Assembly: GCF_900107665.1 (NCBI RefSeq) | Contig: NZ_FNQT01000001.1 | Span: 45,742-109,741 of the forward strand | Direction: 5' to 3' | Source of the DNA: Haloplanus vescus | Lineage (GTDB): Archaea > Halobacteriota > Halobacteria > Halobacteriales > Haloferacaceae | DNA length: 64,000 nucleotides | Shown: positions 1-64,000 of the stretch, one piece after another | Layout: the number at the start of each line of letters is the position of its first letter | Position numbering within the stretch: position 1 is the stretch's first letter | Position numbers and translations under genes: made by a program | Notes under the pieces: generated by a model | Seen by the model: only the letters and a program-made list of their open reading frames with translations | What the model was told of the DNA's origin: nothing | Database searches by the model: none

Positions 1-191
1 TCAGCCGTGTAGGGACCGGAGACTGCGCCACCGTTGCCATCGGCAGTGTAGGGACCGGAGACGGCGCCACCGTTACCGTCAGCCGTGTAGGGACCAGAGA
101 CTGCTCCACCGTTACCGTCAGCAGTGAATGGACCGGAGACCGCCCCACCGTTGCCGTCTGCAGTATAGGGGCCTGAAACAGCGCCGCCGTT
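1..191 (-). repeat. 39-bp in-frame tandem repeats
   Basis: Almost five head-to-tail copies of a 39-bp unit encode a 13-residue repeat. There is no spacer between units, so this is not a CRISPR array. Differences between copies are nearly all at third codon positions. Confidence 0.9.
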
Positions 192-245
192 CCCAGCCGC
201 TGCGTTCGTCTGCGTTTCCACCGTTTCGCTGTCACGTTCGGACAT
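1..245 (-). CDS. N-terminal part of a 13-residue tandem-repeat protein (runs off left edge)
   Basis: The start codon is the ATG at 245, and 81 codons lie inside the window. The first 18 residues are polar and there is no signal peptide or membrane segment. From residue 19 on, the protein is an uninterrupted 13-residue repeat with consensus NGGAVSGPYTADG; nearly five copies are visible. Copies differ mostly at synonymous positions; the one amino-acid change seen is Y to F in the second copy. This argues for selection on the protein rather than on the DNA repeat. The upstream 120 bases are AT-rich and could hold its promoter. I do not recognise the family. A fibre-like or surface-binding role is only a guess from the Gly/Ser/Thr/Tyr-rich repeats. 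Confidence 0.75.
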   Translation of the reverse strand, partial: MSERDSETVETQTNAAAGNGGAVSGPYTADGNGGAVSGPFTADGNGGAVSGPYTADGNGGAVSGPYTADGNGGAVSGPYTA

Positions 246-388
246 TGCACTCGAACCGTCACGCGACGAGAAATTATAATTTTTCGAGAATATCTGATAG
301 TTAATATAATCAATTAAAGCAACTGCACACTGACATAAACATAGGCAGACGAACAGTTGCGAGCGGGGGACTGATTAGCGGGAGACTG

Positions 389-976
389 CTACTCGTCGTC
401 GCGTTGTTCGCGGTCGAGGTCGCGGTAGATCAGGGTGAGGGCGTCGGTGTCGCTGAGGCGCGCGAGTTGGTCGTCGAGGTCCTCGCGGAGGGTGTTGAGA
501 TCGGAAACGAGTTGCTGGTAGTTCTCGTCGTTTTCGAGCGTTGAGGCGTCCTTCTCGGTTTCGAGCAGGGCCTTCTTCGAGGCTAGCGAGAAGAGTTCTC
601 TGATGCCGTCGTCGTACTCGTCACGGATGCGGAGGTTCTCGACCATCTCGATGAGGTCGCTCTCCGAGACAGGTTTGACGAGGTAGTCGTCGAAGGGCAT
701 ATCGACGATGTCGGTGTCGGGTTCGACGGCCGTCACCATCGCGACCCGACAGTCGAGGTTTCGCTCCCGGATGCGCTCGAGCACTTCGTCACCCGAGATA
801 TCGGGCATTCGACGGTCGAGAAGCACGATGTCGACCTCCTCGTCGAGGCTGTCGAGTGCCGCTCTGCCGTCGGCTGCTGTCCGAACTCGATACGATTCCT
901 TGAGCCACATCTGATACAGTTCGGACAGGTCACGTTCGTCCTCGACGACGAGAACGAGAGGGAGATCGTCGGTCAT
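389..976 (-). CDS. Response regulator with HalX output domain
   Basis: This 195-residue protein has a receiver domain at residues 6-118. It shows the acidic pocket (VEDE near residue 11), the phosphoacceptor Asp in the IVLLDRR stretch near residue 54, and the conserved Lys in YLVKPV. A HalX domain (about 120-185), a helical haloarchaeal domain found after receivers, follows. There is no classical DNA-binding domain, so the output is probably protein-protein. No kinase gene is adjacent. A TATA-like element on the minus strand near 1031-1042 would give a short leader. Its receiver closely resembles those of the regulators at 39,953 and 43,542; all share a TAVEP motif after the switch region. 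Confidence 0.9.
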   Translation of the reverse strand: MTDDLPLVLVVEDERDLSELYQMWLKESYRVRTAADGRAALDSLDEEVDIVLLDRRMPDISGDEVLERIRERNLDCRVAMVTAVEPDTDIVDMPFDDYLVKPVSESDLIEMVENLRIRDEYDDGIRELFSLASKKALLETEKDASTLENDENYQQLVSDLNTLREDLDDQLARLSDTDALTLIYRDLDREQRDDE

Positions 977-1079
977 GTGTGCCCGTGGGGCGGCGTGCGA
1001 CCACTCACGGTGGCCTATGTGTCACGAGCCTATATCAAAATACCCCTTGCGAAGAGGTGCGTCGAATCGACTGACTGCG

Positions 1080-2576
1080 TTACTCCTGTGGGCTGTAGTT
1101 CGGCGCCTCGTCCGTAATCATCACGTCGTGGGGGTGACCCTCGGTCTGGCCGGCGGCCGACACCCGGACGAATCGGGAGCGCTCCTTGAACTCGGGGATG
1201 GTCTCCGCACCGACGTAGCCCATGCCCGATTTCATCCCGCCGACGAGCTGGTGGAGTTCCGAGGCCAGCGTGCCCTTGTACGGCGTGGCTGCCTCGACGC
1301 CCTCGGGGACGAATCCCTCGTCTTCGTCCTCGTCTTTGAGGTAGCGCTCACCGCCGCCGGAGCGCATCGCACCGACCGAGCCCATGCCGCGGTACTGCTT
1401 GTACTTCTTGCCGTTCATGGTGATGACGCGCCCCGGCGCTTCGTCCGTGCCCGCGAAGTAGGAGCCGAGCATGACCGCGTCGGCGCCGGCCGCGATGGCC
1501 TTGATGGCGTCGCCCGAGTAGCGAATGCCGCCGTCGGCGATAACCGGCACGTCGTGTCGGCTGGCCACGTCGGCCACTTCGGACACCGCCGTAATCTGGG
1601 GCATGCCCGCCCCCGTGACGACGCGAGTCGTACAGATGGAGCCCGGACCGATGCCGACCTTCACGCCGTCCGCGAAGTCGACGACGGCTTCCGCGGCCTC
1701 GCGGGTCCCGATGTTGCCGACGACCACGTCAGCGTCCACCAGCTCGCTGATTTCGCGGGCGCTGTCGATGACGTTTCGGTTGTGGGCGTGCGCGCAGTCG
1801 ATGAAGAGCACGTCCGCCCCGGCCTCGTCGGCGACCTGTGCTCGGTCGTCCTCGAACGGCCCGACGGCGGCGCCGACTCGAAGCGCCCCGTCCTCGTCAC
1901 GCGCGGCGTTCTCGTGTTCGCGGCGCTGGAGGATGCCCTGCATCGTCACCAGTCCGACGAGGTGGTCGTCCTCGTCGACGATGGGGACGCGTTCTATCTT
2001 GTGGTCGTACATGAGTTCGAGCGCTTCCCGGGCGGTGACGCTCTCCCCGGCGGTGATGACCTCGTCGGTCATCGCCTTTCGCACCTCGTCGGACTCGCCG
2101 ACTTCGAGGTACGGCCGGATGTCGGTCCCGGAGATGATGCCGAGTACGGTGTCGTCGTCGTCGACGACGGGGGCGCCGCTGACGCCCTCGTGTTCCATCA
2201 TCTCGTCCACTTCGCGGACGGTCTGGTCCGGGTTCGCCGTCACCACGTCGTCGCGTCGAATCACCAGCTCGTCGGCGCGCTTGACGCGCTCGATTTCGAC
2301 GGCCATCTCCTCGTCGTTCATGTTCCGGTGGAGGACGCCGATGCCGCCGTTGCGGGCCATCGCGATAGCGAGGTCGCTCTCGGTGACGGTGTCCATCGCC
2401 GCCGAGAGGATGGGGATGTTGAGACTGACGTTCGTCGACACCTGGGTCGACACGTCGGCCTCGTCGGGTTCGACGTGGCTCTCCATGGGTCGCAGCAGAA
2501 CGTCGTCGAACGTCAGTGCCTCCGGTACACGCAGCTTCTCCGAGAAGGGTCCAGTATCGGGAACGTCGTTCGCCAT
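1080..2576 (-). CDS. guaB: Inosine-5'-monophosphate dehydrogenase
   Basis: The enzyme catalyses NAD-dependent oxidation of IMP to XMP, the first committed step of GMP synthesis. It is 498 residues long with a TIM barrel (residues about 10-490) interrupted by two CBS domains (about 100-220). The catalytic loop GSICTTR carries the nucleophilic Cys at residue 315. The GGIRYSGD phosphate-binding stretch and the flap with YRGMGS follow. The frame stays open upstream, but the ATG at 2576 is preferred because the protein then begins as usual for the family. An ATG at 2657 would add 27 residues of unusual composition. This leaves a leader of about 100 nt (see the hairpin entry). Confidence 0.95.
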
Positions 2577-2908
2577 GTAAGCCGTCGTCTCGCCGCTCGG
2601 AAAAACGTTCCGAGACGGGGTGTCTCCGGCACTGAGAGCCGTGGTGACAACACTCATTCGACCGTCTGCGGCGTCGTGTGTTCGTCTCCCACACAACGCT
2701 TAATAGTTCTGTGACCCAAAATACAGCCATGGCTTCGAAGCGTTCCATCGCCACGCGCACTGCCGCTCGGACGAGCTCCGTCTCGGACTCCGGCATTTCC
2801 TTTACAGCGCGGGCTATCGACAAACGCTTCGGACCGAACGCCGTCGACGCTGGCAGGTCGAGGGCGTTACACCACCGTTCGGCCGATGGGTACGGCCGCT
2901 AGCGTGGG
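2577..2908. other. Divergent promoter region between guaB and the DUF5794 gene
   Basis: These 332 bases hold the guaB promoter (minus-strand TATA-like CTATTAAG at 2699-2706) and the guaB leader. Short open frames exist on both strands (for example a 57-codon plus-strand frame from 2729), but they lack a well-placed promoter and recognisable sequence, so I do not call a gene here. Confidence 0.6.
2587..2616 (-). promoter_or_regulatory. guaB leader with two mutually exclusive stems
   Basis: The inverted repeat CTCGGAA/TTCCGAG (2596-2602 with 2608-2614) has a 5-nt loop. A competing pairing GTCTCG/CGAGAC (2587-2592 with 2611-2616) uses the same right arm. The element lies 11-40 nt before the guaB start codon, inside the inferred transcript. 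A regulatory switch is possible, but nothing further shows it. Confidence 0.35.
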
Positions 2909-3787
2909 ATGAGCGTTTCACAGCACCCGGTCGCACTTCGCCTCGAGCAACAGGTAGGCGGTGCGACCAAACTGCTCGCCACGGTGATGCTGCTCCCGCT
3001 ACTCGACGGGATATTCCCGGCGCTCATCCTCGCGGGCGCACTCACCTTCCCCTTCGGCATCCTCGAAACCGGCCTGCTCATCTTCGGCGGGTCGGCCACC
3101 GTCGCCGTCGTCTTAGCGGAGATGGACGGTTCGCCGCGCGAGCGGATGCGCACCATCGCGCTCGTCGGCGTGGTGTTGCTCCCCGCCGCCGCCGTCGAGG
3201 CGGCGCTTGCGCCCACCGTCGAGAGCCTCATCGACATGGCCGTCTTCCACCGGTTCGCCGGCCTCGTCATCCTGACCGTCGCGGCCAAGACGGCGAGCGC
3301 CCGCGTCGGCGAGTACCTCCCGCGCCCGGCCATCATCATCGGCCTCGGCCTCGTCGCCAGCCTCCAGCCCGCCGGAGCCACCGTCACCTTCGTCGCCGAC
3401 ACCGGCCTCGTCCTCCGTGGCGTCGCCGCCGCGGGGGTCGGCGTCGGCTTCGCGATGCTCGTCGCGGCGCTCGGTCCGGTCCTACAGGAGTCGGTCGACC
3501 TTGACCTGTTCCGCTTCGGGAGCGCCGTCGCCCTCGGGATGCTCGCGCTCTCGGTCCTCGGACTGATGCCCACCGACGCCCCCGTCGCACTCGGCGTCCT
3601 CTGTGTGACCGCGGTGTTCTCGTTCGACCCGGCCACGAAGGGCGACGACGCGGCGGCCGACGCCGAGGACGATACCGACGCCGAGGAAGAAGCCGAGGCG
3701 GACGACGAGTCGCCCGGTCCCGACGCCGACGACGCGCAACCCTCGCCGTTCCCCGTCGAGGACGACCAGCGCGCCCCGTGGCTGTAG
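2909..3787 (+). CDS. DUF5794 family integral membrane protein
   Basis: The 292-residue protein has about seven hydrophobic segments between residues 20 and 235, then an extremely acidic tail (residues 240-285, mainly Asp, Glu and Ala) ending in PWL. The sequence matches my recollection of the haloarchaeal DUF5794 family; its function is unknown. The acidic tail is probably cytoplasmic and typical of haloarchaeal membrane proteins. It is divergent from guaB and followed 41 bp later by acylphosphatase, which has its own TATA-like box, so the genes need not be cotranscribed. Confidence 0.75.
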   Translation: MSVSQHPVALRLEQQVGGATKLLATVMLLPLLDGIFPALILAGALTFPFGILETGLLIFGGSATVAVVLAEMDGSPRERMRTIALVGVVLLPAAAVEAALAPTVESLIDMAVFHRFAGLVILTVAAKTASARVGEYLPRPAIIIGLGLVASLQPAGATVTFVADTGLVLRGVAAAGVGVGFAMLVAALGPVLQESVDLDLFRFGSAVALGMLALSVLGLMPTDAPVALGVLCVTAVFSFDPATKGDDAAADAEDDTDAEEEAEADDESPGPDADDAQPSPFPVEDDQRAPWL

Positions 3788-3828
3788 CGGGCTTCGGGTT
3801 TTTAACCGCTGGACGGTAATTGTCGTCT

Positions 3829-4107
3829 ATGAGCGACCGCACGCGCGCCCGAGTCTTCGTCTCCGGGCGAGTTCAGGGCGTCTACTACCGAGCGAACACG
3901 CGCGACGCAGCGCGCGCGAGAGACGTCAACGGATGGGTTCGGAATCTGGCCGACGGCCGTGTCGAAGCCGTCTTCGAGGGGTCCGAATCCGCCGTCGAGG
4001 AGATGATTGAGTGGTGTCACACCGGCAGTCCGGCCGCCACCGTCGACGACGTCGACGTGCGCTACGAGGAACCAGAGGGCGAGTCGGCGTTCGAAATCCG
4101 CCGATGA
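3829..4107 (+). CDS. acyP: Acylphosphatase
   Basis: This is a 92-residue cytoplasmic enzyme that hydrolyses acyl phosphates such as carbamoyl phosphate and 1,3-bisphosphoglycerate. The signature loop SGRVQGVYYR gives the phosphate-binding Arg, and GWVRN gives the catalytic Asn. Length is typical of the family. The ATG at 3829 is chosen over an in-frame TTG at 3820 because a TATA-like TTTTTAACC lies about 28 nt before it (near 3797-3805), which fits a leaderless transcript. The stop overlaps the region just before the next small membrane gene. Confidence 0.95.
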   Translation: MSDRTRARVFVSGRVQGVYYRANTRDAARARDVNGWVRNLADGRVEAVFEGSESAVEEMIEWCHTGSPAATVDDVDVRYEEPEGESAFEIRR

Positions 4108-4117
4108 CTCCCGGCCG

Positions 4118-4321
4118 GTGACTTCGCTCGTCAAACGCGTCGTCGGCGCGGTTGGCGGTGTCGGCCTCGCTGTCGCTCTCGGCGCGGGGTATCTCATCGT
4201 TCGCGGCCCGTTCCTCGACGGAGCAACCCTCGCGCCCCGACCACTCCTCGCCGCACTCGGCGCGTTCATCGTCGGCGTCGCCATCGCGGCATGGGGGCTG
4301 ACGCGCTACGCGCGCTTCTAA
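4118..4321 (+). CDS. Small two-helix membrane protein
   Basis: This is a 67-residue protein with a GTG start, beginning 10 bp after the acylphosphatase stop and probably cotranscribed. Two transmembrane helices (about residues 10-25 and 37-60) are separated by a short loop with RGPFLDG. The frame stays open further upstream inside acyP, but only the part from 4118 looks like protein. Its stop shares the tetranucleotide CTAA at 4318-4321 with the convergent arginine decarboxylase gene. I do not recognise the function. Confidence 0.65.
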   Translation: MTSLVKRVVGAVGGVGLAVALGAGYLIVRGPFLDGATLAPRPLLAALGAFIVGVAIAAWGLTRYARF

Positions 4322-4812
4322 CGGTCGTCGTCTCGGTGCCCGGCCGAGACGGGGTGGAAGACGGCGGCGACGACGACGCCAGCCGCACCGGGGTCCTCGT
4401 CGACGACGCGTTCGACCACTTTCGTCTCGCGCTCGCCGGTCCAGTTCCAGTCGCGGACCCTGTGGGCGTCGTCGAGGTTCGCGTCGAGTAACTGCTCGCA
4501 GGCGTCGGCGGTGGGCGCCTCGTTCTCCATGAAGACGCCGCCCTCGTCGGCCAGCTCCCAGCCGAGACCGGCGGCGATTCGCTCGCCGGGCGTCGCGGAC
4601 GTGTTCGACGCGAGCACCGTCGCGACGAGGTCACCGGTCGTCCACCGACCGGGTTCGAGTTCGCCGACGCGGTCGACCGTCGCTCCTTCGGGGACGATAG
4701 AGGAGAGTTCGACCAGATTGTAGTTGTGCACGTTCGCACCGCTCAGGGCGGCGTCGAACGCGCCGAGTTCCGTCGTCGCCGTCCCCGTTCCCCACACCAA
4801 CTCGATCGGCAT
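4318..4812 (-). CDS. pdaD: Pyruvoyl-dependent arginine decarboxylase proenzyme
   Basis: The enzyme decarboxylates arginine to agmatine, which feeds polyamine synthesis and, in archaea, agmatidine modification of tRNA-Ile. The 164-residue proenzyme begins with VWGTGTATTELGAFDAAL. It carries the self-cleavage site ELSSIVPEG, with the Ser-Ser pair at residues 37-38; the second Ser becomes the pyruvoyl group after serinolysis. The FMENEA stretch near residue 95 fits the catalytic Glu region. Length and motifs match the archaeal family. It is transcribed alone, convergent with the small membrane gene. Confidence 0.95.
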   Translation of the reverse strand: MPIELVWGTGTATTELGAFDAALSGANVHNYNLVELSSIVPEGATVDRVGELEPGRWTTGDLVATVLASNTSATPGERIAAGLGWELADEGGVFMENEAPTADACEQLLDANLDDAHRVRDWNWTGERETKVVERVVDEDPGAAGVVVAAVFHPVSAGHRDDDR

Positions 4813-4912
4813 GCTGATACCCGCGATTCGCCGCTGGCGGCTTTAGGACTTACTACTCGACCGAATCGACCCCGGGTTTTAACCTCCGATAGCCTGTCGT
4901 TGCATATCGACC

Positions 4913-5200
4913 ATGCAGGACTACCTCATCCTCCGCGAACTCGACGAACCCATCAGCCGTGCCGACCTTGACGCCGCCGCCGAGAAGTCCGGCGAGGCGC
5001 TCGAAGCCCTCCGCGACGAAGGCGTCGACATCCGCTGGGTCGACTCCGAGGTGCTGACCAACGACGACGGCGACGTGACCGGGACCTTCTGTCACTATCA
5101 GGCCGAGAGCGAGGACGCGGTGCGCGAACACGCCGACCGCGCCGGACTCCCCGCCACGCGCATCGACCGGCAGGGCGAACCGCTCGCCGGCGAGGACTGA
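4913..5200 (+). CDS. DUF4242 family protein
   Basis: This 95-residue acidic, soluble protein has the ferredoxin-like DUF4242 pattern: an initial beta strand MQDYLILREL, a helix, a second strand with VRWVDSEV-type sequence (here IRWVDSEV), and a Cys-His pair FCHYQA near residue 60. DUF4242 includes a nickel-binding bacterial member, so metal binding is possible but not shown. A TATA-like GGTTTTAACC near 4875-4884 would give a very short leader. The neighbours give no pathway. Confidence 0.7.
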   Translation: MQDYLILRELDEPISRADLDAAAEKSGEALEALRDEGVDIRWVDSEVLTNDDGDVTGTFCHYQAESEDAVREHADRAGLPATRIDRQGEPLAGED

Positions 5201-5262
5201 ACGGTCCGTCATCGGCGAAAGGCATCCTTCAAGTCCCCCCACCTCCAACGATTGGCCGACAC

Positions 5263-5427
5263 ATGCCCGAGTGCGTCGAATGCGGGGCCGACGTGACCCT
5301 GCACGAGGATCTGGAAGTGGGAGAGATCGTCGACTGTGGGACCTGCGGCGCCGAACTCGAAGTCATCGGCGTCGACCCCGTCGAACTGGACGCCGCCCCC
5401 GAACTCGAAGAGGACTGGGGCGAGTAA
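5263..5427 (+). CDS. lysW: LysW/ArgW-type amino-group carrier protein
   Basis: This small acidic protein has 54 residues. Two Cys pairs near the N-terminus (CVEC and CGTC) bind zinc, and the C-terminus is EDWGE. In LysW the terminal Glu gamma-carboxyl is attached to alpha-aminoadipate or glutamate as a carrier during lysine or arginine synthesis. The usual partners (the LysX/ArgX ligase and the LysZ/Y/J/K enzymes) are absent from this window. The gene stands alone with its own TATA-like element around 5225-5232. It may be a second copy or the only copy split from its operon. Confidence 0.88.
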   Translation: MPECVECGADVTLHEDLEVGEIVDCGTCGAELEVIGVDPVELDAAPELEEDWGE

Positions 5428-5733
5428 CGACTCGCGGTTTTTCTCGGTGCTGCAACTGCCGGTAGTCGCGTCGCTCGCGGTTCGACGGTCGATAAAATAC
5501 CTCCCGCAGACACTCGGGGACCGAAAGTACCCCTACCAACTGCCCCCGACGGTCTGCGTCTCGTTACGAAAGGGTGGCCGCTATCGGTATATATCTTGTG
5601 TCAGACGAGAGTCTGACATCCCCGTTCGACCGGGTTAACGGCCCACACACGGGCGAGACACCCATGTCGGCTGGCCGACCATCGAGAGACGGCGGAATAA
5701 AGAGTTTTGCCGGGGTCGTGCGTACGGCGCTCC
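5428..5733. other. Non-coding region with promoter-like elements
   Basis: These 306 bases hold no open frame that reads like protein. They contain a TATA-like ATAAAATACC near 5491-5501 and a second one, GGTATATATC, near 5586-5595 followed at once by a perfect inverted repeat. A further AATAAA at 5696-5701 is better placed for the ferredoxin gene. An unannotated small RNA is possible. Confidence 0.45.
5599..5618. promoter_or_regulatory. Perfect palindrome directly downstream of a TATA box
   Basis: TGTCAGAC and GTCTGACA are separated by GAGA. The element starts a few bases after GGTATATATC (5586-5595), where a haloarchaeal repressor operator or transcription start would lie. The nearest gene on the same strand is the ferredoxin at 5734. 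Confidence 0.5.
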
Positions 5734-6060
5734 ATGACCGAGTACACTGTCGAGTTCGTCGGCACCGGCGAGACGATTCAGGTACCCGAGAAGCGGACCA
5801 TCCTCTCGGCCTGTATCGACGCCGGCATCGCCCAAGAGTACTCCTGCCGCGTCGGGATGTGTCTCGCCTGCTCCGCGAAAATTCTCGACGGTGAGGTGGT
5901 TCAGCCCGCCGCCCACGCCCTCACCGAGGAAGAGGCCGAATCGTACGCCCTGACCTGCATGGCTCGACCGAAGTCCGACCTCAAACTCGACCGCGGCAAG
6001 TACCCGCCGAGCATCGAAGACGCCGACACGATGGACGCGGCGGCCGCGGACGACGACTGA
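5734..6060 (+). CDS. [2Fe-2S] ferredoxin, plant type
   Basis: This is a 108-residue soluble electron carrier. The cluster ligands are visible as CRVGMCLAC (Cys-x4-Cys-x2-Cys, about residues 47-55) and the distal Cys in LTCMARP near residue 84. The acidic C-terminal tail (AAAADDD) is a halophilic feature. The ATG at 5734 is used because an AATAAA element lies about 35 bases upstream and the preceding in-frame codons are not conserved-looking. It is followed after 4 bp by a ferritin-like gene, suggesting an operon. The redox partner cannot be deduced. Confidence 0.9.
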   Translation: MTEYTVEFVGTGETIQVPEKRTILSACIDAGIAQEYSCRVGMCLACSAKILDGEVVQPAAHALTEEEAESYALTCMARPKSDLKLDRGKYPPSIEDADTMDAAAADDD

Positions 6061-6064
6061 CGCG

Positions 6065-6664
6065 ATGGACGCCGACGCGCTCCGCACCGCACTCGAAACC
6101 GACTACGCCGACGAACTCGACCGACTCGGCTCGCCCGCCCTCCTCCAAGCCCTCTCCGGTGGCGACCCCGACCCGACAGCCCTGCTCGCCGCCGCCGCGG
6201 ACAGCGAACACGCCGCCCGCGAGACGTTTCGCCAGTGGGTCGCCGACACCGCCGACCCGACGCTCCGTGAGACGTTCAACGCCGTCGTCGAACAAGAGGA
6301 CGAGCACTTTCGCCGCGTTCGCGCCCATCTCCCCGACGACGCCACGCCCCCCGAGGGCGCTGGGCCAATGCACGCCTATCTCCGGGGTCGGACCGACCCG
6401 ATTCAGCGCGTCGCCGGCGGGATGGTCGGGCGGACACTCGTCAGCCTCCGCACTCACGCACGGCTTATCGACTTCTTCGACGAACGTGGCGCGGCCGACC
6501 GCGCCGACCTCTTTCGCGACCTGCGCGCGGAGACAGAGGCGTGTCTCGAAGACGGCCTCGAAGCACTCGACGCCCGGGCCGACAGCGACGACTGGGACGC
6601 CGCCGAGGCCGTCGCTGGCTACACGATAACGCTGGCCGCAGACGACCTCAATGACCCGCGTTAG
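6065..6664 (+). CDS. Ferritin-like / rubrerythrin-type protein
   Basis: The 199-residue protein is almost entirely helical. It has Glu-His pairs consistent with a four-helix di-iron fold: SEHAARE near residue 44, EQEDEHFRRV near residue 80, and an ETEACLEDG helix near residue 158. Haloarchaeal homologues are annotated as rubrerythrin-family, but no C-terminal rubredoxin Cys pairs are present. It starts 4 bp after the ferredoxin stop, so an electron-transfer or peroxide and iron-handling link is a reasonable inference. Its TAG stop shares TTAG (6661-6664) with the convergent gene. Confidence 0.65.
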   Translation: MDADALRTALETDYADELDRLGSPALLQALSGGDPDPTALLAAAADSEHAARETFRQWVADTADPTLRETFNAVVEQEDEHFRRVRAHLPDDATPPEGAGPMHAYLRGRTDPIQRVAGGMVGRTLVSLRTHARLIDFFDERGAADRADLFRDLRAETEACLEDGLEALDARADSDDWDAAEAVAGYTITLAADDLNDPR

Positions 6665-7275
6665 GGGCGGTTCACGTCCGGTGGTTCGCTCTCGAGGTCG
6701 CGGTTCGACGAGCGGTAGGTGCGGGTGACCGTTGCCGTGGTGACGAGGCCAGCCACGAGCGTCAACCAGAGGCGCGGGTCCACAGCTCCGACCAAGGGGA
6801 GATCCAACCAGACGGCGGCGGCGAGACCGACCGACAGCGCGGACACGCCCACGCAGAATCGCGTCCACGACTGGCGTGGCTCGTCGACGACGTCGAGATA
6901 GGCGTCTACGTCGGCGGTGACGTCCGTCGGCGAGATGCGACCGCTGTCGGCGTCGAAATCGACCAAGCCGAGGCGTTCGAGTTTGGGGACGTGCGACTGC
7001 TGGAGCGCCGTGTAGACCCGCTTTCGCTCCGCGGGGGTCACGTCCGCCACCGCGCAGTCGTTCTCCCAGGCGGCAATCCGGTCGGCCAGCGACCCGATGG
7101 TCGTCTCGCCGTCGTTCAGTAACGCGTACAGCGCGTATCGGCGACGGCGGTTCGACAGGACGTCGAACACCTCCTGTTCGGTCGGGTCGTCTCGGTCGGC
7201 CGTCTCCATTCGGCCGTTCGACTCGACCGACGTGTTTCCGCCCCGTTCCACCGATTTCCCCCCTTGGCTGCTCAT
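6661..7275 (-). CDS. DUF7344 family winged-helix protein with C-terminal membrane helices
   Basis: The 204-residue protein has an N-terminal winged-helix domain (about 30-125) with the typical DUF7344 opening QEVFDVLSNRRRRYALYAL and the recognition segment RKRVYTALQQSHVPKLERLG. Two transmembrane helices (about 140-160 and 165-185) and a short basic-acidic tail follow. The frame is open to 7401, but the ATG at 7275 is chosen because an AAGCTTAATA TATA-like element at 7311-7320 lies about 38 nt upstream. It is probably a membrane-tethered transcription regulator; its ligand and targets are unknown. Confidence 0.75.
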   Translation of the reverse strand: MSSQGGKSVERGGNTSVESNGRMETADRDDPTEQEVFDVLSNRRRRYALYALLNDGETTIGSLADRIAAWENDCAVADVTPAERKRVYTALQQSHVPKLERLGLVDFDADSGRISPTDVTADVDAYLDVVDEPRQSWTRFCVGVSALSVGLAAAVWLDLPLVGAVDPRLWLTLVAGLVTTATVTRTYRSSNRDLESEPPDVNRP

Positions 7276-7393
7276 CACTCGTTCTGTGCTTGGTACGCCT
7301 CGCAGCAACGTATTAAGCTTCTGGGCCGAATTATCTGCGTTGATACGCGATGCGAACCACAAGACACGAGGTAGTCGACGCCCTGTGGAGTGT

Positions 7394-7753
7394 ATGAGCA
7401 ATTATCTCGTCGCCATGGAGGCGGCTTGGTTGGTTCGCGACGTCGAAGACGTAGACGACGCCATCGGCGTCGCAGTGAGCGAGGCGGGCAAGCGCCTCAA
7501 CGACCAGGACAAGGAGTACGTCGAGGTGGAGGTTGGCGTCACGCCCTGTCCCGCCTGTGGCGAACCCTTCGACTCGGCCTTCATCGCCGCCGACACCGCG
7601 CTCGTCGGCCTCCTCCTCGAAATCGAGGTGTTCAACGCCGACGGCGAGAACCACGCCACCCGCATCGCGAAAAGCGAAGTCGGGGGCGCCCTCCGTGACG
7701 TACCGCTCTCGGTCATCGAAGTCATCGAAACCGACGACGAAGAGGCGGCCTGA
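7394..7753 (+). CDS. DUF555 (UPF0212) family protein
   Basis: The 119-residue soluble protein begins MSNYLVAMEAAWLVRDV and contains a CPACGEPF zinc-type motif near residue 52. This pattern is typical of the archaeal UPF0212/DUF555 family, whose role is unknown. The start at 7394 gives the standard N-terminus; codons upstream in frame are not conserved-looking. It is divergent from the DUF7344 gene and stands 21 bp before the convergent ribbon-helix-helix gene. Confidence 0.85.
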   Translation: MSNYLVAMEAAWLVRDVEDVDDAIGVAVSEAGKRLNDQDKEYVEVEVGVTPCPACGEPFDSAFIAADTALVGLLLEIEVFNADGENHATRIAKSEVGGALRDVPLSVIEVIETDDEEAA

Positions 7754-7774
7754 AGGCCGTCCGGGTGGTCGGCG

Positions 7775-7939
7775 TTACTCGTCTCGCGCTTTGAGCCACT
7801 CGTCGAGAAGCGTCCGAATCGCCGCGTCGCGGTTGTCGCGATGGTCGGTGAAGGCGATGTCGTCCACCTCGGCCAGCGTTTCGGCGTCCAACTCGACGGT
7901 CACAGACTCCATCTCCGCCAGTCCGTCTCCCTCGTCCAT
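7775..7939 (-). CDS. Small ribbon-helix-helix (CopG-like) protein
   Basis: This protein has 54 residues: a beta strand MESVTVELDAETL, then two helices with DDIAFTDHRDNRDAAIRTLLDEWL. This is the layout of haloarchaeal CopG/Arc-type proteins. It would bind DNA as a dimer. No toxin gene is adjacent, so it is not called an antitoxin. It is convergent with the DUF555 gene. Confidence 0.7.
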   Translation of the reverse strand: MDEGDGLAEMESVTVELDAETLAEVDDIAFTDHRDNRDAAIRTLLDEWLKARDE

Positions 7940-8007
7940 GGTGGTGTGGCACGCGAGCGGTCTACAAATAGGCCCGTCAGACGACCGTCCGGCGGACGTG
8001 TGACGCC

Positions 8008-8508
8008 TCAGTAGAAGTCCGATTTCGAGTCGTGGAACGGCGACGCCTCGTCGACGCGCTGAATCTTCGACGGCTCTCGGTGGCGGACGATGACCACGTC
8101 GTACGCGTCGTCGGCAGCGACTGTCTCACCGACGCTACTCAGCGAGGAGACGAGTCGCCCCGCGTTCTCGCTCCCGACGAACACCATCGACGCGTCCGCG
8201 TCGCGGGCCTGTTCGCGAAGACGACTGGCTATCGTCCCCGGTGTCGCCCGACGACCGACGGTGTCGTATCGGAACTCCGCGCTCGGGGCGTGTGTCGTCA
8301 CGGCCTCGTGGAGACGCCCCGCGACCGTCTCCAAGTCGAATTGCTCCCCTGCGTCGAGCCACCCGCGCTCGCGGGCGTAGGAGGCGTTCTCCTCGGGGAT
8401 TACGCTCACGGAGACTATCTGCTCGTCCAGTACTGTACCGAACTCCACCGCCCGCACCAGTGCCGTCTCGGCGAGGTCCGAGCCGTCGAACGGAACGACG
8501 AACGTCAT
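8008..8508 (-). CDS. UspA-family universal stress protein
   Basis: The 166-residue protein starts MTFVVPFDGSDLAETAL, the standard UspA first strand and helix. The C-terminal ATP-loop region is degenerate: MVFVGSENAGRLVSSLSSVGE takes the place of the usual GTHGRSG pattern, so nucleotide binding may be weak. The frame is open upstream to 8850, but the ATG at 8508 begins the domain exactly. It is divergent from the VOC gene. This is the most diverged of the four UspA proteins in the window. Confidence 0.82.
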   Translation of the reverse strand: MTFVVPFDGSDLAETALVRAVEFGTVLDEQIVSVSVIPEENASYARERGWLDAGEQFDLETVAGRLHEAVTTHAPSAEFRYDTVGRRATPGTIASRLREQARDADASMVFVGSENAGRLVSSLSSVGETVAADDAYDVVIVRHREPSKIQRVDEASPFHDSKSDFY

Positions 8509-8583
8509 ACCGTACCGAGGGTGCCGTGGGTAGTAAGCTCTCGGACCGAAGCGGCTTTGTCGACGGCCCGCCGCCGGCCTGAT

Positions 8584-9003
8584 ATGACTCGACTCGCCGC
8601 GCACCACTTCGGCGTGACCGTCGCCGACTTGGACCGTGCCGTCGACTTCTACCGCGACACCTTCGACCTCGGCGACCCCGAGCGTTTCAGCGTTGCCGGC
8701 GAGGCCTTCTCCGAGGCCGTCGACGTTGACGGCGCGACCGGGCGGTTCGCCCACTTCACGCTCGACGGTGCTCGCATCGAACTCGTCGAGTACGACCCCG
8801 CAGGCGACGACGCGACCGGGTCGGCGGTGAACCAGCCCGGTGCGAAACATCTCGGCCTCGCGGTCGACGACCTCGACGCCTTCTACGCCGACCTCGATTC
8901 GAGCGTCACGACGCTGAGCGAACCCCAGACGACCGAAAGCGGGACGCGCATCTGCTTCGTTCGCGACCCGGAGGGGAACCTAGTCGAGGTGCTGGAGGCG
9001 TAG
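8584..9003 (+). CDS. VOC-fold (glyoxalase/dioxygenase superfamily) protein
   Basis: The 139-residue protein has two beta-alpha-beta-beta-beta halves. The N-terminal half begins HHFGVTVADLDRAVDFYRD, and the C-terminal half contains KHLGLAVDDLDAFYADL and the terminal FVRDPEGNLVEVLE. Metal ligands would be His in HHFGV, Glu in IELVEY, His in KHLGL and Glu in LVEVLE. The substrate cannot be told from sequence. Confidence 0.85.
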   Translation: MTRLAAHHFGVTVADLDRAVDFYRDTFDLGDPERFSVAGEAFSEAVDVDGATGRFAHFTLDGARIELVEYDPAGDDATGSAVNQPGAKHLGLAVDDLDAFYADLDSSVTTLSEPQTTESGTRICFVRDPEGNLVEVLEA

Positions 9004-9022
9004 GCGACGCGGTTCGAGGACG

Positions 9023-9130
9023 TTACCCGCCGAAGTAGAGGACCGCGTACGCGAGGACGGCCGCGAGGAGGAGGAAGATCATCAGGTAGTCGAACAGTCC
9101 TTCGGGTGTGGTGCTGGATGGAAGGTTCAT
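9023..9130 (-). CDS. 35-residue single-helix membrane protein
   Basis: The ATG at 9130 opens a short frame. A polar N-terminus (LPSSTTPEGLFDY) is followed by one transmembrane helix of about 20 residues (MIFLLLAAVLAYAVLYF) and GG. Codons are GC-rich at third positions. Very short single-span proteins of this kind are common in haloarchaea, but I do not recognise this one. Confidence 0.5.
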   Translation of the reverse strand: MNLPSSTTPEGLFDYLMIFLLLAAVLAYAVLYFGG

Positions 9131-9217
9131 GCGCCGCCCTACAACGGCATCCTTCAAGACTGTGGCGCTTCTCGGGGCCAACAGAGATAACCGTTCGCCC
9201 CGTCAGTCTCCCATCGA

Positions 9218-10492
9218 ATGCCCTTCACGCGACGGAATGTCCTCGCTGCGGCCGCGCTCGCCCAAGCGACTGCCCTCAGCGGGTGTTTCGGCGGTGGCGG
9301 CGACACCGAGACGACACCGACCGACAGCGGCCCGACCGACGAGCAGTCGGCGACGGGGACGGCGACGGCCACGGCCACGCAGTCCCCCTCTGCGACGCCG
9401 ACGGCGACGCCCGTCGCTGACGCCGAACTCGCCGCGGCGACGACGGCCATCGTCGACGAGTACGCGTGGTTCCGGGACGACTACGACAGCGCACTGACGC
9501 AGTTCCGCGTCGCCGTCGGGTCCGTCTACGACACGCTCTCGGAGATTCAGTCCGCCTCGGAGCGAACCGAGGCGGACGTGACGGCGTTTCGCGAGGCATC
9601 GACCGACCTCGCCTCGTTCGTCCAGTCGACGCTCCAACCGCATTTCGACGTCGACGCGGCGCTTCGTATCGGGGACAACGTGTACGTCCGGGACTTCGAG
9701 CGAGCGGTCTCTCGCGACGACCAGCAACTGCAGGATTCCGTCCTCTCCCGTGCGAAGTCGTACTACCAGCGCGTCCGTTCCAGCGGTTACGTCGCCAATG
9801 AACTCTCACGCCGCCCGGTCCACGACTCCCTGTACGATATGCTGGTTCCCAGCGGTGCCGGTGACCACATCGTGGCGCTCGTCGGCGACGAGTTCGTGAC
9901 GTGGGCCCACCCCGACAAGACCGAATCCACCAGCGACGACGGCGTCGCTCAGCACACCCACGAGTTCCCGAGCGGATACCGCGTGTACACGCACGCCCAC
10001 GACCATCGGACGGGGCACTCGCTTCGCGACCACACGAACGAACCGCCGCTGAACGAGCTCTACGCCTACGGCGACGGCGACGTGGCGATTCTCGAAGACG
10101 CGGCGTCGTGGCGGGAGCGCCTTGACGACTTCCAGCCCGCGTTCACCGGGCTGTTCGCCCCGCTTAAATCCGAGAACCCGGCGACGGCGCTCACGCTCTT
10201 TCTGGGCACCATCGGTCCGAACTTCGACTCGACGCCCGTCTACGTCGAGACGTTCGAGAGCGTCGACGCCGCCCAAGCCGCCGTCGACGACGACATCGGG
10301 ACGGAGGGAACGACCACTCTCGCAGGACAGGAGTGGGAGCGCGTCTTCTACGACGCCGCCGACACGACGATTTACGCGTACCGGCTCCGCGCCGGGTCGG
10401 CCGTCGTCGCCGCGCTTCCCTCCGACGTGCCGTGGGAGCGTCGCCGCGACCCGGCGGCAGACCTGAAGGGGACGTGGCTCGCCGGGGAGTGA
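9218..10492 (+). CDS. Tat-exported lipoprotein of unknown function
   Basis: The 424-residue protein has a Tat signal (TRRNVLAAAAL) and lipobox LSGC at residues 20-23, followed by a Thr/Ser-rich linker (about 28-65) typical of haloarchaeal lipoproteins. The mature domain is acidic and has no motif I recognise. A cluster of His in TPAD-like segments (QHTHEFPSGYRVYTHAHDHRTGH would be one such region, near residues 246-268) could bind metal. A TATA-like AGATAACC at 9185-9192 supports a leaderless start. Followed 65 bp later by the malic enzyme, which has its own promoter. Confidence 0.7.
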   Translation: MPFTRRNVLAAAALAQATALSGCFGGGGDTETTPTDSGPTDEQSATGTATATATQSPSATPTATPVADAELAAATTAIVDEYAWFRDDYDSALTQFRVAVGSVYDTLSEIQSASERTEADVTAFREASTDLASFVQSTLQPHFDVDAALRIGDNVYVRDFERAVSRDDQQLQDSVLSRAKSYYQRVRSSGYVANELSRRPVHDSLYDMLVPSGAGDHIVALVGDEFVTWAHPDKTESTSDDGVAQHTHEFPSGYRVYTHAHDHRTGHSLRDHTNEPPLNELYAYGDGDVAILEDAASWRERLDDFQPAFTGLFAPLKSENPATALTLFLGTIGPNFDSTPVYVETFESVDAAQAAVDDDIGTEGTTTLAGQEWERVFYDAADTTIYAYRLRAGSAVVAALPSDVPWERRRDPAADLKGTWLAGE

Positions 10493-10556
10493 GTGAAGCC
10501 GTACGAGTTCTGCCGACGCGGGCACCTTTTATCAGGCGACGTGCCGAGACGCGGGT

Positions 10557-12818
10557 ATGGGACTCGACGAAGACGCACTCGACTACCACCGGCGTGACCC
10601 GCCGGGCAAAGTCGCCATCGAGACGACGAAACCGACCAGCACCCAGCGAGACCTGAGTCTCGCCTACTCGCCCGGCGTCGCCGCGCCCTGCCGGGCCATC
10701 GCGGAGGACCCCACCGACGCCTACACCTACACCTCGAAGGGCAACCTCGTCGGCATGGTGTCGAACGGGTCGGCGGTGCTCGGCCTCGGCGACATCGGCG
10801 CGCAAGCGTCCAAACCCGTCATCGAGGGGAAGGGCGTCCTGCTCAAGCGCTTCGCCGACATCGACGTCTTCGATTTCGAACTCGACACGGACGACCCCGA
10901 CGCCATCGTCGAGGCCGTCTCGCTCACCGAACCCTCCTTCGGCGGCATCCACGTCGAGGACATCAAGGCGCCCGAATGCTTCGAAATCGAGGAGCGCCTC
11001 CGCGAGCGAATGGACATCCCCGTCTACCACGACGACCAGCACGGCACCGCCATCGTCTCGGGCGCTGCCCTCATCAACGGCGCCGAACTCGTCGACAAGG
11101 ACATCGAGAATCTGGAGGTGGCCTTCGCCGGCGCGGGGGCGAGCGCAATCGCCACCGCCGACTTCTACGTCTCCCTCGGCGTCCCCCGCGAGAACATCAC
11201 GCTCGTCGACTCTGAGGGCATCGTCACCACCGACCGCGCCGAGGCGGGCGAGGTCAACGACTACAAGGCCGCGTTCGCGCAGGACCGCCCGGCCGGTGAC
11301 CTCGCCGGCGCGATGGAGGGCGTCGACGTGTTCGTCGGCCTCGCCGTCGGCGACCTCGTCGACCAAGACATGGTGCGGTCGATGGCCGAGGACCCCATCG
11401 TCTTCGCGATGGCCAACCCCGAACCCGAAATCGGGTATCACGAGGCGCGCGAGGCCCGCGACGACACCGTCATCGCCGCCACCGGGCGCTCCGACTTCCC
11501 GAATCAGGTGAACAACGTCCTCTGTTTCCCCTTCATGTTCCGCGGGGCGCTGGACGTACGCGCCACCGAAATCAACGAGACGATGAAAGTCGCCGCCGCC
11601 CGCGCGCTCGCCCAGCTGGCGCGCAAGGACGTGCCCGACGCGGTGGCGAAAGCCTACGGCGACGACCCGCTTCAGTTCGGCCCCGAGTATCTCATCCCGA
11701 AGGCGCTCGACCCGCGCGTGCTCTTCGAGGTGGCGCCCGCCGTCGCCGAGGCGGCCGTCGAAACCGGCGTTGCTCGACTGGACCGTGACCTCGACGCCTA
11801 CGTCGAGGAGCTCGAAGCCCGCCTCGGGAAGGACCGCGAGATGATGCGTATCGTCCTCAACAAGGCCAAAACGGACCCCAAGCGGGTCGCGCTCGCGGAG
11901 GGGACGAACGAGAAGACCATCCGCGCAGCCTCCCAAATCGTCGAGGAGGGCATCGCGACGCCCGTCCTCCTCGGGGACCGGCAGACCATCGAGCGCCGGG
12001 TGGCCGAACTCGGTCTGGACTTCGAACCCGAAATCGTCGACCCCACCGAGGCCGACGTCGACGCCTACGCCGACCACCTCTACGAGGAACGGCAGCGAAA
12101 GGGCATCACGCGCGTCGAGGCCGAAGAGCTCGTCCGCACCGACACCGACTACTTCGGGAGCGTGATGGTCGAAATGGGCGACGCCGACGCCCTCCTCACG
12201 GGCCTCACGCACCACTACCCCTCGGCGCTGCGGCCACCGCTTCAGATTATCGGCACCGCGGACGACGCCGACTACGTGGCGGGCGTGTACATGCTCACCT
12301 TCCGCAACCGGGTCGTCTTCGTCGCCGACACGACGGTGAACCAAGACCCGGGCGCCGAGGAGCTGGCCGAAATCGGCCGGCACACGGGCGAGCTGGCCCG
12401 CCGGTTCAACGTCGAGCCACGGGCCGCGTTCCTCTCGTACTCGGACTTCGGGAGCGTGGACAACGAGGGGACGCGAAAGCCCCGAGAGGCGGCCCAGACC
12501 CTCCGCGACGACCCTACGGTGGACTTCCCCGTCGACGGCGAAATGCAGGCCGACACCGCCGTCGTCGAGGACATCCTCGAAGGGACGTACGACTTCGCCG
12601 ACCTTGACGACCCGGCGAACGTGCTCATCTTCCCGAACCTCGAAGCGGGCAACATCGGTTACAAGCTTCTCCAGCGACTCGGGGGCGCCGACGCCATCGG
12701 CCCGATGCTGGTCGGGATGGACAAGCCGGTCCACGTCCTCCAGCGCGGTGACGAAGTGAACGACATCGTCAACCTCGCGGGCGTGGCCGTCGTCGACGCC
12801 CAAGAGCGCGACGCGTAG
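10557..12818 (+). CDS. maeB: NADP-dependent malic enzyme with C-terminal phosphate-acetyltransferase-like domain
   Basis: The 753-residue enzyme converts malate to pyruvate and CO2. Residues 1-420 form the malic enzyme: SLAYSPGVAAPC, the metal-site segment VYHDDQHGTA and the Rossmann stretch FAGAGASAIA. Residues 430-753 form the phosphotransacetylase-like domain (RIVLNKAKTDPKRVALAEG at its start; DKPVHVLQRG near its end), which in bacterial MaeB is regulatory and responds to acetyl-CoA. Length matches the fused family. A TATA-like CTTTTATC at 10,526-10,533 lies 27 nt before the ATG. Confidence 0.95.
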   Translation: MGLDEDALDYHRRDPPGKVAIETTKPTSTQRDLSLAYSPGVAAPCRAIAEDPTDAYTYTSKGNLVGMVSNGSAVLGLGDIGAQASKPVIEGKGVLLKRFADIDVFDFELDTDDPDAIVEAVSLTEPSFGGIHVEDIKAPECFEIEERLRERMDIPVYHDDQHGTAIVSGAALINGAELVDKDIENLEVAFAGAGASAIATADFYVSLGVPRENITLVDSEGIVTTDRAEAGEVNDYKAAFAQDRPAGDLAGAMEGVDVFVGLAVGDLVDQDMVRSMAEDPIVFAMANPEPEIGYHEAREARDDTVIAATGRSDFPNQVNNVLCFPFMFRGALDVRATEINETMKVAAARALAQLARKDVPDAVAKAYGDDPLQFGPEYLIPKALDPRVLFEVAPAVAEAAVETGVARLDRDLDAYVEELEARLGKDREMMRIVLNKAKTDPKRVALAEGTNEKTIRAASQIVEEGIATPVLLGDRQTIERRVAELGLDFEPEIVDPTEADVDAYADHLYEERQRKGITRVEAEELVRTDTDYFGSVMVEMGDADALLTGLTHHYPSALRPPLQIIGTADDADYVAGVYMLTFRNRVVFVADTTVNQDPGAEELAEIGRHTGELARRFNVEPRAAFLSYSDFGSVDNEGTRKPREAAQTLRDDPTVDFPVDGEMQADTAVVEDILEGTYDFADLDDPANVLIFPNLEAGNIGYKLLQRLGGADAIGPMLVGMDKPVHVLQRGDEVNDIVNLAGVAVVDAQERDA

Positions 12819-12828
12819 CGTTCCGGTC

Positions 12829-12907
12829 ATACTGTTGGCTGTAACTGATTCAAAACATTCGGCACTCCGGGTGCCGAACCTCTGTATTGACTTACAGCCG
12901 ACAGTAT
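12829..12907. repeat. 79-bp nested palindromic element between convergent genes
   Basis: The outer arms are 16 bp (12,829-12,844 and 12,892-12,907) with a single mismatch that still pairs as G-U in RNA. They enclose a second perfect 8-bp hairpin TTCGGCAC/GTGCCGAA (12,858-12,865 and 12,871-12,878). It fills nearly all the space between maeB and the convergent UspA gene, and its right end touches the UspA stop codon. It could be a bidirectional terminator or a small palindromic mobile element. Confidence 0.8.
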
Positions 12908-13344
12908 CAGTCGTCGTCGCCGATGTTGACGACGAACACCGGGACAGTGGCGTTCTCGACGACACGTTCGGTGACACTCCCGAGGTGAGCGAGGCGGTCA
13001 CGCCCCGTCCGGCCGTGCGTTCCCATGGTGATGACGTCGATGTCGGCCTCGTCGGCGTAGCCGAGGATGGCCTTGTACGGGATGCCCTCGCGGACGGCGG
13101 TGACGGCGTCCACGCCGGCCTCGCCCGCGGCGGCCGCGACGGCGGCGACGGCCTCCTCCCCGCGCTCGGTCAACTCCGCAATCAGGTCCTCGCGGTCCTC
13201 GTCGGCCGCGAGTTCGAATCGGCGGTCGACCACGTACAGCGCGTGAATCGTCGCGTCGTGGTTGCGCGCCATCTCCAGCGCGTGTTCGAGCGTTCGGTCG
13301 ACACCCTCGCTCCCGTCCGTCGGGACGAGTATCGAGTCGTACAT
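12907..13344 (-). CDS. UspA-family universal stress protein
   Basis: The 145-residue protein begins MYDSILVPTDGSEG and has a full ATP-binding signature near the C-terminus: GTHGRTGRDRLAHLGSVTERV (Gly-x2-Gly-x9-Gly-Ser/Thr pattern, about residues 106-127). It is therefore probably of the ATP-binding type. The ATG at 13,344 gives the canonical start; the open frame upstream to 13,404 is not protein-like. It is divergent from a DUF7563 zinc protein gene. Confidence 0.92.
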   Translation of the reverse strand: MYDSILVPTDGSEGVDRTLEHALEMARNHDATIHALYVVDRRFELAADEDREDLIAELTERGEEAVAAVAAAAGEAGVDAVTAVREGIPYKAILGYADEADIDVITMGTHGRTGRDRLAHLGSVTERVVENATVPVFVVNIGDDD

Positions 13345-13431
13345 GCTTCGGGGTAAGCCCCGGGGACACTTCAAACGCGCCGCCGAACCGGCCGTAACGT
13401 ACATATCAGTCGCAGGTAGTCGTGTTGACGT

Positions 13432-13587
13432 ATGCCGAGCTGTCAGAACTGTGGGTCGTTCGTCACGGACGACTACGTCCGAGTGTTCGCCCCGAACGGC
13501 ATGTCAGAACCGCGCGTCTGCCCGAACTGCGAGGACCTCGTTCGCGACGGCGCGGACGTCCGACAGGCGCGGGCGAGACGCACCTGA
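13432..13587 (+). CDS. DUF7563-type small zinc-ribbon protein
   Basis: This protein has 51 residues. Two CxxC knuckles, CQNC at residues 4-7 and CPNC near residue 31, frame a short basic-acidic sheet region (FVTDDYVRVF). This is the haloarchaeal DUF7563 pattern. It is closely similar to the 52-residue protein at 52,606, and both lie near a UspA gene. The function is unknown; such single-zinc proteins may bind nucleic acid or protein. Confidence 0.8.
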   Translation: MPSCQNCGSFVTDDYVRVFAPNGMSEPRVCPNCEDLVRDGADVRQARARRT

Positions 13588-13590
13588 CCG

Positions 13591-14235
13591 TTACTCGGTG
13601 GCGTGCTCCAGTCCCTGGAGCAGCGAGACGACCTGTTCCGACTCGTTCGAGAGCTGCTGCGGGTAGATAGCCACCGCGACGACGAAGTCGCTCCCGTGCT
13701 GGAATTTCGTCGCGTGCAGATAGACGTCCATCTGTGACCCCGCGAGCGACGCCGTCCCCTCGAACTTCGACACGCTGGTCGACTGGCCGAGCGTTGCGAC
13801 GCTCTGCTGGTCCACTTGCTCGCCGACGGTGACGCCGTCGTACTGCGACTCGAACTGCTGGAGGACGGCCGTCTCGGACATGTCCTCGATAGGGTTGAAC
13901 GTCTTGCCCGCGATCTCGACCTGCGGGCTGGTGTAGGTGACGAAGACGGCGGCTCGCTCGGAGCCGAGCGGTCCCATGTCGACCTGCCGTTCGTACTGCG
14001 CGAGTTGGTTCACGATGGTGACCGTGCGGGTCTGTCCAGCGGCGGAGAACTCCCGTTCGACCGTCTGGTCGGTGACGTTGGTCTCCTCGTACGGCGATTC
14101 CTCGACCGTCGAATCGGCGACAGTCGCCGGCGACGCCGTGAACTCCAGCGCTCCCTCTCCCGTGATGAATCCGCACCCAGCTGTCGTCGCGAGCGCGCCC
14201 GCAGCGAGCGTGACGACTCCCCGTCGAGTGTGCAT
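13591..14235 (-). CDS. DUF6517 family lipoprotein
   Basis: The 214-residue protein has a Tat-type signal (MHTRRGVVTLAAGAL) and lipobox TAGC at residues 18-21. The mature part (LEFTASPATVADSTVEES) and the later segments with FNPIEDMSE and QFESQYDGVTVGEQ match my recollection of the haloarchaeal DUF6517 family, of unknown function. The frame is open far upstream, but only the ATG at 14,235 gives a signal peptide. It is anchored on the outside of the membrane. It ends 3 bp from the convergent zinc protein gene. Confidence 0.75.
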   Translation of the reverse strand: MHTRRGVVTLAAGALATTAGCGFITGEGALEFTASPATVADSTVEESPYEETNVTDQTVEREFSAAGQTRTVTIVNQLAQYERQVDMGPLGSERAAVFVTYTSPQVEIAGKTFNPIEDMSETAVLQQFESQYDGVTVGEQVDQQSVATLGQSTSVSKFEGTASLAGSQMDVYLHATKFQHGSDFVVAVAIYPQQLSNESEQVVSLLQGLEHATE

Positions 14236-14328
14236 ACCCCATCCAGCGGGGCCAACGCAAAAAGCGACCCACCTCATCGTCGCCGGACCGACCGCCTCGC
14301 TTTTACTCGTCGCTCCGGTAGGATGGCC

Positions 14329-15129
14329 ATGCTCACCTTCGTCGGCCTCGGTCTCTACGACGAGCGGTCGATAACGGTCGAGGGCCGCGACGCCCTCCGG
14401 GCCGCCGACCGCGCTTTCGCCGAGTTCTACACCAGCCGTCTCGTCGGCACCAGCGTCGAATCGCTCGAAGCCCACCACGACGTCGACATCGAGGTCCGCG
14501 ACCGGGCGGGCGTCGAACAGCACCCCGAACCCATCCTCGACGCCGCCGAGAGCGAGGACGTGGTCTTTCTCACCGCGGGCGACTCGATGATATCGACGAC
14601 CCACGTCGACCTCCGCCTTCGCGCCATGGAGCGCGGCATCGACACGCGGGTCGTCCACGGCGTCTCCGCCTCGTCGGCGGCGAGCGGCCTCACCGGCCTC
14701 CAGAACTACCGCTTCGGCAAGGCGGTCACGCTCCCGTTCCCTCGCGCCCACGGCGCCGACGGCGTACCCGCCTCGGTCGTCGAGAGCGTCGACGCCAACC
14801 GCGAACGCGGCCTGCACACGCTGGTCTACCTCGACATCAAGGTGGATGACGGGCGCGGCACGGACGCGGGCGAGACGTTCATGACCGCCGACGTGGCCGC
14901 CGGCTTGCTCGCCGAGGAGTGGCCCGACAGACTCGCCGTCGCCGTCGCACGGGCCGGCAGTCCCAATCCCGTCGTCGACGCCGACCGACTCTCGGCGCTC
15001 GCCACGCGCGATTTCGGCGACCCGCTTCACATGCTGGTCATCCCCGGTGACCTGCATCACGTCGAAGTCGACGCGTTGGAAACCCTCGGTGGCGCGCCGG
15101 CCGAGTTGCTCGACGACGCGTCGGGTTAG
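14329..15129 (+). CDS. dphB: Diphthine synthase
   Basis: This S-adenosylmethionine-dependent methyltransferase methylates the modified His of elongation factor 2 on the way to diphthamide. The 266-residue protein shows the tetrapyrrole-methylase-like fold: MLTFVGLGLYDERSITVEG, VVFLTAGDSMISTTHVDLRL and the GLQNYRFGKAVTLPFP region. The ATG at 14,329 is favoured because the TTTTAC element at 14,301-14,306 lies about 26 nt upstream and the family begins MLTF. An ATG two codons earlier (14,323) is also possible. It shares a TTAG stop tetranucleotide with artA. Confidence 0.95.
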   Translation: MLTFVGLGLYDERSITVEGRDALRAADRAFAEFYTSRLVGTSVESLEAHHDVDIEVRDRAGVEQHPEPILDAAESEDVVFLTAGDSMISTTHVDLRLRAMERGIDTRVVHGVSASSAASGLTGLQNYRFGKAVTLPFPRAHGADGVPASVVESVDANRERGLHTLVYLDIKVDDGRGTDAGETFMTADVAAGLLAEEWPDRLAVAVARAGSPNPVVDADRLSALATRDFGDPLHMLVIPGDLHHVEVDALETLGGAPAELLDDASG

Positions 15130-16070
15130 TCGGCGCCCGGACCCACGTCGCTCTGCTCCGGCAGGTCGAGCGCTTCCCGGAGGTCGTACTCCTCGCGCGT
15201 GACGACGTAGAGCACGTCCTCGACGATGGTCAGGAGCTCGGGAAGTTCCCGGACTACGAGATACGTGACGCCGACGAGGGCGACGACGGCGAGCACCTGA
15301 CTGATGATGCGGTCCGAGATGTAGAACGAGACCTTGTAGGGGTCGGTGCCGCCGAACAGGAAGAGTATCTCGTCGACGAACCACTGCATGTACTGCTTGC
15401 CGAACATCAGGCCGATGAACGTCGTCCGCGCGATGTTGAGGACGTAGATGACGGGGACGGCGATGGCGAGCGCCCGGACCTTCCGGCTCAGCGGTGCCTC
15501 GACGGCGGCGATGAGGCCGACGAAGATGGCGATGCTACCCAGCCCCGTACACGCGAGGATAATCGAGAAGAGGATGATGTGCCCGCCCTCGGTGACGAAT
15601 TTGAACGTGTTGAGATAGCCTTGGTCGCCCTCGACGAGCGTCGGCGAGTAGCCGAGCAGTTCCATCGCCCACTGGGTCTGTCCCGTGGTGTGAGAGATGA
15701 GGACGTACCGCGGCGAGGGGAGCGAGACGCCCCACAGCGTGAGCGCCGGAATCGTCTCGAAGGGGAGGTAGACGACGCCCATCACCGCGACGGCACGCGA
15801 GAGGACGAACAGCGAGTCCCGGCCGTCGTAGAGGAGGTAGCCGACGTAGAGCGAGGCGGGGACGGCCGCGAGCGAGAGGAAGCCCTCGACGAAGCTCTTC
15901 TGGACGAACGCGAAGTGGGGGACGAGCGCCGCCCAGAAGACGGCGAAGACGCCCCACGCGCCGACGGTGGCCGCTCGGGCGTAGTCGCTCTCGCGCCAGC
16001 GGAGGAGCACGCCGAGCAGAAAGAGGCCGACGACAGCCCAGGCGAGGGCGTCGGTGAGTGGGCCAGCCAT
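15126..16070 (-). CDS. artA: Archaeosortase A
   Basis: This integral membrane transpeptidase cuts the PGF-CTERM sorting signal of surface proteins and attaches them to archaeal lipid. The 314-residue protein has about eight membrane segments. The catalytic residues known from the Haloferax volcanii enzyme are present: Cys174 in ACTGLG, Arg215 in ARTTFIG and Arg254 in FYISDR. The PGF-CTERM protein encoded at 36,262-38,964 is a candidate substrate. It lies 39 bp after the iron-type lipoprotein gene on the same strand, so cotranscription is possible. Confidence 0.95.
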   Translation of the reverse strand: MAGPLTDALAWAVVGLFLLGVLLRWRESDYARAATVGAWGVFAVFWAALVPHFAFVQKSFVEGFLSLAAVPASLYVGYLLYDGRDSLFVLSRAVAVMGVVYLPFETIPALTLWGVSLPSPRYVLISHTTGQTQWAMELLGYSPTLVEGDQGYLNTFKFVTEGGHIILFSIILACTGLGSIAIFVGLIAAVEAPLSRKVRALAIAVPVIYVLNIARTTFIGLMFGKQYMQWFVDEILFLFGGTDPYKVSFYISDRIISQVLAVVALVGVTYLVVRELPELLTIVEDVLYVVTREEYDLREALDLPEQSDVGPGAD

Positions 16071-16109
16071 ACGCGACGGAACGGCACCCAGCGATATATC
16101 CCTTGTCGT

Positions 16110-17183
16110 TCAGGGCACCTGCATCGTCACGTCGGGCATCCCGCCGAGGAGTCCGCCGAATGCCGTCTCGTACCCCTCGTGTCGGGCGGTCTGTGGCTGG
16201 ACGTCGACCGAGAGCGTGAGACCATCCCCAGTCGCCACGTCGTCGACGACGGCGCCGTAGTGGTAGCCGAGCGTCGGGTCGAGCGTCCGCGCCAACTCCC
16301 CTTCGAAGACCGTCTCGTCGTCGCGACTCAACCGCCCAGACAACCCCATCGCCGGAATCACCATCCGGTTGTATCGCGTCCGCGCGGAGACGGCGAGATA
16401 CGGACCTTCGCCGTCGACGCCCTCGGGCGGCGAGTCGAGGACTGTCGCCACCAATCGGGCGTCGTTGCTCATTGTCTCTCCGAGCGACCGGCCGGGAAGT
16501 GCGTCGGGCGCGGGCGCCGTCGCGTCCGGGAGGGCGTCCATCTCCATGGGTTCGACCGCGCCGGACGTGCCCGCTCGCTCGTCGACTTGCTGGAACGAGA
16601 TGTCGTTTTTCGCCGCCTCGCTGTACTCGAAGGGGAACTCGACGGTCTGAGGGTCGGTAAAGCGGTCGGCGAACGCGCCCGTCTTCCGCGTCGCTACCGC
16701 GCCCACGCTTACGCGGACAGTGTACGTGCCGTCGCCGTCGAGGCCGAAGTTCGCTCCGTAGTGAAAGCCCATGGGCTGTGAGAGCATCGGATAGATGGTT
16801 TCCTGTGAGACTAGACTCCCGTCCTGCACGATTTCGAGCGACAGCCCCGTCTCGGGCAGGACCATCCCCGTCTCGGGGTCCCAGACGCTCGCCATCAGGT
16901 GAACCGCGTCGTCGCGGTCGATTTCGGTCAAGGAGACGCTGTCGCCGTTGACGTTCCAGAACCGGTGCGGGTAGCTGTAGAACAGGCCGACGGCGTAGTC
17001 GCCGCTCGTCTGCGTCCCGACGGCGGACATCCCCTCGACGTGGCTGGGGTAGTACACGCCGTCCGGCCGGTCCTCCAGCACTGGCGGCACGCCGGCCGTG
17101 CGCGTCTCGACCAGGCCGGCACACCCCGACAGGGACACCCCGGCGAGGGCGAGCGTCCCGCCCAACAGTTCGCGGCGGTTCAT
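16110..17183 (-). CDS. P19/Tp34-like iron-transport lipoprotein (DUF7350)
   Basis: The 357-residue protein has a Tat signal (MNRRELLGGTLALAG) with lipobox LSGC at residues 18-21. The central segments QPMGFHYGANFGLDGDGTYTV and the later LGYHYGAVVDDV resemble the Fe2+/Cu2+-binding P19-type iron transport proteins, with His and Met as likely metal ligands. Two copies of the HYGA motif suggest a duplicated metal-binding domain. It is the middle gene of a same-strand run: DyP-like protein, this protein, archaeosortase. No permease gene is next to it. Confidence 0.7.
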   Translation of the reverse strand: MNRRELLGGTLALAGVSLSGCAGLVETRTAGVPPVLEDRPDGVYYPSHVEGMSAVGTQTSGDYAVGLFYSYPHRFWNVNGDSVSLTEIDRDDAVHLMASVWDPETGMVLPETGLSLEIVQDGSLVSQETIYPMLSQPMGFHYGANFGLDGDGTYTVRVSVGAVATRKTGAFADRFTDPQTVEFPFEYSEAAKNDISFQQVDERAGTSGAVEPMEMDALPDATAPAPDALPGRSLGETMSNDARLVATVLDSPPEGVDGEGPYLAVSARTRYNRMVIPAMGLSGRLSRDDETVFEGELARTLDPTLGYHYGAVVDDVATGDGLTLSVDVQPQTARHEGYETAFGGLLGGMPDVTMQVP

Positions 17184-17238
17184 GGTCCTCCTCGGGGGTC
17201 GGCGCTCAAACCCATTCTGGTCCGCGCGTCGAAGACGC

Positions 17239-18525
17239 TCATTCGGGGCGCGGCGTCGGGAAGACGCGGTGGCGACGCGGCGGCACGAGGAAGTATCCGC
17301 GGCGACGGACGAAGATGTATTCGAGGATGCCGTTGTTGACGCGTTGGCGCACGGCGGGGGTCTGTTCGGTCACGTCCGTCCCGTTCATCGCGCGGCGGAC
17401 GGACTCGAACGCCGAGACGCGCCGCTGGAGCGACGGGAAGTGGAGGCTCGCCACCTGCTGGTCCGAGCCGATGTCGTCGGTCGATTCGAAGTGGCGGCGG
17501 AGCAAGCGCACGTCTCCGTCGTCGTCGCGGTTCGCCCGCGCGGCCTTCTGGGCGTGGCCCACGCGGCCGTACTCCGCGGCGTGGTCGGCGATGTCGTCCA
17601 CGAAGCGGTCTATTTGGCTGTCGTCGCCGAGGTTGTCGCCGACCCCCTCGACCAACCCCTCGGCCGCGTGGCCGGGGCTGAACATCTCCATCACGCGCTC
17701 TTCCTGAGTCTGCTCGTCGTACCAGTCGTCGAGTCGCTGTCGGAGGTTGGCGATGACCTTCGTCGTCCCGCCGGCGAACGGTCCCGATTCGAGCGTGACG
17801 TAGTCCTCGGTCGCCTGATTCCGTCGAAACCCGGCTTCGAAGCCCATGAACAGCGGCGACGCCTCGGGGACGGGTCGGGACTCGGGAATCCCCTCCGCGT
17901 CCTGATGCTGCGCGGGGAGGCCGGCGCCGACGAAGCCAGTCCGCCGGGAGTCGACGCGCAGGGCGTCGGTCAGTGGCGGTATCGAGACGCCGTTGGCCGT
18001 CTCACGCTCGCCCCGCAGCGCGCGGTCCGCTTCGAGGAGCGCGTCGGAGCGGTCGCTCGCGAGGTGGAGCACCGCGTCCTGTCGGTCGAAGGTGGGCGAT
18101 TCGAACGGCGAGAGCGCGGTCGGTTCGGGGAGGTCGATATCCTCGGGCAGGGCGTCCTCGAAGCGGTCGAAGTACGCGGGCGAGTAGGCAATCGAGTGGA
18201 GCAGGCCCTCGTGGCTCCAAGCGTACGCGCTGTCGAGGGCGTCGAGCGTCGCGGCGAGTGCGTCCCGGTCCGTCGCCGACGGCGGTCCGTCGCCGTCGAG
18301 CGTCAGATACAGCAGAATCTGGTGCCGGGGGAGTTGGGTGTTGCCGTGGTCGTCGTGGCGGACGTGCGCTCGCCACGCGTGCTGGCGCGCCGGCTTGGCG
18401 TCGGGGTCGCCCGTCGGAACCGGCTCGGACGACTCGCGGTCGAGACACGCGCTGAGCGCGCTCGCGCTTCCGAGCGCGACGGCGGTCCGGAGCGCTTCGC
18501 GGCGGGACACGTCTGGCAGTCGCAT
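17239..18525 (-). CDS. Tat-exported Dyp-type peroxidase-like protein (DUF7405)
   Basis: The 428-residue protein has a Tat signal (SRREALRTAVALG) and LSAC lipobox near residue 27. The mature domain has the DyP-like order: a first ferredoxin-like half (QILLYLTLDGDG to VLHLASDRSDALLEAD), a TGFVGAGLPAQHQD segment where DyP enzymes carry their GxxDG motif, then LFMGFEAGF and FAGGTTKVIANLRQRLDDWY. The exact GxxDG motif is not present, so activity is uncertain. Next to a P19-type iron protein it recalls the EfeB peroxidase of the EfeUOB iron uptake system. Confidence 0.68.
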   Translation of the reverse strand: MRLPDVSRREALRTAVALGSASALSACLDRESSEPVPTGDPDAKPARQHAWRAHVRHDDHGNTQLPRHQILLYLTLDGDGPPSATDRDALAATLDALDSAYAWSHEGLLHSIAYSPAYFDRFEDALPEDIDLPEPTALSPFESPTFDRQDAVLHLASDRSDALLEADRALRGERETANGVSIPPLTDALRVDSRRTGFVGAGLPAQHQDAEGIPESRPVPEASPLFMGFEAGFRRNQATEDYVTLESGPFAGGTTKVIANLRQRLDDWYDEQTQEERVMEMFSPGHAAEGLVEGVGDNLGDDSQIDRFVDDIADHAAEYGRVGHAQKAARANRDDDGDVRLLRRHFESTDDIGSDQQVASLHFPSLQRRVSAFESVRRAMNGTDVTEQTPAVRQRVNNGILEYIFVRRRGYFLVPPRRHRVFPTPRPE

Positions 18526-18577
18526 TCACCGGATGTCGGGCGCGCGCGCCAAAGCGGATTGTGGTTCGGTTCTCGAA

Positions 18578-19090
18578 TCACTCGCTCACGAGGTTGTCGA
18601 CCAAGCGTGTGAAGCGGTCGAGCAACCGGTCCGGTACCGACGGTTCGACGAGTCGAAGCAACGCCGCCGTCTCCTCGGGCGCCGCGAGCGCGAGCGTCAC
18701 CCGCCCGCGCTCGTCGCGGCGCTTTTCGACCAGCGCCTGTTCGTGCAGGTGGCCGACGTGCCACTCCAGCGTGCTCCGGGCAATATCGAGGGCGTCGGCC
18801 ACCGCGGTGGGGGAACTCGGCCCCGATTCGACGAGGTAGAGTACCACGTCCCGAGCCGTCTCCCGGCGGACCACGGCCACGGCGGTTCGCTCCCACTCGT
18901 CGTACTCCGGCGTGTAGTAGTGGGTGCGGCCGTACAGCGACTCCGCGACGACCCGGTCTGCCCGGCGGAGCTCGCCGAGGTGGTACTGGAGCTGTCCAGT
19001 CGCCAAGTCGAGTTCGCGGCCGAGTTCGTTGAAGTGGACTCCGGGGTGGGTGTCGACGTGGCTGACGATTCTGTCGCGATGGTGGCTCAC
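18578..19090 (-). CDS. Two-domain winged-helix transcription regulator
   Basis: The 170-residue protein has two consecutive winged-helix domains: residues 1-75 (RDRIVSHVDTHPGVHFNELGREL; LATGQLQYHLGELRRA) and 76-150 (ARDVVLYLVESGPSSPTAV; ARSTLEWHVGHLHEQ). It starts with GTG inside the stop of the upstream membrane gene (GTGA overlap), so the two are translationally coupled. Pairing with a small membrane protein suggests that the regulator responds to a membrane signal. It lies convergent to nothing; the DyP-like gene follows on the same strand. Confidence 0.82.
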   Translation of the reverse strand: MSHHRDRIVSHVDTHPGVHFNELGRELDLATGQLQYHLGELRRADRVVAESLYGRTHYYTPEYDEWERTAVAVVRRETARDVVLYLVESGPSSPTAVADALDIARSTLEWHVGHLHEQALVEKRRDERGRVTLALAAPEETAALLRLVEPSVPDRLLDRFTRLVDNLVSE

Positions 19091-19404
19091 GACGCCGACA
19101 CCTCGCGTCGGACCGTCCGCGCGTAGTACACCGCCGCGACGACTAGCGCGACCATCACCACGTCGAGGCCGTGTTCGAGCAGGTGGTGTTGCGTGGGGGT
19201 GAGGACGCCGACGAGACTGAAGCCGACGACTGCCGACCGGCCGAGGAGCGCCGCGAACGCGGCCACGATGAGGAGGTAGGGGCGCGAGCGCCGGCGGACG
19301 AAGGCGGCGATGGCCAGTCCGAGCAGTATCGACGTTCCGAGTCCGGCGACGCTCACGACGACGAGTACGCCCGGAGAGACGGCGGCGTGGAGCGCGACGA
19401 CCAT
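19087..19404 (-). CDS. DUF7471-type small membrane protein
   Basis: The 105-residue protein has three transmembrane helices (about 10-32, 42-62 and 78-98) and a short basic C-terminus RTVRREVSAS. The start at 19,404 gives MVVALHAAVSPG; the frame extends 24 bases further without benefit. It overlaps the downstream winged-helix gene by 4 bases. The pairing matches what I recall of haloarchaeal DUF7471 genes. It is probably a membrane partner of that regulator. Confidence 0.7.
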   Translation of the reverse strand: MVVALHAAVSPGVLVVVSVAGLGTSILLGLAIAAFVRRRSRPYLLIVAAFAALLGRSAVVGFSLVGVLTPTQHHLLEHGLDVVMVALVVAAVYYARTVRREVSAS

Positions 19405-19560
19405 AGCGGCCGTTCGGCACGCGCCCACCTCAACGCTTGCATCCGGGGCTACTCGGCGGTAGTGTCGGGAGAAGTTGTGCGTGGGTGATGTCCTGGATAG
19501 GCATCACCTGCATCGCGCGGCGGTGTGCCGCGAGTGACGGGTGTGGCCCGTCTGTGCGAT
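19405..19560. other. Region downstream of tRNA-Leu with two short hairpins
   Basis: Inverted repeats GGTGATG/CATCACC near 19,484-19,507 and CGCGGC/GCCGCG near 19,516-19,532 are visible. No coding potential is seen. They may be processing or termination structures for the minus-strand tRNA, or the divergent leader of the DUF7471 gene. Confidence 0.4.
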
Positions 19561-19644
19561 GCGTGGGACCGGATTTGAACCGGCGGACCTCTACAGGACA
19601 GCGCCCTCAACGCTGCGCCGTTGGCCTAGCTTGGCTACCCACGC
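19561..19644 (-). tRNA. tRNA-Leu (anticodon GAG)
   Basis: The 84-nt transcript begins GCGTGGG and ends CCCACGC, a perfect 7-bp acceptor stem. The anticodon stem CAGCG/CGCTG encloses the loop TTGAGGG, so the anticodon is GAG. The long variable arm (class II, as in leucine tRNA) and the T-arm GCCGGTTCAAATCCGGT are present. The 3' CCA is not encoded. A TATA-like TTCAAATACC lies about 45 bases upstream (near 19,683-19,693). Confidence 0.95.
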
Positions 19645-19799
19645 TCGCATGGGTTCTGTCGTACGCATCTATTCGTTGACCGGGGTATTTGAAATGGCTT
19701 TCCTTTTGCCTGCCGTCGGTCACGCGACCGACACCTTTGCCGCGGGGCGACGACCGCCGACTCGTCGCCGTTTTGTGGGTCGCCCCCCGAGAACGACGC

Positions 19800-20354
19800 A
19801 TGAATGCACGCGACCGCGTCCCCGAACTCACCGCCGTCCTCTCGATTGCGTCGCTGGCGCTGGTGTTCGGCGCCGTTCTCGGTGCCGTTCCGCGCGCGGT
19901 CATCCCTCACGCGCCGGCCGGCGTCGTCGCCGCGATTCCGCACGTCAACGCCGTCGTCAGCACCGTCGCCATCGGCACCATCGCCAGCGGCGTCGCCTTC
20001 GCTCGTCGCGGGGAGTTCGGCCGGCACCGCGCCGCAATGGTGCTCTCGGCCGTACTGTTCGCGCTCTTCCTCGTCCTCTATCTCTACAAAGTCGTCCTCG
20101 AGGGCCCGGCGACGTTCCCGGGACCGGACGCCGTCTATCGGCAGGTGTATCTCCCCATCCTCGCAATCCACATCCTCCTCGCCGTCGTCTGTATCCCGCT
20201 TTTGTACTACGTCCTGCTGTTGGCGACCACCCGTCCGGTTGGTGCGTTACGAGACACCGCCCACGCCCGCGTGGGCCGCGTCGCCGCGAGTCTGTGGCTC
20301 GTCTCCTTCTTCCTCGGTGACGTCGTCTACGCGCTGCTGTACCTGCTGTACTAG
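19800..20354 (+). CDS. DUF420 family membrane protein
   Basis: The 184-residue protein has five or six membrane helices. The HVNAVVSTVAIGTI and LYLYKVVLEGP segments and the His residues (near 36, 48 and 123) fit DUF420, a family often linked to cytochrome oxidase assembly. No respiratory gene adjoins it here. It sits between the tRNA-Leu and the DUF7521/HTH pair, and shares a CTAG stop tetranucleotide (20,351-20,354) with the convergent DUF7521 gene. Confidence 0.8.
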   Translation: MNARDRVPELTAVLSIASLALVFGAVLGAVPRAVIPHAPAGVVAAIPHVNAVVSTVAIGTIASGVAFARRGEFGRHRAAMVLSAVLFALFLVLYLYKVVLEGPATFPGPDAVYRQVYLPILAIHILLAVVCIPLLYYVLLLATTRPVGALRDTAHARVGRVAASLWLVSFFLGDVVYALLYLLY

Positions 20355-20626
20355 TCCACGTACAGCGAGTAGACGATGACCGCGAAGCCGAGGAAGGTGA
20401 GCGTGCTCTCGATGACGACGGAGTGTGCGAGTTCGAGCGACGTGAACTGGTGGCCGACGCCCGCGAGGAGCGCCCCCACCGTCACGAGAGAGAAGCCGAT
20501 GGCGAGCGCTCGGAGCGCCTCGGCCCCGGTTCGCCGGTAGGCTTTCAGCGAGAAGTACGTGATTAGCCCGCCCAGGAGGAGCGTCCCCGTCTTGACGCCC
20601 GCGAGGATGATATCGAGGTGGCTCAC
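20351..20626 (-). CDS. DUF7521-type small membrane protein
   Basis: The 91-residue protein has three transmembrane helices (about 5-25, 37-57 and 65-88), beginning SHLDIILAGVKTGTLLLGG. The start is GTG at 20,626, overlapping the stop of the upstream HTH gene (GTGA), so the pair is translationally coupled. The arrangement of an HTH protein followed by this membrane protein is what I recall for DUF7521. Function unknown. Confidence 0.75.
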   Translation of the reverse strand: MSHLDIILAGVKTGTLLLGGLITYFSLKAYRRTGAEALRALAIGFSLVTVGALLAGVGHQFTSLELAHSVVIESTLTFLGFAVIVYSLYVD

Positions 20627-21000
20627 GTCTCCTCTCGCACCTCCGACCACAGGGACGCGAGTCGTTCGTCCGCACTCTGTGCCGGCCGCGCGACGGAGAT
20701 TTCGAGGGTCCGGTCCTCGTCCAGCCCGATTTCGACCGCTTCGAAATCGATTCGATACCGCGTCGTGTGGTGGCCGTCAGCCCGGATTTCCGTGCTCTCC
20801 GCGAGCAGCGACGCCTCCGTCAGCAGGTCGAGTTTTCGATACGTCGTCGACATGGGGATATCACACACGTCCGAGATTTCGTTCGCCGTCATCGGTTCGT
20901 CGAGGTGCTTGACGATGGTCCGGCAGTCGGCGTCGTCGAGTGCGTCGAGGACCGACTGCAAAGCGGGAGTCTCCGCGCCCGACTGCGGATCGCGCACCAT
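20623..21000 (-). CDS. ArsR-like winged-helix regulator paired with DUF7521
   Basis: The 125-residue protein has a winged-helix domain at residues 10-85: ALQSVLDALDDADCRTIVKHL, then the recognition segment ANEISDVCDIPMSTTYRKLDLL. A C-terminal helical part (IEIGLDEDRTLEI-like, here VEIGLDEDRTLEI) follows. A TATA-like AGTATAAGTG near 21,026-21,035 gives a short leader. With its coupled membrane partner it probably forms a one-component sensing module. Its ligand is unknown. Confidence 0.8.
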   Translation of the reverse strand: MVRDPQSGAETPALQSVLDALDDADCRTIVKHLDEPMTANEISDVCDIPMSTTYRKLDLLTEASLLAESTEIRADGHHTTRYRIDFEAVEIGLDEDRTLEISVARPAQSADERLASLWSEVREET

Positions 21001-21097
21001 GCTCTTCTCTCACCATGGCAGTCACTTATACTGTCGGACCCCGCCGAACATGTTCGCGTACAACCTTTCGTAGTATCAATGCGTATCAATAGTTGTC

Positions 21098-21502
21098 ATG
21101 AGCACGACCACCGATTCCGAGAGTACGGCGAAACAAGAGACGACGACGGTCCACCTCCGCGCGACGGGCCACGTCCGCGACGCGATGGAACAGTCCCATC
21201 AGGTGTACACCTTCGAGGGTGACACGCTCCGTGACCTGTTGGAGCAGTTCTTCGACGAGCGACCGGACCTCGCGGACATGCTCATCGCCGAGACGGAGGC
21301 GGAGGCGTCCACGGACGGGTGGGCGGTCCCGCCCGAGAACCTCCCCGGAACGTGGCACAAGAATCCCGAGGGCGAACAGACCCGGCCGTTCGCGCGCGTC
21401 CTCGTCAACGGGAAGTTCAACGAAGTGCTCGACGGCTTCGACACGAAACTCGAAGACGACGACCGCGTGAGCTTCGTCTACCCGTTCATCTTCTGTTGCT
21501 GA
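21098..21502 (+). CDS. MoaD/ThiS-like beta-grasp protein lacking C-terminal diglycine
   Basis: The 134-residue protein has a MoaD/ThiS-like fold pattern: the strand TTVHLRATGHVRDAM, YTFEGDTLRDLLEQFFDERPDL, FARVLVNGKFNEVLDGFDTKLEDDDRVSFVYPF. Sulfur carriers and archaeal SAMPs end in Gly-Gly; this one ends IFCC. It therefore cannot be adenylated at a diglycine tail in the usual way. Length exceeds classical MoaD (about 80-90) by an N-terminal extension. Two direct GTATCAAT repeats (21,073-21,080 and 21,083-21,090) lie just before the start. Confidence 0.7.
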   Translation: MSTTTDSESTAKQETTTVHLRATGHVRDAMEQSHQVYTFEGDTLRDLLEQFFDERPDLADMLIAETEAEASTDGWAVPPENLPGTWHKNPEGEQTRPFARVLVNGKFNEVLDGFDTKLEDDDRVSFVYPFIFCC

Positions 21503-21575
21503 CGAGCGGTCGTCGCCCGCCGTTCGACGCGGCGACAGCGGACGGTATATAGTCGCGGCGGCCGAGCGTTGCGAC

Positions 21576-22202
21576 ATGCCAACGGCGACGCTCGCGGTCA
21601 CGCTTCCGGCCGACATCTGGATTGCCGACCTCTCGACACGCTTTCCCGACGCTACCTTTCGCGTCCTCGCGGCGCTTCCGGACGACGACAACACCGGCGT
21701 CGGACTCGTCGAAATCACTGCCGACGACGTCGGGACGGTGCTCTCGCGGCTGAACGACACCGACGGCGTCCGAGTCTTCGAAACCCTCTATCGAGGTGAG
21801 GACCGAGCGCTCGTCCAGTTCGAGACGGATGATCCGCTGCTTCTCATGTCGGTTCGCAACTCGCGCGCTCCCTTCGAGCCACCGGTGACCATCGCCGACG
21901 GGATGGCCAACCTCGAGATTACGGCCCCCCGCGACCGACTGTCGTCGCTCGCCGACCAGTTCCGGGCGCTCGGCCTCGAGTTCGATGTTCAGTCCGTCCG
22001 GACGACTATCGACTCCGAGTCGGTCGTGAGTGACGAACAGCGACGGCTGGTAGAGACGGCCGTCCAAAAGGGGTATTACGACGTTCCGCGGACCTGCACG
22101 CTGACGGAGCTCGCCGACCACCTCGATATCGCCAAATCGACGGCGAGCGAACGACTCCACCGAGTCGAGAGCGCGATTATCCGCGCTTTCGTCGAGGACT
22201 AG
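21576..22202 (+). CDS. Bat-like HTH_10 transcription regulator
   Basis: The 208-residue protein has an N-terminal sensor-type alpha-beta region (residues 1-145) and a C-terminal HTH_10 domain (about 150-205). That domain starts VVSDEQRRLVETAVQKGYYDVPRTCTL and has the recognition part IAKSTASERLHRVES, as in bacterioopsin activator Bat. A TATA-like GGTATATAG (21,544-21,552) lies about 28 nt before the ATG, so the mRNA is leaderless. It shares CTAG (22,199-22,202) with the convergent halocyanin gene. Targets unknown. Confidence 0.85.
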   Translation: MPTATLAVTLPADIWIADLSTRFPDATFRVLAALPDDDNTGVGLVEITADDVGTVLSRLNDTDGVRVFETLYRGEDRALVQFETDDPLLLMSVRNSRAPFEPPVTIADGMANLEITAPRDRLSSLADQFRALGLEFDVQSVRTTIDSESVVSDEQRRLVETAVQKGYYDVPRTCTLTELADHLDIAKSTASERLHRVESAIIRAFVED

Positions 22203-22933
22203 TCCTCGTGGGAGTGGCCGCCGTGGCTCGCGCCGTCTTCGGGTGGACGCCCGCCCGCATCGCGGAGCATCAGTATGAGCCCGAAGACGATGGGCGAGAG
22301 GAAGGCTGCGACGAGCGATCCGCCGATCATCAGGGACATGTTGAAGCCGTTCTGATCCATGCCGCTCCCGCCGCCACCGCTGCCGCCCTCACCGCCGCTT
22401 CCGCCGCTTCCGCCGCTCCCGCCACCGCCGCCACCACCGCTGACGACTTCGGCGCCGGACGGGACGTTGTCGCCGACGACGACGACGCCTTTCATGCCCA
22501 GTGACTGGTGGGGCTGGCAGTAGTATTTCGAGACACCACCGGACTCGAAGGTGTGGCTGAACGTGTGGCCCTCCTCTTGGACCAGTTCGCTGGAGTAGTC
22601 GCCGCCGGACTCCGCGGCGACGTTGTGGACGCCGCCGTTACCCGTCCATTCCCAGACGACTGTCGTTCCGGGGTCGACCTGAATCGCCGCGGGGCCGAAC
22701 CCGTACGCGGCGCCGTTCGCCTGGACGCCGACGTCGACGGTCACTTCGCCGCTGCCAGTCATGTCGTGGACGCCGTCGTAGTTGCCCACGTCACTCATCC
22801 AGCCACCGAACGGACCGGACTGTGCTGCTGCGGTTCCAGTCACGCCTGCACCGACGAGTCCGGCTCCGACGGTGCCGGCACCCGCCCGTAGCAGCCCTCG
22901 CCGTCCCAGCCGAGCGTCGCGTTCCTCGCTCAT
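22199..22933 (-). CDS. Halocyanin-type blue copper protein with membrane anchor
   Basis: The 244-residue protein is an exported electron carrier. The Tat signal is at residues 8-38 (RRGLLRAGAG). The plastocyanin-like domain (about 60-165) has type I copper ligands visible as His in GGVHNVAAE and Cys, His and Met in YYCQPHQSLGM. A Gly/Ser-rich linker (about 170-197) leads to a C-terminal transmembrane helix (MSLMIGGSLVAAFLSPIVFG) and a His-rich cytoplasmic tail (HGGHSHED). The protein probably links respiratory complexes. A TATA-like CAATATTTTT near 22,966-22,975 lies upstream. Confidence 0.93.
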   Translation of the reverse strand: MSEERDARLGRRGLLRAGAGTVGAGLVGAGVTGTAAAQSGPFGGWMSDVGNYDGVHDMTGSGEVTVDVGVQANGAAYGFGPAAIQVDPGTTVVWEWTGNGGVHNVAAESGGDYSSELVQEEGHTFSHTFESGGVSKYYCQPHQSLGMKGVVVVGDNVPSGAEVVSGGGGGGGSGGSGGSGGEGGSGGGGSGMDQNGFNMSLMIGGSLVAAFLSPIVFGLILMLRDAGGRPPEDGASHGGHSHED

Positions 22934-23017
22934 GGTCGCTTTCCCGTAGACGGGACCCCTCAAAAATATTGCCGGTTTCGGATTCCGGCTCCGAACCCCC
23001 GATTTTCGACCGGTCGG

Positions 23018-24496
23018 TCAGTCGTCTGCGGGCGCAGATTCGCCGCCGACGGCGGGCCGCGTCACGTCGCGGTCCGTCTGTTCGCCCTCGATGTCGTAGG
23101 GGTACTCGCCGGTCACACAGCCGAGACAGAGGTCACCTTTCGTCCGCCCGAAGACGGACGCGATGGCGTCGATGGAGAGATAGGAGAGGCTGTCGGCGCC
23201 GATTATCTCCCGGATGTCGTCGACGCTCTTGTCCGCGGCGATGAGTTCGTCTCGACTCGCCATGTCGATACCCATGTAGCAGGGGGCGACGATGGGCGGG
23301 GCGCCGATGCGGACGTGGACTTCCTTCGCGCCGGCGTCACGCACCAAGTCGACGAGCTGCGTCGAGGTAGTTCCCCGAACGATGCTGTCGTCGATGATGG
23401 TGACCGTCTTGTCTTCGACGGTGCTCCGAATGGGGTTGAGTTTCAGTCGGACTGCGCGCTCACGTTCGTCCTGTGTCGGCATGATGAACGTCCGCCCGAC
23501 GTAGCGGTTCTTCATCAGGCCCTCCGCGAACTCCACGTCGGCGCCGTCCTCGTTCGCCGCCTCCGCGTATCCCGAGGCGAACGAGCGTCCCGAGTCGGGG
23601 ACGGGCATCACCACGTCCGTCTCGATGCCGCTCTCGTCCCAGAGTTCGCTTCCGAGTTTGCGCCGCGCGTCGTAGACGAGTTCGTCGTCGATGATGGAGT
23701 CCGGGCGAGCGAAGTAGACGTGTTCGAAAAAGCAGTGCGCGGTGTCGTCGCGGTCGACGAGTTGATACGAGTCGAAGCCGCTGCCGTCGGGTTCGAGGAC
23801 GATGAGCTCGCCCGGATTCACGTCGCGGACGAGTTCGCCGTCGAGCGTGTCGATGGCGGCCGACTCCGAGGCGAGGACGTAGCCATCTTCGAGTTTCCCG
23901 ATACAGAGGGGGCGATTCCCTTCGGGGTCGCGCACCCCGAGCACCGACTCGTCGTGCATGATAGTCAGCGCGTACGAGCCGTGAATGCGGCCCATGGTTC
24001 GCTTGACCGCGCGCACCAGGTCCTCTTCGAGGAGGTTGCGCGCCAGGTCGTGGGCGATGACCTCGGTGTCGCCGTTGGAGGTGAAGGCGTGACCCAGTCC
24101 CTCGAGTTCCGACCGAATCTCGCCGGCGTTGACGAGGTTGCCGTTGTGTGCGAGGCCGAGCGACCCGGACTTGAACGAGACGGAGAAGGGCTGGGCGCAA
24201 CTGGCGTTGACGCCGCCCGACGTGGGGTAGCGAACGTGGCCGATGCCCGCCGTCCCGTTCAACTGGTCGAGGTCGTCGGCGTCGAACGCGTCGCCGACGA
24301 GGCCCATCTCGACGTGACTGTGTTGCTGGAAGCCGTCGTGTGTTACGATACCTGCCGACTCCTGTCCCCGATGCTGTAACGCGTACAGAGAGTAATACAG
24401 GGGCCGGGCGGCGTCGCGGTCTGCCAGAGAGACCCCGACGACGCCACACTTCTCGGTCATCCCGTCCGGGGAACGCTGTTCCCGCCCGTGTGCCAT
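23018..24496 (-). CDS. purF: Amidophosphoribosyltransferase
   Basis: The enzyme makes phosphoribosylamine from PRPP and glutamine, the first step of purine synthesis. The 492-residue protein has an N-terminal glutamine amidotransferase class II domain with the nucleophile Cys17 (KCGVVGV), exposed after propeptide removal. The PRTase domain carries VTIIDDSIVRGTTS. C-terminal CLGC (near 466-469) fits the iron-sulfur cluster ligands of B. subtilis-type PurF. A TATA-like CTTTTTACC at 24,519-24,527 lies 27 nt upstream and supports the ATG at 24,496 over 24,460. Purine genes guaB and purF are far apart here. Confidence 0.95.
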   Translation of the reverse strand: MAHGREQRSPDGMTEKCGVVGVSLADRDAARPLYYSLYALQHRGQESAGIVTHDGFQQHSHVEMGLVGDAFDADDLDQLNGTAGIGHVRYPTSGGVNASCAQPFSVSFKSGSLGLAHNGNLVNAGEIRSELEGLGHAFTSNGDTEVIAHDLARNLLEEDLVRAVKRTMGRIHGSYALTIMHDESVLGVRDPEGNRPLCIGKLEDGYVLASESAAIDTLDGELVRDVNPGELIVLEPDGSGFDSYQLVDRDDTAHCFFEHVYFARPDSIIDDELVYDARRKLGSELWDESGIETDVVMPVPDSGRSFASGYAEAANEDGADVEFAEGLMKNRYVGRTFIMPTQDERERAVRLKLNPIRSTVEDKTVTIIDDSIVRGTTSTQLVDLVRDAGAKEVHVRIGAPPIVAPCYMGIDMASRDELIAADKSVDDIREIIGADSLSYLSIDAIASVFGRTKGDLCLGCVTGEYPYDIEGEQTDRDVTRPAVGGESAPADD

Positions 24497-24629
24497 GGGT
24501 GTTGGTTGTGTATCGCGGGGTAAAAAGCCACGCTATTAGGGCTGGCTCGGAGGATTTTGCCGGAAATCGAATCGGTGGTTCAGCCACTCGAACGTCGGAA
24601 GACAGCAGAAAGCGAGAAAGTCCGTTCGA

Positions 24630-24803
24630 TTACTCGCCGGATTTGCTCTGCCACTCGTAGCCGCGGCGTTTGGCCGAGTCGCCAAAGCCACACGACGAGC
24701 AGACTTTCTTGCGAACGTGGTACGATTTCTCACCGCAGCGTCGACATTTGACGTGGGTCGTCTTGTTCTTCTTTCCCTGACTCGGCGTGCCTGCTCCCGT
24801 CAT
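24630..24803 (-). CDS. rpl37e: 50S ribosomal protein L37e
   Basis: This 57-residue zinc-ribbon protein of the large subunit starts [17 protein letters not shown] and has Cys pairs CRRC (20-23) and CSSC (35-38). It ends with a basic stretch AKRRGYEWQ. Its ATG overlaps the stop of the upstream Lsm gene (ATGA), and the Lsm-L37e pair is conserved in archaea. Confidence 0.95.
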
Positions 24804-25033
24804 GTACTTATCGTCACGACGTTGTCGCCGCGTATAATGGTTGTGTTGTCGACCGACTCGATCTCCGGTTCGCCGAGGATTCTCTCCCCGACTTCGTCGG
24901 CCGGATCGAGGACGACGTTCATGTGTTGGTCGTAGCCACCGAGCACGCCGTGATAGGCCCGCCCGTCTTTGAGATGCACTGTTACTTCCTCGTCGAGCGA
25001 GGCCTCCAGCACGTCGAGGGGTCGTCCGCTCAT
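24800..25033 (-). CDS. lsm: Sm-like (Lsm) RNA-binding protein
   Basis: The 77-residue protein has Sm1 ([26 protein letters not shown]) and Sm2 ([11 protein letters not shown]) motifs. It forms heptameric rings that bind U-rich RNA and small RNAs, the archaeal counterpart of Hfq. A TATA-like CGTTTATTATTCC (25,054-25,066) lies 28 nt before the ATG, so the mRNA is leaderless. It is cotranscribed with the L37e gene. Confidence 0.95.
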
Positions 25034-25151
25034 GGCAACAAAGGCAGCGGGTGGGAATAATAAACGTACCGAAGGTCGTTACGCGGCTGCCCGCTCGAAT
25101 CCGCGACAGAGCGTAACGATTAGGCGCAGCCGTGTGAAACTGACACATGTC

Positions 25152-25928
25152 ATGCCCTCCACGACCCCCGCAGTCGAAGCCGTCGACCTGCGGAAGCGCT
25201 ACGGCGACGAAGTCGCGCTCGACGGCCTCTCGCTCTCGATTCCCGCCGGGACAGTGTACGGGTTCCTCGGCCCGAACGGTGCCGGGAAGACGACGACCAT
25301 GCGCCTCCTGACTGGGTTGTCGACGCCCGATTCCGGCTCCGTTCGCGTCTGTGGCGTCTCCGCCACTGACCGACGCTCGCTTGCCCCGCGAATCGGTTAT
25401 CTCCCCGAGACGCCGCCGCTGTACGACGAGTTCAGCGCTCGCGAACAACTCGATTACGTCGCCGACCTGCGAGATATCCCGACCGACGACGCCCGTGACC
25501 GCATCGAAACCTACCTCGAAGAGTTCGACCTCGCGGCCGACGCCGACCGCCGTCTCGGAACGTACTCGAAGGGCATGCGACAGAAGACGGCGTTCATCCA
25601 AAGCGTCCTGCACGACCCCGACGTGCTCTTTCTCGACGAACCCACCTCGGGACTCGACCCGCGCGCCGCCCGTCGCATCCGCGAGTCGGTCGTCGACTTC
25701 GCCGACGCGGGCGCGACAGTCTTCCTGTCGACCCACATTCTCTCCGTCGTCGAAGCCGTCGCCGACGAGGTTGCGGTGCTGTTCGACGGCCGATTGGTCG
25801 CCGAAGGGACGGCAGACGAGGTACGGGCCCGCGCCGAGACGGGTGCGAGTGCGTCGCTCGAAGACGCCTTTCTCGCCGTCACCGGTGACGCCGAGCGCCC
25901 CGAATCGGACGCGACACAGGGCGCATGA
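25152..25928 (+). CDS. ABC transporter ATP-binding protein
   Basis: The 258-residue protein has Walker [10 protein letters not shown] (about 42-50), a signature region [14 protein letters not shown] in place of LSGGQ, Walker B VLFLDEP and a switch His in STHIL. The CcmA-like type with the altered signature is common in export-type transporters. Its ATGA overlap with the permease gene shows a coupled two-gene transporter. The ATG at 25,152 is used; the frame upstream reads poorly. Substrate unknown. Confidence 0.92.
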
Positions 25929-27529
25929 GCCTGCGACGTGACCTCCGCCACGGCCGTCGCATCGCTCGCGCCGAGTTCTGGCGGAGCATCCGTCGCTACG
26001 CGCAGAATACACGTCGCCTCGTCGGTGTTGGATTCGCCATCCTGTTTTTCGGCGGCTATCTGCTCTTCGCCCTGCCCTCGGCCTACGCTACCGGGCTGAC
26101 GGCCCGCTCTCTCGACGCGATTCCGCTGTTTGGCCCCGTGGCGACGGCGATACCCGTCTTCCTCCTCGGACTCGCCGTTCTTCGGACGATGGAGCGAATC
26201 AGCCGTATCGACGCCGCACCCCTCGTCTTGCTGACCGTCCATCCACGGGTCGTCGTCTTCGGCCTCGTCGGCAGCGAACTCGCTCGGCTCGCGGCGTGGT
26301 TCGGCGTGCCGGTGCTGGCCGTCGTCGCCGCCTTTGCACTCGGACTCGGCGCGCCCGCCCTCCTCGTCTCGGCACCGCTCGTTGCCCTGCCGCTCGTCTG
26401 TGCTGCGGCCACCTGCGGATACGCCCTCGGACTCGGTCTGCTGTCCGCCTTTCGGCGACTCCCAAACGTCCGCCGTCTCGCGAAGGCCGTGGGCGTTCTT
26501 GCGATGCTCGCCGTCATCGTCGGGTCGCAGTTCGCCGGGCAGTTCATCGTCGAGTACGGTTCGTCGCTCTCGACGCTCGCCTCGCGGTTCACCGCCGCTC
26601 CGGTGGCCGACTACGTTGCGCTCGCGTTCTTCCCCACGCCGCTCGGCCGACCGCCCACCGCGTCCGCCCTCGCCGTCGGTATCGCCTGTCTCGCGCTCAC
26701 GCCGCTCGGACTCGCGGCCGCGACTCGGCAGGCGTCTCGGCTCTGGTTCACCGACGCCCCGACTCGCGACACCACGCACGCCTCGTCGTCGGGCTGGTTC
26801 GCGGCGCCGCGCCCCTTCGCGTGGCGGCCGGCGGGCCGCATCGCGTGGGGGCATCTCGTCCGCGCCGCCCGCCGGCCCCAAGAGTTCGCCCATCTCGTCA
26901 TGATACTGTTTTTCCTCGGCCCCGTCGGGACGACGCTGGCGCAGTCGTCGGGCGACGCGCTCGCATCGCTCGTCGCCGCGACGGGCGTCGGACTGGGGAC
27001 GTATCTCGCTGGCGCCACCTTCGGACTGAACCCGCTCGGTGACGACCGGCCGACACTCCCCTTCCTTCTGCTCACCGAGCGGTCGCCGCAAACGCTCGTT
27101 CGGGGTCGTGTCGTCGCTGGCCTCGCAGTTGGCCTCCCAGTCGCGGTGGGCGTTCCGCTCGCGTCCATCCCGTTCGGTGCAGCCCCTCGCTCCGCCGTCG
27201 CCTTGGCCGCGCTCGGCATCGGAACCTGTTTCGCGGCCGCGCTGTTCGCCGTCGGCCTTGGCAGCGTCTACCCCATCTACGACGCACGGAAGTTCTGGGG
27301 GACTGAGACCGTCGTCCCGTCGACGCTCGTGCTGATAACGTACCTCCTCGTCGTCGGCGTCGGGTCGCTCGTCTGTCTGGCAGCGACGTGGTTTGCTCTC
27401 TCGGGCGGACTCGTCCTCACACCGGTCGCGCTCGGCGTCGCGGGCGGCTACGCCCTCTTCACCGCACTCGTGTCGCTGGGGTCGTATCGCTACGCCGTTC
27501 GGCGCTATCGGCAGTATACGATAGCGTAA
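25925..27529 (+). CDS. ABC transporter permease
   Basis: The 534-residue integral membrane protein has about 12 to 14 hydrophobic segments, with a large soluble loop near residues 265-310 ([19 protein letters not shown]). It starts in a 4-bp overlap with the ATP-binding gene. It resembles ABC-2-type exporters in size and layout, with no clear substrate clue. Confidence 0.82.
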
Positions 27530-27575
27530 ATCGCGCGGGCCGACGGTATAAGTTCGTCTCGGCCCTACAGGGGGT

Positions 27576-27878
27576 GTGAGCTATCCCGTCACCTACTACT
27601 GTCCGCACTGCGAGGCCATCGTCGAACTCGACCGCGAGGGGTATCTCGCCGACAAGTCGGTGACGCCGTATCCGCTCGCCGGGTGGGAGTACGTCGACGC
27701 CGACGGGGACGTTGAAGCCGCCGATGGCGTTCGGTTCGTCTGCGGCGATGACGGCACGCTGAAGGACGACGACGCCGCCGGGTGTGGCGAACCGTTCTAC
27801 CTGAGTTACGTCCGGTACGAGGACGGCGAGGAAATCGAGGCGCGTCCCGAGAGCGAGTACGTCAGAATCGGCCGCTGA
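27576..27878 (+). CDS. DUF7969-type zinc-binding small protein
   Basis: The 100-residue acidic protein has CPHC at residues 9-12 and further Cys at about 52 and 69, likely zinc ligands. The start is GTG, with a TATA-like GGTATAAG at 27,546-27,553 about 27 nt before it. I recall this pattern under DUF7969 but am not certain. It ends 4 bp from the convergent rtcB gene. Confidence 0.6.
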   Translation: MSYPVTYYCPHCEAIVELDREGYLADKSVTPYPLAGWEYVDADGDVEAADGVRFVCGDDGTLKDDDAAGCGEPFYLSYVRYEDGEEIEARPESEYVRIGR

Positions 27879-27882
27879 GCCG

Positions 27883-29388
27883 TTATCCCTTGATGTTACA
27901 GACCGGGTAGGTGCGAGCCACCTTGTCGCCGATGTCGAGGGCGTCCGAGACGCGGACCACCTCGTCCACGTCCTTGTAGACGCCGGGCGCCTCCTCCGCC
28001 ACCGTCGCGCCGCTCTGGGCCTTGACGTACACTTGGTTCTGCTCGCGGAGTTCGTCCTGCACCGTCTCGCCCCAGAACTCCTGTTTGGCCTGCGTCCGAC
28101 TCATGAGTCGGCCGGCGCCGTGGGCCGTCGAGCCGAAGGTGAGGTCGAGCGACGATTCGCCCCCGCGGAGGACGTAACTCCCTGCGCCCATGCTGCCGGG
28201 GATGATGATTGGCTGCCCCACGTCGCGGTAGGCGGCCGGCACCTCCGGGTGCCCGGCGGGGAACGCCCGCGTCGCGCCCTTGCGGTGGACGTACAGTTCG
28301 CGCTCTTCGCGGTCGGCGGCGTCACCGCCTCCAATCGGTCGACCCTCCGGGTCGACCCCAACTTCGTGAACCTCCTTTTTCGCGATGTTGTGAGCCACGT
28401 CGTACAGCAGGTGCATGTCCATCGACTCCCACGAGCGGTCGAACACGCGCGCGAACACCTGCCGGACGCGGTGCATGATGAGTTGGCGGTTCACCCACGC
28501 GAAGTTGATGCAGGCACACATCGCGCCGTAGTACGCCTCGGCGAGCTCCGACCCCGCCGGCGCCGCCGCGAGTTCCTTATCGGGGAGACTGTCGAGCAGG
28601 TCGCCGTGCTCTTTCTCGATTTTTCGGAGGTAGTCGGTGCAGGTCTGGTGGCCGAGCCCCCGGCTCCCGCAGTGGATGAGGACGACGATTTGGTCCGGTT
28701 CCAGTCCGTACGCATCCGCAACGTCGTCGCGATAGGTGTCGGTCACGCGCTGGATTTCGAGGAAGTGGTTCCCGCTGCCGAGGCTGCCGAGTTGGTTCTT
28801 CCCGCGGTCTTTGGCCTTCTGGGAGACGGCGCTAGGGTCTGCGTCCGGGCGCCGGCCCTCGTCCTCGCAGTGTTCTAGGTCGGCGGGGACGGCCCATCCG
28901 GCCTCGAGCGCCCAGTCGACACCGCGTTCGAGGACGCCCTCTATCGTCTCCTTGTCGCCGTCGACGACGCCGCCGCCACCGAGGCCCGAGGGGACGTTCG
29001 CGAACAGGGCCTCGACGAGTTCCTCCTCGCGACCCTGCACGTCGTCGTAGGTGAGGTTCGTCCGCATCATCCGGACGCCGCAGTTGATGTCGTAGCCGAC
29101 CGCGCCAGGCGAGATACAGCCGTTCTCGGCGTCCGTGGCGCCGACGCCGCCGACCGGGAAGCCGTAGCCTTGGTGGCCGTCGGGCATGCAGATGGCGTGG
29201 TCCGTCATGCCGGGCAGGTGCGTGGCGTTTTTGAGTTGCTGAAGCGTCTTGTCGTCGCCAATCTCGTCGAGGAGCGCCTCGCTGGCGAGGACGCGAGCGG
29301 GGACGCGCATCTCACCCTCCTGTGGAATCTCCCAGACGTACTCCCGGACCTGTTCCAGCCGGATGCCGTCGATTTCGCGGGTGGTCAT
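27883..29388 (-). CDS. rtcB: RNA-splicing ligase RtcB
   Basis: This 3'-phosphate RNA ligase joins tRNA exons after splicing using GTP and Mn2+. The 501-residue protein has the metal and catalytic segments GYDINCGVRMMRT (Cys near residue 95), GSGNHFLEIQ, IHCGSRGLGHQ and PGSMGAGSYVLRG; the guanylated His lies further downstream in the HGAGR element near residue 430. The start at 29,388 (MTTREIDGIRL) is normal for the family. The archease gene lies just upstream, 35 bp away on the same strand. Confidence 0.95.
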   Translation of the reverse strand: MTTREIDGIRLEQVREYVWEIPQEGEMRVPARVLASEALLDEIGDDKTLQQLKNATHLPGMTDHAICMPDGHQGYGFPVGGVGATDAENGCISPGAVGYDINCGVRMMRTNLTYDDVQGREEELVEALFANVPSGLGGGGVVDGDKETIEGVLERGVDWALEAGWAVPADLEHCEDEGRRPDADPSAVSQKAKDRGKNQLGSLGSGNHFLEIQRVTDTYRDDVADAYGLEPDQIVVLIHCGSRGLGHQTCTDYLRKIEKEHGDLLDSLPDKELAAAPAGSELAEAYYGAMCACINFAWVNRQLIMHRVRQVFARVFDRSWESMDMHLLYDVAHNIAKKEVHEVGVDPEGRPIGGGDAADREERELYVHRKGATRAFPAGHPEVPAAYRDVGQPIIIPGSMGAGSYVLRGGESSLDLTFGSTAHGAGRLMSRTQAKQEFWGETVQDELREQNQVYVKAQSGATVAEEAPGVYKDVDEVVRVSDALDIGDKVARTYPVCNIKG

Positions 29389-29423
29389 GGTCGGGCCGAC
29401 GTGACCGACGCGGGAATACGTTA

Positions 29424-29834
29424 CTACACGTCGAGCACGACGTAGGCGTCCCACCCCGATCCCGTCTCCTCGATTCGCATTTCGGAGTAGGTGACGGCCT
29501 TCACGTCGCGCGCGCTGATGTCGGCGAACGGCACCCCGCGGGCGCTGGCTTCTATCATCCATTCGGCGCCCGCCTCGCGGACCGTCGCCTCGTTGGCGAC
29601 GGGGAGGACGCCCCGAACGTCGCGCTCGTAGATGAGCTGGTCGAGATAGTCGAACAGCAGCGCCTCCAGTCCCTCGGCGCGGACGGTGAGCGAGAATCGC
29701 TCGCCAGTCTCGGGGATGTCGTCACAGGTGGCTGCCGCGAGGCCGTCGCCGGCGGCGGCGAACGTCTCCCCGAGGGTCGCACCCGTCGCCGCCACGGCCA
29801 CGTCGGCGGTGTGGGGACGGAGTTCGTAGCTCAT
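29424..29834 (-). CDS. Archease, RtcB activator
   Basis: The 136-residue protein starts MSYELRPHTADVAVAATG (with the conserved His and Asp of the metal site) and includes LEALLFDYLDQLIYERD and VKAVTYSEM. It accelerates RtcB guanylylation and multiple turnover. Its position 35 bp before rtcB on the same strand is the common archaeal arrangement and supports function. Confidence 0.95.
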   Translation of the reverse strand: MSYELRPHTADVAVAATGATLGETFAAAGDGLAAATCDDIPETGERFSLTVRAEGLEALLFDYLDQLIYERDVRGVLPVANEATVREAGAEWMIEASARGVPFADISARDVKAVTYSEMRIEETGSGWDAYVVLDV

Positions 29835-29939
29835 ACCCGCCCCTGTCGGGGGAGGGTCAAAACGATTCTCACCGCAGAGCCGGCGACGATGGTCGGCGAC
29901 GACGAAGTTATATTATCCGGCCCCGCTAGAAGTGCGGTA

Positions 29940-30416
29940 GTGAGCGTCACCGTCGAGAAACGTGTCGATGGGCCTGGCACGACCGACCACGCCGACGAGG
30001 CCTGGGAGCTCAAAGAGCGCATCCGGCGCAATGAGGGCGTCCTCAAGCAACGCAAGCGGTTCTTTATGGACGCCTATCGTCGCGCGACGACACATCTCCT
30101 CTATCTCGACGACGACTTGGTCGGCTTCGCCACCGCGCGCCGCGACGGCTACATCCTCTTTCTCGCCGTCGCGCCCGAGCGACGGGGCGAGGGGTTCGGA
30201 CGCCGCCTCGTCGCGGAGGTAGCCGAGGACCACCGCACCGTCACCTGTCACGCACGAGCGACGAACGACCCCGCACTCGACTTCTACGAATCCATCGGCT
30301 TCGAAATCAAGCGCCGTATCGAGCGCTACTACGAGGACGACGGCGACGCGTACTACCTCCGACTCGGGCCGGACGAGCGACTTCGTGACCGGCTCTCCGA
30401 GTTGATTCGGCGCTAG
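29940..30416 (+). CDS. GNAT-family N-acetyltransferase
   Basis: The 158-residue protein has the GNAT core at 55-135. Motif A is VAPERRGEGFGRRLVAEV, with the acetyl-CoA loop, and motif B is HARATNDPALDFYESIGFEI. The start is GTG at 29,940, with a TATA-like GTTATATTAT at 29,907-29,916 about 28 nt before it; the ATG at 29,889 would include the promoter. Substrate unknown. It shares CTAG at 30,413-30,416 with the convergent eIF2B-like gene. Confidence 0.85.
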   Translation: MSVTVEKRVDGPGTTDHADEAWELKERIRRNEGVLKQRKRFFMDAYRRATTHLLYLDDDLVGFATARRDGYILFLAVAPERRGEGFGRRLVAEVAEDHRTVTCHARATNDPALDFYESIGFEIKRRIERYYEDDGDAYYLRLGPDERLRDRLSELIRR

Positions 30417-31261
30417 AACTCGTGGGTGCCCTTGTCGGTGACCACTTCGTCGACGAGATGCATCGGCGTCGCGTCGTAGGCCGGGTTCTCGATTTCGACG
30501 CCTTCGACGGGTTCGCGGATAATCTCCGCGGGTTCGCGCTCCTCGTTCTCGAAGACGAAGTCGTCCTCGATAATCTTCGACTCGGAGCCGACGACGGTGA
30601 CGGGGACGCCGACGACGTTCGCCGCCGCGGCCAGCGGGAAGGTGCCGACGCGGTTGTAAAGCGTGTCCTCGACGATGCAGTCCATCCCGACGACGACGCG
30701 GTCACACCGGTCGAGCACGTAGCCGGCGGCGCTGTCGACGAGGAGGTGCGGGTCGACGCGGTCCATCTCGGCGAGGCGACGGGCGGTCTTGCGCCCTAGG
30801 TAGCGCGGGCGCGCTTCGGTGACGTAGCCGGTGAGGTGGGCGCCCTCGGCGGCCGCGGTTTCGATTGCCTGTAGCACCGTCGAGGAGTAGTCGTGCGTGA
30901 GGAACGTCTCGCCGTCTTCGAACGTCTCGGCGGCGTTGTCGGCGGCGTGGCTCTTGCCGGTCTCAATTGCCTCGACGATGCGGTCGATCTCCTCGCGGGT
31001 CCGCGCTTTCGCGTCTTCGACCGACTCCGTCTCACCGAGGACGTGGTCGACCACCTCGACCATCGCCTTGTGGAGCGAGGCGTGGGAGGGGTTGGCTCGG
31101 CGGAGCGCGCCCGCGTTGCGTTCGAGGTCGCGCTCGTAGTCATCCACGTTCCGGTAGTCCCGGTCGAGGAGTTCGCCGAGCGCGACGGTGGCCCTGACAG
31201 CGACCACCGACGAGCTGTGCGTCTGCATCCGCTGAATCTCCTCGATAGTCTCGTCTATCAT
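30413..31261 (-). CDS. eIF2B alpha/beta/delta family protein
   Basis: The 282-residue protein has an N-terminal helical region and a C-terminal Rossmann-like domain: LTHDYSSTVLQAI, RCDRVVVGMDCIVEDTLYNRVGTFPLAAAA and VVTDKG at the end. The family includes eIF2B subunits and ribose-1,5-bisphosphate isomerase. In the isomerases a catalytic Cys lies after LTH; here that position is Asp, which argues against isomerase activity, although the later Asp (VVGMD) is kept. It is therefore called by family only. Convergent with the GNAT gene. Confidence 0.8.
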   Translation of the reverse strand: MIDETIEEIQRMQTHSSSVVAVRATVALGELLDRDYRNVDDYERDLERNAGALRRANPSHASLHKAMVEVVDHVLGETESVEDAKARTREEIDRIVEAIETGKSHAADNAAETFEDGETFLTHDYSSTVLQAIETAAAEGAHLTGYVTEARPRYLGRKTARRLAEMDRVDPHLLVDSAAGYVLDRCDRVVVGMDCIVEDTLYNRVGTFPLAAAANVVGVPVTVVGSESKIIEDDFVFENEEREPAEIIREPVEGVEIENPAYDATPMHLVDEVVTDKGTHEF

Positions 31262-31303
31262 ATCGGAAGGTGTCGTGTAGACGGCAAAGACTTTCCGGCT
31301 CCG

Positions 31304-31543
31304 TCAGTCCTCGGCTCTGCGGGCGTAGGCGTACGCGAGGAGCGCGGTGACGAACCAGACGACGGCACCGACGCGGACGGCGAAGGCGGCGCGGGCGCCC
31401 CACGTGGGGAGCGTCGTCGTCGTCGAGAGGAGTGCGACGAGGGGGGCACCGACAACGATGGTCGTGACGAACGTCACCTGCATCACCCAGCCGAAGTCGA
31501 CGCCATCGGGGTCGGTGCGCTTGACGCGGTGTGGCACGCCCAC
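31304..31543 (-). CDS. DUF5822 small membrane protein
   Basis: The 79-residue protein has two transmembrane helices (about 20-40 and 50-72) after the motif RTDPDGVDFGWVMQVTF, typical of haloarchaeal DUF5822. The likely start is GTG at 31,543, with a second GTG two codons later. It lies 42 bp upstream of the eIF2B-like gene on the same strand. Function unknown. Confidence 0.75.
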   Translation of the reverse strand: MGVPHRVKRTDPDGVDFGWVMQVTFVTTIVVGAPLVALLSTTTTLPTWGARAAFAVRVGAVVWFVTALLAYAYARRAED

Positions 31544-31624
31544 CCGTAGATTGGCGACCGAGTAAGGTGTGACGGTTCACCACATGGCCGGCAGTATAAG
31601 TTCCTCGCCGCCGATGGGCGTGGC

Positions 31625-32530
31625 GTGTTCCCCGCGCCCGACACCCGCCGCCCGTGGCACCCGTTCGTCGTCGAGTTCGGGCTCGTCACGGGGGTTCTCG
31701 TCGCCGTCGCCCTCTGGTACCGGCTCTGTGGCGCCGCCCTCGCCGCCGTCGGCGGGCGGTCGTCGCTGCTCGTCTCCGGCGTCGGCTTCGCCGCGCTCTT
31801 TCTCGCCGGACTCGGCGTGGGGACTGTCGCGTACGCCACGGCCCGGGATATCGACGCTGGCGTGCGACTGCCGTCGCCCTCGGCGTGGCGCGCCGTCGTC
31901 GCGGCGGCCGTCGTGCCACCGGCGTTCGTCGCACTCACCAAACTCGTGGGCGTCGCCACCGGCGTCCCGTACAACGCCCTGACGAAGACGGCTGTCGCCG
32001 CCGACCCGCCGCTCGGGCCGGTGGCCCTGCTCGCGGGGCTGACGCTGTCGATTCGCGTGCCCGCGCTCGCGCTAGTGTGTCAGGTCGTCGTCCAGCGGGG
32101 GTTCGAGCGCTCGGGCGGCGACGCTTGGGCCGTCGTGGCGACGACACTGGTCGCGTCGTTCGCGCTGGTTGGCACCGCGGGGTCGGTGACGCCGGCGCCG
32201 GACGCCGGGAAACTCGTCGGTCTCGCGCTGGTCGCGGGGTCGCTGCTCTGCTGGGACTACGCGTCACGGAGCGAGCGACGGACGGTGCGCCGACTGAGTC
32301 CCGTCCCGTTCACGCTCGTCTTGGTTCTGCTCGGCCTCGCGGCGCTCGTCTCGGTGCGCTCGGTCGCCGGCGCTTGCTTCGCGTTCGCGCAGGTGGGTAC
32401 GTTCGCCGTCGCCGCCGAGACGTTCCGCCGCACCGACTCGCTGGTCCCGCCGGCGCTCGCGTACGCGAGCCTCGTCGTGGCGAACCGCGTCGTCGTGGTC
32501 GGTTTCGAGGCCGGGCTGCAGAACTGGTAA
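31625..32530 (+). CDS. Polytopic membrane protein of unknown function
   Basis: The 301-residue protein has about eight hydrophobic segments with short charged loops (RSERRTVRRLSP near residue 220). It starts with GTG at 31,625; the TATA-like AGTATAAG at 31,593-31,600 lies 28 nt upstream. The overall layout recalls CPBP-type membrane proteins, but the EExxxR protease motif is not visible, so I leave it unnamed. Confidence 0.6.
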   Translation: MFPAPDTRRPWHPFVVEFGLVTGVLVAVALWYRLCGAALAAVGGRSSLLVSGVGFAALFLAGLGVGTVAYATARDIDAGVRLPSPSAWRAVVAAAVVPPAFVALTKLVGVATGVPYNALTKTAVAADPPLGPVALLAGLTLSIRVPALALVCQVVVQRGFERSGGDAWAVVATTLVASFALVGTAGSVTPAPDAGKLVGLALVAGSLLCWDYASRSERRTVRRLSPVPFTLVLVLLGLAALVSVRSVAGACFAFAQVGTFAVAAETFRRTDSLVPPALAYASLVVANRVVVVGFEAGLQNW

Positions 32531-32533
32531 CTC

Positions 32534-33301
32534 TCAGTCGTCGAGGAAGTCGGTCACGGCGGCGTGGAACGCCTCGGAGCGTTCGAGCATGGCGAGATGC
32601 GCCGCGTCGTCGACGGTCGTCCACTCGCCGTTCGGGAGTCGCTCGGCCAGCGCCTCGTGGTACCACGGCGGCGTGAGTGCGTCGTATTCGCCGACGACGG
32701 CGAGCGCGGGCGTCGAAATCTCGTCCAGGCGACCCCGGACGTCGAACTCGTGGCAGGTGCGGAAGTCGCGTTCGGTGACGGCGCGGCCGGCCGCTCGGAG
32801 GCCCTCGGTCGCGGCGTCGGTCAGGGCGTCCGCGGGGTCGTGAAAGAGGCGGTCCGGGCCGGTGAGGAATTCGATGGCTCGCTCGAAGTCGTCCTCCAGC
32901 CATCGTAGGAGGTCGTCCATGACGGCCAGGCGCGCGCCCGTGCCGGCGAGGACGGCCGCGGACACGTCGTAGTCGCGTTCGAGGAGGAGGTGGAGGACGA
33001 CGGCGCCGCCGAGGGAGTGCCCACAGAGGGCGCTCGCGTCGGTGGCCTCCGCGACGGCGACGGTGTCGTCGACGTACGCCGAGAGCGCCTCGTACCCCGC
33101 CTCGGCGGTCACGTCTCGGCTCTCGCCGTGGCCGCTCAAATCGAGGGCGACCAGTGGCCGGTCGGCGTCGAGGCGTCCCTGTGTCGCCCAGACCTCGTGT
33201 GAACCGCCGCTCCCGTGGACACACAGGATGGGGTCGCCGACGCCGCCGCGCTCGTACCGGCGATACGCCGTCTCCCGGCCGTGGTGTGTAACCGTTTCCA
33301 T
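32534..33301 (-). CDS. Alpha/beta hydrolase
   Basis: The 255-residue protein has the oxyanion loop CVHGSGGSHEVW, the nucleophile elbow CGHSLGG (Ser near 95), a probable acid Asp in VVGEYDALTPP and catalytic His in DDAAHLAMLE. A lid region lies at about 110-180. Substrate unknown. It ends 3 bp from the convergent membrane gene and is divergent from the cdc48 operon. Confidence 0.87.
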   Translation of the reverse strand: METVTHHGRETAYRRYERGGVGDPILCVHGSGGSHEVWATQGRLDADRPLVALDLSGHGESRDVTAEAGYEALSAYVDDTVAVAEATDASALCGHSLGGAVVLHLLLERDYDVSAAVLAGTGARLAVMDDLLRWLEDDFERAIEFLTGPDRLFHDPADALTDAATEGLRAAGRAVTERDFRTCHEFDVRGRLDEISTPALAVVGEYDALTPPWYHEALAERLPNGEWTTVDDAAHLAMLERSEAFHAAVTDFLDD

Positions 33302-33418
33302 GAATCCGTGTAGCGCAGGGAGAGGGATAAACCCGCGCGCCGACCCAGTCCAAGTGTGAACCGCAATTCGATGCCAATTCGTCTACCCACTTGCCGTCCG
33401 TCGATTAACCGCAGAAAG

Positions 33419-33452
33419 CCTTATATACTTAGATGCCTAACGTGTAGTTAGG
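33419..33452 (+). promoter_or_regulatory. cdc48 operon promoter with palindromic start region
   Basis: The TATA-like CCTTATATACTTA (33,419-33,430) is followed at once by CCTAAC-gtgta-GTTAGG (33,436-33,452). The palindrome covers the expected transcription start, 8 bases before the ATG at 33,460, so it is a candidate operator for a repressor of the Cdc48 operon. Confidence 0.6.
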
Positions 33453-33459
33453 AATCAAC

Positions 33460-33699
33460 ATGGTAAACCAACAATACACCGGTGAGAACGAGCAATTCGT
33501 TCGCCGGTACGAGTACGGCGAGGAGTGGGTCGTCGCGGCGGACATCGGTGTGAACGGGGACCACGTGGACGTGGACGTGGCCGGAGAGACGGCCATCGTG
33601 CTCGTCGACGGGGAAACCCAACTCGAGTTCGACGTTCCCGGAAGTGCCGAAAGTGTTGACACGAACAACGGCGTACTCGTCGTGAGGGGAAGCCTATGA
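33460..33699 (+). CDS. DUF7127 small Hsp20-like protein
   Basis: The 79-residue beta-rich protein has strand sequences [26 protein letters not shown] resembling half of an Hsp20 fold. It starts [20 protein letters not shown] and overlaps the cdc48 gene by ATGA (33,696-33,699), so the two are cotranscribed and coupled. Its conserved link to Cdc48 suggests an adaptor or chaperone role, which is inference only. Confidence 0.72.
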
Positions 33700-35966
33700 A
33701 ACTCGTCGTCAAACCACTGAAACAGAAGGACGCCGGTCGTGGCCTCGCTGCCATCGACCGCGCGGCCGTCGCCGACATGGGTCTCGAAGTCGGGGACTAC
33801 ATTCGTATCGAGGGGAGCGAGGGCACGGCCATCGCACGCGTCTGGCCCGGCCACCCCGAGGACCAGGGCGCGGGCATCATCCGCATCGACGGTCAGCTTC
33901 GCCAGCAGGCCAACGTCGGCATCGACGACCGCGTCGAGGTCGAGAAGGCCGAGGTGAAGCCGGCCGAACAGGTGACGGTCGCCCTGCCCCAGCAGATCGG
34001 TATCCGCGGGGACATCGGTCACTACCTGCGTGACAAGCTGACCGACAAACCGATCACGAAGGGCCAGACGCTCCGCGTCCCCTTCGGCTTCGGCTTCATG
34101 AGCGGTCGCCAGAGTCAGGCGCTCCCGCTGAAGGTGGCCGACACCGACCCCTCGGGGACGGTCGTCGTCACCGACTCGACGGAGATCGTCATCAGCGAAC
34201 AGCCCGCCGAACAGATTCGCGAGACGGCCGAGGGCGAGGAACACGCCGACACGCCGGACGTGACCTACGAGGACATCGGTGGCCTCGACCGCGAACTCGA
34301 ACAGGTTCGCGAGATGATCGAGCTGCCGATGCGCCACCCCGAACTGTTCCGTCGGCTGGGCATCGACCCGCCGAAGGGCGTGCTCCTGCACGGCCCGCCG
34401 GGAACCGGGAAGACGCTCATCGCCAAGGCCGTCGCCAACGAAATCGACGCCTCCTTCCACAACATCTCCGGCCCGGAGATCATGTCGAAGTACTACGGCG
34501 AGAGCGAGGAGCAGCTCCGCGAGGTCTTCGAGGAGGCCGAGGAGAACGCTCCGGCCATCGTCTTCATCGACGAAATCGACTCCATCGCGCCCAAGCGCGG
34601 TGAAGCCGGTGGCGACGTGGAACGCCGCGTCGTCGCCCAGCTGCTCTCGCTGATGGATGGCCTCGAAGAGCGAGGCGAAGTCGTCGTCATCGGCGCGACC
34701 AACCGCGTCGACGCCATCGACCCCGCGCTCCGCCGTGGCGGTCGCTTCGACCGCGAAATCGAAATCGGCGTCCCCGACCGCGACGGGCGCCGCGAAATCC
34801 TGCAGGTCCACACCCGCAACATGCCCCTCGCCGAGGACGTCGACATCGACGCCTTCGCTGAGTCCACGCACGGTTACGTGGGTGCGGACCTCGAGAGCCT
34901 CGCGAAGGAAGCCGCGATGAGCGCGCTCCGTCGCATCCGGCCCGACATCGACCTCGACGCCGAGGAAATCGACGCCGAAATCCTCGAATCGCTCGAAGTC
35001 GACGAGGACGACTTCCAGGAGGCGCTGAAGGGCATCGAACCCTCCGCGCTGCGCGAAGTCTTCGTCGAAGTGCCCGACGTCACGTGGGAGGACGTGGGCG
35101 GACTTGAGGACACGAAAGAGCGCCTCCGCGAGACCATCCAGTGGCCCCTCGACTACCCCGAGGTGTTCGAGGCCATGGACATGGAGTCCGCGAAGGGCGT
35201 TCTCATGTACGGCCCGCCGGGGACGGGGAAGACCCTCCTCGCCAAGGCCGTCGCCAACGAGGCCGAGTCCAACTTCATCTCGGTGAAGGGGCCGGAACTC
35301 CTCGACAAGTACGTCGGCGAGTCGGAGAAGGGCGTCCGCGAGATATTCAGCAAGGCTCGCGAGAACGCTCCGACGGTGATCTTCTTCGACGAAATCGACG
35401 CCATCGCGACCGAACGGGGTCGCAACTCCGGTGACTCCGGCGTCTCGGAGCGCGTCGTCTCGCAGCTGCTCACCGAACTCGACGGGCTGGAGACGCTAGA
35501 GGACGTGGTCGTGATTGCCACCTCCAACCGCCCGGACCTCATCGACTCGGCGCTCCTGCGCCCCGGTCGCTTGGACCGTCACGTCCACGTGCCCGTTCCC
35601 GACGAGGTTGCACGGCGCGCCATCTTCGAGGTCCACACCCGCGACAAACCGCTCGCGGACGACGTCGACCTCGACAGTCTCGCACGCCGGACGGAGAACT
35701 ACGTCGGCGCCGACATCGAGGCCGTCTGCCGCGAGGCGTCGATGGCCGCCAGCCGCGAGCTCATCAACAGCGTCTCGCCCGACGAAATCGGCGAGTCCCT
35801 CGGCAACGTCCGCATCACGATGGACCACTTCGAGCAGGCACTCGGCGAAGTGACCGCGAGCGTCACCGAGGAGACGCGCGAGCGCTACGCCGAAATCGAA
35901 CAGCGCTTCACCAACGACGAACCCGAGGTCGGTGCGGAAACCGAGACGAGCCGAACGTTCCACTGA
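33696..35966 (+). CDS. cdc48: Cdc48/VAT AAA+ unfoldase
   Basis: The 756-residue archaeal p97 homologue unfolds ubiquitin-like-tagged or proteasomal substrates. The N domain (about 1-180) is followed by two AAA modules. D1 has Walker A GPPGTGKT at residues 233-240 and Walker [16 protein letters not shown]2 has Walker A at about 506-513 and [15 protein letters not shown]. Sensor and arginine-finger residues ([20 protein letters not shown]) are kept. The C-terminus ends RTFH, with Phe where proteasome-docking HbYX tails carry Tyr. Coupled to the upstream DUF7127 gene. Confidence 0.96.
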
Positions 35967-36261
35967 TCGGCTCGGCTTAGGCTCGGCTTTTATCCACGTT
36001 ATACTGTACTATCTTTCCGTGTGAGCGGTGACGTTCCGGTGCATCTCGGCGCCGCAACGCGTTTGTCGGGTGACACCTTCGCGACGCCGCGTCAAGCCGT
36101 TTCCTCCCGGTCGCCTAAGCTCGTAGGCCCCGCCCTTCGGCGCGATAAATCGCCGCTAAGCACGTAGGGACGCTTCTCACGGAGTGGGAGTTGGTATCTA
36201 ATATCACAGTCGGCGCTGCATCCGGCACGGTCCGGTGCATCGCTGATTCCACCCACCACTC
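35967..36261 (+). other. Upstream region of the surface protein gene
   Basis: These 295 bases hold two TATA-like elements for the plus strand, GTTATACTG near 35,998-36,006 and TATCTAATATC near 36,195-36,205. The second would give a leader of about 35 nt. A short inverted repeat GCGAT-aa-ATCGC style element lies near 36,139-36,153. A 48-codon GTG frame from 36,021 starts too close to the first TATA box to be convincing. Confidence 0.45.
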
Positions 36262-38964
36262 ATGACCAATACTCGTTTCCGCGCGGTGTCGCTCAGTCTG
36301 TTGCTGATCCTCTCGGTCGTCGTGGGGTCCGTCGCGTTCAGCGGTGCCGCGACGGCCGCGACGAACGTTTCGATCAAGCCAGACGACGCGACAGTCGACG
36401 CGACGAACGTAACGTACACCGCAGAAGGTAACGTCCAACTCGGTAACCAAGACACGCTCCAATACGCCGACGTCCACCTCGGCCCGGCGAACGTCAGCGC
36501 CGTTGGCGCCGATGACGTGACGGTGTTCGTCGACGGCAACCAGTACTCGGGCGGTATCACGGAGTTCAGCGCGTCGAACGGCACGGTCGAGTTCAAATTA
36601 TCGGATTCGGAAAGTCTCAGCGACGGTGACCACGTCGAAGTCGCCCTCGCCGACGTGACGAACCCGAGCAGTAACTTCACCGCGAACGCGACGCTGCACG
36701 ACTCCGGTGACGCCCAGTTCCAGGAGTTCCAGGACGACGTCGTCATTACCGATGCGGCGAACATCGTCTACGACGACCTGACGGTCAACGACACGTCCGT
36801 CGACACCGGTGACGACGTTCGCGTCTCGGCCACGGTGCAGAACACCGGCGGCGAGTCAGGGACGTACAACGCCTCCCTGACCGTCGACGGCACGACGACG
36901 GCGTCCAACGAAGGAACGCTCACCGCCGGTGAGAGCACGACCACGGCGTTCGTGACCGACTTCGATTCCACGGGCGCGTACGACGTGGGCATCGAGGAGC
37001 TCGGTCCGAAGACGGTCAGCGTCTCCGACACGCTCAACATCACCGACGGGTCGGCGTCGCCCGCCGAGGTCCAGCCCGGAACGACCGTCGACAACCAGAA
37101 CGTCTCCTACACCGTCACCAACCTCAGTCAGGACGGTGACACCGACGTTCATTACGTCGAGTTCCCGGACGCACTCGCGTCGGGGCTCTCGGTCAACTCC
37201 GCCGACTCGAACGCGACGAGCATCACGTCCAGCGCGAATCTGGTCGACGGCTTCGACGGCGACGGCACCGACGACACCGTCAAATTCGCCACCAGCGGTG
37301 ACGGCGGTGGCGACATCGACGCGACGCTCTCGACCGACGTCAGCGTCACGTACCCCTCGACCAACGACACCTACGCCATCGACGTGCGGACTGTCGACAG
37401 CGACGGCGAGGTGGTGACGCGAACGGGCGTCACCTCGATTTCGGCGAGTGGCGAGAGCACGGACGGCGGCACTTCCGGCGGCACCACCGACGACGGCGAC
37501 AGCACCGAGAGCGGCGACGACGGTGATACGCTGGTCCCGGCTGGCGACGAGGTGATAGTCGACGACGTCGACCTGGTCGCAGACGGCGAGGACGTCGACC
37601 TCGTCGTGACCTCCGACGAATCCCTCGACCGAATGACCGTGGCCGTCAGCGGCCCGGTCGACGAGACGGTCCAGCGCCGCGACTTCGAACTCTCCCGGCA
37701 GGACGAGATGTACGTGTACACGGCGGACGTGACGACGGGAACCTCGGGCACGTTCGAGGCGACGGTCGAATCCGCCGTTGGCGACGGGATGAAAGCCACG
37801 CCCGACGCGACGGCCACGCTCACCGTCGGCCCCAGTTCTGACGAGGGGAGCGCAGCCGCTGCGCCCCCGTGGCCCGACGACAGCGAGAGCAGCCATACGC
37901 TCGCCGCGACGGTCGACGAGGATTCGAGCGTCGCAGGCGAGACGCTCCGGAGCGTCGAACTCGGATACAGCGACGCCTTCCTCGATGCGGGTGGAAGCGT
38001 CAGTTCCGTGAGCGACGACCAGAACGTCGCGGCCCTGACCGTCGTCGACGCGGACGGCACGGTCGAGTCGCGGATGGGCGGGACCGACGCCGTGACGGTG
38101 AACACCGACGACGGCACCGTCTCCCTGAACCTCGCCGACGTGGACAGTTCGCGCATCCCCACGCTCGAAGCGGGTGACCGCGTGGTCGTGCGGGTCCGCC
38201 CCGTCACGAACCCCGAAGACGCGGGCGAGTACGACACGTCGCTCACCCTCGGCACCGCGGGCGACAGTTCGGTCGAGACCGACCTCTCGCTTGACGTCCG
38301 TGCGGGGGACGCCACCGCCGCGTTCGCGTCGACGGTCCTCACGCCCGACGACGAACGCGTGTCGGTCGACCTGAGCCAGTCACAGGCTCTCGATTCGGTC
38401 GCGCTCACGGCCGGCCACGATGGGTCCGGCGTGGTCAACGTGGCCGTCCCGGAGGACCGGCCGAACGCGGCCGCCGACCTCTCCCGGCCCGTGGTGACGG
38501 TGCTGAACATCACTCGGCCCGACGAGGTCGAAGACCAGTCGACGACCGTCTCCGTGTCCGTCGAGGACGACGCCTACGGCAGCAGTTCGGACGCACTCAC
38601 GCTCCTGCGCTACGACGACCAGAGCGACGAGTGGGTCGAACTCGACACAACCGTCGCCGACACCAGTTCCGAGACGGTGACGGTGCAAGCGACCACCGGG
38701 GAGACGTCGCTGTTCGCGGTCACCTCGGCCGAGATGACCCAGACAGCGAGTGACGCCGACGAGCAAGACACTGCGACGCCCGACTCGTCGTCGAACGAAC
38801 CGGCTAGCCAGCAGACGGCGACGGCCGCCGACAGTCAGCAGGCGGTGGACGCAACGGCGACGCCGGCCGGCACCGAGACGAGTTCCTCGGCGCCCGGCTT
38901 CGGCATCACCCTCGCCGTCGTCGCCGCACTCGGTGCGGCGCTCTTGCTGGCTCGGCGGAACTGA
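36262..38964 (+). CDS. PGF-CTERM-anchored surface glycoprotein
   Basis: The 900-residue exported protein has a Sec signal peptide at residues 1-34 (LSLLLILSVVVGSVAFSGAATA). The mature part is beta-rich: a CARDB-like domain lies at about 172-250 (VNDTSVDTGDDVRVSATVQNTGG) and an acidic Asp/Gly/Ser linker at 390-435. A PGF-pre-PGF-like domain (about 755-830) precedes a Thr/Ala/Ser-rich tail. The C-terminus is SAPGFGITLAVVAALGAALLLARRN-type: PGF motif, one helix, basic end. It should be cut and lipid-attached by ArtA. Many NxT/NxS sites suggest N-glycosylation. A T-rich tract at 38,990-38,995 may end transcription. Confidence 0.88.
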   Translation: MTNTRFRAVSLSLLLILSVVVGSVAFSGAATAATNVSIKPDDATVDATNVTYTAEGNVQLGNQDTLQYADVHLGPANVSAVGADDVTVFVDGNQYSGGITEFSASNGTVEFKLSDSESLSDGDHVEVALADVTNPSSNFTANATLHDSGDAQFQEFQDDVVITDAANIVYDDLTVNDTSVDTGDDVRVSATVQNTGGESGTYNASLTVDGTTTASNEGTLTAGESTTTAFVTDFDSTGAYDVGIEELGPKTVSVSDTLNITDGSASPAEVQPGTTVDNQNVSYTVTNLSQDGDTDVHYVEFPDALASGLSVNSADSNATSITSSANLVDGFDGDGTDDTVKFATSGDGGGDIDATLSTDVSVTYPSTNDTYAIDVRTVDSDGEVVTRTGVTSISASGESTDGGTSGGTTDDGDSTESGDDGDTLVPAGDEVIVDDVDLVADGEDVDLVVTSDESLDRMTVAVSGPVDETVQRRDFELSRQDEMYVYTADVTTGTSGTFEATVESAVGDGMKATPDATATLTVGPSSDEGSAAAAPPWPDDSESSHTLAATVDEDSSVAGETLRSVELGYSDAFLDAGGSVSSVSDDQNVAALTVVDADGTVESRMGGTDAVTVNTDDGTVSLNLADVDSSRIPTLEAGDRVVVRVRPVTNPEDAGEYDTSLTLGTAGDSSVETDLSLDVRAGDATAAFASTVLTPDDERVSVDLSQSQALDSVALTAGHDGSGVVNVAVPEDRPNAAADLSRPVVTVLNITRPDEVEDQSTTVSVSVEDDAYGSSSDALTLLRYDDQSDEWVELDTTVADTSSETVTVQATTGETSLFAVTSAEMTQTASDADEQDTATPDSSSNEPASQQTATAADSQQAVDATATPAGTETSSSAPGFGITLAVVAALGAALLLARRN

Positions 38965-39020
38965 CCCGACTGCGCCGCTGCGACGCCTCTTTTTCGGGAT
39001 TTGGGCCATCGCCTTTCCCC

Positions 39021-39226
39021 GTGGCCACTGACGGACGCCGTATGCGCGGTGCCAATCCGTCGGCAGTGGGCGAGACGCCCCTCCTCGAACTCGATGTTGA
39101 CCTCCCGCCGACGACGCCGTCGCGATTCCGTTCCCCGACCGGGGCGACCGATATCCGGAGCGTGACCTCACCGCGACAGTCGACCCCGCACGCGGTGGGC
39201 CGCTACTGCGGGGCGACGCCTCCTGA
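39021..39226 (+). pseudogene. Remnant of a PLP-dependent cysteine-synthase-like gene with internal deletion
   Basis: The first part (from GTG 39,021, frame of ATG 39,042) reads VGETPLLELDVDLPPT, as at the start of cysteine/threonine-synthase-type PLP enzymes. From about 39,104 a second frame reads DDAVAIPFPDRGDRYPERDL and ends at a stop at 39,224-39,226; this resembles the C-terminal end of cysteine synthases (PDSGxRY). The middle, including the PLP lysine region, is missing. The simplest reading is a large internal deletion plus frameshift. Sequence evidence is short, so confidence is moderate. Confidence 0.5.
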
Positions 39227-39230
39227 CGGG

Positions 39231-39668
39231 TCAGTCGTCGCTCTCGTCGGGACCGACGGCCAGCACGGAGACGGAACTCGTCCGGAGGACGCGTTCGGCG
39301 ACGCTGCCGACGAGATAGCGGTTCAGCCCCGACCGGCCGTGGGTGCCCATCACCACGAGGTCCGCGCCCGTCTCCGCGATGAGGGCTTCGAGTTCCGCCT
39401 CGATGCTCCCGTCGAGGACGTGTGTCGTCACCGACTCGACGCCCGCGTCTTCGACCGTCGCGCGACGGCTGTCGAGAATCTCTTGGCCCGTCTCTTCGAG
39501 TTCCGAGATGATGGTTCCGAGCGAGGGCGACGGCGCCGTAACTGGCTCTCTGACCACGTAGACCAGGTGGAGCGACGCGTCGTACATCGTGGCGAGCTCT
39601 ATCGCGTGTTCGAGCGCCTGGTCCGCGCACGCACTGCCGTCGGTCGGGTGGATGATCGTGTCGTACAT
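39231..39668 (-). CDS. UspA-family universal stress protein
   Basis: The 145-residue protein begins MYDTIIHPTDGSACADQAL and has a complete ATP loop GTHGRSGLNRYLVGSVAERVL near residues 109-129. It is the expected length for a single Usp domain. It lies convergent with the cysteine-synthase-like remnant, 4 bp away. Confidence 0.92.
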   Translation of the reverse strand: MYDTIIHPTDGSACADQALEHAIELATMYDASLHLVYVVREPVTAPSPSLGTIISELEETGQEILDSRRATVEDAGVESVTTHVLDGSIEAELEALIAETGADLVVMGTHGRSGLNRYLVGSVAERVLRTSSVSVLAVGPDESDD

Positions 39669-39872
39669 AGTGGCTAGTGTGAGTGAAGCTACCTCAGCGA
39701 CGGCCCAAGGTACTTGTCCTGCTCTGGGTCTGACGCTCGATTTTCGCCGAGGGCGTCCGCGAGAGAGCCGAAATCGCCCGCGAACTCTCGCCCCCGACTA
39801 GTTGAAATCCCAACACGTTTTGGGTTGGGCCGAAGTTATTAGGCCGGGATGAGTTTATACCGACGAATAGTG
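39669..39872. other. Intergenic region upstream of the leader ORF
   Basis: Includes an inverted repeat CCCAAC/GTTGGG near 39,809-39,829 and the TATA-like GAGTTTATACC at 39,851-39,861, which serves the leader ORF and the regulator downstream. No coding sequence is seen. Confidence 0.45.
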
Positions 39873-39956
39873 ATGGTCAGTATGGTTCGAGCATTCGGGG
39901 CAATCCGTCGGGACGACATCCCAAGGGGGGTAGTCGACGTGGGGGGTAACTCGTGA
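39873..39956 (+). CDS. 27-codon leader ORF coupled to the multidomain regulator
   Basis: The ATG at 39,873 (or 39,882) lies at the transcription start expected from the TATA-like element at 39,851-39,861. The frame runs 27 codons (MVSMVRAFGAIRRDDIPRGV...) and its TGA overlaps the GTG start of the regulator (GTGA). It would be translated as a leaderless peptide and could couple translation of the regulator. Whether the peptide itself matters is unknown. Confidence 0.45.
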   Translation: MVSMVRAFGAIRRDDIPRGVVDVGGNS

Positions 39957-41755
39957 GTCGGACGACGGAGGCCGACGACGCGGACGAGGGGGTCGAGTTA
40001 CACGACGCCGACGGCGAGGCGCCGACGATACTCATCGTCGACGACGACAAGGACCTCGCGGATACGTACAGCGTGTGGCTCTCCGACGACTTCGAGGTGG
40101 AGACTGCTTACGGCGGGGTGCAAGCGCGCAAGCAGATTCACGACGGCCTCGATTTGGTCTTGCTCGACCGGCGGATGCCGGGCATCCCGGGCGATCAGGT
40201 GCTCGAAGACATTCGCGAGCAAGAACTCGGCTGTCAGGTGGCCATGCTCACCGCCGTCGAACCGGACACGGACATCATCGACCTGCCGTTCGACGAGTAC
40301 CTCGTCAAGCCGGTGACGCAGGCCGAACTCCGGGAGGCCATCGACGACCTGCTCTTGCGACAGGGGTTCGACACCGAGGCGCAGGACTATTTCGCGATGG
40401 AATCGACGGCGAAAGCCCTCGATACGCGCGACGAGGAGAACCTCCGCGACCCGGACGCTGCGGCCGCCTTCGAAGCCGAGACGGCGGCAGCGGGCGACGC
40501 CGAGCAGATTCGCGAGATGAAAGAGCGGCTCGAACGCCTCCAGCGCATCACCTCCGTCATCCGCGATATCGACAAGCAGCTCGTGGTGGCGACGAGTCGC
40601 GAGGAAATCGAGCGGACGGTCTGTGAGCGCCTCGTCGAGTCCGACCCCTACGGGTTGGCGTGGATTGGCGACTACACGCTCAGTTTCGACCAGGTGAGGC
40701 CGAACGTCGTCGCCGGCGCGGACGACGCCTCTCTCGACGACCACCCCGTCGCCGACGGCGGCGGCGGCCCGGCCTCCAAAGCCGTCTCCTCCGGCGAGGT
40801 GCAGGTGGTCAACGACCTCTCCTCGGAGCGAGGGCAAGAGATGCTCGACCCACTCGAGTTCGCCGACGACGACCCCGGATACGCCGCCGGGGCTGTCGTC
40901 CCGCTGATATATCGCGACACCGTCTACGGCGTCTTGAACGTCTGTACCGACGACCGGGACATCTTCGACGAGCGCGAGATATCCGTTCTCTCGGAGCTGG
41001 GCGACAGCATCGCGAACGCCATCAACTCCGTCGAGAGCAAGCGCCTGATGCTCTCGGACACCGTCGTCGAACTCGAGTTCGACGTCGAGGACCAGTCCGA
41101 CGTCTTCATCTCGCTCTCGACGGAGACAGGGTCGCGCATCGAGCTGAAGAGTTTCGTCCCCGCCGCCGACGGCGAGCTCACGAGCTACGTCGAAGTCACC
41201 GGCGCCTCGACGTCGGCGTTTCTCGACGCGGCGACGGAGATGCCGGAAATCGAGAAAGTCCGGGGGGTCGGCGAGTCGAGCGAGGGCGGCCTCTACGAGT
41301 GTCGCGTCTCCGAGTCGACGGTCGTTCTCTCGCTCATCGACGCCGGCGCGAACGTGGAGTCGATGCGCGTCGACGAGGGACAGGGCCACGTCACCGCGAC
41401 AGTCGCGCCCGAGACGGACGTCCGGACGGTCGCCGAGACGATTCAGGAGTCGTTCGACGACGTGGACCTCGTCGCCAAACGCGAGGTGGAACGCGACTTC
41501 CAGTCGACGGCGGACTTCCGCCAGTCGCTCGAGAACCGCCTCACCGACCGCCAGTACTCGGTGCTCGAAGCCGCCTACGCCGCGGGCTACTTCGCGTGGC
41601 CCCGCGAGTCGACGGCGAAGGAAATCGCCGACTCGCTGGACTTGGCGCCGCCGACCCTCCACGAGCATCTCCGCGGCGCGAAAATCGAACTCATCGAGGC
41701 ATTCTTCGAGGAGACGGGCGAGTTCGAGAACGAGCGTCTGCGCGACGACGAGTGA
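39953..41755 (+). CDS. Receiver-HalX-GAF-Bat multidomain response regulator
   Basis: The 600-residue protein has an N-terminal acidic lead. The receiver domain is at 25-140 (IVDDDKDLADTY; phosphoacceptor Asp in LVLLDRRMP; LVKPVT), followed by a HalX-type helical part (140-200). A GAF domain (210-365) with ERLVESDPYGLAWIG follows, then the Bat-type GAF-HTH region (370-600) ending in an HTH_10 domain (LTDRQYSVLEAAYAAGYFAWPRESTAKEIADSL). It joins phosphorelay input, ligand sensing and DNA binding in one chain. Kinase partner unknown. Start is GTG overlapping the leader ORF. Confidence 0.88.
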   Translation: MSRTTEADDADEGVELHDADGEAPTILIVDDDKDLADTYSVWLSDDFEVETAYGGVQARKQIHDGLDLVLLDRRMPGIPGDQVLEDIREQELGCQVAMLTAVEPDTDIIDLPFDEYLVKPVTQAELREAIDDLLLRQGFDTEAQDYFAMESTAKALDTRDEENLRDPDAAAAFEAETAAAGDAEQIREMKERLERLQRITSVIRDIDKQLVVATSREEIERTVCERLVESDPYGLAWIGDYTLSFDQVRPNVVAGADDASLDDHPVADGGGGPASKAVSSGEVQVVNDLSSERGQEMLDPLEFADDDPGYAAGAVVPLIYRDTVYGVLNVCTDDRDIFDEREISVLSELGDSIANAINSVESKRLMLSDTVVELEFDVEDQSDVFISLSTETGSRIELKSFVPAADGELTSYVEVTGASTSAFLDAATEMPEIEKVRGVGESSEGGLYECRVSESTVVLSLIDAGANVESMRVDEGQGHVTATVAPETDVRTVAETIQESFDDVDLVAKREVERDFQSTADFRQSLENRLTDRQYSVLEAAYAAGYFAWPRESTAKEIADSLDLAPPTLHEHLRGAKIELIEAFFEETGEFENERLRDDE

Positions 41756-41759
41756 CCGC

Positions 41760-42680
41760 TCACAGCACGTAGGTCGGCGCATAGAGGGCGATACAGCCCA
41801 CCGCCGCCTTCCTGCTGATGCCGCCGTTGACGTAGAAGACAAGGACGACGAGCGTCGCGACGGCGAGCATATAGGTGCCCGAGGCCATCGTCGCCCCCAC
41901 CTGCTCGATGGCGTAGCCGTCGACGAGGGCGCCGAGGCCGAGCGAGAACAGCGGGTCGGTCACGTTGCTCCCGAACAGCGTGCCGATGGCGATGTCGCCC
42001 TCGTCGCGCCCGACGGCCAACGCGGCGATGACGATTTCCGGGGCGGTGGTCCCGAGTCCCGTCACGAGGCCGACGAGGTACTCGGGGACGGCGAGCGCCA
42101 CCGCCAGCGCGCGACTGTTGACCACCAGTAGGTGGCCGCCGACGACGACGAGGGCGAACCCGACGACGAGCCAGAGTCCGGCGCGGGCGAGCGACCGGTC
42201 GGGGTCGCGGTGGCGTTCGATGGCGCCGGCGTGTTCGCCGTCTCGAAGGCGCACGGCGACGAAGACGAGATACGCGGCGACGAGGCCCGCGCCCTCGACT
42301 CGGGTGAGCGTCCCCGACCGGAGACCGAGGAGCATGAGCGCCATCGCGGCGATCATCCCCACGCCGTACACCGTCACCTTCTCGCGGGACAGTCGGAGCG
42401 GCGAGAGGAGGGCGACCACGCCGACGCCGAGGGTGATCTGGGAGGTGGCGGAGCCGATGATGTGGCCGACGACGAAGTCGCCTGCGCCGTAGATTCCGGC
42501 GTAGACGGCAGTCGTCACCTCCGGAATCGAGCTGCCGATGGCGACGAGCGTTCCGCCGACGAGGAGTGTGGGGACGCCGAAGGCCTCGGCGATGGCGACG
42601 ACCGAGGAGACGACGCGGTCGGCGCCGAACAGGAGGATTGCGAGGCCGCCGAGGAGCGCGAGAGCGTGACCGAGCATCAT
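41760..42680 (-). CDS. CaCA-family sodium/calcium exchanger
   Basis: The 306-residue protein has ten predicted helices. The two alpha-repeats carry the ion-site motifs GSSIPEVTTA (residues about 49-58) and GTTAPEIVIA (about 212-221), each followed by GxNVTDP- or GSATSQ-type segments. It would exchange Ca2+ against Na+ or H+. ATG at 42,680 or the next at 42,677. It ends 4 bp from the convergent regulator gene. Confidence 0.9.
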   Translation of the reverse strand: MMLGHALALLGGLAILLFGADRVVSSVVAIAEAFGVPTLLVGGTLVAIGSSIPEVTTAVYAGIYGAGDFVVGHIIGSATSQITLGVGVVALLSPLRLSREKVTVYGVGMIAAMALMLLGLRSGTLTRVEGAGLVAAYLVFVAVRLRDGEHAGAIERHRDPDRSLARAGLWLVVGFALVVVGGHLLVVNSRALAVALAVPEYLVGLVTGLGTTAPEIVIAALAVGRDEGDIAIGTLFGSNVTDPLFSLGLGALVDGYAIEQVGATMASGTYMLAVATLVVLVFYVNGGISRKAAVGCIALYAPTYVL

Positions 42681-42800
42681 CCCCTCACGGTGTCGTCGCG
42701 CGTCCCGTGCATCTCGGGTCGAGTCTCGGCGCTCGCGCTGAAAAAACGCTCGGAAGTGTTACCATGGAACGGTCTGGGCCGCCAGTTCGAAGCCCGTGAC

Positions 42801-43379
42801 TCATTCAGCGTCCGACGCTGCGTACATCGGTTCGAGGAGGTTCTCGCGGCGCGTTCGCTGGGCGACCACGACGTCGTCGGCTAGCGCGTGTAGCTCGGCG
42901 ACCGTCTCCGGCAGTCCGACGGGGGCCGCACTGACCACGTCACAGCCATCGACGCGACCCAGTGCGGACGCGCAGGCTTTCATTGCCATCCCGTTTACGA
43001 GGCCGTCCGCGACGAGAGCGACGGTCCCCGCCGGCGTCGGGGTCGACTCGACGCCGTCGCGTTCGGTTCGTGCCTCGCGAAACGCTCGCTGCGTCTCGGC
43101 GTCGAGTCGGTCGTCGTCGACGCCGAACGCCTCGACCAGTCGGTCGTCGACCCACGCGTGCCCCGTGTCGGTCACGGCGCCGACGGGGAGGGACGGGTCG
43201 TCGCGCGAGCGAATCGGCGCCGCGGCCATCACGCCGAGAGTCGCATCGAACTGGTCGGCAATCGGTCGTGCGACCGGTCGTCCCGCCGTCGGGAGGGCGA
43301 AGACGACGTCAGGACGCAGCGACCGCTCGGCCAGTCGGTCGACGAGCGCCCGTCCCGCCGTGGTCCGGTCCTCGTACAT
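42801..43379 (-). CDS. Phosphoribosyltransferase-like protein with degenerate PRPP loop
   Basis: The 192-residue protein starts MYEDRTTAGRALVDRLAERSLRPDVVFALPTAGRPVARPIAD. It is similar over most of its length to the protein at 51,824. In that paralogue the PRPP-binding signature reads VVVVDDGVATGATARA; here the same place reads VALVADGLVNGMAMKA, losing the second acidic residue and the TGAT phosphate loop. It is therefore probably not an active PRPP enzyme and may be regulatory or decaying. ATG at 43,379 matches the paralogue's start. Confidence 0.72.
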   Translation of the reverse strand: MYEDRTTAGRALVDRLAERSLRPDVVFALPTAGRPVARPIADQFDATLGVMAAAPIRSRDDPSLPVGAVTDTGHAWVDDRLVEAFGVDDDRLDAETQRAFREARTERDGVESTPTPAGTVALVADGLVNGMAMKACASALGRVDGCDVVSAAPVGLPETVAELHALADDVVVAQRTRRENLLEPMYAASDAE

Positions 43380-43541
43380 GCTCGTCTGTTCGTGTCCGGA
43401 CGAATAACCGGCCGCCCTAACCGGCCGCCTCGCTCGCTCTCGCTTGGATACTTGGCCGCCCATTCAACTGTCCCTGTGCGAACAGATGGGTACGAAGCCC
43501 ACCGTGACGACGAACGCCGACCCCGTCCCCCCACCACCACA

Positions 43542-44105
43542 ATGGACCAGACACAGCACAGCGACTCGCCGACCATACTCGTCGTAGAGGACGACAGAGA
43601 CCTCGCGGACACGTACCGCCTGTGGCTCGAACCCGAATACGAGGTGCGAACGGCCTACACCGGCGCCGACGGCCTCGCGTGGTACGACCAGTCGGTCGAC
43701 GTCGTGTTGCTCGACCGACGAATCCCCGACCTGTCGGGCATCGAGGTGCTCCGAACCATGTCGAAACGCGACATCGACGACCAGAAGGCGATGCTCACCG
43801 CCGTCGAACCCGGCCGCGAACTCGCGGACCTACCCTGTGACGAGTACGTCACGAAACCCGTCTCGGAGGCGACGGTCCGCGAGACGGTTCAGGAACTCCA
43901 GATTCGGTCGCAACTCGACGACGACCTCCAGCGACACTTCGCGCTCACGTCGAAAATCGTCGCCCTCGAACAGAGCGATGCCGACGGGTCCAACGAGGCC
44001 CTCACCGAACTCCGGCGCGACGCCACCCAGATTCGGGCGCGCATCGACGACCGGTTCTCGGACCTCGACGACTTCGATTCGGCGTTCCTGACCCTGCAGC
44101 AGTAG
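43542..44105 (+). CDS. Response regulator with HalX output domain
   Basis: The 187-residue protein has a receiver at 10-120 (VVEDDRDLADTY; Asp in VVLLDRRIP; YVTKPVS) followed by HalX (about 122-180). It is closely related to the regulators at 389 and 39,953. It is convergent with the large PAS/GAF histidine kinase, 59 bp away, making the two candidate partners. Confidence 0.9.
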   Translation: MDQTQHSDSPTILVVEDDRDLADTYRLWLEPEYEVRTAYTGADGLAWYDQSVDVVLLDRRIPDLSGIEVLRTMSKRDIDDQKAMLTAVEPGRELADLPCDEYVTKPVSEATVRETVQELQIRSQLDDDLQRHFALTSKIVALEQSDADGSNEALTELRRDATQIRARIDDRFSDLDDFDSAFLTLQQ

Positions 44106-44164
44106 GTGGCTCGCGCGCCGACGCAGAGACACGTCGGCCCGGGTCGTCAGGGTCGCCGAGCGTC

Positions 44165-46942
44165 TCAGGCACGCTGGAATGTCAGGCGGAAGCGCGCGCC
44201 CTCGGGGTCGTTGTCCTCGACCGTAATCTCGCCGCCGTAGGAGTCCATAATCTCCCTGACGAGATAGAGGCCGAACCCGGAGCCCGGGTCGTCGAACGTC
44301 TTCGCCTCGCGCCGGAAGATGTCCGCCTTCTGTTCGTCGGGGATGCCCGGGCCGTCGTCGGCCACCGACACCACCACCTCGTCGTCGGTGGCGGTCACGT
44401 CAACCCAGACAGTCGGGTCGGAGTGTGGGTTGTGCTGGGCCGCATTGACGAGGACGTTGTCGAGGACTTCGCTGAGCAGGTCGTCGGCCACTACGTCGAC
44501 GGACGGAAGGTCGGCCACGTCGAACTCGGCTTCGGGGTGGCGGTCGCTCGCGTGCTCGACGCGCGTCTCGACGGCCTCCTGGATGTCGATGGGTCCGAGT
44601 TCCTGGTCGACGCCATCGTTCTCGCCGATGACCTTCGTAATCTTTCGAATCGTCTCGACGAAGTCTATCATCTCGCGGGTACGCCCGAGCGCGGTGTCGA
44701 GGTGGGTCGCCACTTCGAAGTCGACGCGGCCGTCGAGCATCTCCAGACGCGCCTCGACCACGTTGAGGCTGTTGAGCAGGTTGTGTCGGAGCAGGCGATT
44801 CATAAACTCCAGTCGGTTGCGCTCGCGCTGGAGTTCCCGGTCCCGCTCGACCGACGAGAAGGCGTAGGCGATGATGGAGCCGAGTCGCTGGAGGGCTTCG
44901 CGTTCTTCGTCGCTGAACGCCTCGCTTCGTGCCGAGTAGAGGTTCAGGGAGCCGCACATCTCACCGTCGTCAAGGAGCGGAATCGACGCCGCCGCGCGGT
45001 AGCCGTACTCGCGGGCGTGCTCGCGCCACTCCTCGTATCTCGGGTCGGTCTCCACGTCTGGGACGGCGTGCATCTCCCCGGTCGCGTGTGCACGGACGGC
45101 CGGTCCCTGCTCCCCGGGCGGGTCGTCCATCGAGAGCGTCACGTCGTCGAGATAGTCCTCGACGCCCGCTTCGGCGTCGACGACGACGTCGCCGTCCTCG
45201 ACGGTGCCTATCCACGCGAACTCGTAGGAGTCCGAGTCCGCGAGGCGCTCACAGATTAGCTCTCGAATGTCCTCCTGTGTCGACAGACCGAACATCGACT
45301 CCGAGAGGCCATGCACGAGCGAGTCGATGTCGCTGATAGCCGACAGTCGCTCGTGCTGGCGGCGAAGTTCCTCCTGTCCCTGATGGCGGTCGATGGCCGC
45401 GCCGAGGATGTTCGCGACCGACTGGACGAAGCTGACCTCGTGCTGGGAGAACTCCCGGCGTGCCGTGTCGTGGGTTCCGAGGACGCCCCACGGGTCGCCG
45501 GTTGGACCGACGATGGTGCTGATACCGCTCCGCACGTCGTGGTCGGTCAGGAGGTCGGGGCCGCTGAATCGCGTCTCGGTCGTGAGGTCGTCGACGACGA
45601 TTGGGTGAGTAGCGTCGAGAGTGTGCGCCGCCTGTGAGTCCCGGTCGACCGCCGAGACGGTCGCCTCGCCGACGATGCCCTCGTCCCAGCCGACGCCCTG
45701 CCGAAGCAGGAGTTCGTCGCCCGCATCCGTCAGTTCGAGCACCTTCGCGTAGTCGGTGTCGAGCGTCTCCGCGACCAGCCTCGCCGCCTCGTCCATCAGG
45801 TGGTCGATGTCCTGGGTCTCGAGCGCCTGCTTGCCGAGCTCCGTCACGACCTGCTGTTGCCGGATGCGGTCACGCAGTTCGCGCTCTCGCTCCTTCCGCT
45901 CTGAGATATCGCGGACGACGCCACAGCGCCCGGTACCCTGCGTGATAGAGAACGGCGTCACGCGGGCCTCGACCGAGAGGTGCTCGCCGCCTTTGGTATT
46001 GAGGTCGAACTCGATGGCGCCCTCTTCGCGTTCGCCGTCGAGCACTTCGGCGACGAGTTCCTCGGCCCGTTCGCCGATCCACTCGTCTCTGATGTGCGAT
46101 GGCTTCTTCCCGAGGAGTTCCTCGCGGTCGTAGCCCGTCATCTCACAGAGCGCCTCGTTGACGACGATGAAGCGGTCGTCGTCGCTGATGGCGTAGACGC
46201 CGTCTTCGACCGTCTCGACGATGCGCTCGAACAGTTCGAGTTTCTGTTCGCGCGCCTGCTCTTCCGTGATGTCGCGAACGATGCCGACGCGTTCGCCCGT
46301 CGGCAGGAGCGAGAACGTCGCCTCGGCGACCAGCGTCCCCCCGTCTTTCCGGGTGAGCGTCGCCGTCATCGTCGCCGTCTCTCGCTCCGTCTCGACGAGT
46401 TCGTCGTAGAGCGCCGCCGCCCGTTGTACCGTCTCCTCGCTGACGACGGTCGACACCGACGCGTCGAGGAGTTCCGTCCGGTCGTAGCCGAGCATCTCGG
46501 CATACGCCTCGTTGACCATCGCGAACGTGCCGTCCTCGTCGACGACGTAGATGCCCTCGTGGACCGTCTCGACGATGGTCTCGTAGCGTTCGAGTTCGCG
46601 TTCGCGCTCGCGTCGCTCCGTCACGTCGCGGAAGTAGACGGACAGCCCCGTCTCGGAGGGGTAGGCCGTCACCTCGAACCAACTGTCTAGCGGCGGGTAG
46701 TACTCCTCGAACGACACCGACTCCTGGGTCTCCATCGCCCGTTCGTACTCGTACTGGAACGTGGTGTCGACGGCCGCCTCGAACTCGTCCCAGACGCTCT
46801 CGCCGACGACGCTCTGGTCGACGTCCAGCACCTCCTCCGCCCGGTCGTTCAAATACGTAAATCGCCACGCGTCGTCGAGTGCGAAGAAAGCGTCGTCGAC
46901 GCGTTCGAACACTTCGTCTCTGCTGTCGTGAATTCCTGACAT
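44165..46942 (-). CDS. Multi-PAS/GAF soluble histidine kinase
   Basis: The 925-residue kinase has no membrane segment. Three PAS domains (about 10-120, 130-240 and 250-370) precede GAF domains (about 385-535 and 575-715). A dimerisation/His-phosphorylation helix (LLRHNLLNSLNVVEARLEML, His near 735) and HATPase_c (N-box DNVLVNAAQHN, G1 DDGPGI, G2 GSGFGLYLV) end the protein. The ATG at 46,942 is preferred over 46,975. It probably senses redox, light or small molecules in the cytoplasm. Likely partner: the HalX regulator at 43,542. Confidence 0.9.
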   Translation of the reverse strand: MSGIHDSRDEVFERVDDAFFALDDAWRFTYLNDRAEEVLDVDQSVVGESVWDEFEAAVDTTFQYEYERAMETQESVSFEEYYPPLDSWFEVTAYPSETGLSVYFRDVTERRERERELERYETIVETVHEGIYVVDEDGTFAMVNEAYAEMLGYDRTELLDASVSTVVSEETVQRAAALYDELVETERETATMTATLTRKDGGTLVAEATFSLLPTGERVGIVRDITEEQAREQKLELFERIVETVEDGVYAISDDDRFIVVNEALCEMTGYDREELLGKKPSHIRDEWIGERAEELVAEVLDGEREEGAIEFDLNTKGGEHLSVEARVTPFSITQGTGRCGVVRDISERKERERELRDRIRQQQVVTELGKQALETQDIDHLMDEAARLVAETLDTDYAKVLELTDAGDELLLRQGVGWDEGIVGEATVSAVDRDSQAAHTLDATHPIVVDDLTTETRFSGPDLLTDHDVRSGISTIVGPTGDPWGVLGTHDTARREFSQHEVSFVQSVANILGAAIDRHQGQEELRRQHERLSAISDIDSLVHGLSESMFGLSTQEDIRELICERLADSDSYEFAWIGTVEDGDVVVDAEAGVEDYLDDVTLSMDDPPGEQGPAVRAHATGEMHAVPDVETDPRYEEWREHAREYGYRAAASIPLLDDGEMCGSLNLYSARSEAFSDEEREALQRLGSIIAYAFSSVERDRELQRERNRLEFMNRLLRHNLLNSLNVVEARLEMLDGRVDFEVATHLDTALGRTREMIDFVETIRKITKVIGENDGVDQELGPIDIQEAVETRVEHASDRHPEAEFDVADLPSVDVVADDLLSEVLDNVLVNAAQHNPHSDPTVWVDVTATDDEVVVSVADDGPGIPDEQKADIFRREAKTFDDPGSGFGLYLVREIMDSYGGEITVEDNDPEGARFRLTFQRA

Positions 46943-47051
46943 ATTGCTGATACCCCCCGTCGCGGGCCACTGCATCGATGGCGCCGCACGACCCGTCTAC
47001 GTCGTCCGATACGGGTCACTGCGCTATCGACTACCCTCCTTATTCCAGTCA

Positions 47052-47069
47052 GAGTGATAAAAATCACTC
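47052..47069. promoter_or_regulatory. Inverted repeat upstream of the PAS/GAF kinase
   Basis: GAGTGAT-aaaa-ATCACTC, perfect 7-bp arms. The AT-rich centre reads as a TATA-like stretch on the minus strand, about 110 bases before the kinase start. Candidate operator. Confidence 0.45.
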
Positions 47070-47130
47070 GTCGCGCTGCTGGCGTGTCGAGCACCGTCAC
47101 TGCGTCTCGCGGGCAGTTCGAAAGGGGGGC

Positions 47131-47153
47131 CGCCGCGCCGAACCGGCGCGGCG
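47131..47153. other. Very stable GC hairpin
   Basis: CGCCGCGCCG and CGGCGCGGCG are separated by only AAC, giving a perfect 10-bp all-GC stem. No T-tract follows on either strand, so a simple terminator is not obvious. Could be part of a small RNA or a recombination hot spot. Confidence 0.55.
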
Positions 47154-47380
47154 AATAGGGGGGGTCGACGACGGGGGGCAGGCGTCCGCGGGGCGCCCGC
47201 ACGAGTGCTGCGAGTGGAGTCCTCCCCACCCGCGTCTAGATTGATACTCGCCGACCTCTTGGTTCGCTGGCCTATCGTCTTCGGCGGGGACGCGGCGACC
47301 AGTCGCCACAGCCGCCAGTCGGCGCCTCTGATGGGCGGTTAGGGCAGGCTTTTTTGGTCGCTAGCATCGAGTTTCACGTA

Positions 47381-48826
47381 ATGAACGGACCGGCAGGTAT
47401 CCGGTCTCGACGACTTCTCGCTGGCGGGAGCATCAGCCTTCTCGGCTGTCTGTTGCTCGGTGTTCCACTGTTCGACATCTGGGACGACGCCACGAACCTC
47501 TCGTGGGGGATTCTGACCACGATTGCGGAGAACGCGCTCTTTCTCGCCCTCGCCGGAGGGTTGGTCGTCGGCGGGGTGTGGCTCGTCCGAAGCGACTGGG
47601 CGACCGACCACGTCACGAGGGTAGCGCGTCGGACCGTCCTCGCGACTGTCGCCTTCGGCGCCCTCATCGCGTGGGCCGCCGGACTCCAGTTGCAGGTGAT
47701 GGGCGCGCTCAAGCCCTACGTCCTCGCGATGAACGGCGTCATCATCGGCGCCGTCACCTCCTTCGGCGTCAGCGTCGCCTCGACGCAGGCGACCGCGTAC
47801 CGGTCGGCGGCGGACGAGGAACGCACCCAACGGGAGTCGCTCGAACTGCTCTATCGACTCGCCAACGACCTGGAGAGCGCGACGACACACGAGGATGTCT
47901 ACGAGATAACCGACGCCAGACTCACCGACATCTTCGGCGCGACGCCCGTCCGGGTCGTCGTCGACGAGACGGTGGTCGTCGACACCGCCGAAGCGCCGCC
48001 CAGCGCCCAGCCAGCCGAGCGGGTTCCCATCGGCGAGCGCGGATGGATTGGACTCTGGGGCGACGACTTCGACGGCCACGACGTGGCCACCGCGGAGCTG
48101 TTCGGGACGCACCTCAACGAGGCGGTCCGGCGCATCGAGCGCGAGACGCGACTGCGCGAGGAGCGGGACATCCTCGAGTTCGTCAATCGGACGCTCCGGC
48201 ACGACCTGCTGGGCGACCTCTCGCTCATCGAGGCGCGACTTCGGCTCATCGACCGCAACGTCGCCTTCGAGAACCCCACGCACGCCGACCACGTCGAGGT
48301 ATCGCTGGACCGCGTCGACGACATGCACGAGTTCATCCGGACGATGCGGACGTACATGCAGGCGCTCCTCGCCGACGACCACACGCTCGAAGCGACGGCG
48401 CTCTGTCCCGTCATCGACGCCGAACTCGAAGACATCCGCGAGGAACACCCCGACGCGGTGGTCGAGCGCTCGTCGATTCCCGAGGTTGCCGTCCAAGCCG
48501 ATGACTTGCTCGACCACGTGTTCGCCAACCTGTTCCGGAACGCCGTCGAACACAACGACGCCGAGACGCCCGAGGTCACCGTCGACGCCGAACTTGTCGA
48601 CGGCGTGGTTCGGGTGACCGTCGCGGACAACGGCCCCGGAATCCAGCCGAGTCAGCGCGAGGACATCTTCGAACAGGGCGAACACGGCACGGAGAGTAGC
48701 GGGAGCGGCTTCGGCCTCTATCTCGTCAAGGACGCCGTCGAGAACTACGGCGGCGAGGTTCGGGTACGGGACAACGAGCCACGCGGCACCGTCTTCGAAC
48801 TCGACCTGCCCGTCGCGACCAGTTAG
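47381..48826 (+). CDS. Membrane histidine kinase with four-helix N-terminal sensor
   Basis: The 481-residue protein has four predicted transmembrane helices (about 15-32, 42-65, 80-105 and 112-135) joined by short loops. The loop after helix 1 contains the motif DIWDDATNLSW, conserved in the second kinase at 61,989. A linker/GAF-like region (150-250) leads to a phosphorylation helix (NRTLRHDLLGDLSLIEARL, His near 272) and HATPase_c (FRNAVEHND, DNGPGI, GSGFGLYLV). ATG at 47,381 is used; the earlier in-frame start adds only poor sequence. Ligand unknown. Confidence 0.85.
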   Translation: MNGPAGIRSRRLLAGGSISLLGCLLLGVPLFDIWDDATNLSWGILTTIAENALFLALAGGLVVGGVWLVRSDWATDHVTRVARRTVLATVAFGALIAWAAGLQLQVMGALKPYVLAMNGVIIGAVTSFGVSVASTQATAYRSAADEERTQRESLELLYRLANDLESATTHEDVYEITDARLTDIFGATPVRVVVDETVVVDTAEAPPSAQPAERVPIGERGWIGLWGDDFDGHDVATAELFGTHLNEAVRRIERETRLREERDILEFVNRTLRHDLLGDLSLIEARLRLIDRNVAFENPTHADHVEVSLDRVDDMHEFIRTMRTYMQALLADDHTLEATALCPVIDAELEDIREEHPDAVVERSSIPEVAVQADDLLDHVFANLFRNAVEHNDAETPEVTVDAELVDGVVRVTVADNGPGIQPSQREDIFEQGEHGTESSGSGFGLYLVKDAVENYGGEVRVRDNEPRGTVFELDLPVATS

Positions 48827-49800
48827 TCGAACGCGGGCAGCACCGACGCCCCCATCTCGTCGACGAACCGCTCCATGTCCGGCGTCGAGACGAGCAGTTC
48901 CACCTCGTCGAAGCCCGCCGCCTCGTGGCGCGCGATCAGGTCCCGAACCTCGTCGAGGTCGGTCGTGACGAGGCCCCAGTCGCGCCAGCGTTCGCGCGGC
49001 AGGTCCCGCGCCCGGCGCTCGATTTCCCGCGGGTCGGACACGTCGTCGTCGAAGTCGATGGCGAGGGTCCCCGTCCAGAACTGCGCCGCGTCCAGCGCGG
49101 CGTCCTCGGTGTCGGCGTAGGCGACGGTGGCCTGCTTGATGCGGTCGATGTCGTCGGCGTCGCGGCCGGCGGCGTCGGCCCCCTCGCGGAGCGCCGGCAC
49201 CAGCGTCTCTCGGTAGGTGTCGATATCGACGAGCGTCAGGAAGCCGTCGGCGTACCGCCCCGCCACCGTCGCCGTCTGCGGACCGTTGCCGGCGACGTAC
49301 AGCGGCGGTCGCGGCTCCGGGCGCGTGTACAGTTTCGCGCCGTCGAGCGTCCAGTGGTGGCCGTCGTAGTCGTGGAAGCCGCCCTCCCAGAGGCGGTCGA
49401 CGATTTCGCAGGCGTCGACGAGGCGCTTCCGGCGCTCCGGATACGACGGCCACTCGAAGCCGAGCGGTCGTTCGTTGAGCGCCTCGCCCGTCCCGAACGT
49501 GAGGTGGGTGCGACCGGGGTACATCGACTCCAGCGTGGCGACCCCCTGTGCGAGCAGTCCGGGGTGATACCGCGCGATGGGTGCCGTCACGCCCGTCCCC
49601 ATCCGGACGCTCTCGGTGCGTTCGAGCGCCGCGCCGAGCCACGGCCACGCCGCGCCACACGAGGCGCCCGAGTGCCACCACGGGTGGAAGTGGTCGCTCG
49701 TCCAGACGGTGTCGAAGCCGACGGCGTCGGCGTGGGCCGCAAGCGCCGCCAGCCGACCCGGTGCGTACTGCTCGTGTGGCGCGAACAAGCCGACGTTCAT
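48823..49800 (-). CDS. F420-dependent oxidoreductase, glucose-6-phosphate dehydrogenase-like
   Basis: The 325-residue protein has a luciferase-like TIM barrel: MNVGLFAPHEQYAPGRL, TVWTSDHFHPWWH, TFGTGEALNERPLGFEWP and GNGPQTATVAGRYADGF. The pattern matches the TIGR03557 F420_G6P group; the exact substrate is uncertain, since this group extends beyond glucose-6-phosphate. Start at 49,800 is canonical. It shares a TTAG stop tetranucleotide with the convergent histidine kinase. Confidence 0.82.
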   Translation of the reverse strand: MNVGLFAPHEQYAPGRLAALAAHADAVGFDTVWTSDHFHPWWHSGASCGAAWPWLGAALERTESVRMGTGVTAPIARYHPGLLAQGVATLESMYPGRTHLTFGTGEALNERPLGFEWPSYPERRKRLVDACEIVDRLWEGGFHDYDGHHWTLDGAKLYTRPEPRPPLYVAGNGPQTATVAGRYADGFLTLVDIDTYRETLVPALREGADAAGRDADDIDRIKQATVAYADTEDAALDAAQFWTGTLAIDFDDDVSDPREIERRARDLPRERWRDWGLVTTDLDEVRDLIARHEAAGFDEVELLVSTPDMERFVDEMGASVLPAFD

Positions 49801-49881
49801 ACGGGTCCTCGGAGCGCCACCCCCTTCGACCTGACTCCTAATCACCGGTGTCGATTTCAGGCCGGCGGCGGATGCCCCGGT

Positions 49882-50652
49882 ATGGTCGACGTGGCGCGAG
49901 CGGTCGAGCGCATGGAGTCGTTTCTCGCCGAGCAACTGGCCGACGCCGGCGCCGAGGGCTACGTCGTCGGCGTCAGCGGCGGCCTCGACTCCGCCGTCGC
50001 GACGACGCTCGCGGCGCGGGCCGTCGGCCCGGAGTCAGTGACGGGACTCGTCATGCCGGGCCGCCCGAATAGCGAGGCGAACATGGCCGATGCGCGGGCG
50101 CTCTGCCGTGACCTCGGCGTCGCGTTCGAGGACGTGTCCATCCAGCCAATCGTCGACGCCACCGAGGCACAACTCCCCTTCGAGCCAGCGACGCCCACGC
50201 TCGGGAACGTCCGGGCGCGGACGCGCATGGTGCTCGAATACGCGGTGGCCAACGAACACGACCAGCTGGTGCTCGGCGCGGGCAATCGCTCGGAGCGCTT
50301 GCTCGGCTACGTCACGAAGTACGGCGACGACGCCGTGGACGTCCAGCCGATGAAAGACCTGTACAAGTCGGACGTTCCCCAAGTCGCCCGGCACGTCGGC
50401 GTCGACGAGCGCTTCGTCGAGAAGACGCCGACGGCGGCGCTCTGGGAGGGACAGACCGACGAGTCGGAACTCGGCGCGGAGTACGAGACGATAGACACGG
50501 TGTTGCGCCGGGTCGTCGACGCTGACCAATCACCGGCACAGGTCGCGCGAGCCACGGGAATCGACCGGGAGATAGTCGACCGCCTCGTCGACCGGTGGCA
50601 GTCGTCGGCGCACAAACGCACCCAGCCACCCGGTCCGAGCCTCCGCGAGTAG
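49882..50652 (+). CDS. nadE: NAD synthetase
   Basis: This ammonia-dependent enzyme adenylates nicotinic acid adenine dinucleotide and forms NAD. The 256-residue protein has the PP-loop SGGLDSAVATTL near residue 33 and LGAGNRSERLLGYVTKYGD. It lacks the glutaminase domain and is of standard short NadE length. The ATG at 49,882 begins the domain; the open frame upstream has no protein character. It is divergent from the F420 oxidoreductase, abutting the receiver gene tail to tail. Confidence 0.93.
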   Translation: MVDVARAVERMESFLAEQLADAGAEGYVVGVSGGLDSAVATTLAARAVGPESVTGLVMPGRPNSEANMADARALCRDLGVAFEDVSIQPIVDATEAQLPFEPATPTLGNVRARTRMVLEYAVANEHDQLVLGAGNRSERLLGYVTKYGDDAVDVQPMKDLYKSDVPQVARHVGVDERFVEKTPTAALWEGQTDESELGAEYETIDTVLRRVVDADQSPAQVARATGIDREIVDRLVDRWQSSAHKRTQPPGPSLRE

Positions 50653-51048
50653 TTACTGGACTTCGGACAGCGTCTCGACGAGGTCGTCGCTATCGACGGG
50701 TTTCGTCAGATACGCGGCCGCGTCGCTGTCGTCCAAGTGGTCGTCGGGTTCGAAGGCGCTGAGGACGACGACCGGTCCCTCGAAGGGCGTGTCGTCGAGG
50801 CGGTCGATGACCTCCGGGCCGGAGAGGTCGGGCATTCGGCGGTCGAGCACCATCGCGTCGACGCTGTCGTCGAGTTTCGAGAGCGCCTCGGAACCGCTCG
50901 ACGCCGTTCGCGTCTGCCACGGGCTATCCGCCAGCCACAGCGTCAGCGTCTCGCGAAACGCGTCGTCGTCGTCGGCGACGAGGACGGTGTCCGTCTGCGA
51001 CGAGTGTCGGTCCGCGGACGTGTCGGTGGGTGTTTGGTTCGGGGACAT
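50653..51048 (-). CDS. Receiver-only response regulator
   Basis: The 131-residue protein has an acidic Thr/Ser-rich lead (residues 1-22) and a single receiver domain with VLVADDDDAF, the phosphoacceptor Asp in AMVLDRRMP near 72 and YLTKPVD. It ends directly after the domain, without HalX or DNA-binding output. It may act as a phosphate sink or by protein contact. The start at 51,048 (MSPNQTP) is preferred; the frame opens further upstream with no domain. Confidence 0.85.
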   Translation of the reverse strand: MSPNQTPTDTSADRHSSQTDTVLVADDDDAFRETLTLWLADSPWQTRTASSGSEALSKLDDSVDAMVLDRRMPDLSGPEVIDRLDDTPFEGPVVVLSAFEPDDHLDDSDAAAYLTKPVDSDDLVETLSEVQ

Positions 51049-51114
51049 CGGTGGTGTCTCGCGTGTCGTGGACGCGAGCCCGCGGCGATGCGCGGTGGGG
51101 GGACCTCGCAACGT

Positions 51115-51134
51115 CACTCGACGGTCGTCGAGTG
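51115..51134. promoter_or_regulatory. Perfect 9-bp inverted repeat upstream of the receiver gene
   Basis: CACTCGACG-gt-CGTCGAGTG lies 67 bases before the receiver gene start on the minus strand and 178 before the UspA start on the plus strand. It may be an operator or a transcript hairpin. Confidence 0.45.
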
Positions 51135-51248
51135 AGGTGCAGCCACTTACGACGAGTCGTTCAGACCAACGATTCGTGCGGGCATAAGTGTTGTCAGCCA
51201 TTCGACTTCGCCACCCGTTCGCCCGCTCTCGACGGCCAATCACCGCCG

Positions 51249-51290
51249 ATTATCGCACGAAGTGATAATTAGGTAGCACTATTATACTCT
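51249..51290 (+). promoter_or_regulatory. UspA promoter with upstream near-palindrome
   Basis: The near-palindrome ATTATCGCAC/GTGATAAT (51,249-51,269) sits just upstream of the TATA-like CTATTATACTC (51,279-51,289). The ATG at 51,312 lies about 28 nt from the TATA centre, so the GGAGGG between them is probably outside the transcript rather than a ribosome-binding site. Confidence 0.5.
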
Positions 51291-51311
51291 CCCGGAGGGA
51301 GGACTCAGAAG

Positions 51312-51743
51312 ATGTACGAGTCGATACTCGTTCCCGTCGACGGAAGTGAGCCGAGTGACGCCGCTGTCGAACACGCCTGTAGCATCGCGGGCGGTGACGA
51401 CGCCACGGTTCACTTGGTACACGCCGTGGAACACCCGGACCGGGGCATGATGGGCGGTCGCGTCCCCGAAACCATCATCGACGAACTCTGGCAGGAAGGC
51501 GAAGACGTCGTCGAGGCGGCCGCGGAGACGGTGCGGGACGCCGGTCTCCACGCCGAAACTGTCGTCGTCGAGGGGTCGGCGCCCGAGGAAATCGGCGACT
51601 ACGCCGAGACACACGACGTCGACCTCGTCGTCATGGGGACCCACGGTCGGAGCGGACTGGAGCGATATCTGCTCGGGAGTACGACCGAACGGACGATTCG
51701 GACGGTCCACCGCCCCATGCTGACGGTCGAATCGCCGCCGTAG
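51312..51743 (+). CDS. UspA-family universal stress protein
   Basis: The 143-residue protein starts MYESILVPVDGSEPSDAAV and carries GTHGRSGLERYLLGSTTERTI, a complete ATP loop. It is the first gene of a same-strand group with a phosphoribosyltransferase and a DUF7563 zinc protein. Confidence 0.92.
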   Translation: MYESILVPVDGSEPSDAAVEHACSIAGGDDATVHLVHAVEHPDRGMMGGRVPETIIDELWQEGEDVVEAAAETVRDAGLHAETVVVEGSAPEEIGDYAETHDVDLVVMGTHGRSGLERYLLGSTTERTIRTVHRPMLTVESPP

Positions 51744-51823
51744 TCTCGGTGAAATCGTTCTTTTCGCGGTGTGTACGGCCGATAGGCAACGACTTTTTGC
51801 GTCGGCGCGACCCGTTCTCGGCC

Positions 51824-52456
51824 ATGTTCGAGGACCGAGCCGAGGCCGGCGAGCGACTCGCGGCGACGCTCGCGGACCGCGACATCGGGGCCGACCTCGT
51901 CCTCGCGATTCCGCGGGGCGGACTCCCGGTCGCTCGCCCCGTGGCGGACCGACTCGACGCACCGCTGGACATCGTCGCCGCGAAGAAGCTGGGGATGCCG
52001 GGCAACGCCGAGTTCGCCATCGGCGCCGCCGCCAGCGACGGTAGCGTGTGGCTCAACGACGATATCATCGACCGACACGATATCGACGAGTCGTATCTCG
52101 ACCAAGAACGAACGCGGGCCGCCGAGACGGCCCGGGAGAAAATCGACCGCTATCGCGGTGCCCGCGACCCGCCCGAGATGGCCGGCAAGACGGTGGTCGT
52201 CGTCGACGACGGCGTGGCGACGGGGGCGACGGCCCGCGCCTGCCTCCGACAGGTCCGGAACGCCGGTGCGGAACGGGTCGTGCTCGCGGTACCGCTCGGC
52301 CCGCCCGACTCCCTGCGTGACCTCGAATCGGCGGCCGACGCTGTCGTCGCCGTCGCGGAACCCCAACCGTTCAACGCCGTCGGCGCCCACTACCGCACCT
52401 TCGGGCAGGTGACCGACGAAGAGGCGATGGCGTATCTCGGGTGGGTAGCTGAGTGA
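51824..52456 (+). CDS. Phosphoribosyltransferase family protein
   Basis: The 210-residue protein has the PRTase type I fold: VLAIPRGGLPVARPVAD, VAAKKLGMPGNAEFAIGA and the PRPP loop VVVVDDGVATGATARACL. All signature residues are intact. It resembles the erythromycin-esterase-linked PRTase-like proteins common next to stress genes; substrate unknown. The TATA-like CTTTTTGC near 51,793-51,800 fits the ATG at 51,824. The degenerate paralogue is at 42,801-43,379. Confidence 0.85.
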   Translation: MFEDRAEAGERLAATLADRDIGADLVLAIPRGGLPVARPVADRLDAPLDIVAAKKLGMPGNAEFAIGAAASDGSVWLNDDIIDRHDIDESYLDQERTRAAETAREKIDRYRGARDPPEMAGKTVVVVDDGVATGATARACLRQVRNAGAERVVLAVPLGPPDSLRDLESAADAVVAVAEPQPFNAVGAHYRTFGQVTDEEAMAYLGWVAE

Positions 52457-52605
52457 CGCTATGTAGGCTCCCCTCTTATCTGGTCGCCCACACGTTGGTA
52501 TGGTATGCGTCAACGCATGCAACTGACCGGCGATTCGGTTGGACGGTGTCATGACACGACCGACGGTCGACTGCGCACGCGTCGCGTCGGGGAGGTGGCG
52601 TGACG

Positions 52606-52764
52606 ATGCCGACCTGCCAGAACTGCGAATCGTTCGTCACGGCACAGTACGCGAAAGTCTTCACGCCGCCGAGCGAGGCGGCGCCGCGCGTCTGCCCGCA
52701 CTGCCCGGACAAGCTCCGCGACGGCGCGTCGGTCCGCGAGGCACGGTCGACTCGCAATGGGTAG
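52606..52764 (+). CDS. DUF7563-type small zinc-ribbon protein
   Basis: This protein has 52 residues with CxxC knuckles CQNC at 4-7 and CPHC near 32-35 and a conserved RDGASVREAR C-terminal helix. It is a paralogue of the protein at 13,432, sharing the first ten residues but for one or two. A perfect 12-bp palindrome GTGTCATGACAC lies 50-60 bp upstream (52,546-52,557). Confidence 0.78.
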   Translation: MPTCQNCESFVTAQYAKVFTPPSEAAPRVCPHCPDKLRDGASVREARSTRNG

Positions 52765-53007
52765 CGACGCTCGCCCGTCGGGGCTGTAATTAGGCTCCCG
52801 TTTTAATGTCGTCCGGCTGTCGTGATAGGATGCGGGTTGCGGAGTCGGCGCCCCCTTCGTGACCGGCACGACGTGCGACAATCCAGCGATTTCAGAGCGA
52901 CCCTGCCCCGGCCGCTCTACTCCCCACACCCCTGCCGCGTTTTTCCGTCGCCGATGTCGTGAGGCGCAACCAATATCCTATTGACGCTGCTTCCCGGACG
53001 GTACCCC

Positions 53008-54300
53008 ATGTCTCTCTCCGTCCGTCAGCGACGCGCCGGCTTCTGGGCGCTGCTTGCGACCGGGTTCCTGTTCGTCAACTTCCACCGGACGGCGACGGCG
53101 GTGCTCGCCGATTCGCTCGCTCGAACCTTCGACGCCACCGGCTCGGAGTTGGGCCTCCTCCACGCGTCGTTTTTCTACATCTACGCCCCGCTCCAACTCC
53201 CGGCGGGACTGGTGGTCGACCGCTACGGTTCGCGCCGAGTGGGCGCCGTCGGCCTCGTCGTATTGAGCGTGGGCGTGGCGTGGTTCGCCCGGAGCGAGAC
53301 GCTCGTGGCCGCCTTCCTCTCGCGCGCCGTCGTCGGCTTCGGCGGGAGCGTCCTCTACATCGCCACGCTGCGTTTCTGTGCCAACTGGTTCCGGCCCGAC
53401 GAGTACGCGACGATGACGGGCTACACCGTCTCCGCGGCGGGCATGGGCGGCATCCTCGCGACGACGCCGCTGGCCATCGCCATCGAGCACGTCGGGTGGC
53501 GATTCGCGATTCTCGTCACCGGCGCGACCACCGCCGTCCTCGCCGTCGCCGTCGCCGGCATAGTCCGTGACAGCCCGGAACAGGACGCCGACATCGTCCC
53601 CTCGAACGGCGGTGGCGGCCCGGCGTCGCTCTCGGACATCGTCGCCAACACCCGCTCCGTCCTCGTGGAGGTCGAAACGTGGCTGATGGGGCTCTTGCTC
53701 TTTATCGTCCTCGGCGTCAACTTCACCGTCCTCGGCCTGTGGGGTGTCCCCTTCGTCGCCGACACCTACGGCGTCTCGGTCGCTCAGGCGTCGACGTACG
53801 TCCTCCTCGGCAACGTCGGGTTCGTCCTCGGCTCGCCAGCCTTCGGGACGCTCTCCGACCGGACCGGCCGACGGACCGAACTCGTCGTCGCCACCGCCGT
53901 CCTGTTTACGCTCGCGTACGCCACGCTCACCCTCGTGCCGCCGCTCCCCGTCGTGGGACTGGCGCTGTTCTGCGCGCTCATCGCCAACGGCGGCGTCGCA
54001 CTCGTGTTCACCATCGGCAAGGAGCGCCACGCGCCCGCCGTCGCCGGCACCATCACCGGCGTCATCAACAGCCTCGGCTACTTCGGCGCCGCCATCCTAC
54101 CGACGGTCATGGGCGCCGTCCTCGACGCCTACTGGACGGGCGATGTCATCAACGGCGCTCGGGTCTACACCGTCACCGGCTACCGCGTCGCGTTCGGCAT
54201 CGCCACCGTGGCTGCGGTGGTCGCCATCGTCGCTGCGCTGTGGCTGCACCGCCGCGAAATGAGCGAGCGAGCCGAGTCAGGACTCGCCGCCGGCGACTGA
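53008..54300 (+). CDS. MFS transporter
   Basis: The 430-residue protein has twelve membrane helices with the cytoplasmic loop motif GLVVDRYGSRR after helix 2 and a related TLSDRTGRRTE-like copy after helix 8. The ATG at 53,008 gives the basic N-terminus SVRQRRAGFWAL. A TATA-like CCAATATCC near 52,970-52,977 lies about 33 nt upstream. Substrate unknown. Its end overlaps the convergent DUF7979 gene by 24 bases. Confidence 0.9.
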   Translation: MSLSVRQRRAGFWALLATGFLFVNFHRTATAVLADSLARTFDATGSELGLLHASFFYIYAPLQLPAGLVVDRYGSRRVGAVGLVVLSVGVAWFARSETLVAAFLSRAVVGFGGSVLYIATLRFCANWFRPDEYATMTGYTVSAAGMGGILATTPLAIAIEHVGWRFAILVTGATTAVLAVAVAGIVRDSPEQDADIVPSNGGGGPASLSDIVANTRSVLVEVETWLMGLLLFIVLGVNFTVLGLWGVPFVADTYGVSVAQASTYVLLGNVGFVLGSPAFGTLSDRTGRRTELVVATAVLFTLAYATLTLVPPLPVVGLALFCALIANGGVALVFTIGKERHAPAVAGTITGVINSLGYFGAAILPTVMGAVLDAYWTGDVINGARVYTVTGYRVAFGIATVAAVVAIVAALWLHRREMSERAESGLAAGD

Positions 54301-54780
54301 CCGGTTGCAGTACCAGCGAATCCCAGCGAGCGCGAGGCCGGCGACGACGAGCGCCCCCCCGCCGACGCGCGTCGTCACCGTGAGCAGCCACGCGCCGGCG
54401 TTGAAGCCATCACTCCCTCGCTCGGTGCGCAGACCGTACACCTCGCCGTCGTAGCGTATCGGGTAGAGTCCCTCGCCGACGGCGACGTGGTCGCTGGTAT
54501 AGTCGAAATCGGGTGCGGTCGCGGATTCGTTCTCGACGACGTACGGTGACTCCGTGCGGGCGTGGTCGAACACCGTCTGCCCGCGTGCCGAGAGGTTCTC
54601 GTAGTCGCGCACGTCGCTATCCGTGTATTCGAGGCCGAACGACAGCGTGCCGTCCTCGGCGGGGGCGACGTGGTGAGCGTACGCCGTGTCGGGGGCGCCG
54701 GCACTCGGGGCGAAGGAGACGAGGAGGAGTACGACGCCGACGCCGATTAGCATCGCCTGGAGGGAGGGGCGGTCGACCAT
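54277..54780 (-). CDS. DUF7979-type membrane protein
   Basis: The 167-residue protein has an N-terminal helix (residues 8-30), an outside domain of about 95 residues (LSFGLEYTDSDVRDYENLSARGQTVF), and a second helix near 133-152 ending in a short RWYCNRS tail. I recall this layout as DUF7979. It overlaps the MFS gene tail by 24 bp, a larger convergent overlap than the usual four bases here. Confidence 0.6.
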   Translation of the reverse strand: MVDRPSLQAMLIGVGVVLLLVSFAPSAGAPDTAYAHHVAPAEDGTLSFGLEYTDSDVRDYENLSARGQTVFDHARTESPYVVENESATAPDFDYTSDHVAVGEGLYPIRYDGEVYGLRTERGSDGFNAGAWLLTVTTRVGGGALVVAGLALAGIRWYCNRSVAGGES

Positions 54781-54901
54781 AGTGGGACGTGCACACTCTC
54801 CGCCATGTGTCTTCCGCCGCGTTGCTGTGCGCCGACAGCGTGGTCGCTGCTCGGGCGCCGCGGACCCGGGGTTTTTCGACCCTCCCCGTCGGTGTGTGGG
54901 T

Positions 54902-55849
54902 ATGCGACACGTCGGGTCGGTTGCGCTCGCTCTCGCCGTGGCTCTCTACGCCGGGGGACGCCTCGTGCGCCGATACGGGTTCGGCGAGGCGCTGTTCGGC
55001 ACCTCGCTCGCCCCCGCGGCGCTGTTGGTGGTGTCTCTGGTCGCCGTCGTGCTGGCGGCGTACGGCAGTTATCGACTGGTCGTGGGCTTTCTCGTCTCGC
55101 ACACCGCGAGCAAGCGCCGCCGGCACGACGTGCGGAACGTCCTCCGTCTCGCCTTCGGTGCGCTGGGGCTGATAGCCTGCTTCGGCGTCGTCACTCGCGC
55201 GTGGGTGAGCGTCCTGCTCTCGTTCGGCGTCGTCGGCTTCGCCATCACCTTCGCCCTACAGGGTGCGCTCGCGTCGCTCATCGGCTGGTTCTACATCGTC
55301 GTCAAGCGACCCTACGCCGTCGGGGACCGCATCGCCATCGAGGACACCCGCGGCGACGTGGCCTCCATCGACCTCTTCGTGACGGAGGTGTGGGAGATAG
55401 ACGGCGAACTCGTCTCGACCAACCAGCCCTCGGGCCGCATCGTCACCGTCCCCAACAGCGTCGTGCTCACCTCCCACGTCGTCAACTTCTACGGCGAGGG
55501 TGTCCCCTACGTCTGGAACGAACTCTCCGTGCAGGTGGCCTACGAAACCGACATCGAGTTCGCCACCGGCGTGATGGTCGAGGTGGCCGAGGACTACCTC
55601 GGCGACGAGATGGCCGCGGGCATCGACGCCTACCGCGAGCGACTCGAAGAGACGCCGGTCGAACTCGACGTGAACGAGGGACCGACGGTCAACGTCGTCC
55701 AGCAGGAGTCGTGGGTGGAACTTCGCCTGCGCTATCTCGTCCACCCGCGGCGCGGGACGCGGACGCGGAACGCGCTCTACCGCGCCATCCTCGACCGGTT
55801 CAACGACTCCCCCGACCGCGTGGCGTTCCCCGTCAGTCGGAGCCGCTAG
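54902..55849 (+). CDS. MscS-family mechanosensitive channel
   Basis: The 315-residue protein has three N-terminal membrane helices; the third, pore-lining one reads VGFAITFALQGALASLIGWFYI. The MscS beta domain (PYAVGDRIAIEDTRGDVASI; TNQPSGRIVTVPNSVVLTS) and a C-terminal alpha-beta domain follow. It would open under membrane tension on osmotic downshift. It shares a CTAG stop tetranucleotide with the convergent permease gene. Confidence 0.92.
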   Translation: MRHVGSVALALAVALYAGGRLVRRYGFGEALFGTSLAPAALLVVSLVAVVLAAYGSYRLVVGFLVSHTASKRRRHDVRNVLRLAFGALGLIACFGVVTRAWVSVLLSFGVVGFAITFALQGALASLIGWFYIVVKRPYAVGDRIAIEDTRGDVASIDLFVTEVWEIDGELVSTNQPSGRIVTVPNSVVLTSHVVNFYGEGVPYVWNELSVQVAYETDIEFATGVMVEVAEDYLGDEMAAGIDAYRERLEETPVELDVNEGPTVNVVQQESWVELRLRYLVHPRRGTRTRNALYRAILDRFNDSPDRVAFPVSRSR

Positions 55850-57075
55850 CTGGCGTGGGACTCCGCCGTCTCGCCGCCCTCCGCGTCGCTCACGTACCCG
55901 ACGTACACCTGCCCGAGGAAGACGAGGGTGAAGGCGGCGTTGAGGTAGGTCGTGTAGCCGCCCGGCGCGGTGCCGCCCACCTCGCCGCTGGCCGGAATGA
56001 GGCCCAATCCCGACCAGAGGTAGTGGATGGCGACGCCGGCGACGACGGCGGTGACGAAGATGCTGACGAAGAGCGTGAGTGCCATCCGAAGCCCGTAGTA
56101 CCGGCGGTAGGCGTCGTCGATGGTCGGGACGATGAGGTCCGCGAAGATGAAGCTCATGACGCCGCCGAAGGCGATGCCGTTCGACCAGAGGATGACGGCG
56201 AAGGGGACGTTCCCCACCGAGCAGACGAAGGTCACGACGCCGACGACGACGCCGATGACGGCGCTCGCGACCACCCAACCCAGCGTCCCCTCGGCACCGA
56301 CGCCGAACAGCGTCGTCCACCACGCCCGGGGGACGAAGGCGCCGATGAGTCCAGCAATGAGGAAGCCAGCGACGATATCCGTCCAGAGCATCCCCCACTC
56401 CCCGAGGGCGTTCTTCGAGGCGAGACGCCACCCGTCCCGGGTCAGCAAGCGGTCGCGCCACGTCGCGTCCGACTGTTGCTGTGACTCGACGTACGCCGAC
56501 TTACACGACGCCGAGCAGAAGTACTCGGTGCCGCCGTCGGTGTCGAGCGTCACCACGTCGTCAGCGGTGGGGTCTACCTCCATCCCACAGGAGGGGTCGC
56601 GCACCCCCTCCGACGACCGGAGGTGCTCGCGGGCCGTCTCGAACCACGCCTCGGGGACGACGTACTTGAAAATCCCAGCGAGGAGGCCGATGAGGAGCAA
56701 CCCCGCGACGTAGTCCGCGACGACGAACTGCCAGCCGAGCAGAATCCACATCACGAGTCCGAGTTCGATGACGAGGTTGGTGGAGGCGAACTGGAAGGCC
56801 GCGAGGGCGGCGACGGGCGACGCGCCCTTCTTGAACAGCGACTTCGTCGTCGCGACGGCGCCGAACGAACACGAGGAGGACGCGGCACCGAAGGCGGTTC
56901 CGAGGCCGAGCGCTCGCCACCCGTCCCCGCCCAGCACCGCGGACATGCGCTCCTCGCTCACGAACGTCTCCACCGCGCCCGCGATGGTGAACCCGAGGAC
57001 GAGCGCCCACCACGTCTCCCAGCCCATCTCGCCCGCGAGACGCAGTCCCTCGACCAGCGTCTCGGTGACGGTCAC
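55846..57075 (-). CDS. UPF0718/SO_0444-type metal efflux permease with internal YHS domain
   Basis: The 409-residue protein has two four-helix halves with the repeated Cys motifs GAASSSCSFGAVA and VTFVCSVGNVPFA. Between them (about 155-200) is a YHS-type metal domain with DPSCGMEVDP and YFCSASC. The family exports Cu, Zn or arsenicals. The GTG at 57,075 is chosen because GGAGGTGG lies 6 bases before it; the ATG at 57,141 would include that site. A 12-bp palindrome (57,107-57,118) lies upstream. Confidence 0.82.
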   Translation of the reverse strand: MTVTETLVEGLRLAGEMGWETWWALVLGFTIAGAVETFVSEERMSAVLGGDGWRALGLGTAFGAASSSCSFGAVATTKSLFKKGASPVAALAAFQFASTNLVIELGLVMWILLGWQFVVADYVAGLLLIGLLAGIFKYVVPEAWFETAREHLRSSEGVRDPSCGMEVDPTADDVVTLDTDGGTEYFCSASCKSAYVESQQQSDATWRDRLLTRDGWRLASKNALGEWGMLWTDIVAGFLIAGLIGAFVPRAWWTTLFGVGAEGTLGWVVASAVIGVVVGVVTFVCSVGNVPFAVILWSNGIAFGGVMSFIFADLIVPTIDDAYRRYYGLRMALTLFVSIFVTAVVAGVAIHYLWSGLGLIPASGEVGGTAPGGYTTYLNAAFTLVFLGQVYVGYVSDAEGGETAESHAS

Positions 57076-57106
57076 GCGACCCACCTCCACGCGGTGCGGT
57101 GTCTCG

Positions 57107-57118
57107 AAGCCATGGCTT
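57107..57118. promoter_or_regulatory. 12-bp palindrome upstream of the efflux permease
   Basis: AAGCCATGGCTT, perfect, about 35 bases before the permease GTG. A near-palindrome GGTTCGGAACC lies at 57,149-57,159. Either may be a metal-regulator site. Confidence 0.35.
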
Positions 57119-57319
57119 GTGACTACGGCTTGACGGTTCAACTCGATTGTGGTTCGGAACCCGACGTATCAGCACGACCGAAGTTCGGAGTCGAAAGCAT
57201 CGTCCATCACGAACTTGGCGTTTCGAACCCACAACCCCATCGCCGATTCTCAATCGCGTGGAATCGGCACGGGTGTACATGGCGTCGGAGTCCATCGGTC
57301 TACCTGTGAGGTGTCTACG

Positions 57320-57844
57320 ATGGCCTACGACGTTTCCAACCCGTTGGCAGGGGAGTTAGACCTCGGGCGTGCCGGCCCGGCCGCGCCAGTCTGGATTGCA
57401 GTCCTCCGCGTCGTCGTCGGGTGGTGGTTCCTCCACGCCGGCCTGACGAAACTGCTGACAGCGGGACTGCAGTTCGCCGACGGCCCGGCGTACCTTCGGG
57501 GCATGGGGGACACCGCCCTCGGACCGCTCGCGGTGTGGATGGGGACGGCGATTCCGGGCGTCATCGAGATCGCCGTGCCACTCGCGGAGACGCTCATCGG
57601 ACTCGCGCTGATAGTCGGCGCCCTTGTCCGACTGGCGGCCGCCGGCGGCGCCGTCTTCATGGCGTTCTTCTGGGTCGGCAACGCCGACTTCGGCCACGGC
57701 CTGGTCAACGGCGACCTGATGGGGTTGCTGCTGTTCGGCACCCTCGTCGTCTTCGGCGCCGGCCGGTACTACGGGCTGGACGAACTGCTCGAACGACTGG
57801 CACTGGTCGAGAACCACCCGCGGTTGCGGTACCTGCTCGGCTAA
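57320..57844 (+). CDS. DoxX family membrane protein
   Basis: The 174-residue protein has four helices: VWIAVLRVVVGWWFLHAGLTKLL at the start, then ETLIGLALIVGALVRLAAAGGA, and LMGLLLFGTLVVFGAGRYYG. DoxX proteins are redox-linked and often neighbour metal or thiosulfate systems. It is divergent from the efflux permease and followed 15 bp later by a two-helix protein gene. Confidence 0.88.
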   Translation: MAYDVSNPLAGELDLGRAGPAAPVWIAVLRVVVGWWFLHAGLTKLLTAGLQFADGPAYLRGMGDTALGPLAVWMGTAIPGVIEIAVPLAETLIGLALIVGALVRLAAAGGAVFMAFFWVGNADFGHGLVNGDLMGLLLFGTLVVFGAGRYYGLDELLERLALVENHPRLRYLLG

Positions 57845-57859
57845 CGAGGTGACACCGAT

Positions 57860-58147
57860 ATGACCGACACACTCGACACAGTTGCGATGGCGGTAAGTAG
57901 CACGCTCGTACTGACGGGGGTCGTCGTCCTCGGTGCGCTCGAAATCGCGAACGGGACGCCCTACGGCGCCGCGCCGGTCACGAACGAGGCGGGCGAAGTG
58001 GTCGCCCAGCCGGGCGTCGACCCGGTGATTCGTACTGGCCTCGTGCTCGCCGGCCTGGCCATCCTCGGCCTGTGGGGGGCGTACCGTGCGCTCGTCCCGG
58101 CGGCCGGCGCCGACTCGCCAGCGGACGTGGGCCCGGCGACGCAGTAG
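57860..58147 (+). CDS. Small two-helix membrane protein next to DoxX
   Basis: The 95-residue protein has transmembrane helices at about 8-28 and 58-80 with an outside loop between (NGTPYGAAPVTNEAGEVVAQPG). It follows DoxX by 15 bp and is probably cotranscribed. Function unknown; it may be a DoxX partner. Confidence 0.7.
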   Translation: MTDTLDTVAMAVSSTLVLTGVVVLGALEIANGTPYGAAPVTNEAGEVVAQPGVDPVIRTGLVLAGLAILGLWGAYRALVPAAGADSPADVGPATQ

Positions 58148-58192
58148 CGACCTCCCGAAGGACTATACGCCGGGCGCCCCCGGTGGGTGGGT

Positions 58193-59500
58193 ATGCACTA
58201 CGACCCCCAGCGGCTGGCGCCGCTCGTTCGGTCGCTCCGACGCGGCGACCGTCGCCCCGTCACGCTCGTCGACGACCTCTGTGACCGACTCGACGCGACG
58301 GAGGCCGACGTCGACGCACTCCGTTCCGAACCCGGACGCCGCGAGCGACTGCGCCGCGAGGCGACAGCCCTCGCCGCCCGCGAGGCCGACCCCGCCAGCC
58401 GGCCGCCGCTGTTCGGCGTCCCCGTCGCCATCAAGGACATCATCCACGTCGACGGCCACACGACCGAAGCCGGGTCGTCGGTACCGCCGTCGGCGATAAC
58501 CGGCCCGGAGGCGACGGTCGTCAGCCGACTCCGCGAGGCCGGGGCACTCCACCTCGGGAAGGCCCGCACGACGGAGTTTGCCTACTTCGACCCGCCGGCG
58601 ACGTGCAACCCGTGTGACCTCGACCACACGCCCGGTGGCTCCTCCAGCGGGTCGGCGGCCGCCGTCGCCGCCGGCAGCGTGCCCCTCGCCATCGGGAGCC
58701 AGACCATCGGCTCGGTCGTCCGCCCGGCGGCGTTCTGTGGCATCGTCGGCTTCAAGCCGAGTTACGGGCGCATCCCACTCGACGGCGTGATTCCGTTCGC
58801 CCCCTCGGTCGACCATCTCGGAACCTTCACCGCCGACGTTGCGGGGGCGGCCCACGCCGCCAGCGTGCTCTGTGACGGCTGGTCGCCCGTCGACCCCGGC
58901 GAGCAACCGGTGCTCGGCGTCGTCGAGGGCGCGTATCTGGAACAGGCGACCGAGGCGGGGCGGGCAGGCATCGACGCCGCCGCGGCCGCCCTCGACGACG
59001 CGGGCTACGACGTTCGCCGCGTCGACGTGTTCGACGATATCGAGGCCATCAACGAGAGCCATCAGGCGCTTTCGGCCGCCGAATTCGCCCTCACCCACGC
59101 CGAGTGGCACACGGAGTACGGCGACCGCTACGCGCCGGAGACGGTCGAGTTGATCGAGGAGGGGCGGCAGGTCGGCGTGGACGAACTCTCCGACGCCCGG
59201 GCCGCACGATTCGACGTACGCCGTCGCATCGGGGAGGTCGTCGCGTCGAGCGACGTGGACCTCTTGCTCTCGCCCGGCGCGCCGGGCCCGGCGCCCTCGG
59301 GCATCGACGACACTGGCGACCCTATCATGAATCTGCCGTGGACCAACGCGGGCGTGCCGGCACTCACCGTCCCCGCCGGAGAGGTCGACGGCCTCCCGCT
59401 TGGCCTACAGGTGGTCGCGCCGTTCGGCGCCGACGAGTCGCTCTTGGCGTGGGGAGCGGGTATCGAAACGGCCGTCGCCGACGTGGGGTCGGTGTCGTAA
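58193..59500 (+). CDS. Amidase signature enzyme
   Basis: The 435-residue hydrolase has the Ser-cisSer-Lys triad: Lys81 (PVAIKDI), Ser150 in GGSSSGSAAAVAAG and nucleophile Ser174 in GSQTIGSVVRPAA. The usual TGGS is TIGS here. The TATA-like GACTATACG (58,161-58,169) supports the ATG at 58,193. It is a stand-alone amidase rather than GatA, since no GatB/C context is present. Substrate unknown. It abuts the convergent lipoprotein gene. Confidence 0.88.
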   Translation: MHYDPQRLAPLVRSLRRGDRRPVTLVDDLCDRLDATEADVDALRSEPGRRERLRREATALAAREADPASRPPLFGVPVAIKDIIHVDGHTTEAGSSVPPSAITGPEATVVSRLREAGALHLGKARTTEFAYFDPPATCNPCDLDHTPGGSSSGSAAAVAAGSVPLAIGSQTIGSVVRPAAFCGIVGFKPSYGRIPLDGVIPFAPSVDHLGTFTADVAGAAHAASVLCDGWSPVDPGEQPVLGVVEGAYLEQATEAGRAGIDAAAAALDDAGYDVRRVDVFDDIEAINESHQALSAAEFALTHAEWHTEYGDRYAPETVELIEEGRQVGVDELSDARAARFDVRRRIGEVVASSDVDLLLSPGAPGPAPSGIDDTGDPIMNLPWTNAGVPALTVPAGEVDGLPLGLQVVAPFGADESLLAWGAGIETAVADVGSVS

Positions 59501-59986
59501 CTACTCGGTCGGCGTCTGCGTGGCGGACGACTGAGTGCCCGTTCCGGACTGCGATTGGGCCTGGTCGAACACCGAGGCGGGGAACATGCCGCTCACTTCT
59601 TCGAACGAGAGCGTCTCTATCAGCGCTGCCGGGTCGCCCGAGACGCGCAGGGCGCCAACGTCTTCGACGGCGTCGTTGACGCTCACGGAGACGTTGCCGG
59701 TCCGATTCCGGAAGCTGCCGACCGCCTCGCGCGTGAGTTCCATCCGCCGCTGACTGAATCGCTGCTGGGCCTCCATCCGGCTGAGTTCGCCGGACTGCAC
59801 CTGCGACTGGATGTCGGACTGGAGTTCCTGCAGCGACTCCTGACTGGGCTGGATGCCGAGCGTGACCGTCGCTGGCTCCGCGTTTCCGCCCTCGTGATTG
59901 CCCAGCGAACTACACCCGGCCATCGAAGCGGCCGCCCCGACACCGGCGAACTGAAGGAACGAACGTCGACTCGTGTCGTCGAACAT
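59501..59986 (-). CDS. Tat-exported lipoprotein, coiled
   Basis: The 161-residue protein has a Tat signal (TSRRSFLQFAGVGAAASM) and lipobox MAGC near residues 22-25. The mature part is mostly helical, with QSDIQSQVQSGELSRMEAQQRFSQRRMELTREAV, and ends in a Ser/Thr/Gln-rich tail. I do not recognise the family. It follows the haem peroxidase by about 90 bp on the same strand. Confidence 0.65.
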   Translation of the reverse strand: MFDDTSRRSFLQFAGVGAAASMAGCSSLGNHEGGNAEPATVTLGIQPSQESLQELQSDIQSQVQSGELSRMEAQQRFSQRRMELTREAVGSFRNRTGNVSVSVNDAVEDVGALRVSGDPAALIETLSFEEVSGMFPASVFDQAQSQSGTGTQSSATQTPTE

Positions 59987-60073
59987 GATGGCCCTCCTTG
60001 GGACACGGCGAGTATAAGCCCTCGGCTCTCCGCCCATCCCAGGCGCCGCTGCGGTGTCGCACGCGTGCCAGTG

Positions 60074-61801
60074 TCACTCGCCGACGGCAAACGCCAGCAG
60101 GTCCGCGGTAGTGAAGTCGTCGCCGGCGCCCGAACACGGCGTCGGAAGCGTCGGCGTCCACGTCGGCTGCACCGTCAGGAACGACCGCGGATCGGATTCG
60201 ATCAGGCCCACGATGACTTCGGCCACGATGCGGCTCCCGACCACCCCGAGGTGCTCGCCGTTCGCCTGCTCGCTGGCCTCTGCGAGCACGTAGTACCAGA
60301 GCGGCATCTCGGTGTCGCTGGGCTGACCGTATTCGTCCAGCACCGCGTCGAATCCGAGTTCGGCGTTCGACAGCGGGTCGAGTCCCATCGCTCGGGCGAC
60401 GGCCTGCCCCGACGGGAGGCCGAGTCGCCGCCCCCGGACGAGATTCCGAGAGGCGAGCGAGCGACGCCACGGTTCGTCGGCGGTCATGAAGGGAAGGTCG
60501 AGCAAGTCTGGCGAGAGGAGTGGGTCGATCTTCCGAGCGCGCTGAGCGTCCGTCGCCTCCCCCATCTCGAACAGGTGCGGCCAGTCGACGGCACTGGATT
60601 CGGGGGTGGGCTGGAACCCCGGACTTAGTGCGTCGGGACCGTGGCCGAACAGTTTCCCCTCGCGCCCGTCGTTGACGCGGTAGCGCGACCGCACTTGGCT
60701 GTGTCCGAAGCGGTACGCCGCGCCCGCGAACTCCAGTGGCATGTACGACTGGTCCTCGCGGCCGACCGTGTAGTACCGGCGCTCGTCTCGCACCGCGTCG
60801 ACGACGTCCTCGTCACAGATGGCGGGGAGGAACTCCTCGAGGACGAGCCACTGGTAGTGCCACCGCGCGAACTGCTGGGCACGCTCGAAGTGGTTGTCGG
60901 TGTCCTCGGGAAGCCACTCGAAGATGGCGTTGTGGAAGTTCAACATCGCGTACTGGAACTGTGAGAGGAGCAGATTCTCGTCGTTCCGCGGGTCGCCGAC
61001 GAGTGCCGTCCCCTCTCGATTTCGGGGGAGGTCCGGACGGTCGGCCGCGAGCAAGAATCGGTCCCGCGTCCCGCCGGCGAACGGCGATTCGTAGAGGAAC
61101 CGACTCACCTCCGGCCCGCTCCCGTAGACGGAATCGAGGTCGAGTCGCGGCGTTCGGAAGTTCCGAATCGCGTCCGGGTCCGCCTGTCGGCTGAGACTCG
61201 ACAGTGGATCGAGCGTGATGTCGTGGTCGATGAACTGGCCGAAAAAGACGAAGCCGGCCGGTAGCTCGGCGTTGTCGACGGTGCGGTCGGCGCTCCTTTC
61301 GTCGAGTGCTTCACCCGGCAGTCCCAGCTCCCGCAGGAACGCCACGTCGTGGTTCGCCGCATCGAGGTACGGGAAGAGTCGACCGAACCGTCCCTGCCCC
61401 GGATGTGACGGTGCCCGTGGCGTGTTCGTCATGCCTCGCTGTCCCCCGACGCCGTGGTGCATCTCTGCCATCGACGACATCACTTCGTCCATCGTCGGCA
61501 TCTCCGCGTCGGCACGGGCGACGGTCACCTCCACGTCGCCGCCGTTCGCCTCGATTGAACGGTCGACCAGTCGCTTGCCGTCGTCGAACACGTACAGTCG
61601 GAGGTCCGGTTCCCCCTCGAACGGGCCGTCGATGTCGTCGGCGTCCACGGACAGTTCGAACCGCCCGTCGAGTCCCGCGGTGACGACACCGAGTGGATCG
61701 TCGACCCCCAAGTCGACGTCCACGACGAGGACGTTCACGCCCCCCGCCGGCCGCCCCGTCGGCTCACGCACCACCCCCGAAACAGTATATTCGGATGACA
61801 T
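60074..61801 (-). CDS. Animal-type haem peroxidase with N-terminal carboxypeptidase-regulatory-like domain
   Basis: The 575-residue protein has an N-terminal beta domain (about 5-95) and a peroxidase domain from about 130. The distal residues FGQFIDHDIT (Asp192, His193) match the haem-ester Asp and distal His of myeloperoxidase. GDPRND-E (Arg272, Glu275) matches the catalytic Arg and second ester Glu, and YRFGHSQV (His367) is the proximal His. No signal peptide is visible. The TATA-like GTTTATTA (61,829-61,836) lies 31 nt upstream. It may make hypohalous acids or detoxify peroxide. Confidence 0.88.
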   Translation of the reverse strand: MSSEYTVSGVVREPTGRPAGGVNVLVVDVDLGVDDPLGVVTAGLDGRFELSVDADDIDGPFEGEPDLRLYVFDDGKRLVDRSIEANGGDVEVTVARADAEMPTMDEVMSSMAEMHHGVGGQRGMTNTPRAPSHPGQGRFGRLFPYLDAANHDVAFLRELGLPGEALDERSADRTVDNAELPAGFVFFGQFIDHDITLDPLSSLSRQADPDAIRNFRTPRLDLDSVYGSGPEVSRFLYESPFAGGTRDRFLLAADRPDLPRNREGTALVGDPRNDENLLLSQFQYAMLNFHNAIFEWLPEDTDNHFERAQQFARWHYQWLVLEEFLPAICDEDVVDAVRDERRYYTVGREDQSYMPLEFAGAAYRFGHSQVRSRYRVNDGREGKLFGHGPDALSPGFQPTPESSAVDWPHLFEMGEATDAQRARKIDPLLSPDLLDLPFMTADEPWRRSLASRNLVRGRRLGLPSGQAVARAMGLDPLSNAELGFDAVLDEYGQPSDTEMPLWYYVLAEASEQANGEHLGVVGSRIVAEVIVGLIESDPRSFLTVQPTWTPTLPTPCSGAGDDFTTADLLAFAVGE

Positions 61802-61988
61802 TTCCGATTGACAACTTGTGGTCCTACCTAATAAACGTACGCGAGCGCCTGCACCTCGTGAATTCGGGCTTCGACGTCGTCCTCGGCGCTTGCTCGTGGC
61901 ACGACGACGGGAGGCAGTCCCAGAACTATCGACCACGACCGACGTGGTTAGTTTCGCCATTGAAGAGGGCTCGGAGTCGAGAGCTAGT
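61802..61988. other. Divergent promoter region between peroxidase and kinase
   Basis: Contains the peroxidase TATA-like element on the minus strand (61,829-61,836) and a weaker TATA-like GGTTAGTTT near 61,946-61,954 for the plus-strand kinase. No coding sequence is seen. Confidence 0.5.
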
Positions 61989-64000
61989 ATGGGCGCGCAC
62001 CAGACGCAGTGGTCTCCAACGTTACTCGACCGGTCGTGGACCGGGGTTTCGCTACTCGGCTTCCTGCTCTTGCTGGTGCCACTCTACGATATCTGGGACG
62101 ACACGGCCAACCTCTCGTGGGACATCGCCACCTCGCTGCTGGAAAACTCCGTGCTCATTGTCCTCTCTCTGGGCCTCGTCTACGGCGGACTGTGGCTCTC
62201 GCAACGGGACTGGGAACCGGAGTACAAGTGGACGGTCACGAAGTGGAACCTCGGCGTCGCGCTGGGTATCGGCGCGCTCTACGTGCTCGTCATCTCGCTC
62301 CAGCTGTGGGCGATGCACGAACTCAAGCCGTGGATACTGGCCCTCGACGGCGTCCTCTTCGGGTCGGTAACCGCCTTCGGCGTCGGCACCTACAACGCCG
62401 CCCAACAGAAGGCGCGGGACGACTTGGAACGGAGTCGCGAGGAGTACCGAACCCTCACCGACGACGCCCTCGACAGCGCGGAAGTCGCTACGGTCGTCTC
62501 GGACGCGGAGCACAGTATCGTCTGGACGAGCGAGGCGACGGCGACGTACTTCGGCCTCGACCGTGACTCCATCGCGGACCGCGACGCGCGAACCATCGCC
62601 GAAGAGGACTTCGCCGACGCCGTCGAAGACCCCGAGACGTTTCGCGCTCGCGTCCTCGATGCCCTCGACCGCAACGCGGGCGTCGAGGAGTTCGAGTGTC
62701 ACGTCCTCGCGACCCTCGACCGTGCGGAGCGTTGGCTCAAACACTGGAGCAAGCCAATCGATAGCGGTCTCTACGAGGGGGGGCGGGTCGAACACTACAC
62801 GGACATCACGCCCGTCAAGCGACGGGAACGCGAACTCGACCGCCGCGAGGCGAGTCTGCGCGAGATGTGCGACATCATCTCCGACGCCTCGCGCTCGTAT
62901 CACGAGCAGATCGAGGGCCTCCTCGACGTGGGTCGCGACCTGTTCGACGCCGACTACGGGTCGTTCGCTCGCGTCGACTCCGACGCCGGCACGTACGAAG
63001 TCGAGACGCTCCGCGCGGAGCAGGCCGACCTCGAAACGGGCGACGTCGTTCCGCTCGCGGAGACACACTGCGAGCGGATGCTCCAGCAGGCGAAGACGCT
63101 CCAGTTCGGGACGCGCCCCTTCGACGTCGACGAGAAGGCGTACGGGACGGACCGCGGGTTCGAGACGTACGTCGGGACACCCGTCTACGTCGACGGCGAG
63201 ATATACGGGTCGCTCTGCTTCCTCAATCGCGACGCGGCGACGGCCTTCGACGACTGGGAACTGACGATGGTCGAACTGATGAGCAACTGGATGGGGTACG
63301 AACTCGAACAGGAACACCGGCGCGAGGAGCGACGCAAGCGCCTCCACGACCAGGCGTCGAAGTTCGAGGACATCGTCGAGACGGTCGACAACTACGCCAT
63401 CTTCACGCTCGACGCCGACGGACACGTCACCTCGTGGAACGACGGCGCGAGACAGATTAAGGGCTACACCCACGACGAAATCGTCGGCGAGCACTTCCAG
63501 ACGTTCTACCCCGACGCCGACGTGGCGGACGGCCTGCCGTCACGACTGCTCGCGGAAGCGCGGGAGACGGGACAGGCCCGCCACGAGGGGTGGCGGGTTC
63601 GCCGGGACGGCGACCGGTTCTGGGCCGACGTGACTATCGCCGCCCGCCACGACGACGACGGCGAGCACATCGGCTACACGAAAATCGTCGAGGACCTGAC
63701 CGAGCAACGAGAGCGCGAACGCGCCCTCCAGCGCCAGCGCGAACGCCTTGAGTTCATGAACCGCATCATCCGCCACAACATCCTGAACGGCCTGAACCTC
63801 ATCAACGCCCGCACCGAACTGCTCGAATCGCGGTTCGCGGACGATGCCGACGCCCAGACGCATCTCGACACCATCAGCACGCGGGTCGACGACCTCTCCG
63901 ACCTCATCGACACCATGCGGTCGTTCATGAACGCCATCCTCGACGCCGAGGACCACGACACGGAAGCGCTCGCGGTTCGGCCGGAACTCGAAGCGAAGAT
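61989..64000 (+). CDS. Membrane histidine kinase, 5' part (runs off right edge)
   Basis: 670 codons are visible. Four transmembrane helices (about 15-32, 42-65, 82-108 and 115-138) include the loop motif DIWDDTANLSW, also found in the kinase at 47,381. A PAS-like domain (150-275), a GAF domain (290-440) with GTPVYVDGEIYGSLCF and a second PAS domain (455-575) with YAIFTLDADGHVTSWNDGA follow. The phosphorylation helix (NRIIRHNILNGLNLINARTELLES, His near 595) is just before the edge; the HATPase domain must lie beyond. ATG at 61,989. Confidence 0.88.
   Translation, partial: MGAHQTQWSPTLLDRSWTGVSLLGFLLLLVPLYDIWDDTANLSWDIATSLLENSVLIVLSLGLVYGGLWLSQRDWEPEYKWTVTKWNLGVALGIGALYVLVISLQLWAMHELKPWILALDGVLFGSVTAFGVGTYNAAQQKARDDLERSREEYRTLTDDALDSAEVATVVSDAEHSIVWTSEATATYFGLDRDSIADRDARTIAEEDFADAVEDPETFRARVLDALDRNAGVEEFECHVLATLDRAERWLKHWSKPIDSGLYEGGRVEHYTDITPVKRRERELDRREASLREMCDIISDASRSYHEQIEGLLDVGRDLFDADYGSFARVDSDAGTYEVETLRAEQADLETGDVVPLAETHCERMLQQAKTLQFGTRPFDVDEKAYGTDRGFETYVGTPVYVDGEIYGSLCFLNRDAATAFDDWELTMVELMSNWMGYELEQEHRREERRKRLHDQASKFEDIVETVDNYAIFTLDADGHVTSWNDGARQIKGYTHDEIVGEHFQTFYPDADVADGLPSRLLAEARETGQARHEGWRVRRDGDRFWADVTIAARHDDDGEHIGYTKIVEDLTEQRERERALQRQRERLEFMNRIIRHNILNGLNLINARTELLESRFADDADAQTHLDTISTRVDDLSDLIDTMRSFMNAILDAEDHDTEALAVRPELEAK

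Follow-up and report, generated by a model that had tools for sequence, protein, structure and literature searches.

Several described systems combine elements that are found at the locus analyzed here. In type III-E CRISPR systems, the CHAT protease Csx29 has a dedicated substrate gene, csx30 (PMC10028731). Fungal KEX2-processed repeat proteins and alpha-factor precursors contain tandem cores that are cut apart (PMC7329392, PMC6339444), and in Anabaena the CHAT protease HetF (PMC8406250) and the pentapeptide signals PatS and HetN (PMC7761841) belong to one developmental pathway. The closest counterpart is DUF7503 (PF24335), a haloarchaeal family of unknown function with the same locus, N-terminus, SGP tail, promoter element and convergent CHAT gene. 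A literature search, whose coverage mostly left aside subscription papers, found no paper on DUF7503 or DUF7504 and none combining the CHAT domain with haloarchaea. Neither the DUF7503-CHAT pair nor the repeat array reported below was described in the literature searched, which is not proof of novelty.

The window, a stretch of 64,000 nucleotides from Haloplanus vescus (contig C1 of its genome, C1:45742-109741), begins inside a gene made of short tandem repeats, hereafter the array gene, that converges on a CHAT gene. As in the Csx29-Csx30 pair, there is a CHAT fold with a catalytic His and Cys, encoded beside a likely substrate gene. Unlike that pair, the locus has no CRISPR parts, and cleavage of the partner is putative here; in place of the two-domain anti-sigma-like Csx30 there is a very small peptide with a GP tail, or an array. 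With the fungal precursors the array shares tandem near-identical cores, spacers and copy-number variation between species, but it is archaeal and has neither a secretion signal nor dibasic sites: Lys and Arg are absent from every unit examined, so that no KEX2 site lies between the cores. The likeness to Anabaena consists in a CHAT-domain regulator accompanied by small peptides, and the active part of PatS is a short C-terminal motif, comparable to the GP tail here. However, the partner genes are adjacent in our case and the Anabaena motif is RGSGR, so we use this as a working analogy only. Neither the CHAT protein nor the array matched any of the PADLOC anti-phage models.

The features of the locus are the following:
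3..245, minus strand, 5' part of the array gene, with the leader at 192-245 followed by tandem 13-residue units
153..191, minus strand, repeat unit 1, NGGAVSGPYTADG
114..152, minus strand, repeat unit 2, NGGAVSGPFTADG
75..113, minus strand, repeat unit 3, NGGAVSGPYTADG
36..74, minus strand, repeat unit 4, NGGAVSGPYTADG
3..35, minus strand, repeat unit 5, truncated by the window edge and gap
272..317, minus strand, 46-bp upstream element, probable BRE/TATA with a TGAT...ATCA palindrome
389..976, minus strand, response regulator with HalX domain, neighbour of the array gene on the same strand
beyond the window edge, minus strand, leftward extension of the array gene, with its stop at C1:45332
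C1:45497-45741, assembly gap of 245 N inside the array gene
C1:43212-45335, convergent to the array gene, CHAT-family (caspase-fold) cysteine protease homologue of 707 residues
C1:42443-43159 (L009:15443-16159), DUF7504 protein (PF24336), immediately upstream of the CHAT gene and in the same direction

Translation of the minus-strand frame starting at 245 gave an 18-residue leader, MSERDSETVETQTNAAAG, followed by 13-residue units of the form NGGAVSGP[Y/F]TADG, confirming the layout proposed in an earlier note on this DNA. The window takes in four complete units and a fragment of a fifth, and a degenerate 32-base pattern of the unit matched four times where 0.01 matches were expected. That note had called the repeats perfect; they are indeed regular in length but near-perfect in sequence, with F replacing Y in copy 2. 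It had also suggested extending the gene leftwards, and the extension runs through the 245-N gap in frame, with at least four further units on the other side and a terminus NGGAVSGP-TAA. The frame is open either side of the gap and no frameshift was seen. Since 245 is incompatible with the 39-bp phase, the length of the gap is an assembly estimate, and the total of at least nine units is a lower bound because the gap interrupts the array. The hydropathy scan detected no hydrophobic segment in the protein and no N-terminal secretion or export signal was found; there was no Pfam or NCBIfam match above curated cut-offs and no Pfam match at E 0.01, in line with the earlier impression of a protein with no membrane segment, signal or known domain. 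Sub-cut-off Pfam matches to GYF, Chlam_PMP and Cuticle_2 were discarded as reflecting low complexity. A PDB sequence search returned chance matches only, and AlphaFold2, given the single sequence as input, produced no confident fold (pLDDT 46, pTM 0.25).

The end of the array gene and the stop of the CHAT gene overlap by 4 nt. Against the CHAT model PF12770, the convergent protein scored slightly under the curated cut-off of 24 (22.2 bits, E 1.1e-4). When the profile of the haloarchaeal family was aligned to canonical CHAT of other archaea with hhalign, the probability was 95.7% (E 9.5e-9), and the motifs HYIGH and LNAC fell on the canonical catalytic His and Cys. These residues, His509 and Cys540, are invariant across 44 diverse CHAT homologues. 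The neighbour is a CHAT-family predicted protease. A single-sequence structure model of the H. ruber orthologue had a pLDDT of 36 and was useless. In most of the loci inspected, a DUF7504 gene precedes that of CHAT, which raises the possibility of a three-gene module. CHAT relatives are also carried by plasmids, on which the array was not found, and none of the viral contigs encodes one.

Arrays occupy the convergent locus in nine of the 12 Haloplanus genomes (our own and eight further ones), while the remaining three have DUF7503 in the same place, for example MSESDSGTVAAYLNDNPRMMGVLFTMLLLLSQAGTVAASNGGGISGP; the complementarity is exact, and no array genome has any PF24335 match. Both forms start almost identically (MSESDSGTVA versus MSERDSGTVT) and share the tail NGGGISGP. 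Anchoring the alignment at the C-terminal end places the unit YTADG-NGGAVSGP against TVAAG-NSGAISGP, the closing 13 residues of DUF7503, in which small residues are followed by N-x5-GP. The forms differ in the hydrophobic segment that follows N-P-R-M in DUF7503 and is missing from the array: the maximum hydropathy over 19 residues is at most 0.15 in arrays, compared to 1.20-2.07 in DUF7503. Judging from these alignments, the array is a DUF7503 peptide without the hydrophobic segment, in which the C-terminal 13 residues have been amplified in tandem; arrays carry from 2 to 14 tails, set apart by a [YFM][TN]ADG spacer. On account of the shared position, N-terminus, tail and promoter, we regard it as a derived positional orthologue of DUF7503, although not a member of the family by the model, which it does not match. 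The earlier note had left room for repeats belonging to a described family. They do trace to one, but DUF7503 has no function in its annotation and is itself without repeats. The decisive context lay outside the window, namely that the unit is an amplified DUF7503 tail and that DUF7503 is the standing partner of the convergent CHAT.

We considered a single origin of the array and set it aside, given that the CHAT tree does not group the arrays in one clade. Three label changes are needed on this tree, where the two-copy array of genome G005 has a DUF7503 species as its fully supported sister; the array may have arisen in parallel, or the small locus may have been transferred. Among the 293 genomes of the order, searches for the array in other genera yielded low-scoring matches only, probably due to low complexity. 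Four Haloplanus genomes have about 1 kb of N at an equal distance from the array, a masked or missing stretch (L033:2165-3205, L034:12753-13796, L035:2213-3232 and L038:12640-13758).

Comparison of the copies within our own array gave DNA identities of 0.72-0.85, a pN of around 0.02 and a pS of 0.64-0.70 (about 0.7), which correspond to dN/dS values of 0.009-0.017. Across Haloplanus arrays, dN/dS among copies was likewise between approximately 0 and 0.02. A protein conserved against drifting DNA, as the earlier note had described it, thus holds in the eight further Haloplanus genomes, as does its expectation that homologues would vary in copy number, with 2 to 14 units per species when the final shortened unit is counted. 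Recombination of the array is evident from certain copies that have the same DNA sequence. The unit sequence varies between Haloplanus species but scarcely within one, the species-specific units being NGGGISGPYTADG, NGSGISGPMTADG, NGGGISGPMNADG, NSGGISGP[YFS]TADG, NGGGISGPYNADG, NSSGISGPMTADG and NGGAVSGPYNADG, and all nine arrays terminate in exactly SGP (GISGP or AVSGP). By these substitution patterns, the copies evolve in concert, and purifying selection on every one of them is strong.

The 46-bp upstream element precedes array and DUF7503 genes alike in Haloplanus, and is exact in every locus of the genus except the short G005 contig. This near invariance exceeds the conservation of the surrounding coding sequence. 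The element has one site only in its own genome, hence a putative dedicated regulator may bind there. A response regulator comparable to that at 389..976 adjoins DUF7503 in other genera (L051, L053 and L063).

Beyond Haloplanus, other haloarchaeal genera encode a DUF7503 peptide of about 42-44 residues at the same convergent position, built of the hydrophobic segment and a short tail ending in Gly-Pro. CHAT relatives were present in 268 of the 293 Halobacteriales genomes (about 91%) and DUF7503 in 248 (about 85%). None of the 20 CHAT-negative genomes among those listed was DUF7503-positive, and two genomes with CHAT fragments only had no DUF7503 either. Each of the 87 distinct DUF7503 genes collected faced CHAT convergently, and same-strand or divergent arrangements were absent; the median stop-to-stop distance was 2 bp (30 bp or less in 65 of them). 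The tail ended in GP in 79 cases and had Gly at -2 in 81, the other eight lacking GP. The most variable residues of the peptide are those preceding GP, and CHAT paralogues within one genome have their own, differing tails. Ahead of the tail, a small residue at -12 and Ala at -10 resemble a signal-peptidase site. If cut there, the tail would become a nonapeptide for export; from this signal-peptide-like sequence, the tails probably lie outside the membrane. At one locus (L153:433-783), two tandem DUF7503 genes stand beside a single CHAT, a second way to multiply the tail.

Partners outside DUF7503 were also found. Within one family, some of them (L133, L135 and L137) have no DUF7503 match, no clear membrane segment and a Cys-containing tail ...CTYSGP. 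The element common to membrane, soluble and array partners is the GP tail. For the CHATs at L155, L156 and L159 no GP-tailed partner was seen. Genome G020 (loci L158 and L162) has 12 CHAT matches and zero DUF7503, and a longer hydrophobic partner ending in IGIGP occurs at one of its CHAT loci. Covariation of tail and CHAT was examined as a contact signal and abandoned: the divergence correlation was lower for the tail than for the hydrophobic segment (r 0.24 versus 0.38), so common descent explains it.

We lean towards seeing in the array a soluble, multi-copy offshoot of DUF7503, with the GP tail as a putative ligand or substrate of CHAT. In favour are the exact complementarity in Haloplanus, the ends and promoter common to both forms, the convergence of all 87 DUF7503 genes with CHAT, the prevalence of GP ends, also among partners outside DUF7503, the low dN/dS among copies and the invariant catalytic residues of the CHAT homologues. 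Array and DUF7503 species are distinguished by a single position of CHAT, so the protease would tolerate both partner forms, and the tail they have in common is its probable contact. That the membrane part was discarded and the tail multiplied points to the latter as the working part, and we infer that it is the element CHAT recognises. The array would then present many GP tails on one soluble protein, and it could either be cut within the [YFM][TN]ADG spacer, releasing GP-tailed peptides, or stay whole and cluster or titrate CHAT. By analogy, processing into single GP-tailed peptides is possible. A caspase-type cut at YTAD-G is an attractive idea but a guess, as the active region of CHAT has no invariant basic residue. 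Any single model meets one main tension, in that the DUF7503 tail is probably exported and the array has no export signal. Counting against the preferred view, too, are the eight tails that lack GP, the CHATs at L155, L156 and L159 with no GP-tailed partner seen, and a tail-CHAT correlation no higher than common descent would give. We know of no archaeal case of a soluble multi-copy peptide precursor.

A possible but rather less probable explanation is that the array is never cut and works as a disordered multivalent scaffold or decoy, its GP motifs binding several CHATs and activating them by proximity, or titrating and restraining them; DUF7503 would act alike through clustering in the membrane. 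A strict unit sequence with varying copy number, the missing secretion signal, the lack of a predicted fold (pLDDT 46 from a single sequence) and partner forms that share the tail and differ in all else are consistent with it. However, the GP tail of DUF7503 is a free C-terminus and arrays end exactly in SGP, suggesting that a free end matters, and internal units have none unless cut, which weakly favours the cutting version. In either version, the earlier note's reading of a binding repeat may prove right. Its other suggestion, a structural repeat, is not supported: a regular 13-residue repeat constrained at the protein level would suit a structural or surface-binding protein unconnected to the protease, but there is neither an export signal nor a confident fold from the single sequence, and in each of the species examined the gene is orthologous to DUF7503 and overlaps that of CHAT, so we consider this very improbable.

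Protease-activated pore formers have precedents in the bacterial gasdermins. DUF7503 is short, hydrophobic and adjoins the gene of a caspase-fold protease, so it might be a membrane-active toxin or pore that CHAT checks or releases, the array being a soluble remnant that competes for the protease or serves as an antidote. We find this improbable, given that the module is near-universal in haloarchaea, that array and CHAT match no anti-phage model and that in nine species the membrane segment was lost, whereas the tail was retained and multiplied, with strong selection acting on it. It is scarcely credible that the array is a minisatellite slipping at the DNA level with an unselected product. 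Varying copy number and DNA-identical, recombining copies would fit, but dN/dS values close to zero contradict an unselected product, and the frame is open with the exact SGP end in nine genomes behind a nearly invariant promoter.

In Haloplanus, evolution has in effect run the experiment itself, and this makes the CHAT-partner pair directly testable. A wider proposal, which we put forward tentatively and hold to be rather doubtful, is that haloarchaea share a near-universal form of regulation by a caspase-fold CHAT and its own GP-tailed peptide, with a distinct tail for each paralogue, in which Haloplanus turned a single membrane-borne peptide into a soluble multi-copy precursor, and which would account for an orphan caspase-like activity. 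Such activity is strong in Haloferax volcanii, and the source describing it names the responsible protein as yet to be identified (PMC3615174). As a testable suggestion, the haloarchaeal CHAT is a candidate for this enzyme; the genome of Haloferax volcanii carries DUF7503.

Follow-up and report, generated by a model that had tools for sequence, protein, structure and literature searches.

A degenerate phosphoribosyltransferase paralogue in a signalling gene island of Haloplanus vescus: a candidate pseudoenzyme

Results

The Two Phosphoribosyltransferase Genes and Their Surroundings

The window, i.e., the whole stretch of 64,000 nucleotides of the Haloplanus vescus genome (G000, 2.78 Mb) analyzed here, carries two genes of the TT1426-like phosphoribosyltransferase family, 8.4 kb apart. 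The first one, called D2 below, is located on the minus strand, its start codon being at position 43,379 and its end at 42,801 (the strand is corrected here relative to the initial annotation), and encodes a degenerate protein of 192 amino acids with a phosphoribosyltransferase fold, as judged from its sequence and predicted structure. The D2 frame is intact from its MYEDR start, and the upstream reading stays open for 28 more codons. The second, canonical gene (51,824–52,456, plus strand) encodes a protein of 210 amino acids in which the motifs, including the VVVVDDGVATGATA loop, are intact. The two proteins, which had been described as alike from their first residues (MYEDR/MFEDR), are homologous, showing 36% identity over 169 columns (E 1e-25), and both match the sequence of TT1426 (PDB 1wd5), a predicted type I phosphoribosyltransferase of Thermus thermophilus, with E values of 3.2e-9 for D2 and 1.5e-43 for the canonical protein. 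Searching the genome with the canonical protein retrieved both genes; the three other matches were weak, with E values between 0.008 and 0.44.

Several genes predicted to be involved in signalling surround D2. A Na/Ca exchanger-family gene (41,760–42,680, minus strand) follows D2 in the same orientation, and a REC-HalX response regulator gene (43,530–44,105, plus strand) is divergent from it. Farther out are the genes encoding a REC-GAF-BAT-HTH_10 regulator (39,953–41,755, plus strand), a PAS/GAF sensor histidine kinase-like protein (44,165–46,975, minus strand), a second kinase-like protein with a HATPase domain (47,354–48,826, plus strand), a luciferase-like monooxygenase-family protein (48,823–49,935, minus strand), which we take to use F420, and a response regulator consisting of a REC domain only (50,653–51,243, minus strand). 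Universal stress proteins are encoded at 39,231–39,668 (minus strand) and at 51,312–51,743 (plus strand), the latter directly upstream of the canonical phosphoribosyltransferase gene. An NAD synthase gene (PF02540, 252.9 bits; 49,852–50,652) is located between the luciferase-like and REC-only genes and ends about 1.2 kb before the canonical gene. The HalX domain is reported to have no documented function (PMC5847659).

The predicted structure of D2 shows the full fold (pLDDT 87.2, pTM 0.85), apart from residues 181–192, which are poorly predicted. The best structural match was TT1426 itself (Foldseek E 1.3e-12; Z 21.0, rmsd 3.0, 189 residues aligned), the next-best match having a Z score of 13.1. 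D2 therefore resembles TT1426 over its whole length in both sequence and fold.

Distribution and Phylogeny of the D Branch

When the 170 genomes of the family were searched with D2, four loci in three genomes were retrieved with scores of 186 to 402 bits, the next match having a score of 110 bits; the same four loci stood out (334 to 370 bits, next match 155) when 392 genomes of the order were searched with a profile. The carriers of these genes, referred to here as the D branch, are thus the window genome, Halorubrum saccharovorum, which has two copies, and Halorubrum persicum (3/170 family genomes). A scan of one genome per species likewise identified H. persicum C49 and H. saccharovorum DSM 1137 (two loci) as carriers, and the three remaining matches were 34 to 37% identical. 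In H. saccharovorum, both D copies and the canonical gene are on one contig. Among plasmids, 82 records matched, all with less than 60% identity (39% in the best case listed). Scanning viral contigs with the D alignment gave 30 pattern matches and no relative, and a viral origin of D was rejected on the grounds that no relative was present among the contigs scanned.

Phylogenetic and residue analyses used 59 aligned proteins, four from the D branch and 55 canonical. The canonical rows are the best matches with loci fetched, a subset of all the matches found. Duplicates of two D genes, the window D2 and one H. saccharovorum D1 (L002 and L063), as well as a phosphoribosyltransferase of a different kind (L005), were left out. 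In the tree of these 59 rows, the D branch received full support (100/100) and was divided into two groups: D2 (96/85), which includes the window gene and one H. saccharovorum copy, and D1 (90/75), which includes the H. persicum gene and the other H. saccharovorum copy. In this tree, the H. saccharovorum D2 and canonical rows were flagged for their long branches. When the loop columns were removed (16 rows), the support was moderate (D2 84/73, D1 87/80); two alternative topologies inside D gave p-AU values of 0.39 and 0.22, and one was borderline (p-AU 0.043). Since two of these alternatives to the D1/D2 split are not rejected without the loop columns, the loop core was perhaps lost twice; a single loss is favored by the neighboring genes, because both D2 genes diverge from closely related REC-HalX genes.

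A clade uniting the window D2 with the window canonical gene was rejected in the 16-row tree (p-AU 8.5e-77), and the same test ruled against a recent duplication of the neighboring active gene as the origin of D2. The duplication proposed in the initial annotation stands in the sense that D2 is an old paralogue, but its sister is not the active gene located 8.4 kb from it. On the strength of these sequence comparisons, D2 belongs to a divergent branch and did not arise recently from the active gene.

Residues Lost in the D Proteins

The initial annotation had quoted the two loops exactly. The former PRPP loop of D2 (residues 120–133, 42,981–43,022, minus strand; identified by alignment and a frame check) reads VALVADGLVNGMAM and is in frame. 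This odd sequence is not explained by a frame slip, since its D, G, and G line up with those of the canonical loop and, by eye, nothing loop-like was seen in either of the other frames of the D2 strand.

The residues R31, K55, D128, D129, T133, G134, and T136 (numbered as in the canonical protein of the window) are invariant in all 55 canonical haloarchaeal rows of the alignment, so that the loss of catalytic residues proposed for the first copy is real with respect to the family. It also goes deeper than was previously noted, as the pyrophosphate residues are missing too. R31 and K55 align with Arg32 and Lys56 of TT1426, which are reported as likely pyrophosphate binders (PMC2427199), and both are lost in all four D proteins. 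In the window D2, they are replaced by T31 and P55, the former in what was the pyrophosphate loop (residues 29–33, 43,281–43,295, minus strand), where the canonical PRG has become PTA in the alignment, and the latter in the former K-x-G-x-P-x-N-P-E segment (residues 53–63, 43,191–43,223, minus strand), where the alignment shows that N61 and E63 are lost as well. D2 therefore lacks the pyrophosphate arginine and lysine that characterize the TT1426-like phosphoribosyltransferases, while TT1426 and the 55 canonical rows keep both of these residues and the PRPP loop; most of the canonical C-terminal tail is also absent from D2.

The loop itself separates the two groups. D128 and T133 are lost in the two D2 rows only, and T136 in three of the four D rows (both D2 and the H. 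saccharovorum D1), whereas canonical A132 is replaced by V or I in all four. At positions D128, D129, T133, G134, and T136, the window D2 has A, D, N, G, and A, respectively. The two D1 proteins keep VDDGIVTGT, and hence the DDGxxTG core, although the D1 loop is not fully canonical because T136 is lost in H. saccharovorum. VDDGIVTGT is not kept in the two D2 proteins, and the loop of the window copy, ADGLVNGMA, does not show the two acidic residues plus TGxT of a type I PRPP loop. The scores with the Pfam family PF00156 decrease accordingly: 70.7 and 68.1 bits for canonical proteins, 32.6 and 32.9 for D1, and 20.2 for the window D2, with a cut-off of 26.3; the H. saccharovorum D2 has no Pfam match.

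The D proteins might be enzymes with a changed chemistry or substrate for which PRPP is not needed, since D2 keeps the second aspartate and the loop glycines, D1 keeps the DDGxxTG core, and the D-specific invariant residues, which include R57, T70-D71-T72, and R101, could make a new site. We regard this as unlikely, in view of the loss of the pyrophosphate residues and loop threonines in D2 and of the fact that no other family was found above the cut-off in the Pfam scans of the four D proteins. The model of GfcR (NF045507), a haloarchaeal transcriptional regulator, gave weak matches with the canonical protein and with D2, the latter scoring 14.6 bits, far below the equivalog cut-off of 300. 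GfcR also differs from D2 in having a DNA-binding domain.

Relationship with the Canonical Gene

In the draft genome of H. persicum (97% complete), D1 is intact, whereas the one canonical gene detected has decayed to a remnant (L074:2884–3287, in G331 C83), from which the N-terminus and the PRPP-loop stretch are missing and in which the frame changes. The remnant adjoins a frame resembling a carbamate kinase (named by eye), as does the intact canonical gene of H. saccharovorum. D1 therefore appears to be independent of the canonical protein, and this case argues against the idea that the degenerate copy acts by dimerizing with the active one. The idea that D2 pairs with the active copy in a heterodimer and thereby regulates it does draw some support from the intact canonical gene present in both genomes with D2, about 8.4 kb away in the window and 4 kb away in H. 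saccharovorum C69. It is nevertheless doubtful that such a heterodimer exists: D2 and the canonical gene are not sisters, and no D-level match occurs in 88 of the 91 family genomes in which the search reached E 1e-10 or better, which means, as judged from the part of the matches that was aligned, that the canonical type usually occurs alone. In addition, a study on Trypanosoma brucei reports that APRT2 is nearly inactive and that mixing it with APRT1 gave no catalytically active heterodimer (PMC8836349). A pairing of D2 with the canonical protein is thus a weak proposal but not a dead one, since the H. persicum D1 still has a PRPP loop and both of the genomes carrying D2 also have an intact canonical gene.

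A Gene Island Shared by the Carriers

The exchanger, the REC-GAF-BAT-HTH_10 regulator, the PAS/GAF kinase, the second kinase, the REC-HalX regulator, and the stress proteins form an island common to the three carriers; the luciferase-like gene was seen in H. saccharovorum but not in the 19.8 kb covered at the H. persicum locus (L064). In each of the three carriers, the exchanger gene adjoins a D gene. In H. saccharovorum, D1 adjoins the exchanger gene and D2 the HalX gene, which diverges from it as in the window; in the window, the single D2 gene lies between the two. An alignment of the D2–HalX intergenic stretch with its H. saccharovorum counterpart showed, by eye, no convincing conserved block, and no shared promoter is therefore claimed. 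In the H. persicum locus, the BAT-type regulator occupies two overlapping frames (L064:11676–13399), reflecting either a broken gene or an error in the draft sequence, and the HalX frame (L064:7540–9102) is 520 amino acids long, with about 330 residues ahead of the receiver domain, which probably correspond simply to an open upstream reading frame.

Parts of the island also exist without D. Relatives of the exchanger occur in 29 of the 170 genomes, three of which carry D, and a HalX relative (55%) was found in G328. In another genome of the same genus (G293, C1:1429433–1437749), matches to the PAS kinase, three stress proteins, the exchanger (56%), the luciferase-like protein (66–67%), and the canonical phosphoribosyltransferase (75%) stand in a row with no D-level match, which suggests that a wider functional link may exist among these genes. 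Apart from the window's own locus, 54 canonical loci were inspected (one with 20 kb of flanking sequence, the other 53 with no more than about 1.5 kb): a stress-protein gene was found nearby in 3/54 and an exchanger gene in 0/54. The arrangement observed in the window is therefore not general, and a regular link between the canonical gene and stress-protein genes was rejected.

Selection and Shifted Constraint

With a branch codon model (190 codons, eight sequences, D1/D2 topology fixed, two starts per fit), omega = 1 was rejected both for the window D2 branch (lnL −3636.77 vs. −3619.87, 2 delta lnL 33.8, p 6e-9) and for D2 as a class (lnL −3684.16 vs. −3621.72). The omega values are unusable as such because the synonymous sites are saturated and some branch lengths are at their upper bound, and the test would miss a function lost only recently and only in the window lineage. 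The intact frame of the degenerate copy pointed out initially is thus kept by selection, and neutral drift, which had been named as the observation that would speak against a new role, was not what the test indicated (2 delta lnL 33.8, with saturated synonymous sites). The differences between the two D2 genes per codon position amount to 0.307, 0.312, and 0.500. D2 combines lost catalytic residues (alignment) with retained purifying selection (codon model), as expected of a pseudoenzyme.

The constraint has shifted away from the catalytic loops and toward residues 70–104 (43,068–43,172, minus strand), which span helix 79–85 and most of helix 89–107 in the D2 model. This segment contains 19 of the 64 columns that are invariant in D, a count based on four sequences from three species, whereas canonical quartets of similar divergence (14,177 kept of 60,000 drawn, mean identity up to 0.58) have on average 7.2 and at most 15 invariant columns there. 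Conversely, the pyrophosphate and lid segments have 6 invariant columns in D, as compared with a mean of 16.0 and a minimum of 11 in the canonical quartets. Since the segment was chosen after looking at the data, all possible windows were scanned: no canonical quartet reached the excess observed in D (0/9,443 with 20 residues and 0/9,551 with 35 residues), these counts not being probabilities because the quartets overlap.

That D2 is a gene in late decay, under relaxed selection, unbroken so far, and with no function, is improbable: it would fit the long terminal branches of D2 (0.62 and 0.78, about three to four times longer than the 0.18 and 0.21 of D1), its poorly conserved and poorly predicted C-terminus (identity about 0.25 in residues 171–190), and its Pfam scores, below the cut-off or missing, but not the rejection of omega = 1, the D2 frames intact in two genera, the unusual conservation of residues 70–104, or the form that decay takes in this family, as illustrated by the frame change and missing N-terminus of the H. 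persicum canonical remnant.

Discussion

The reading we favor, and consider somewhat more probable than its negation, is that the D2 gene encodes a non-catalytic protein with a phosphoribosyltransferase fold, a pseudoenzyme kept by selection, the losses having likely occurred stepwise. A loss of catalysis accompanied by a selected new role is well supported, because catalytic residues have been lost, neutrality is rejected, the constraint has moved, and the island is shared; the absence of catalysis itself is predicted from the sequence. The signs of selection together with the sensor-kinase genes around it suggest that D2 is now probably a non-enzymatic signalling or binding protein, and the neighboring genes point to a regulatory role.

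After an old duplication, the D branch would have lost the pyrophosphate-binding arginine and lysine while keeping the PRPP loop core, as in D1, and a later copy, the D2 of the window and of H. saccharovorum, would have lost the loop core too. D1 might then be a binder of PRPP or of a nucleotide. D2 might contact other proteins via the conserved 70–104 segment and so serve the island, with its two-component, exchanger, and stress proteins, as an adaptor or a sensor subunit. A more far-reaching proposal, which we put forward tentatively, is that the D branch is an enzyme turning step by step into a signalling part, from the canonical form to D1, which may hold PRPP, and then to D2, which has no substrate site, selection having shifted to helices 79–107 as a new interface to the two-component and cation-exchanger module.

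Comparable cases are known. The phosphoribosyltransferase domain of the Bacillus PurR, which has no activity, is reported to sense PRPP and ppGpp (PMC8789054). This effector domain has the fold without the enzymatic activity, as predicted for D2, and is used for regulation; it differs from D2 in that it binds these ligands and is fused to a DNA-binding domain, whereas D2 is a single domain that has lost its loop. The APRT2 of T. brucei and the yeast APRT2 cited along with it are inactive or nearly inactive paralogues of an active enzyme, as predicted for D2, but they are eukaryotic adenine enzymes of another subfamily, and no such gene neighborhood is mentioned in the sections available (PMC8836349). 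Among the matches listed in a literature search lying mostly outside subscription journals, none dealt with a degenerate branch of the TT1426 type in haloarchaea. Nothing was found on COG1926, and little on the function of the active TT1426-branch members in the literature searched.

Non-catalytic regulators with a phosphoribosyltransferase fold were thus already known, and what is new here is D as a narrow non-catalytic branch of this known fold. Apparent intermediate stages of the process survive in a few haloarchaea, the pyrophosphate residues having apparently been lost first and the PRPP loop later. Since these apparent stages survive, and since D1, D2, and the canonical gene occur together on one contig of H. 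saccharovorum, the order of the losses and the gain of a new conserved surface are open to testing. The D branch also points to a tie between the TT1426-like family and stress signalling in haloarchaea.
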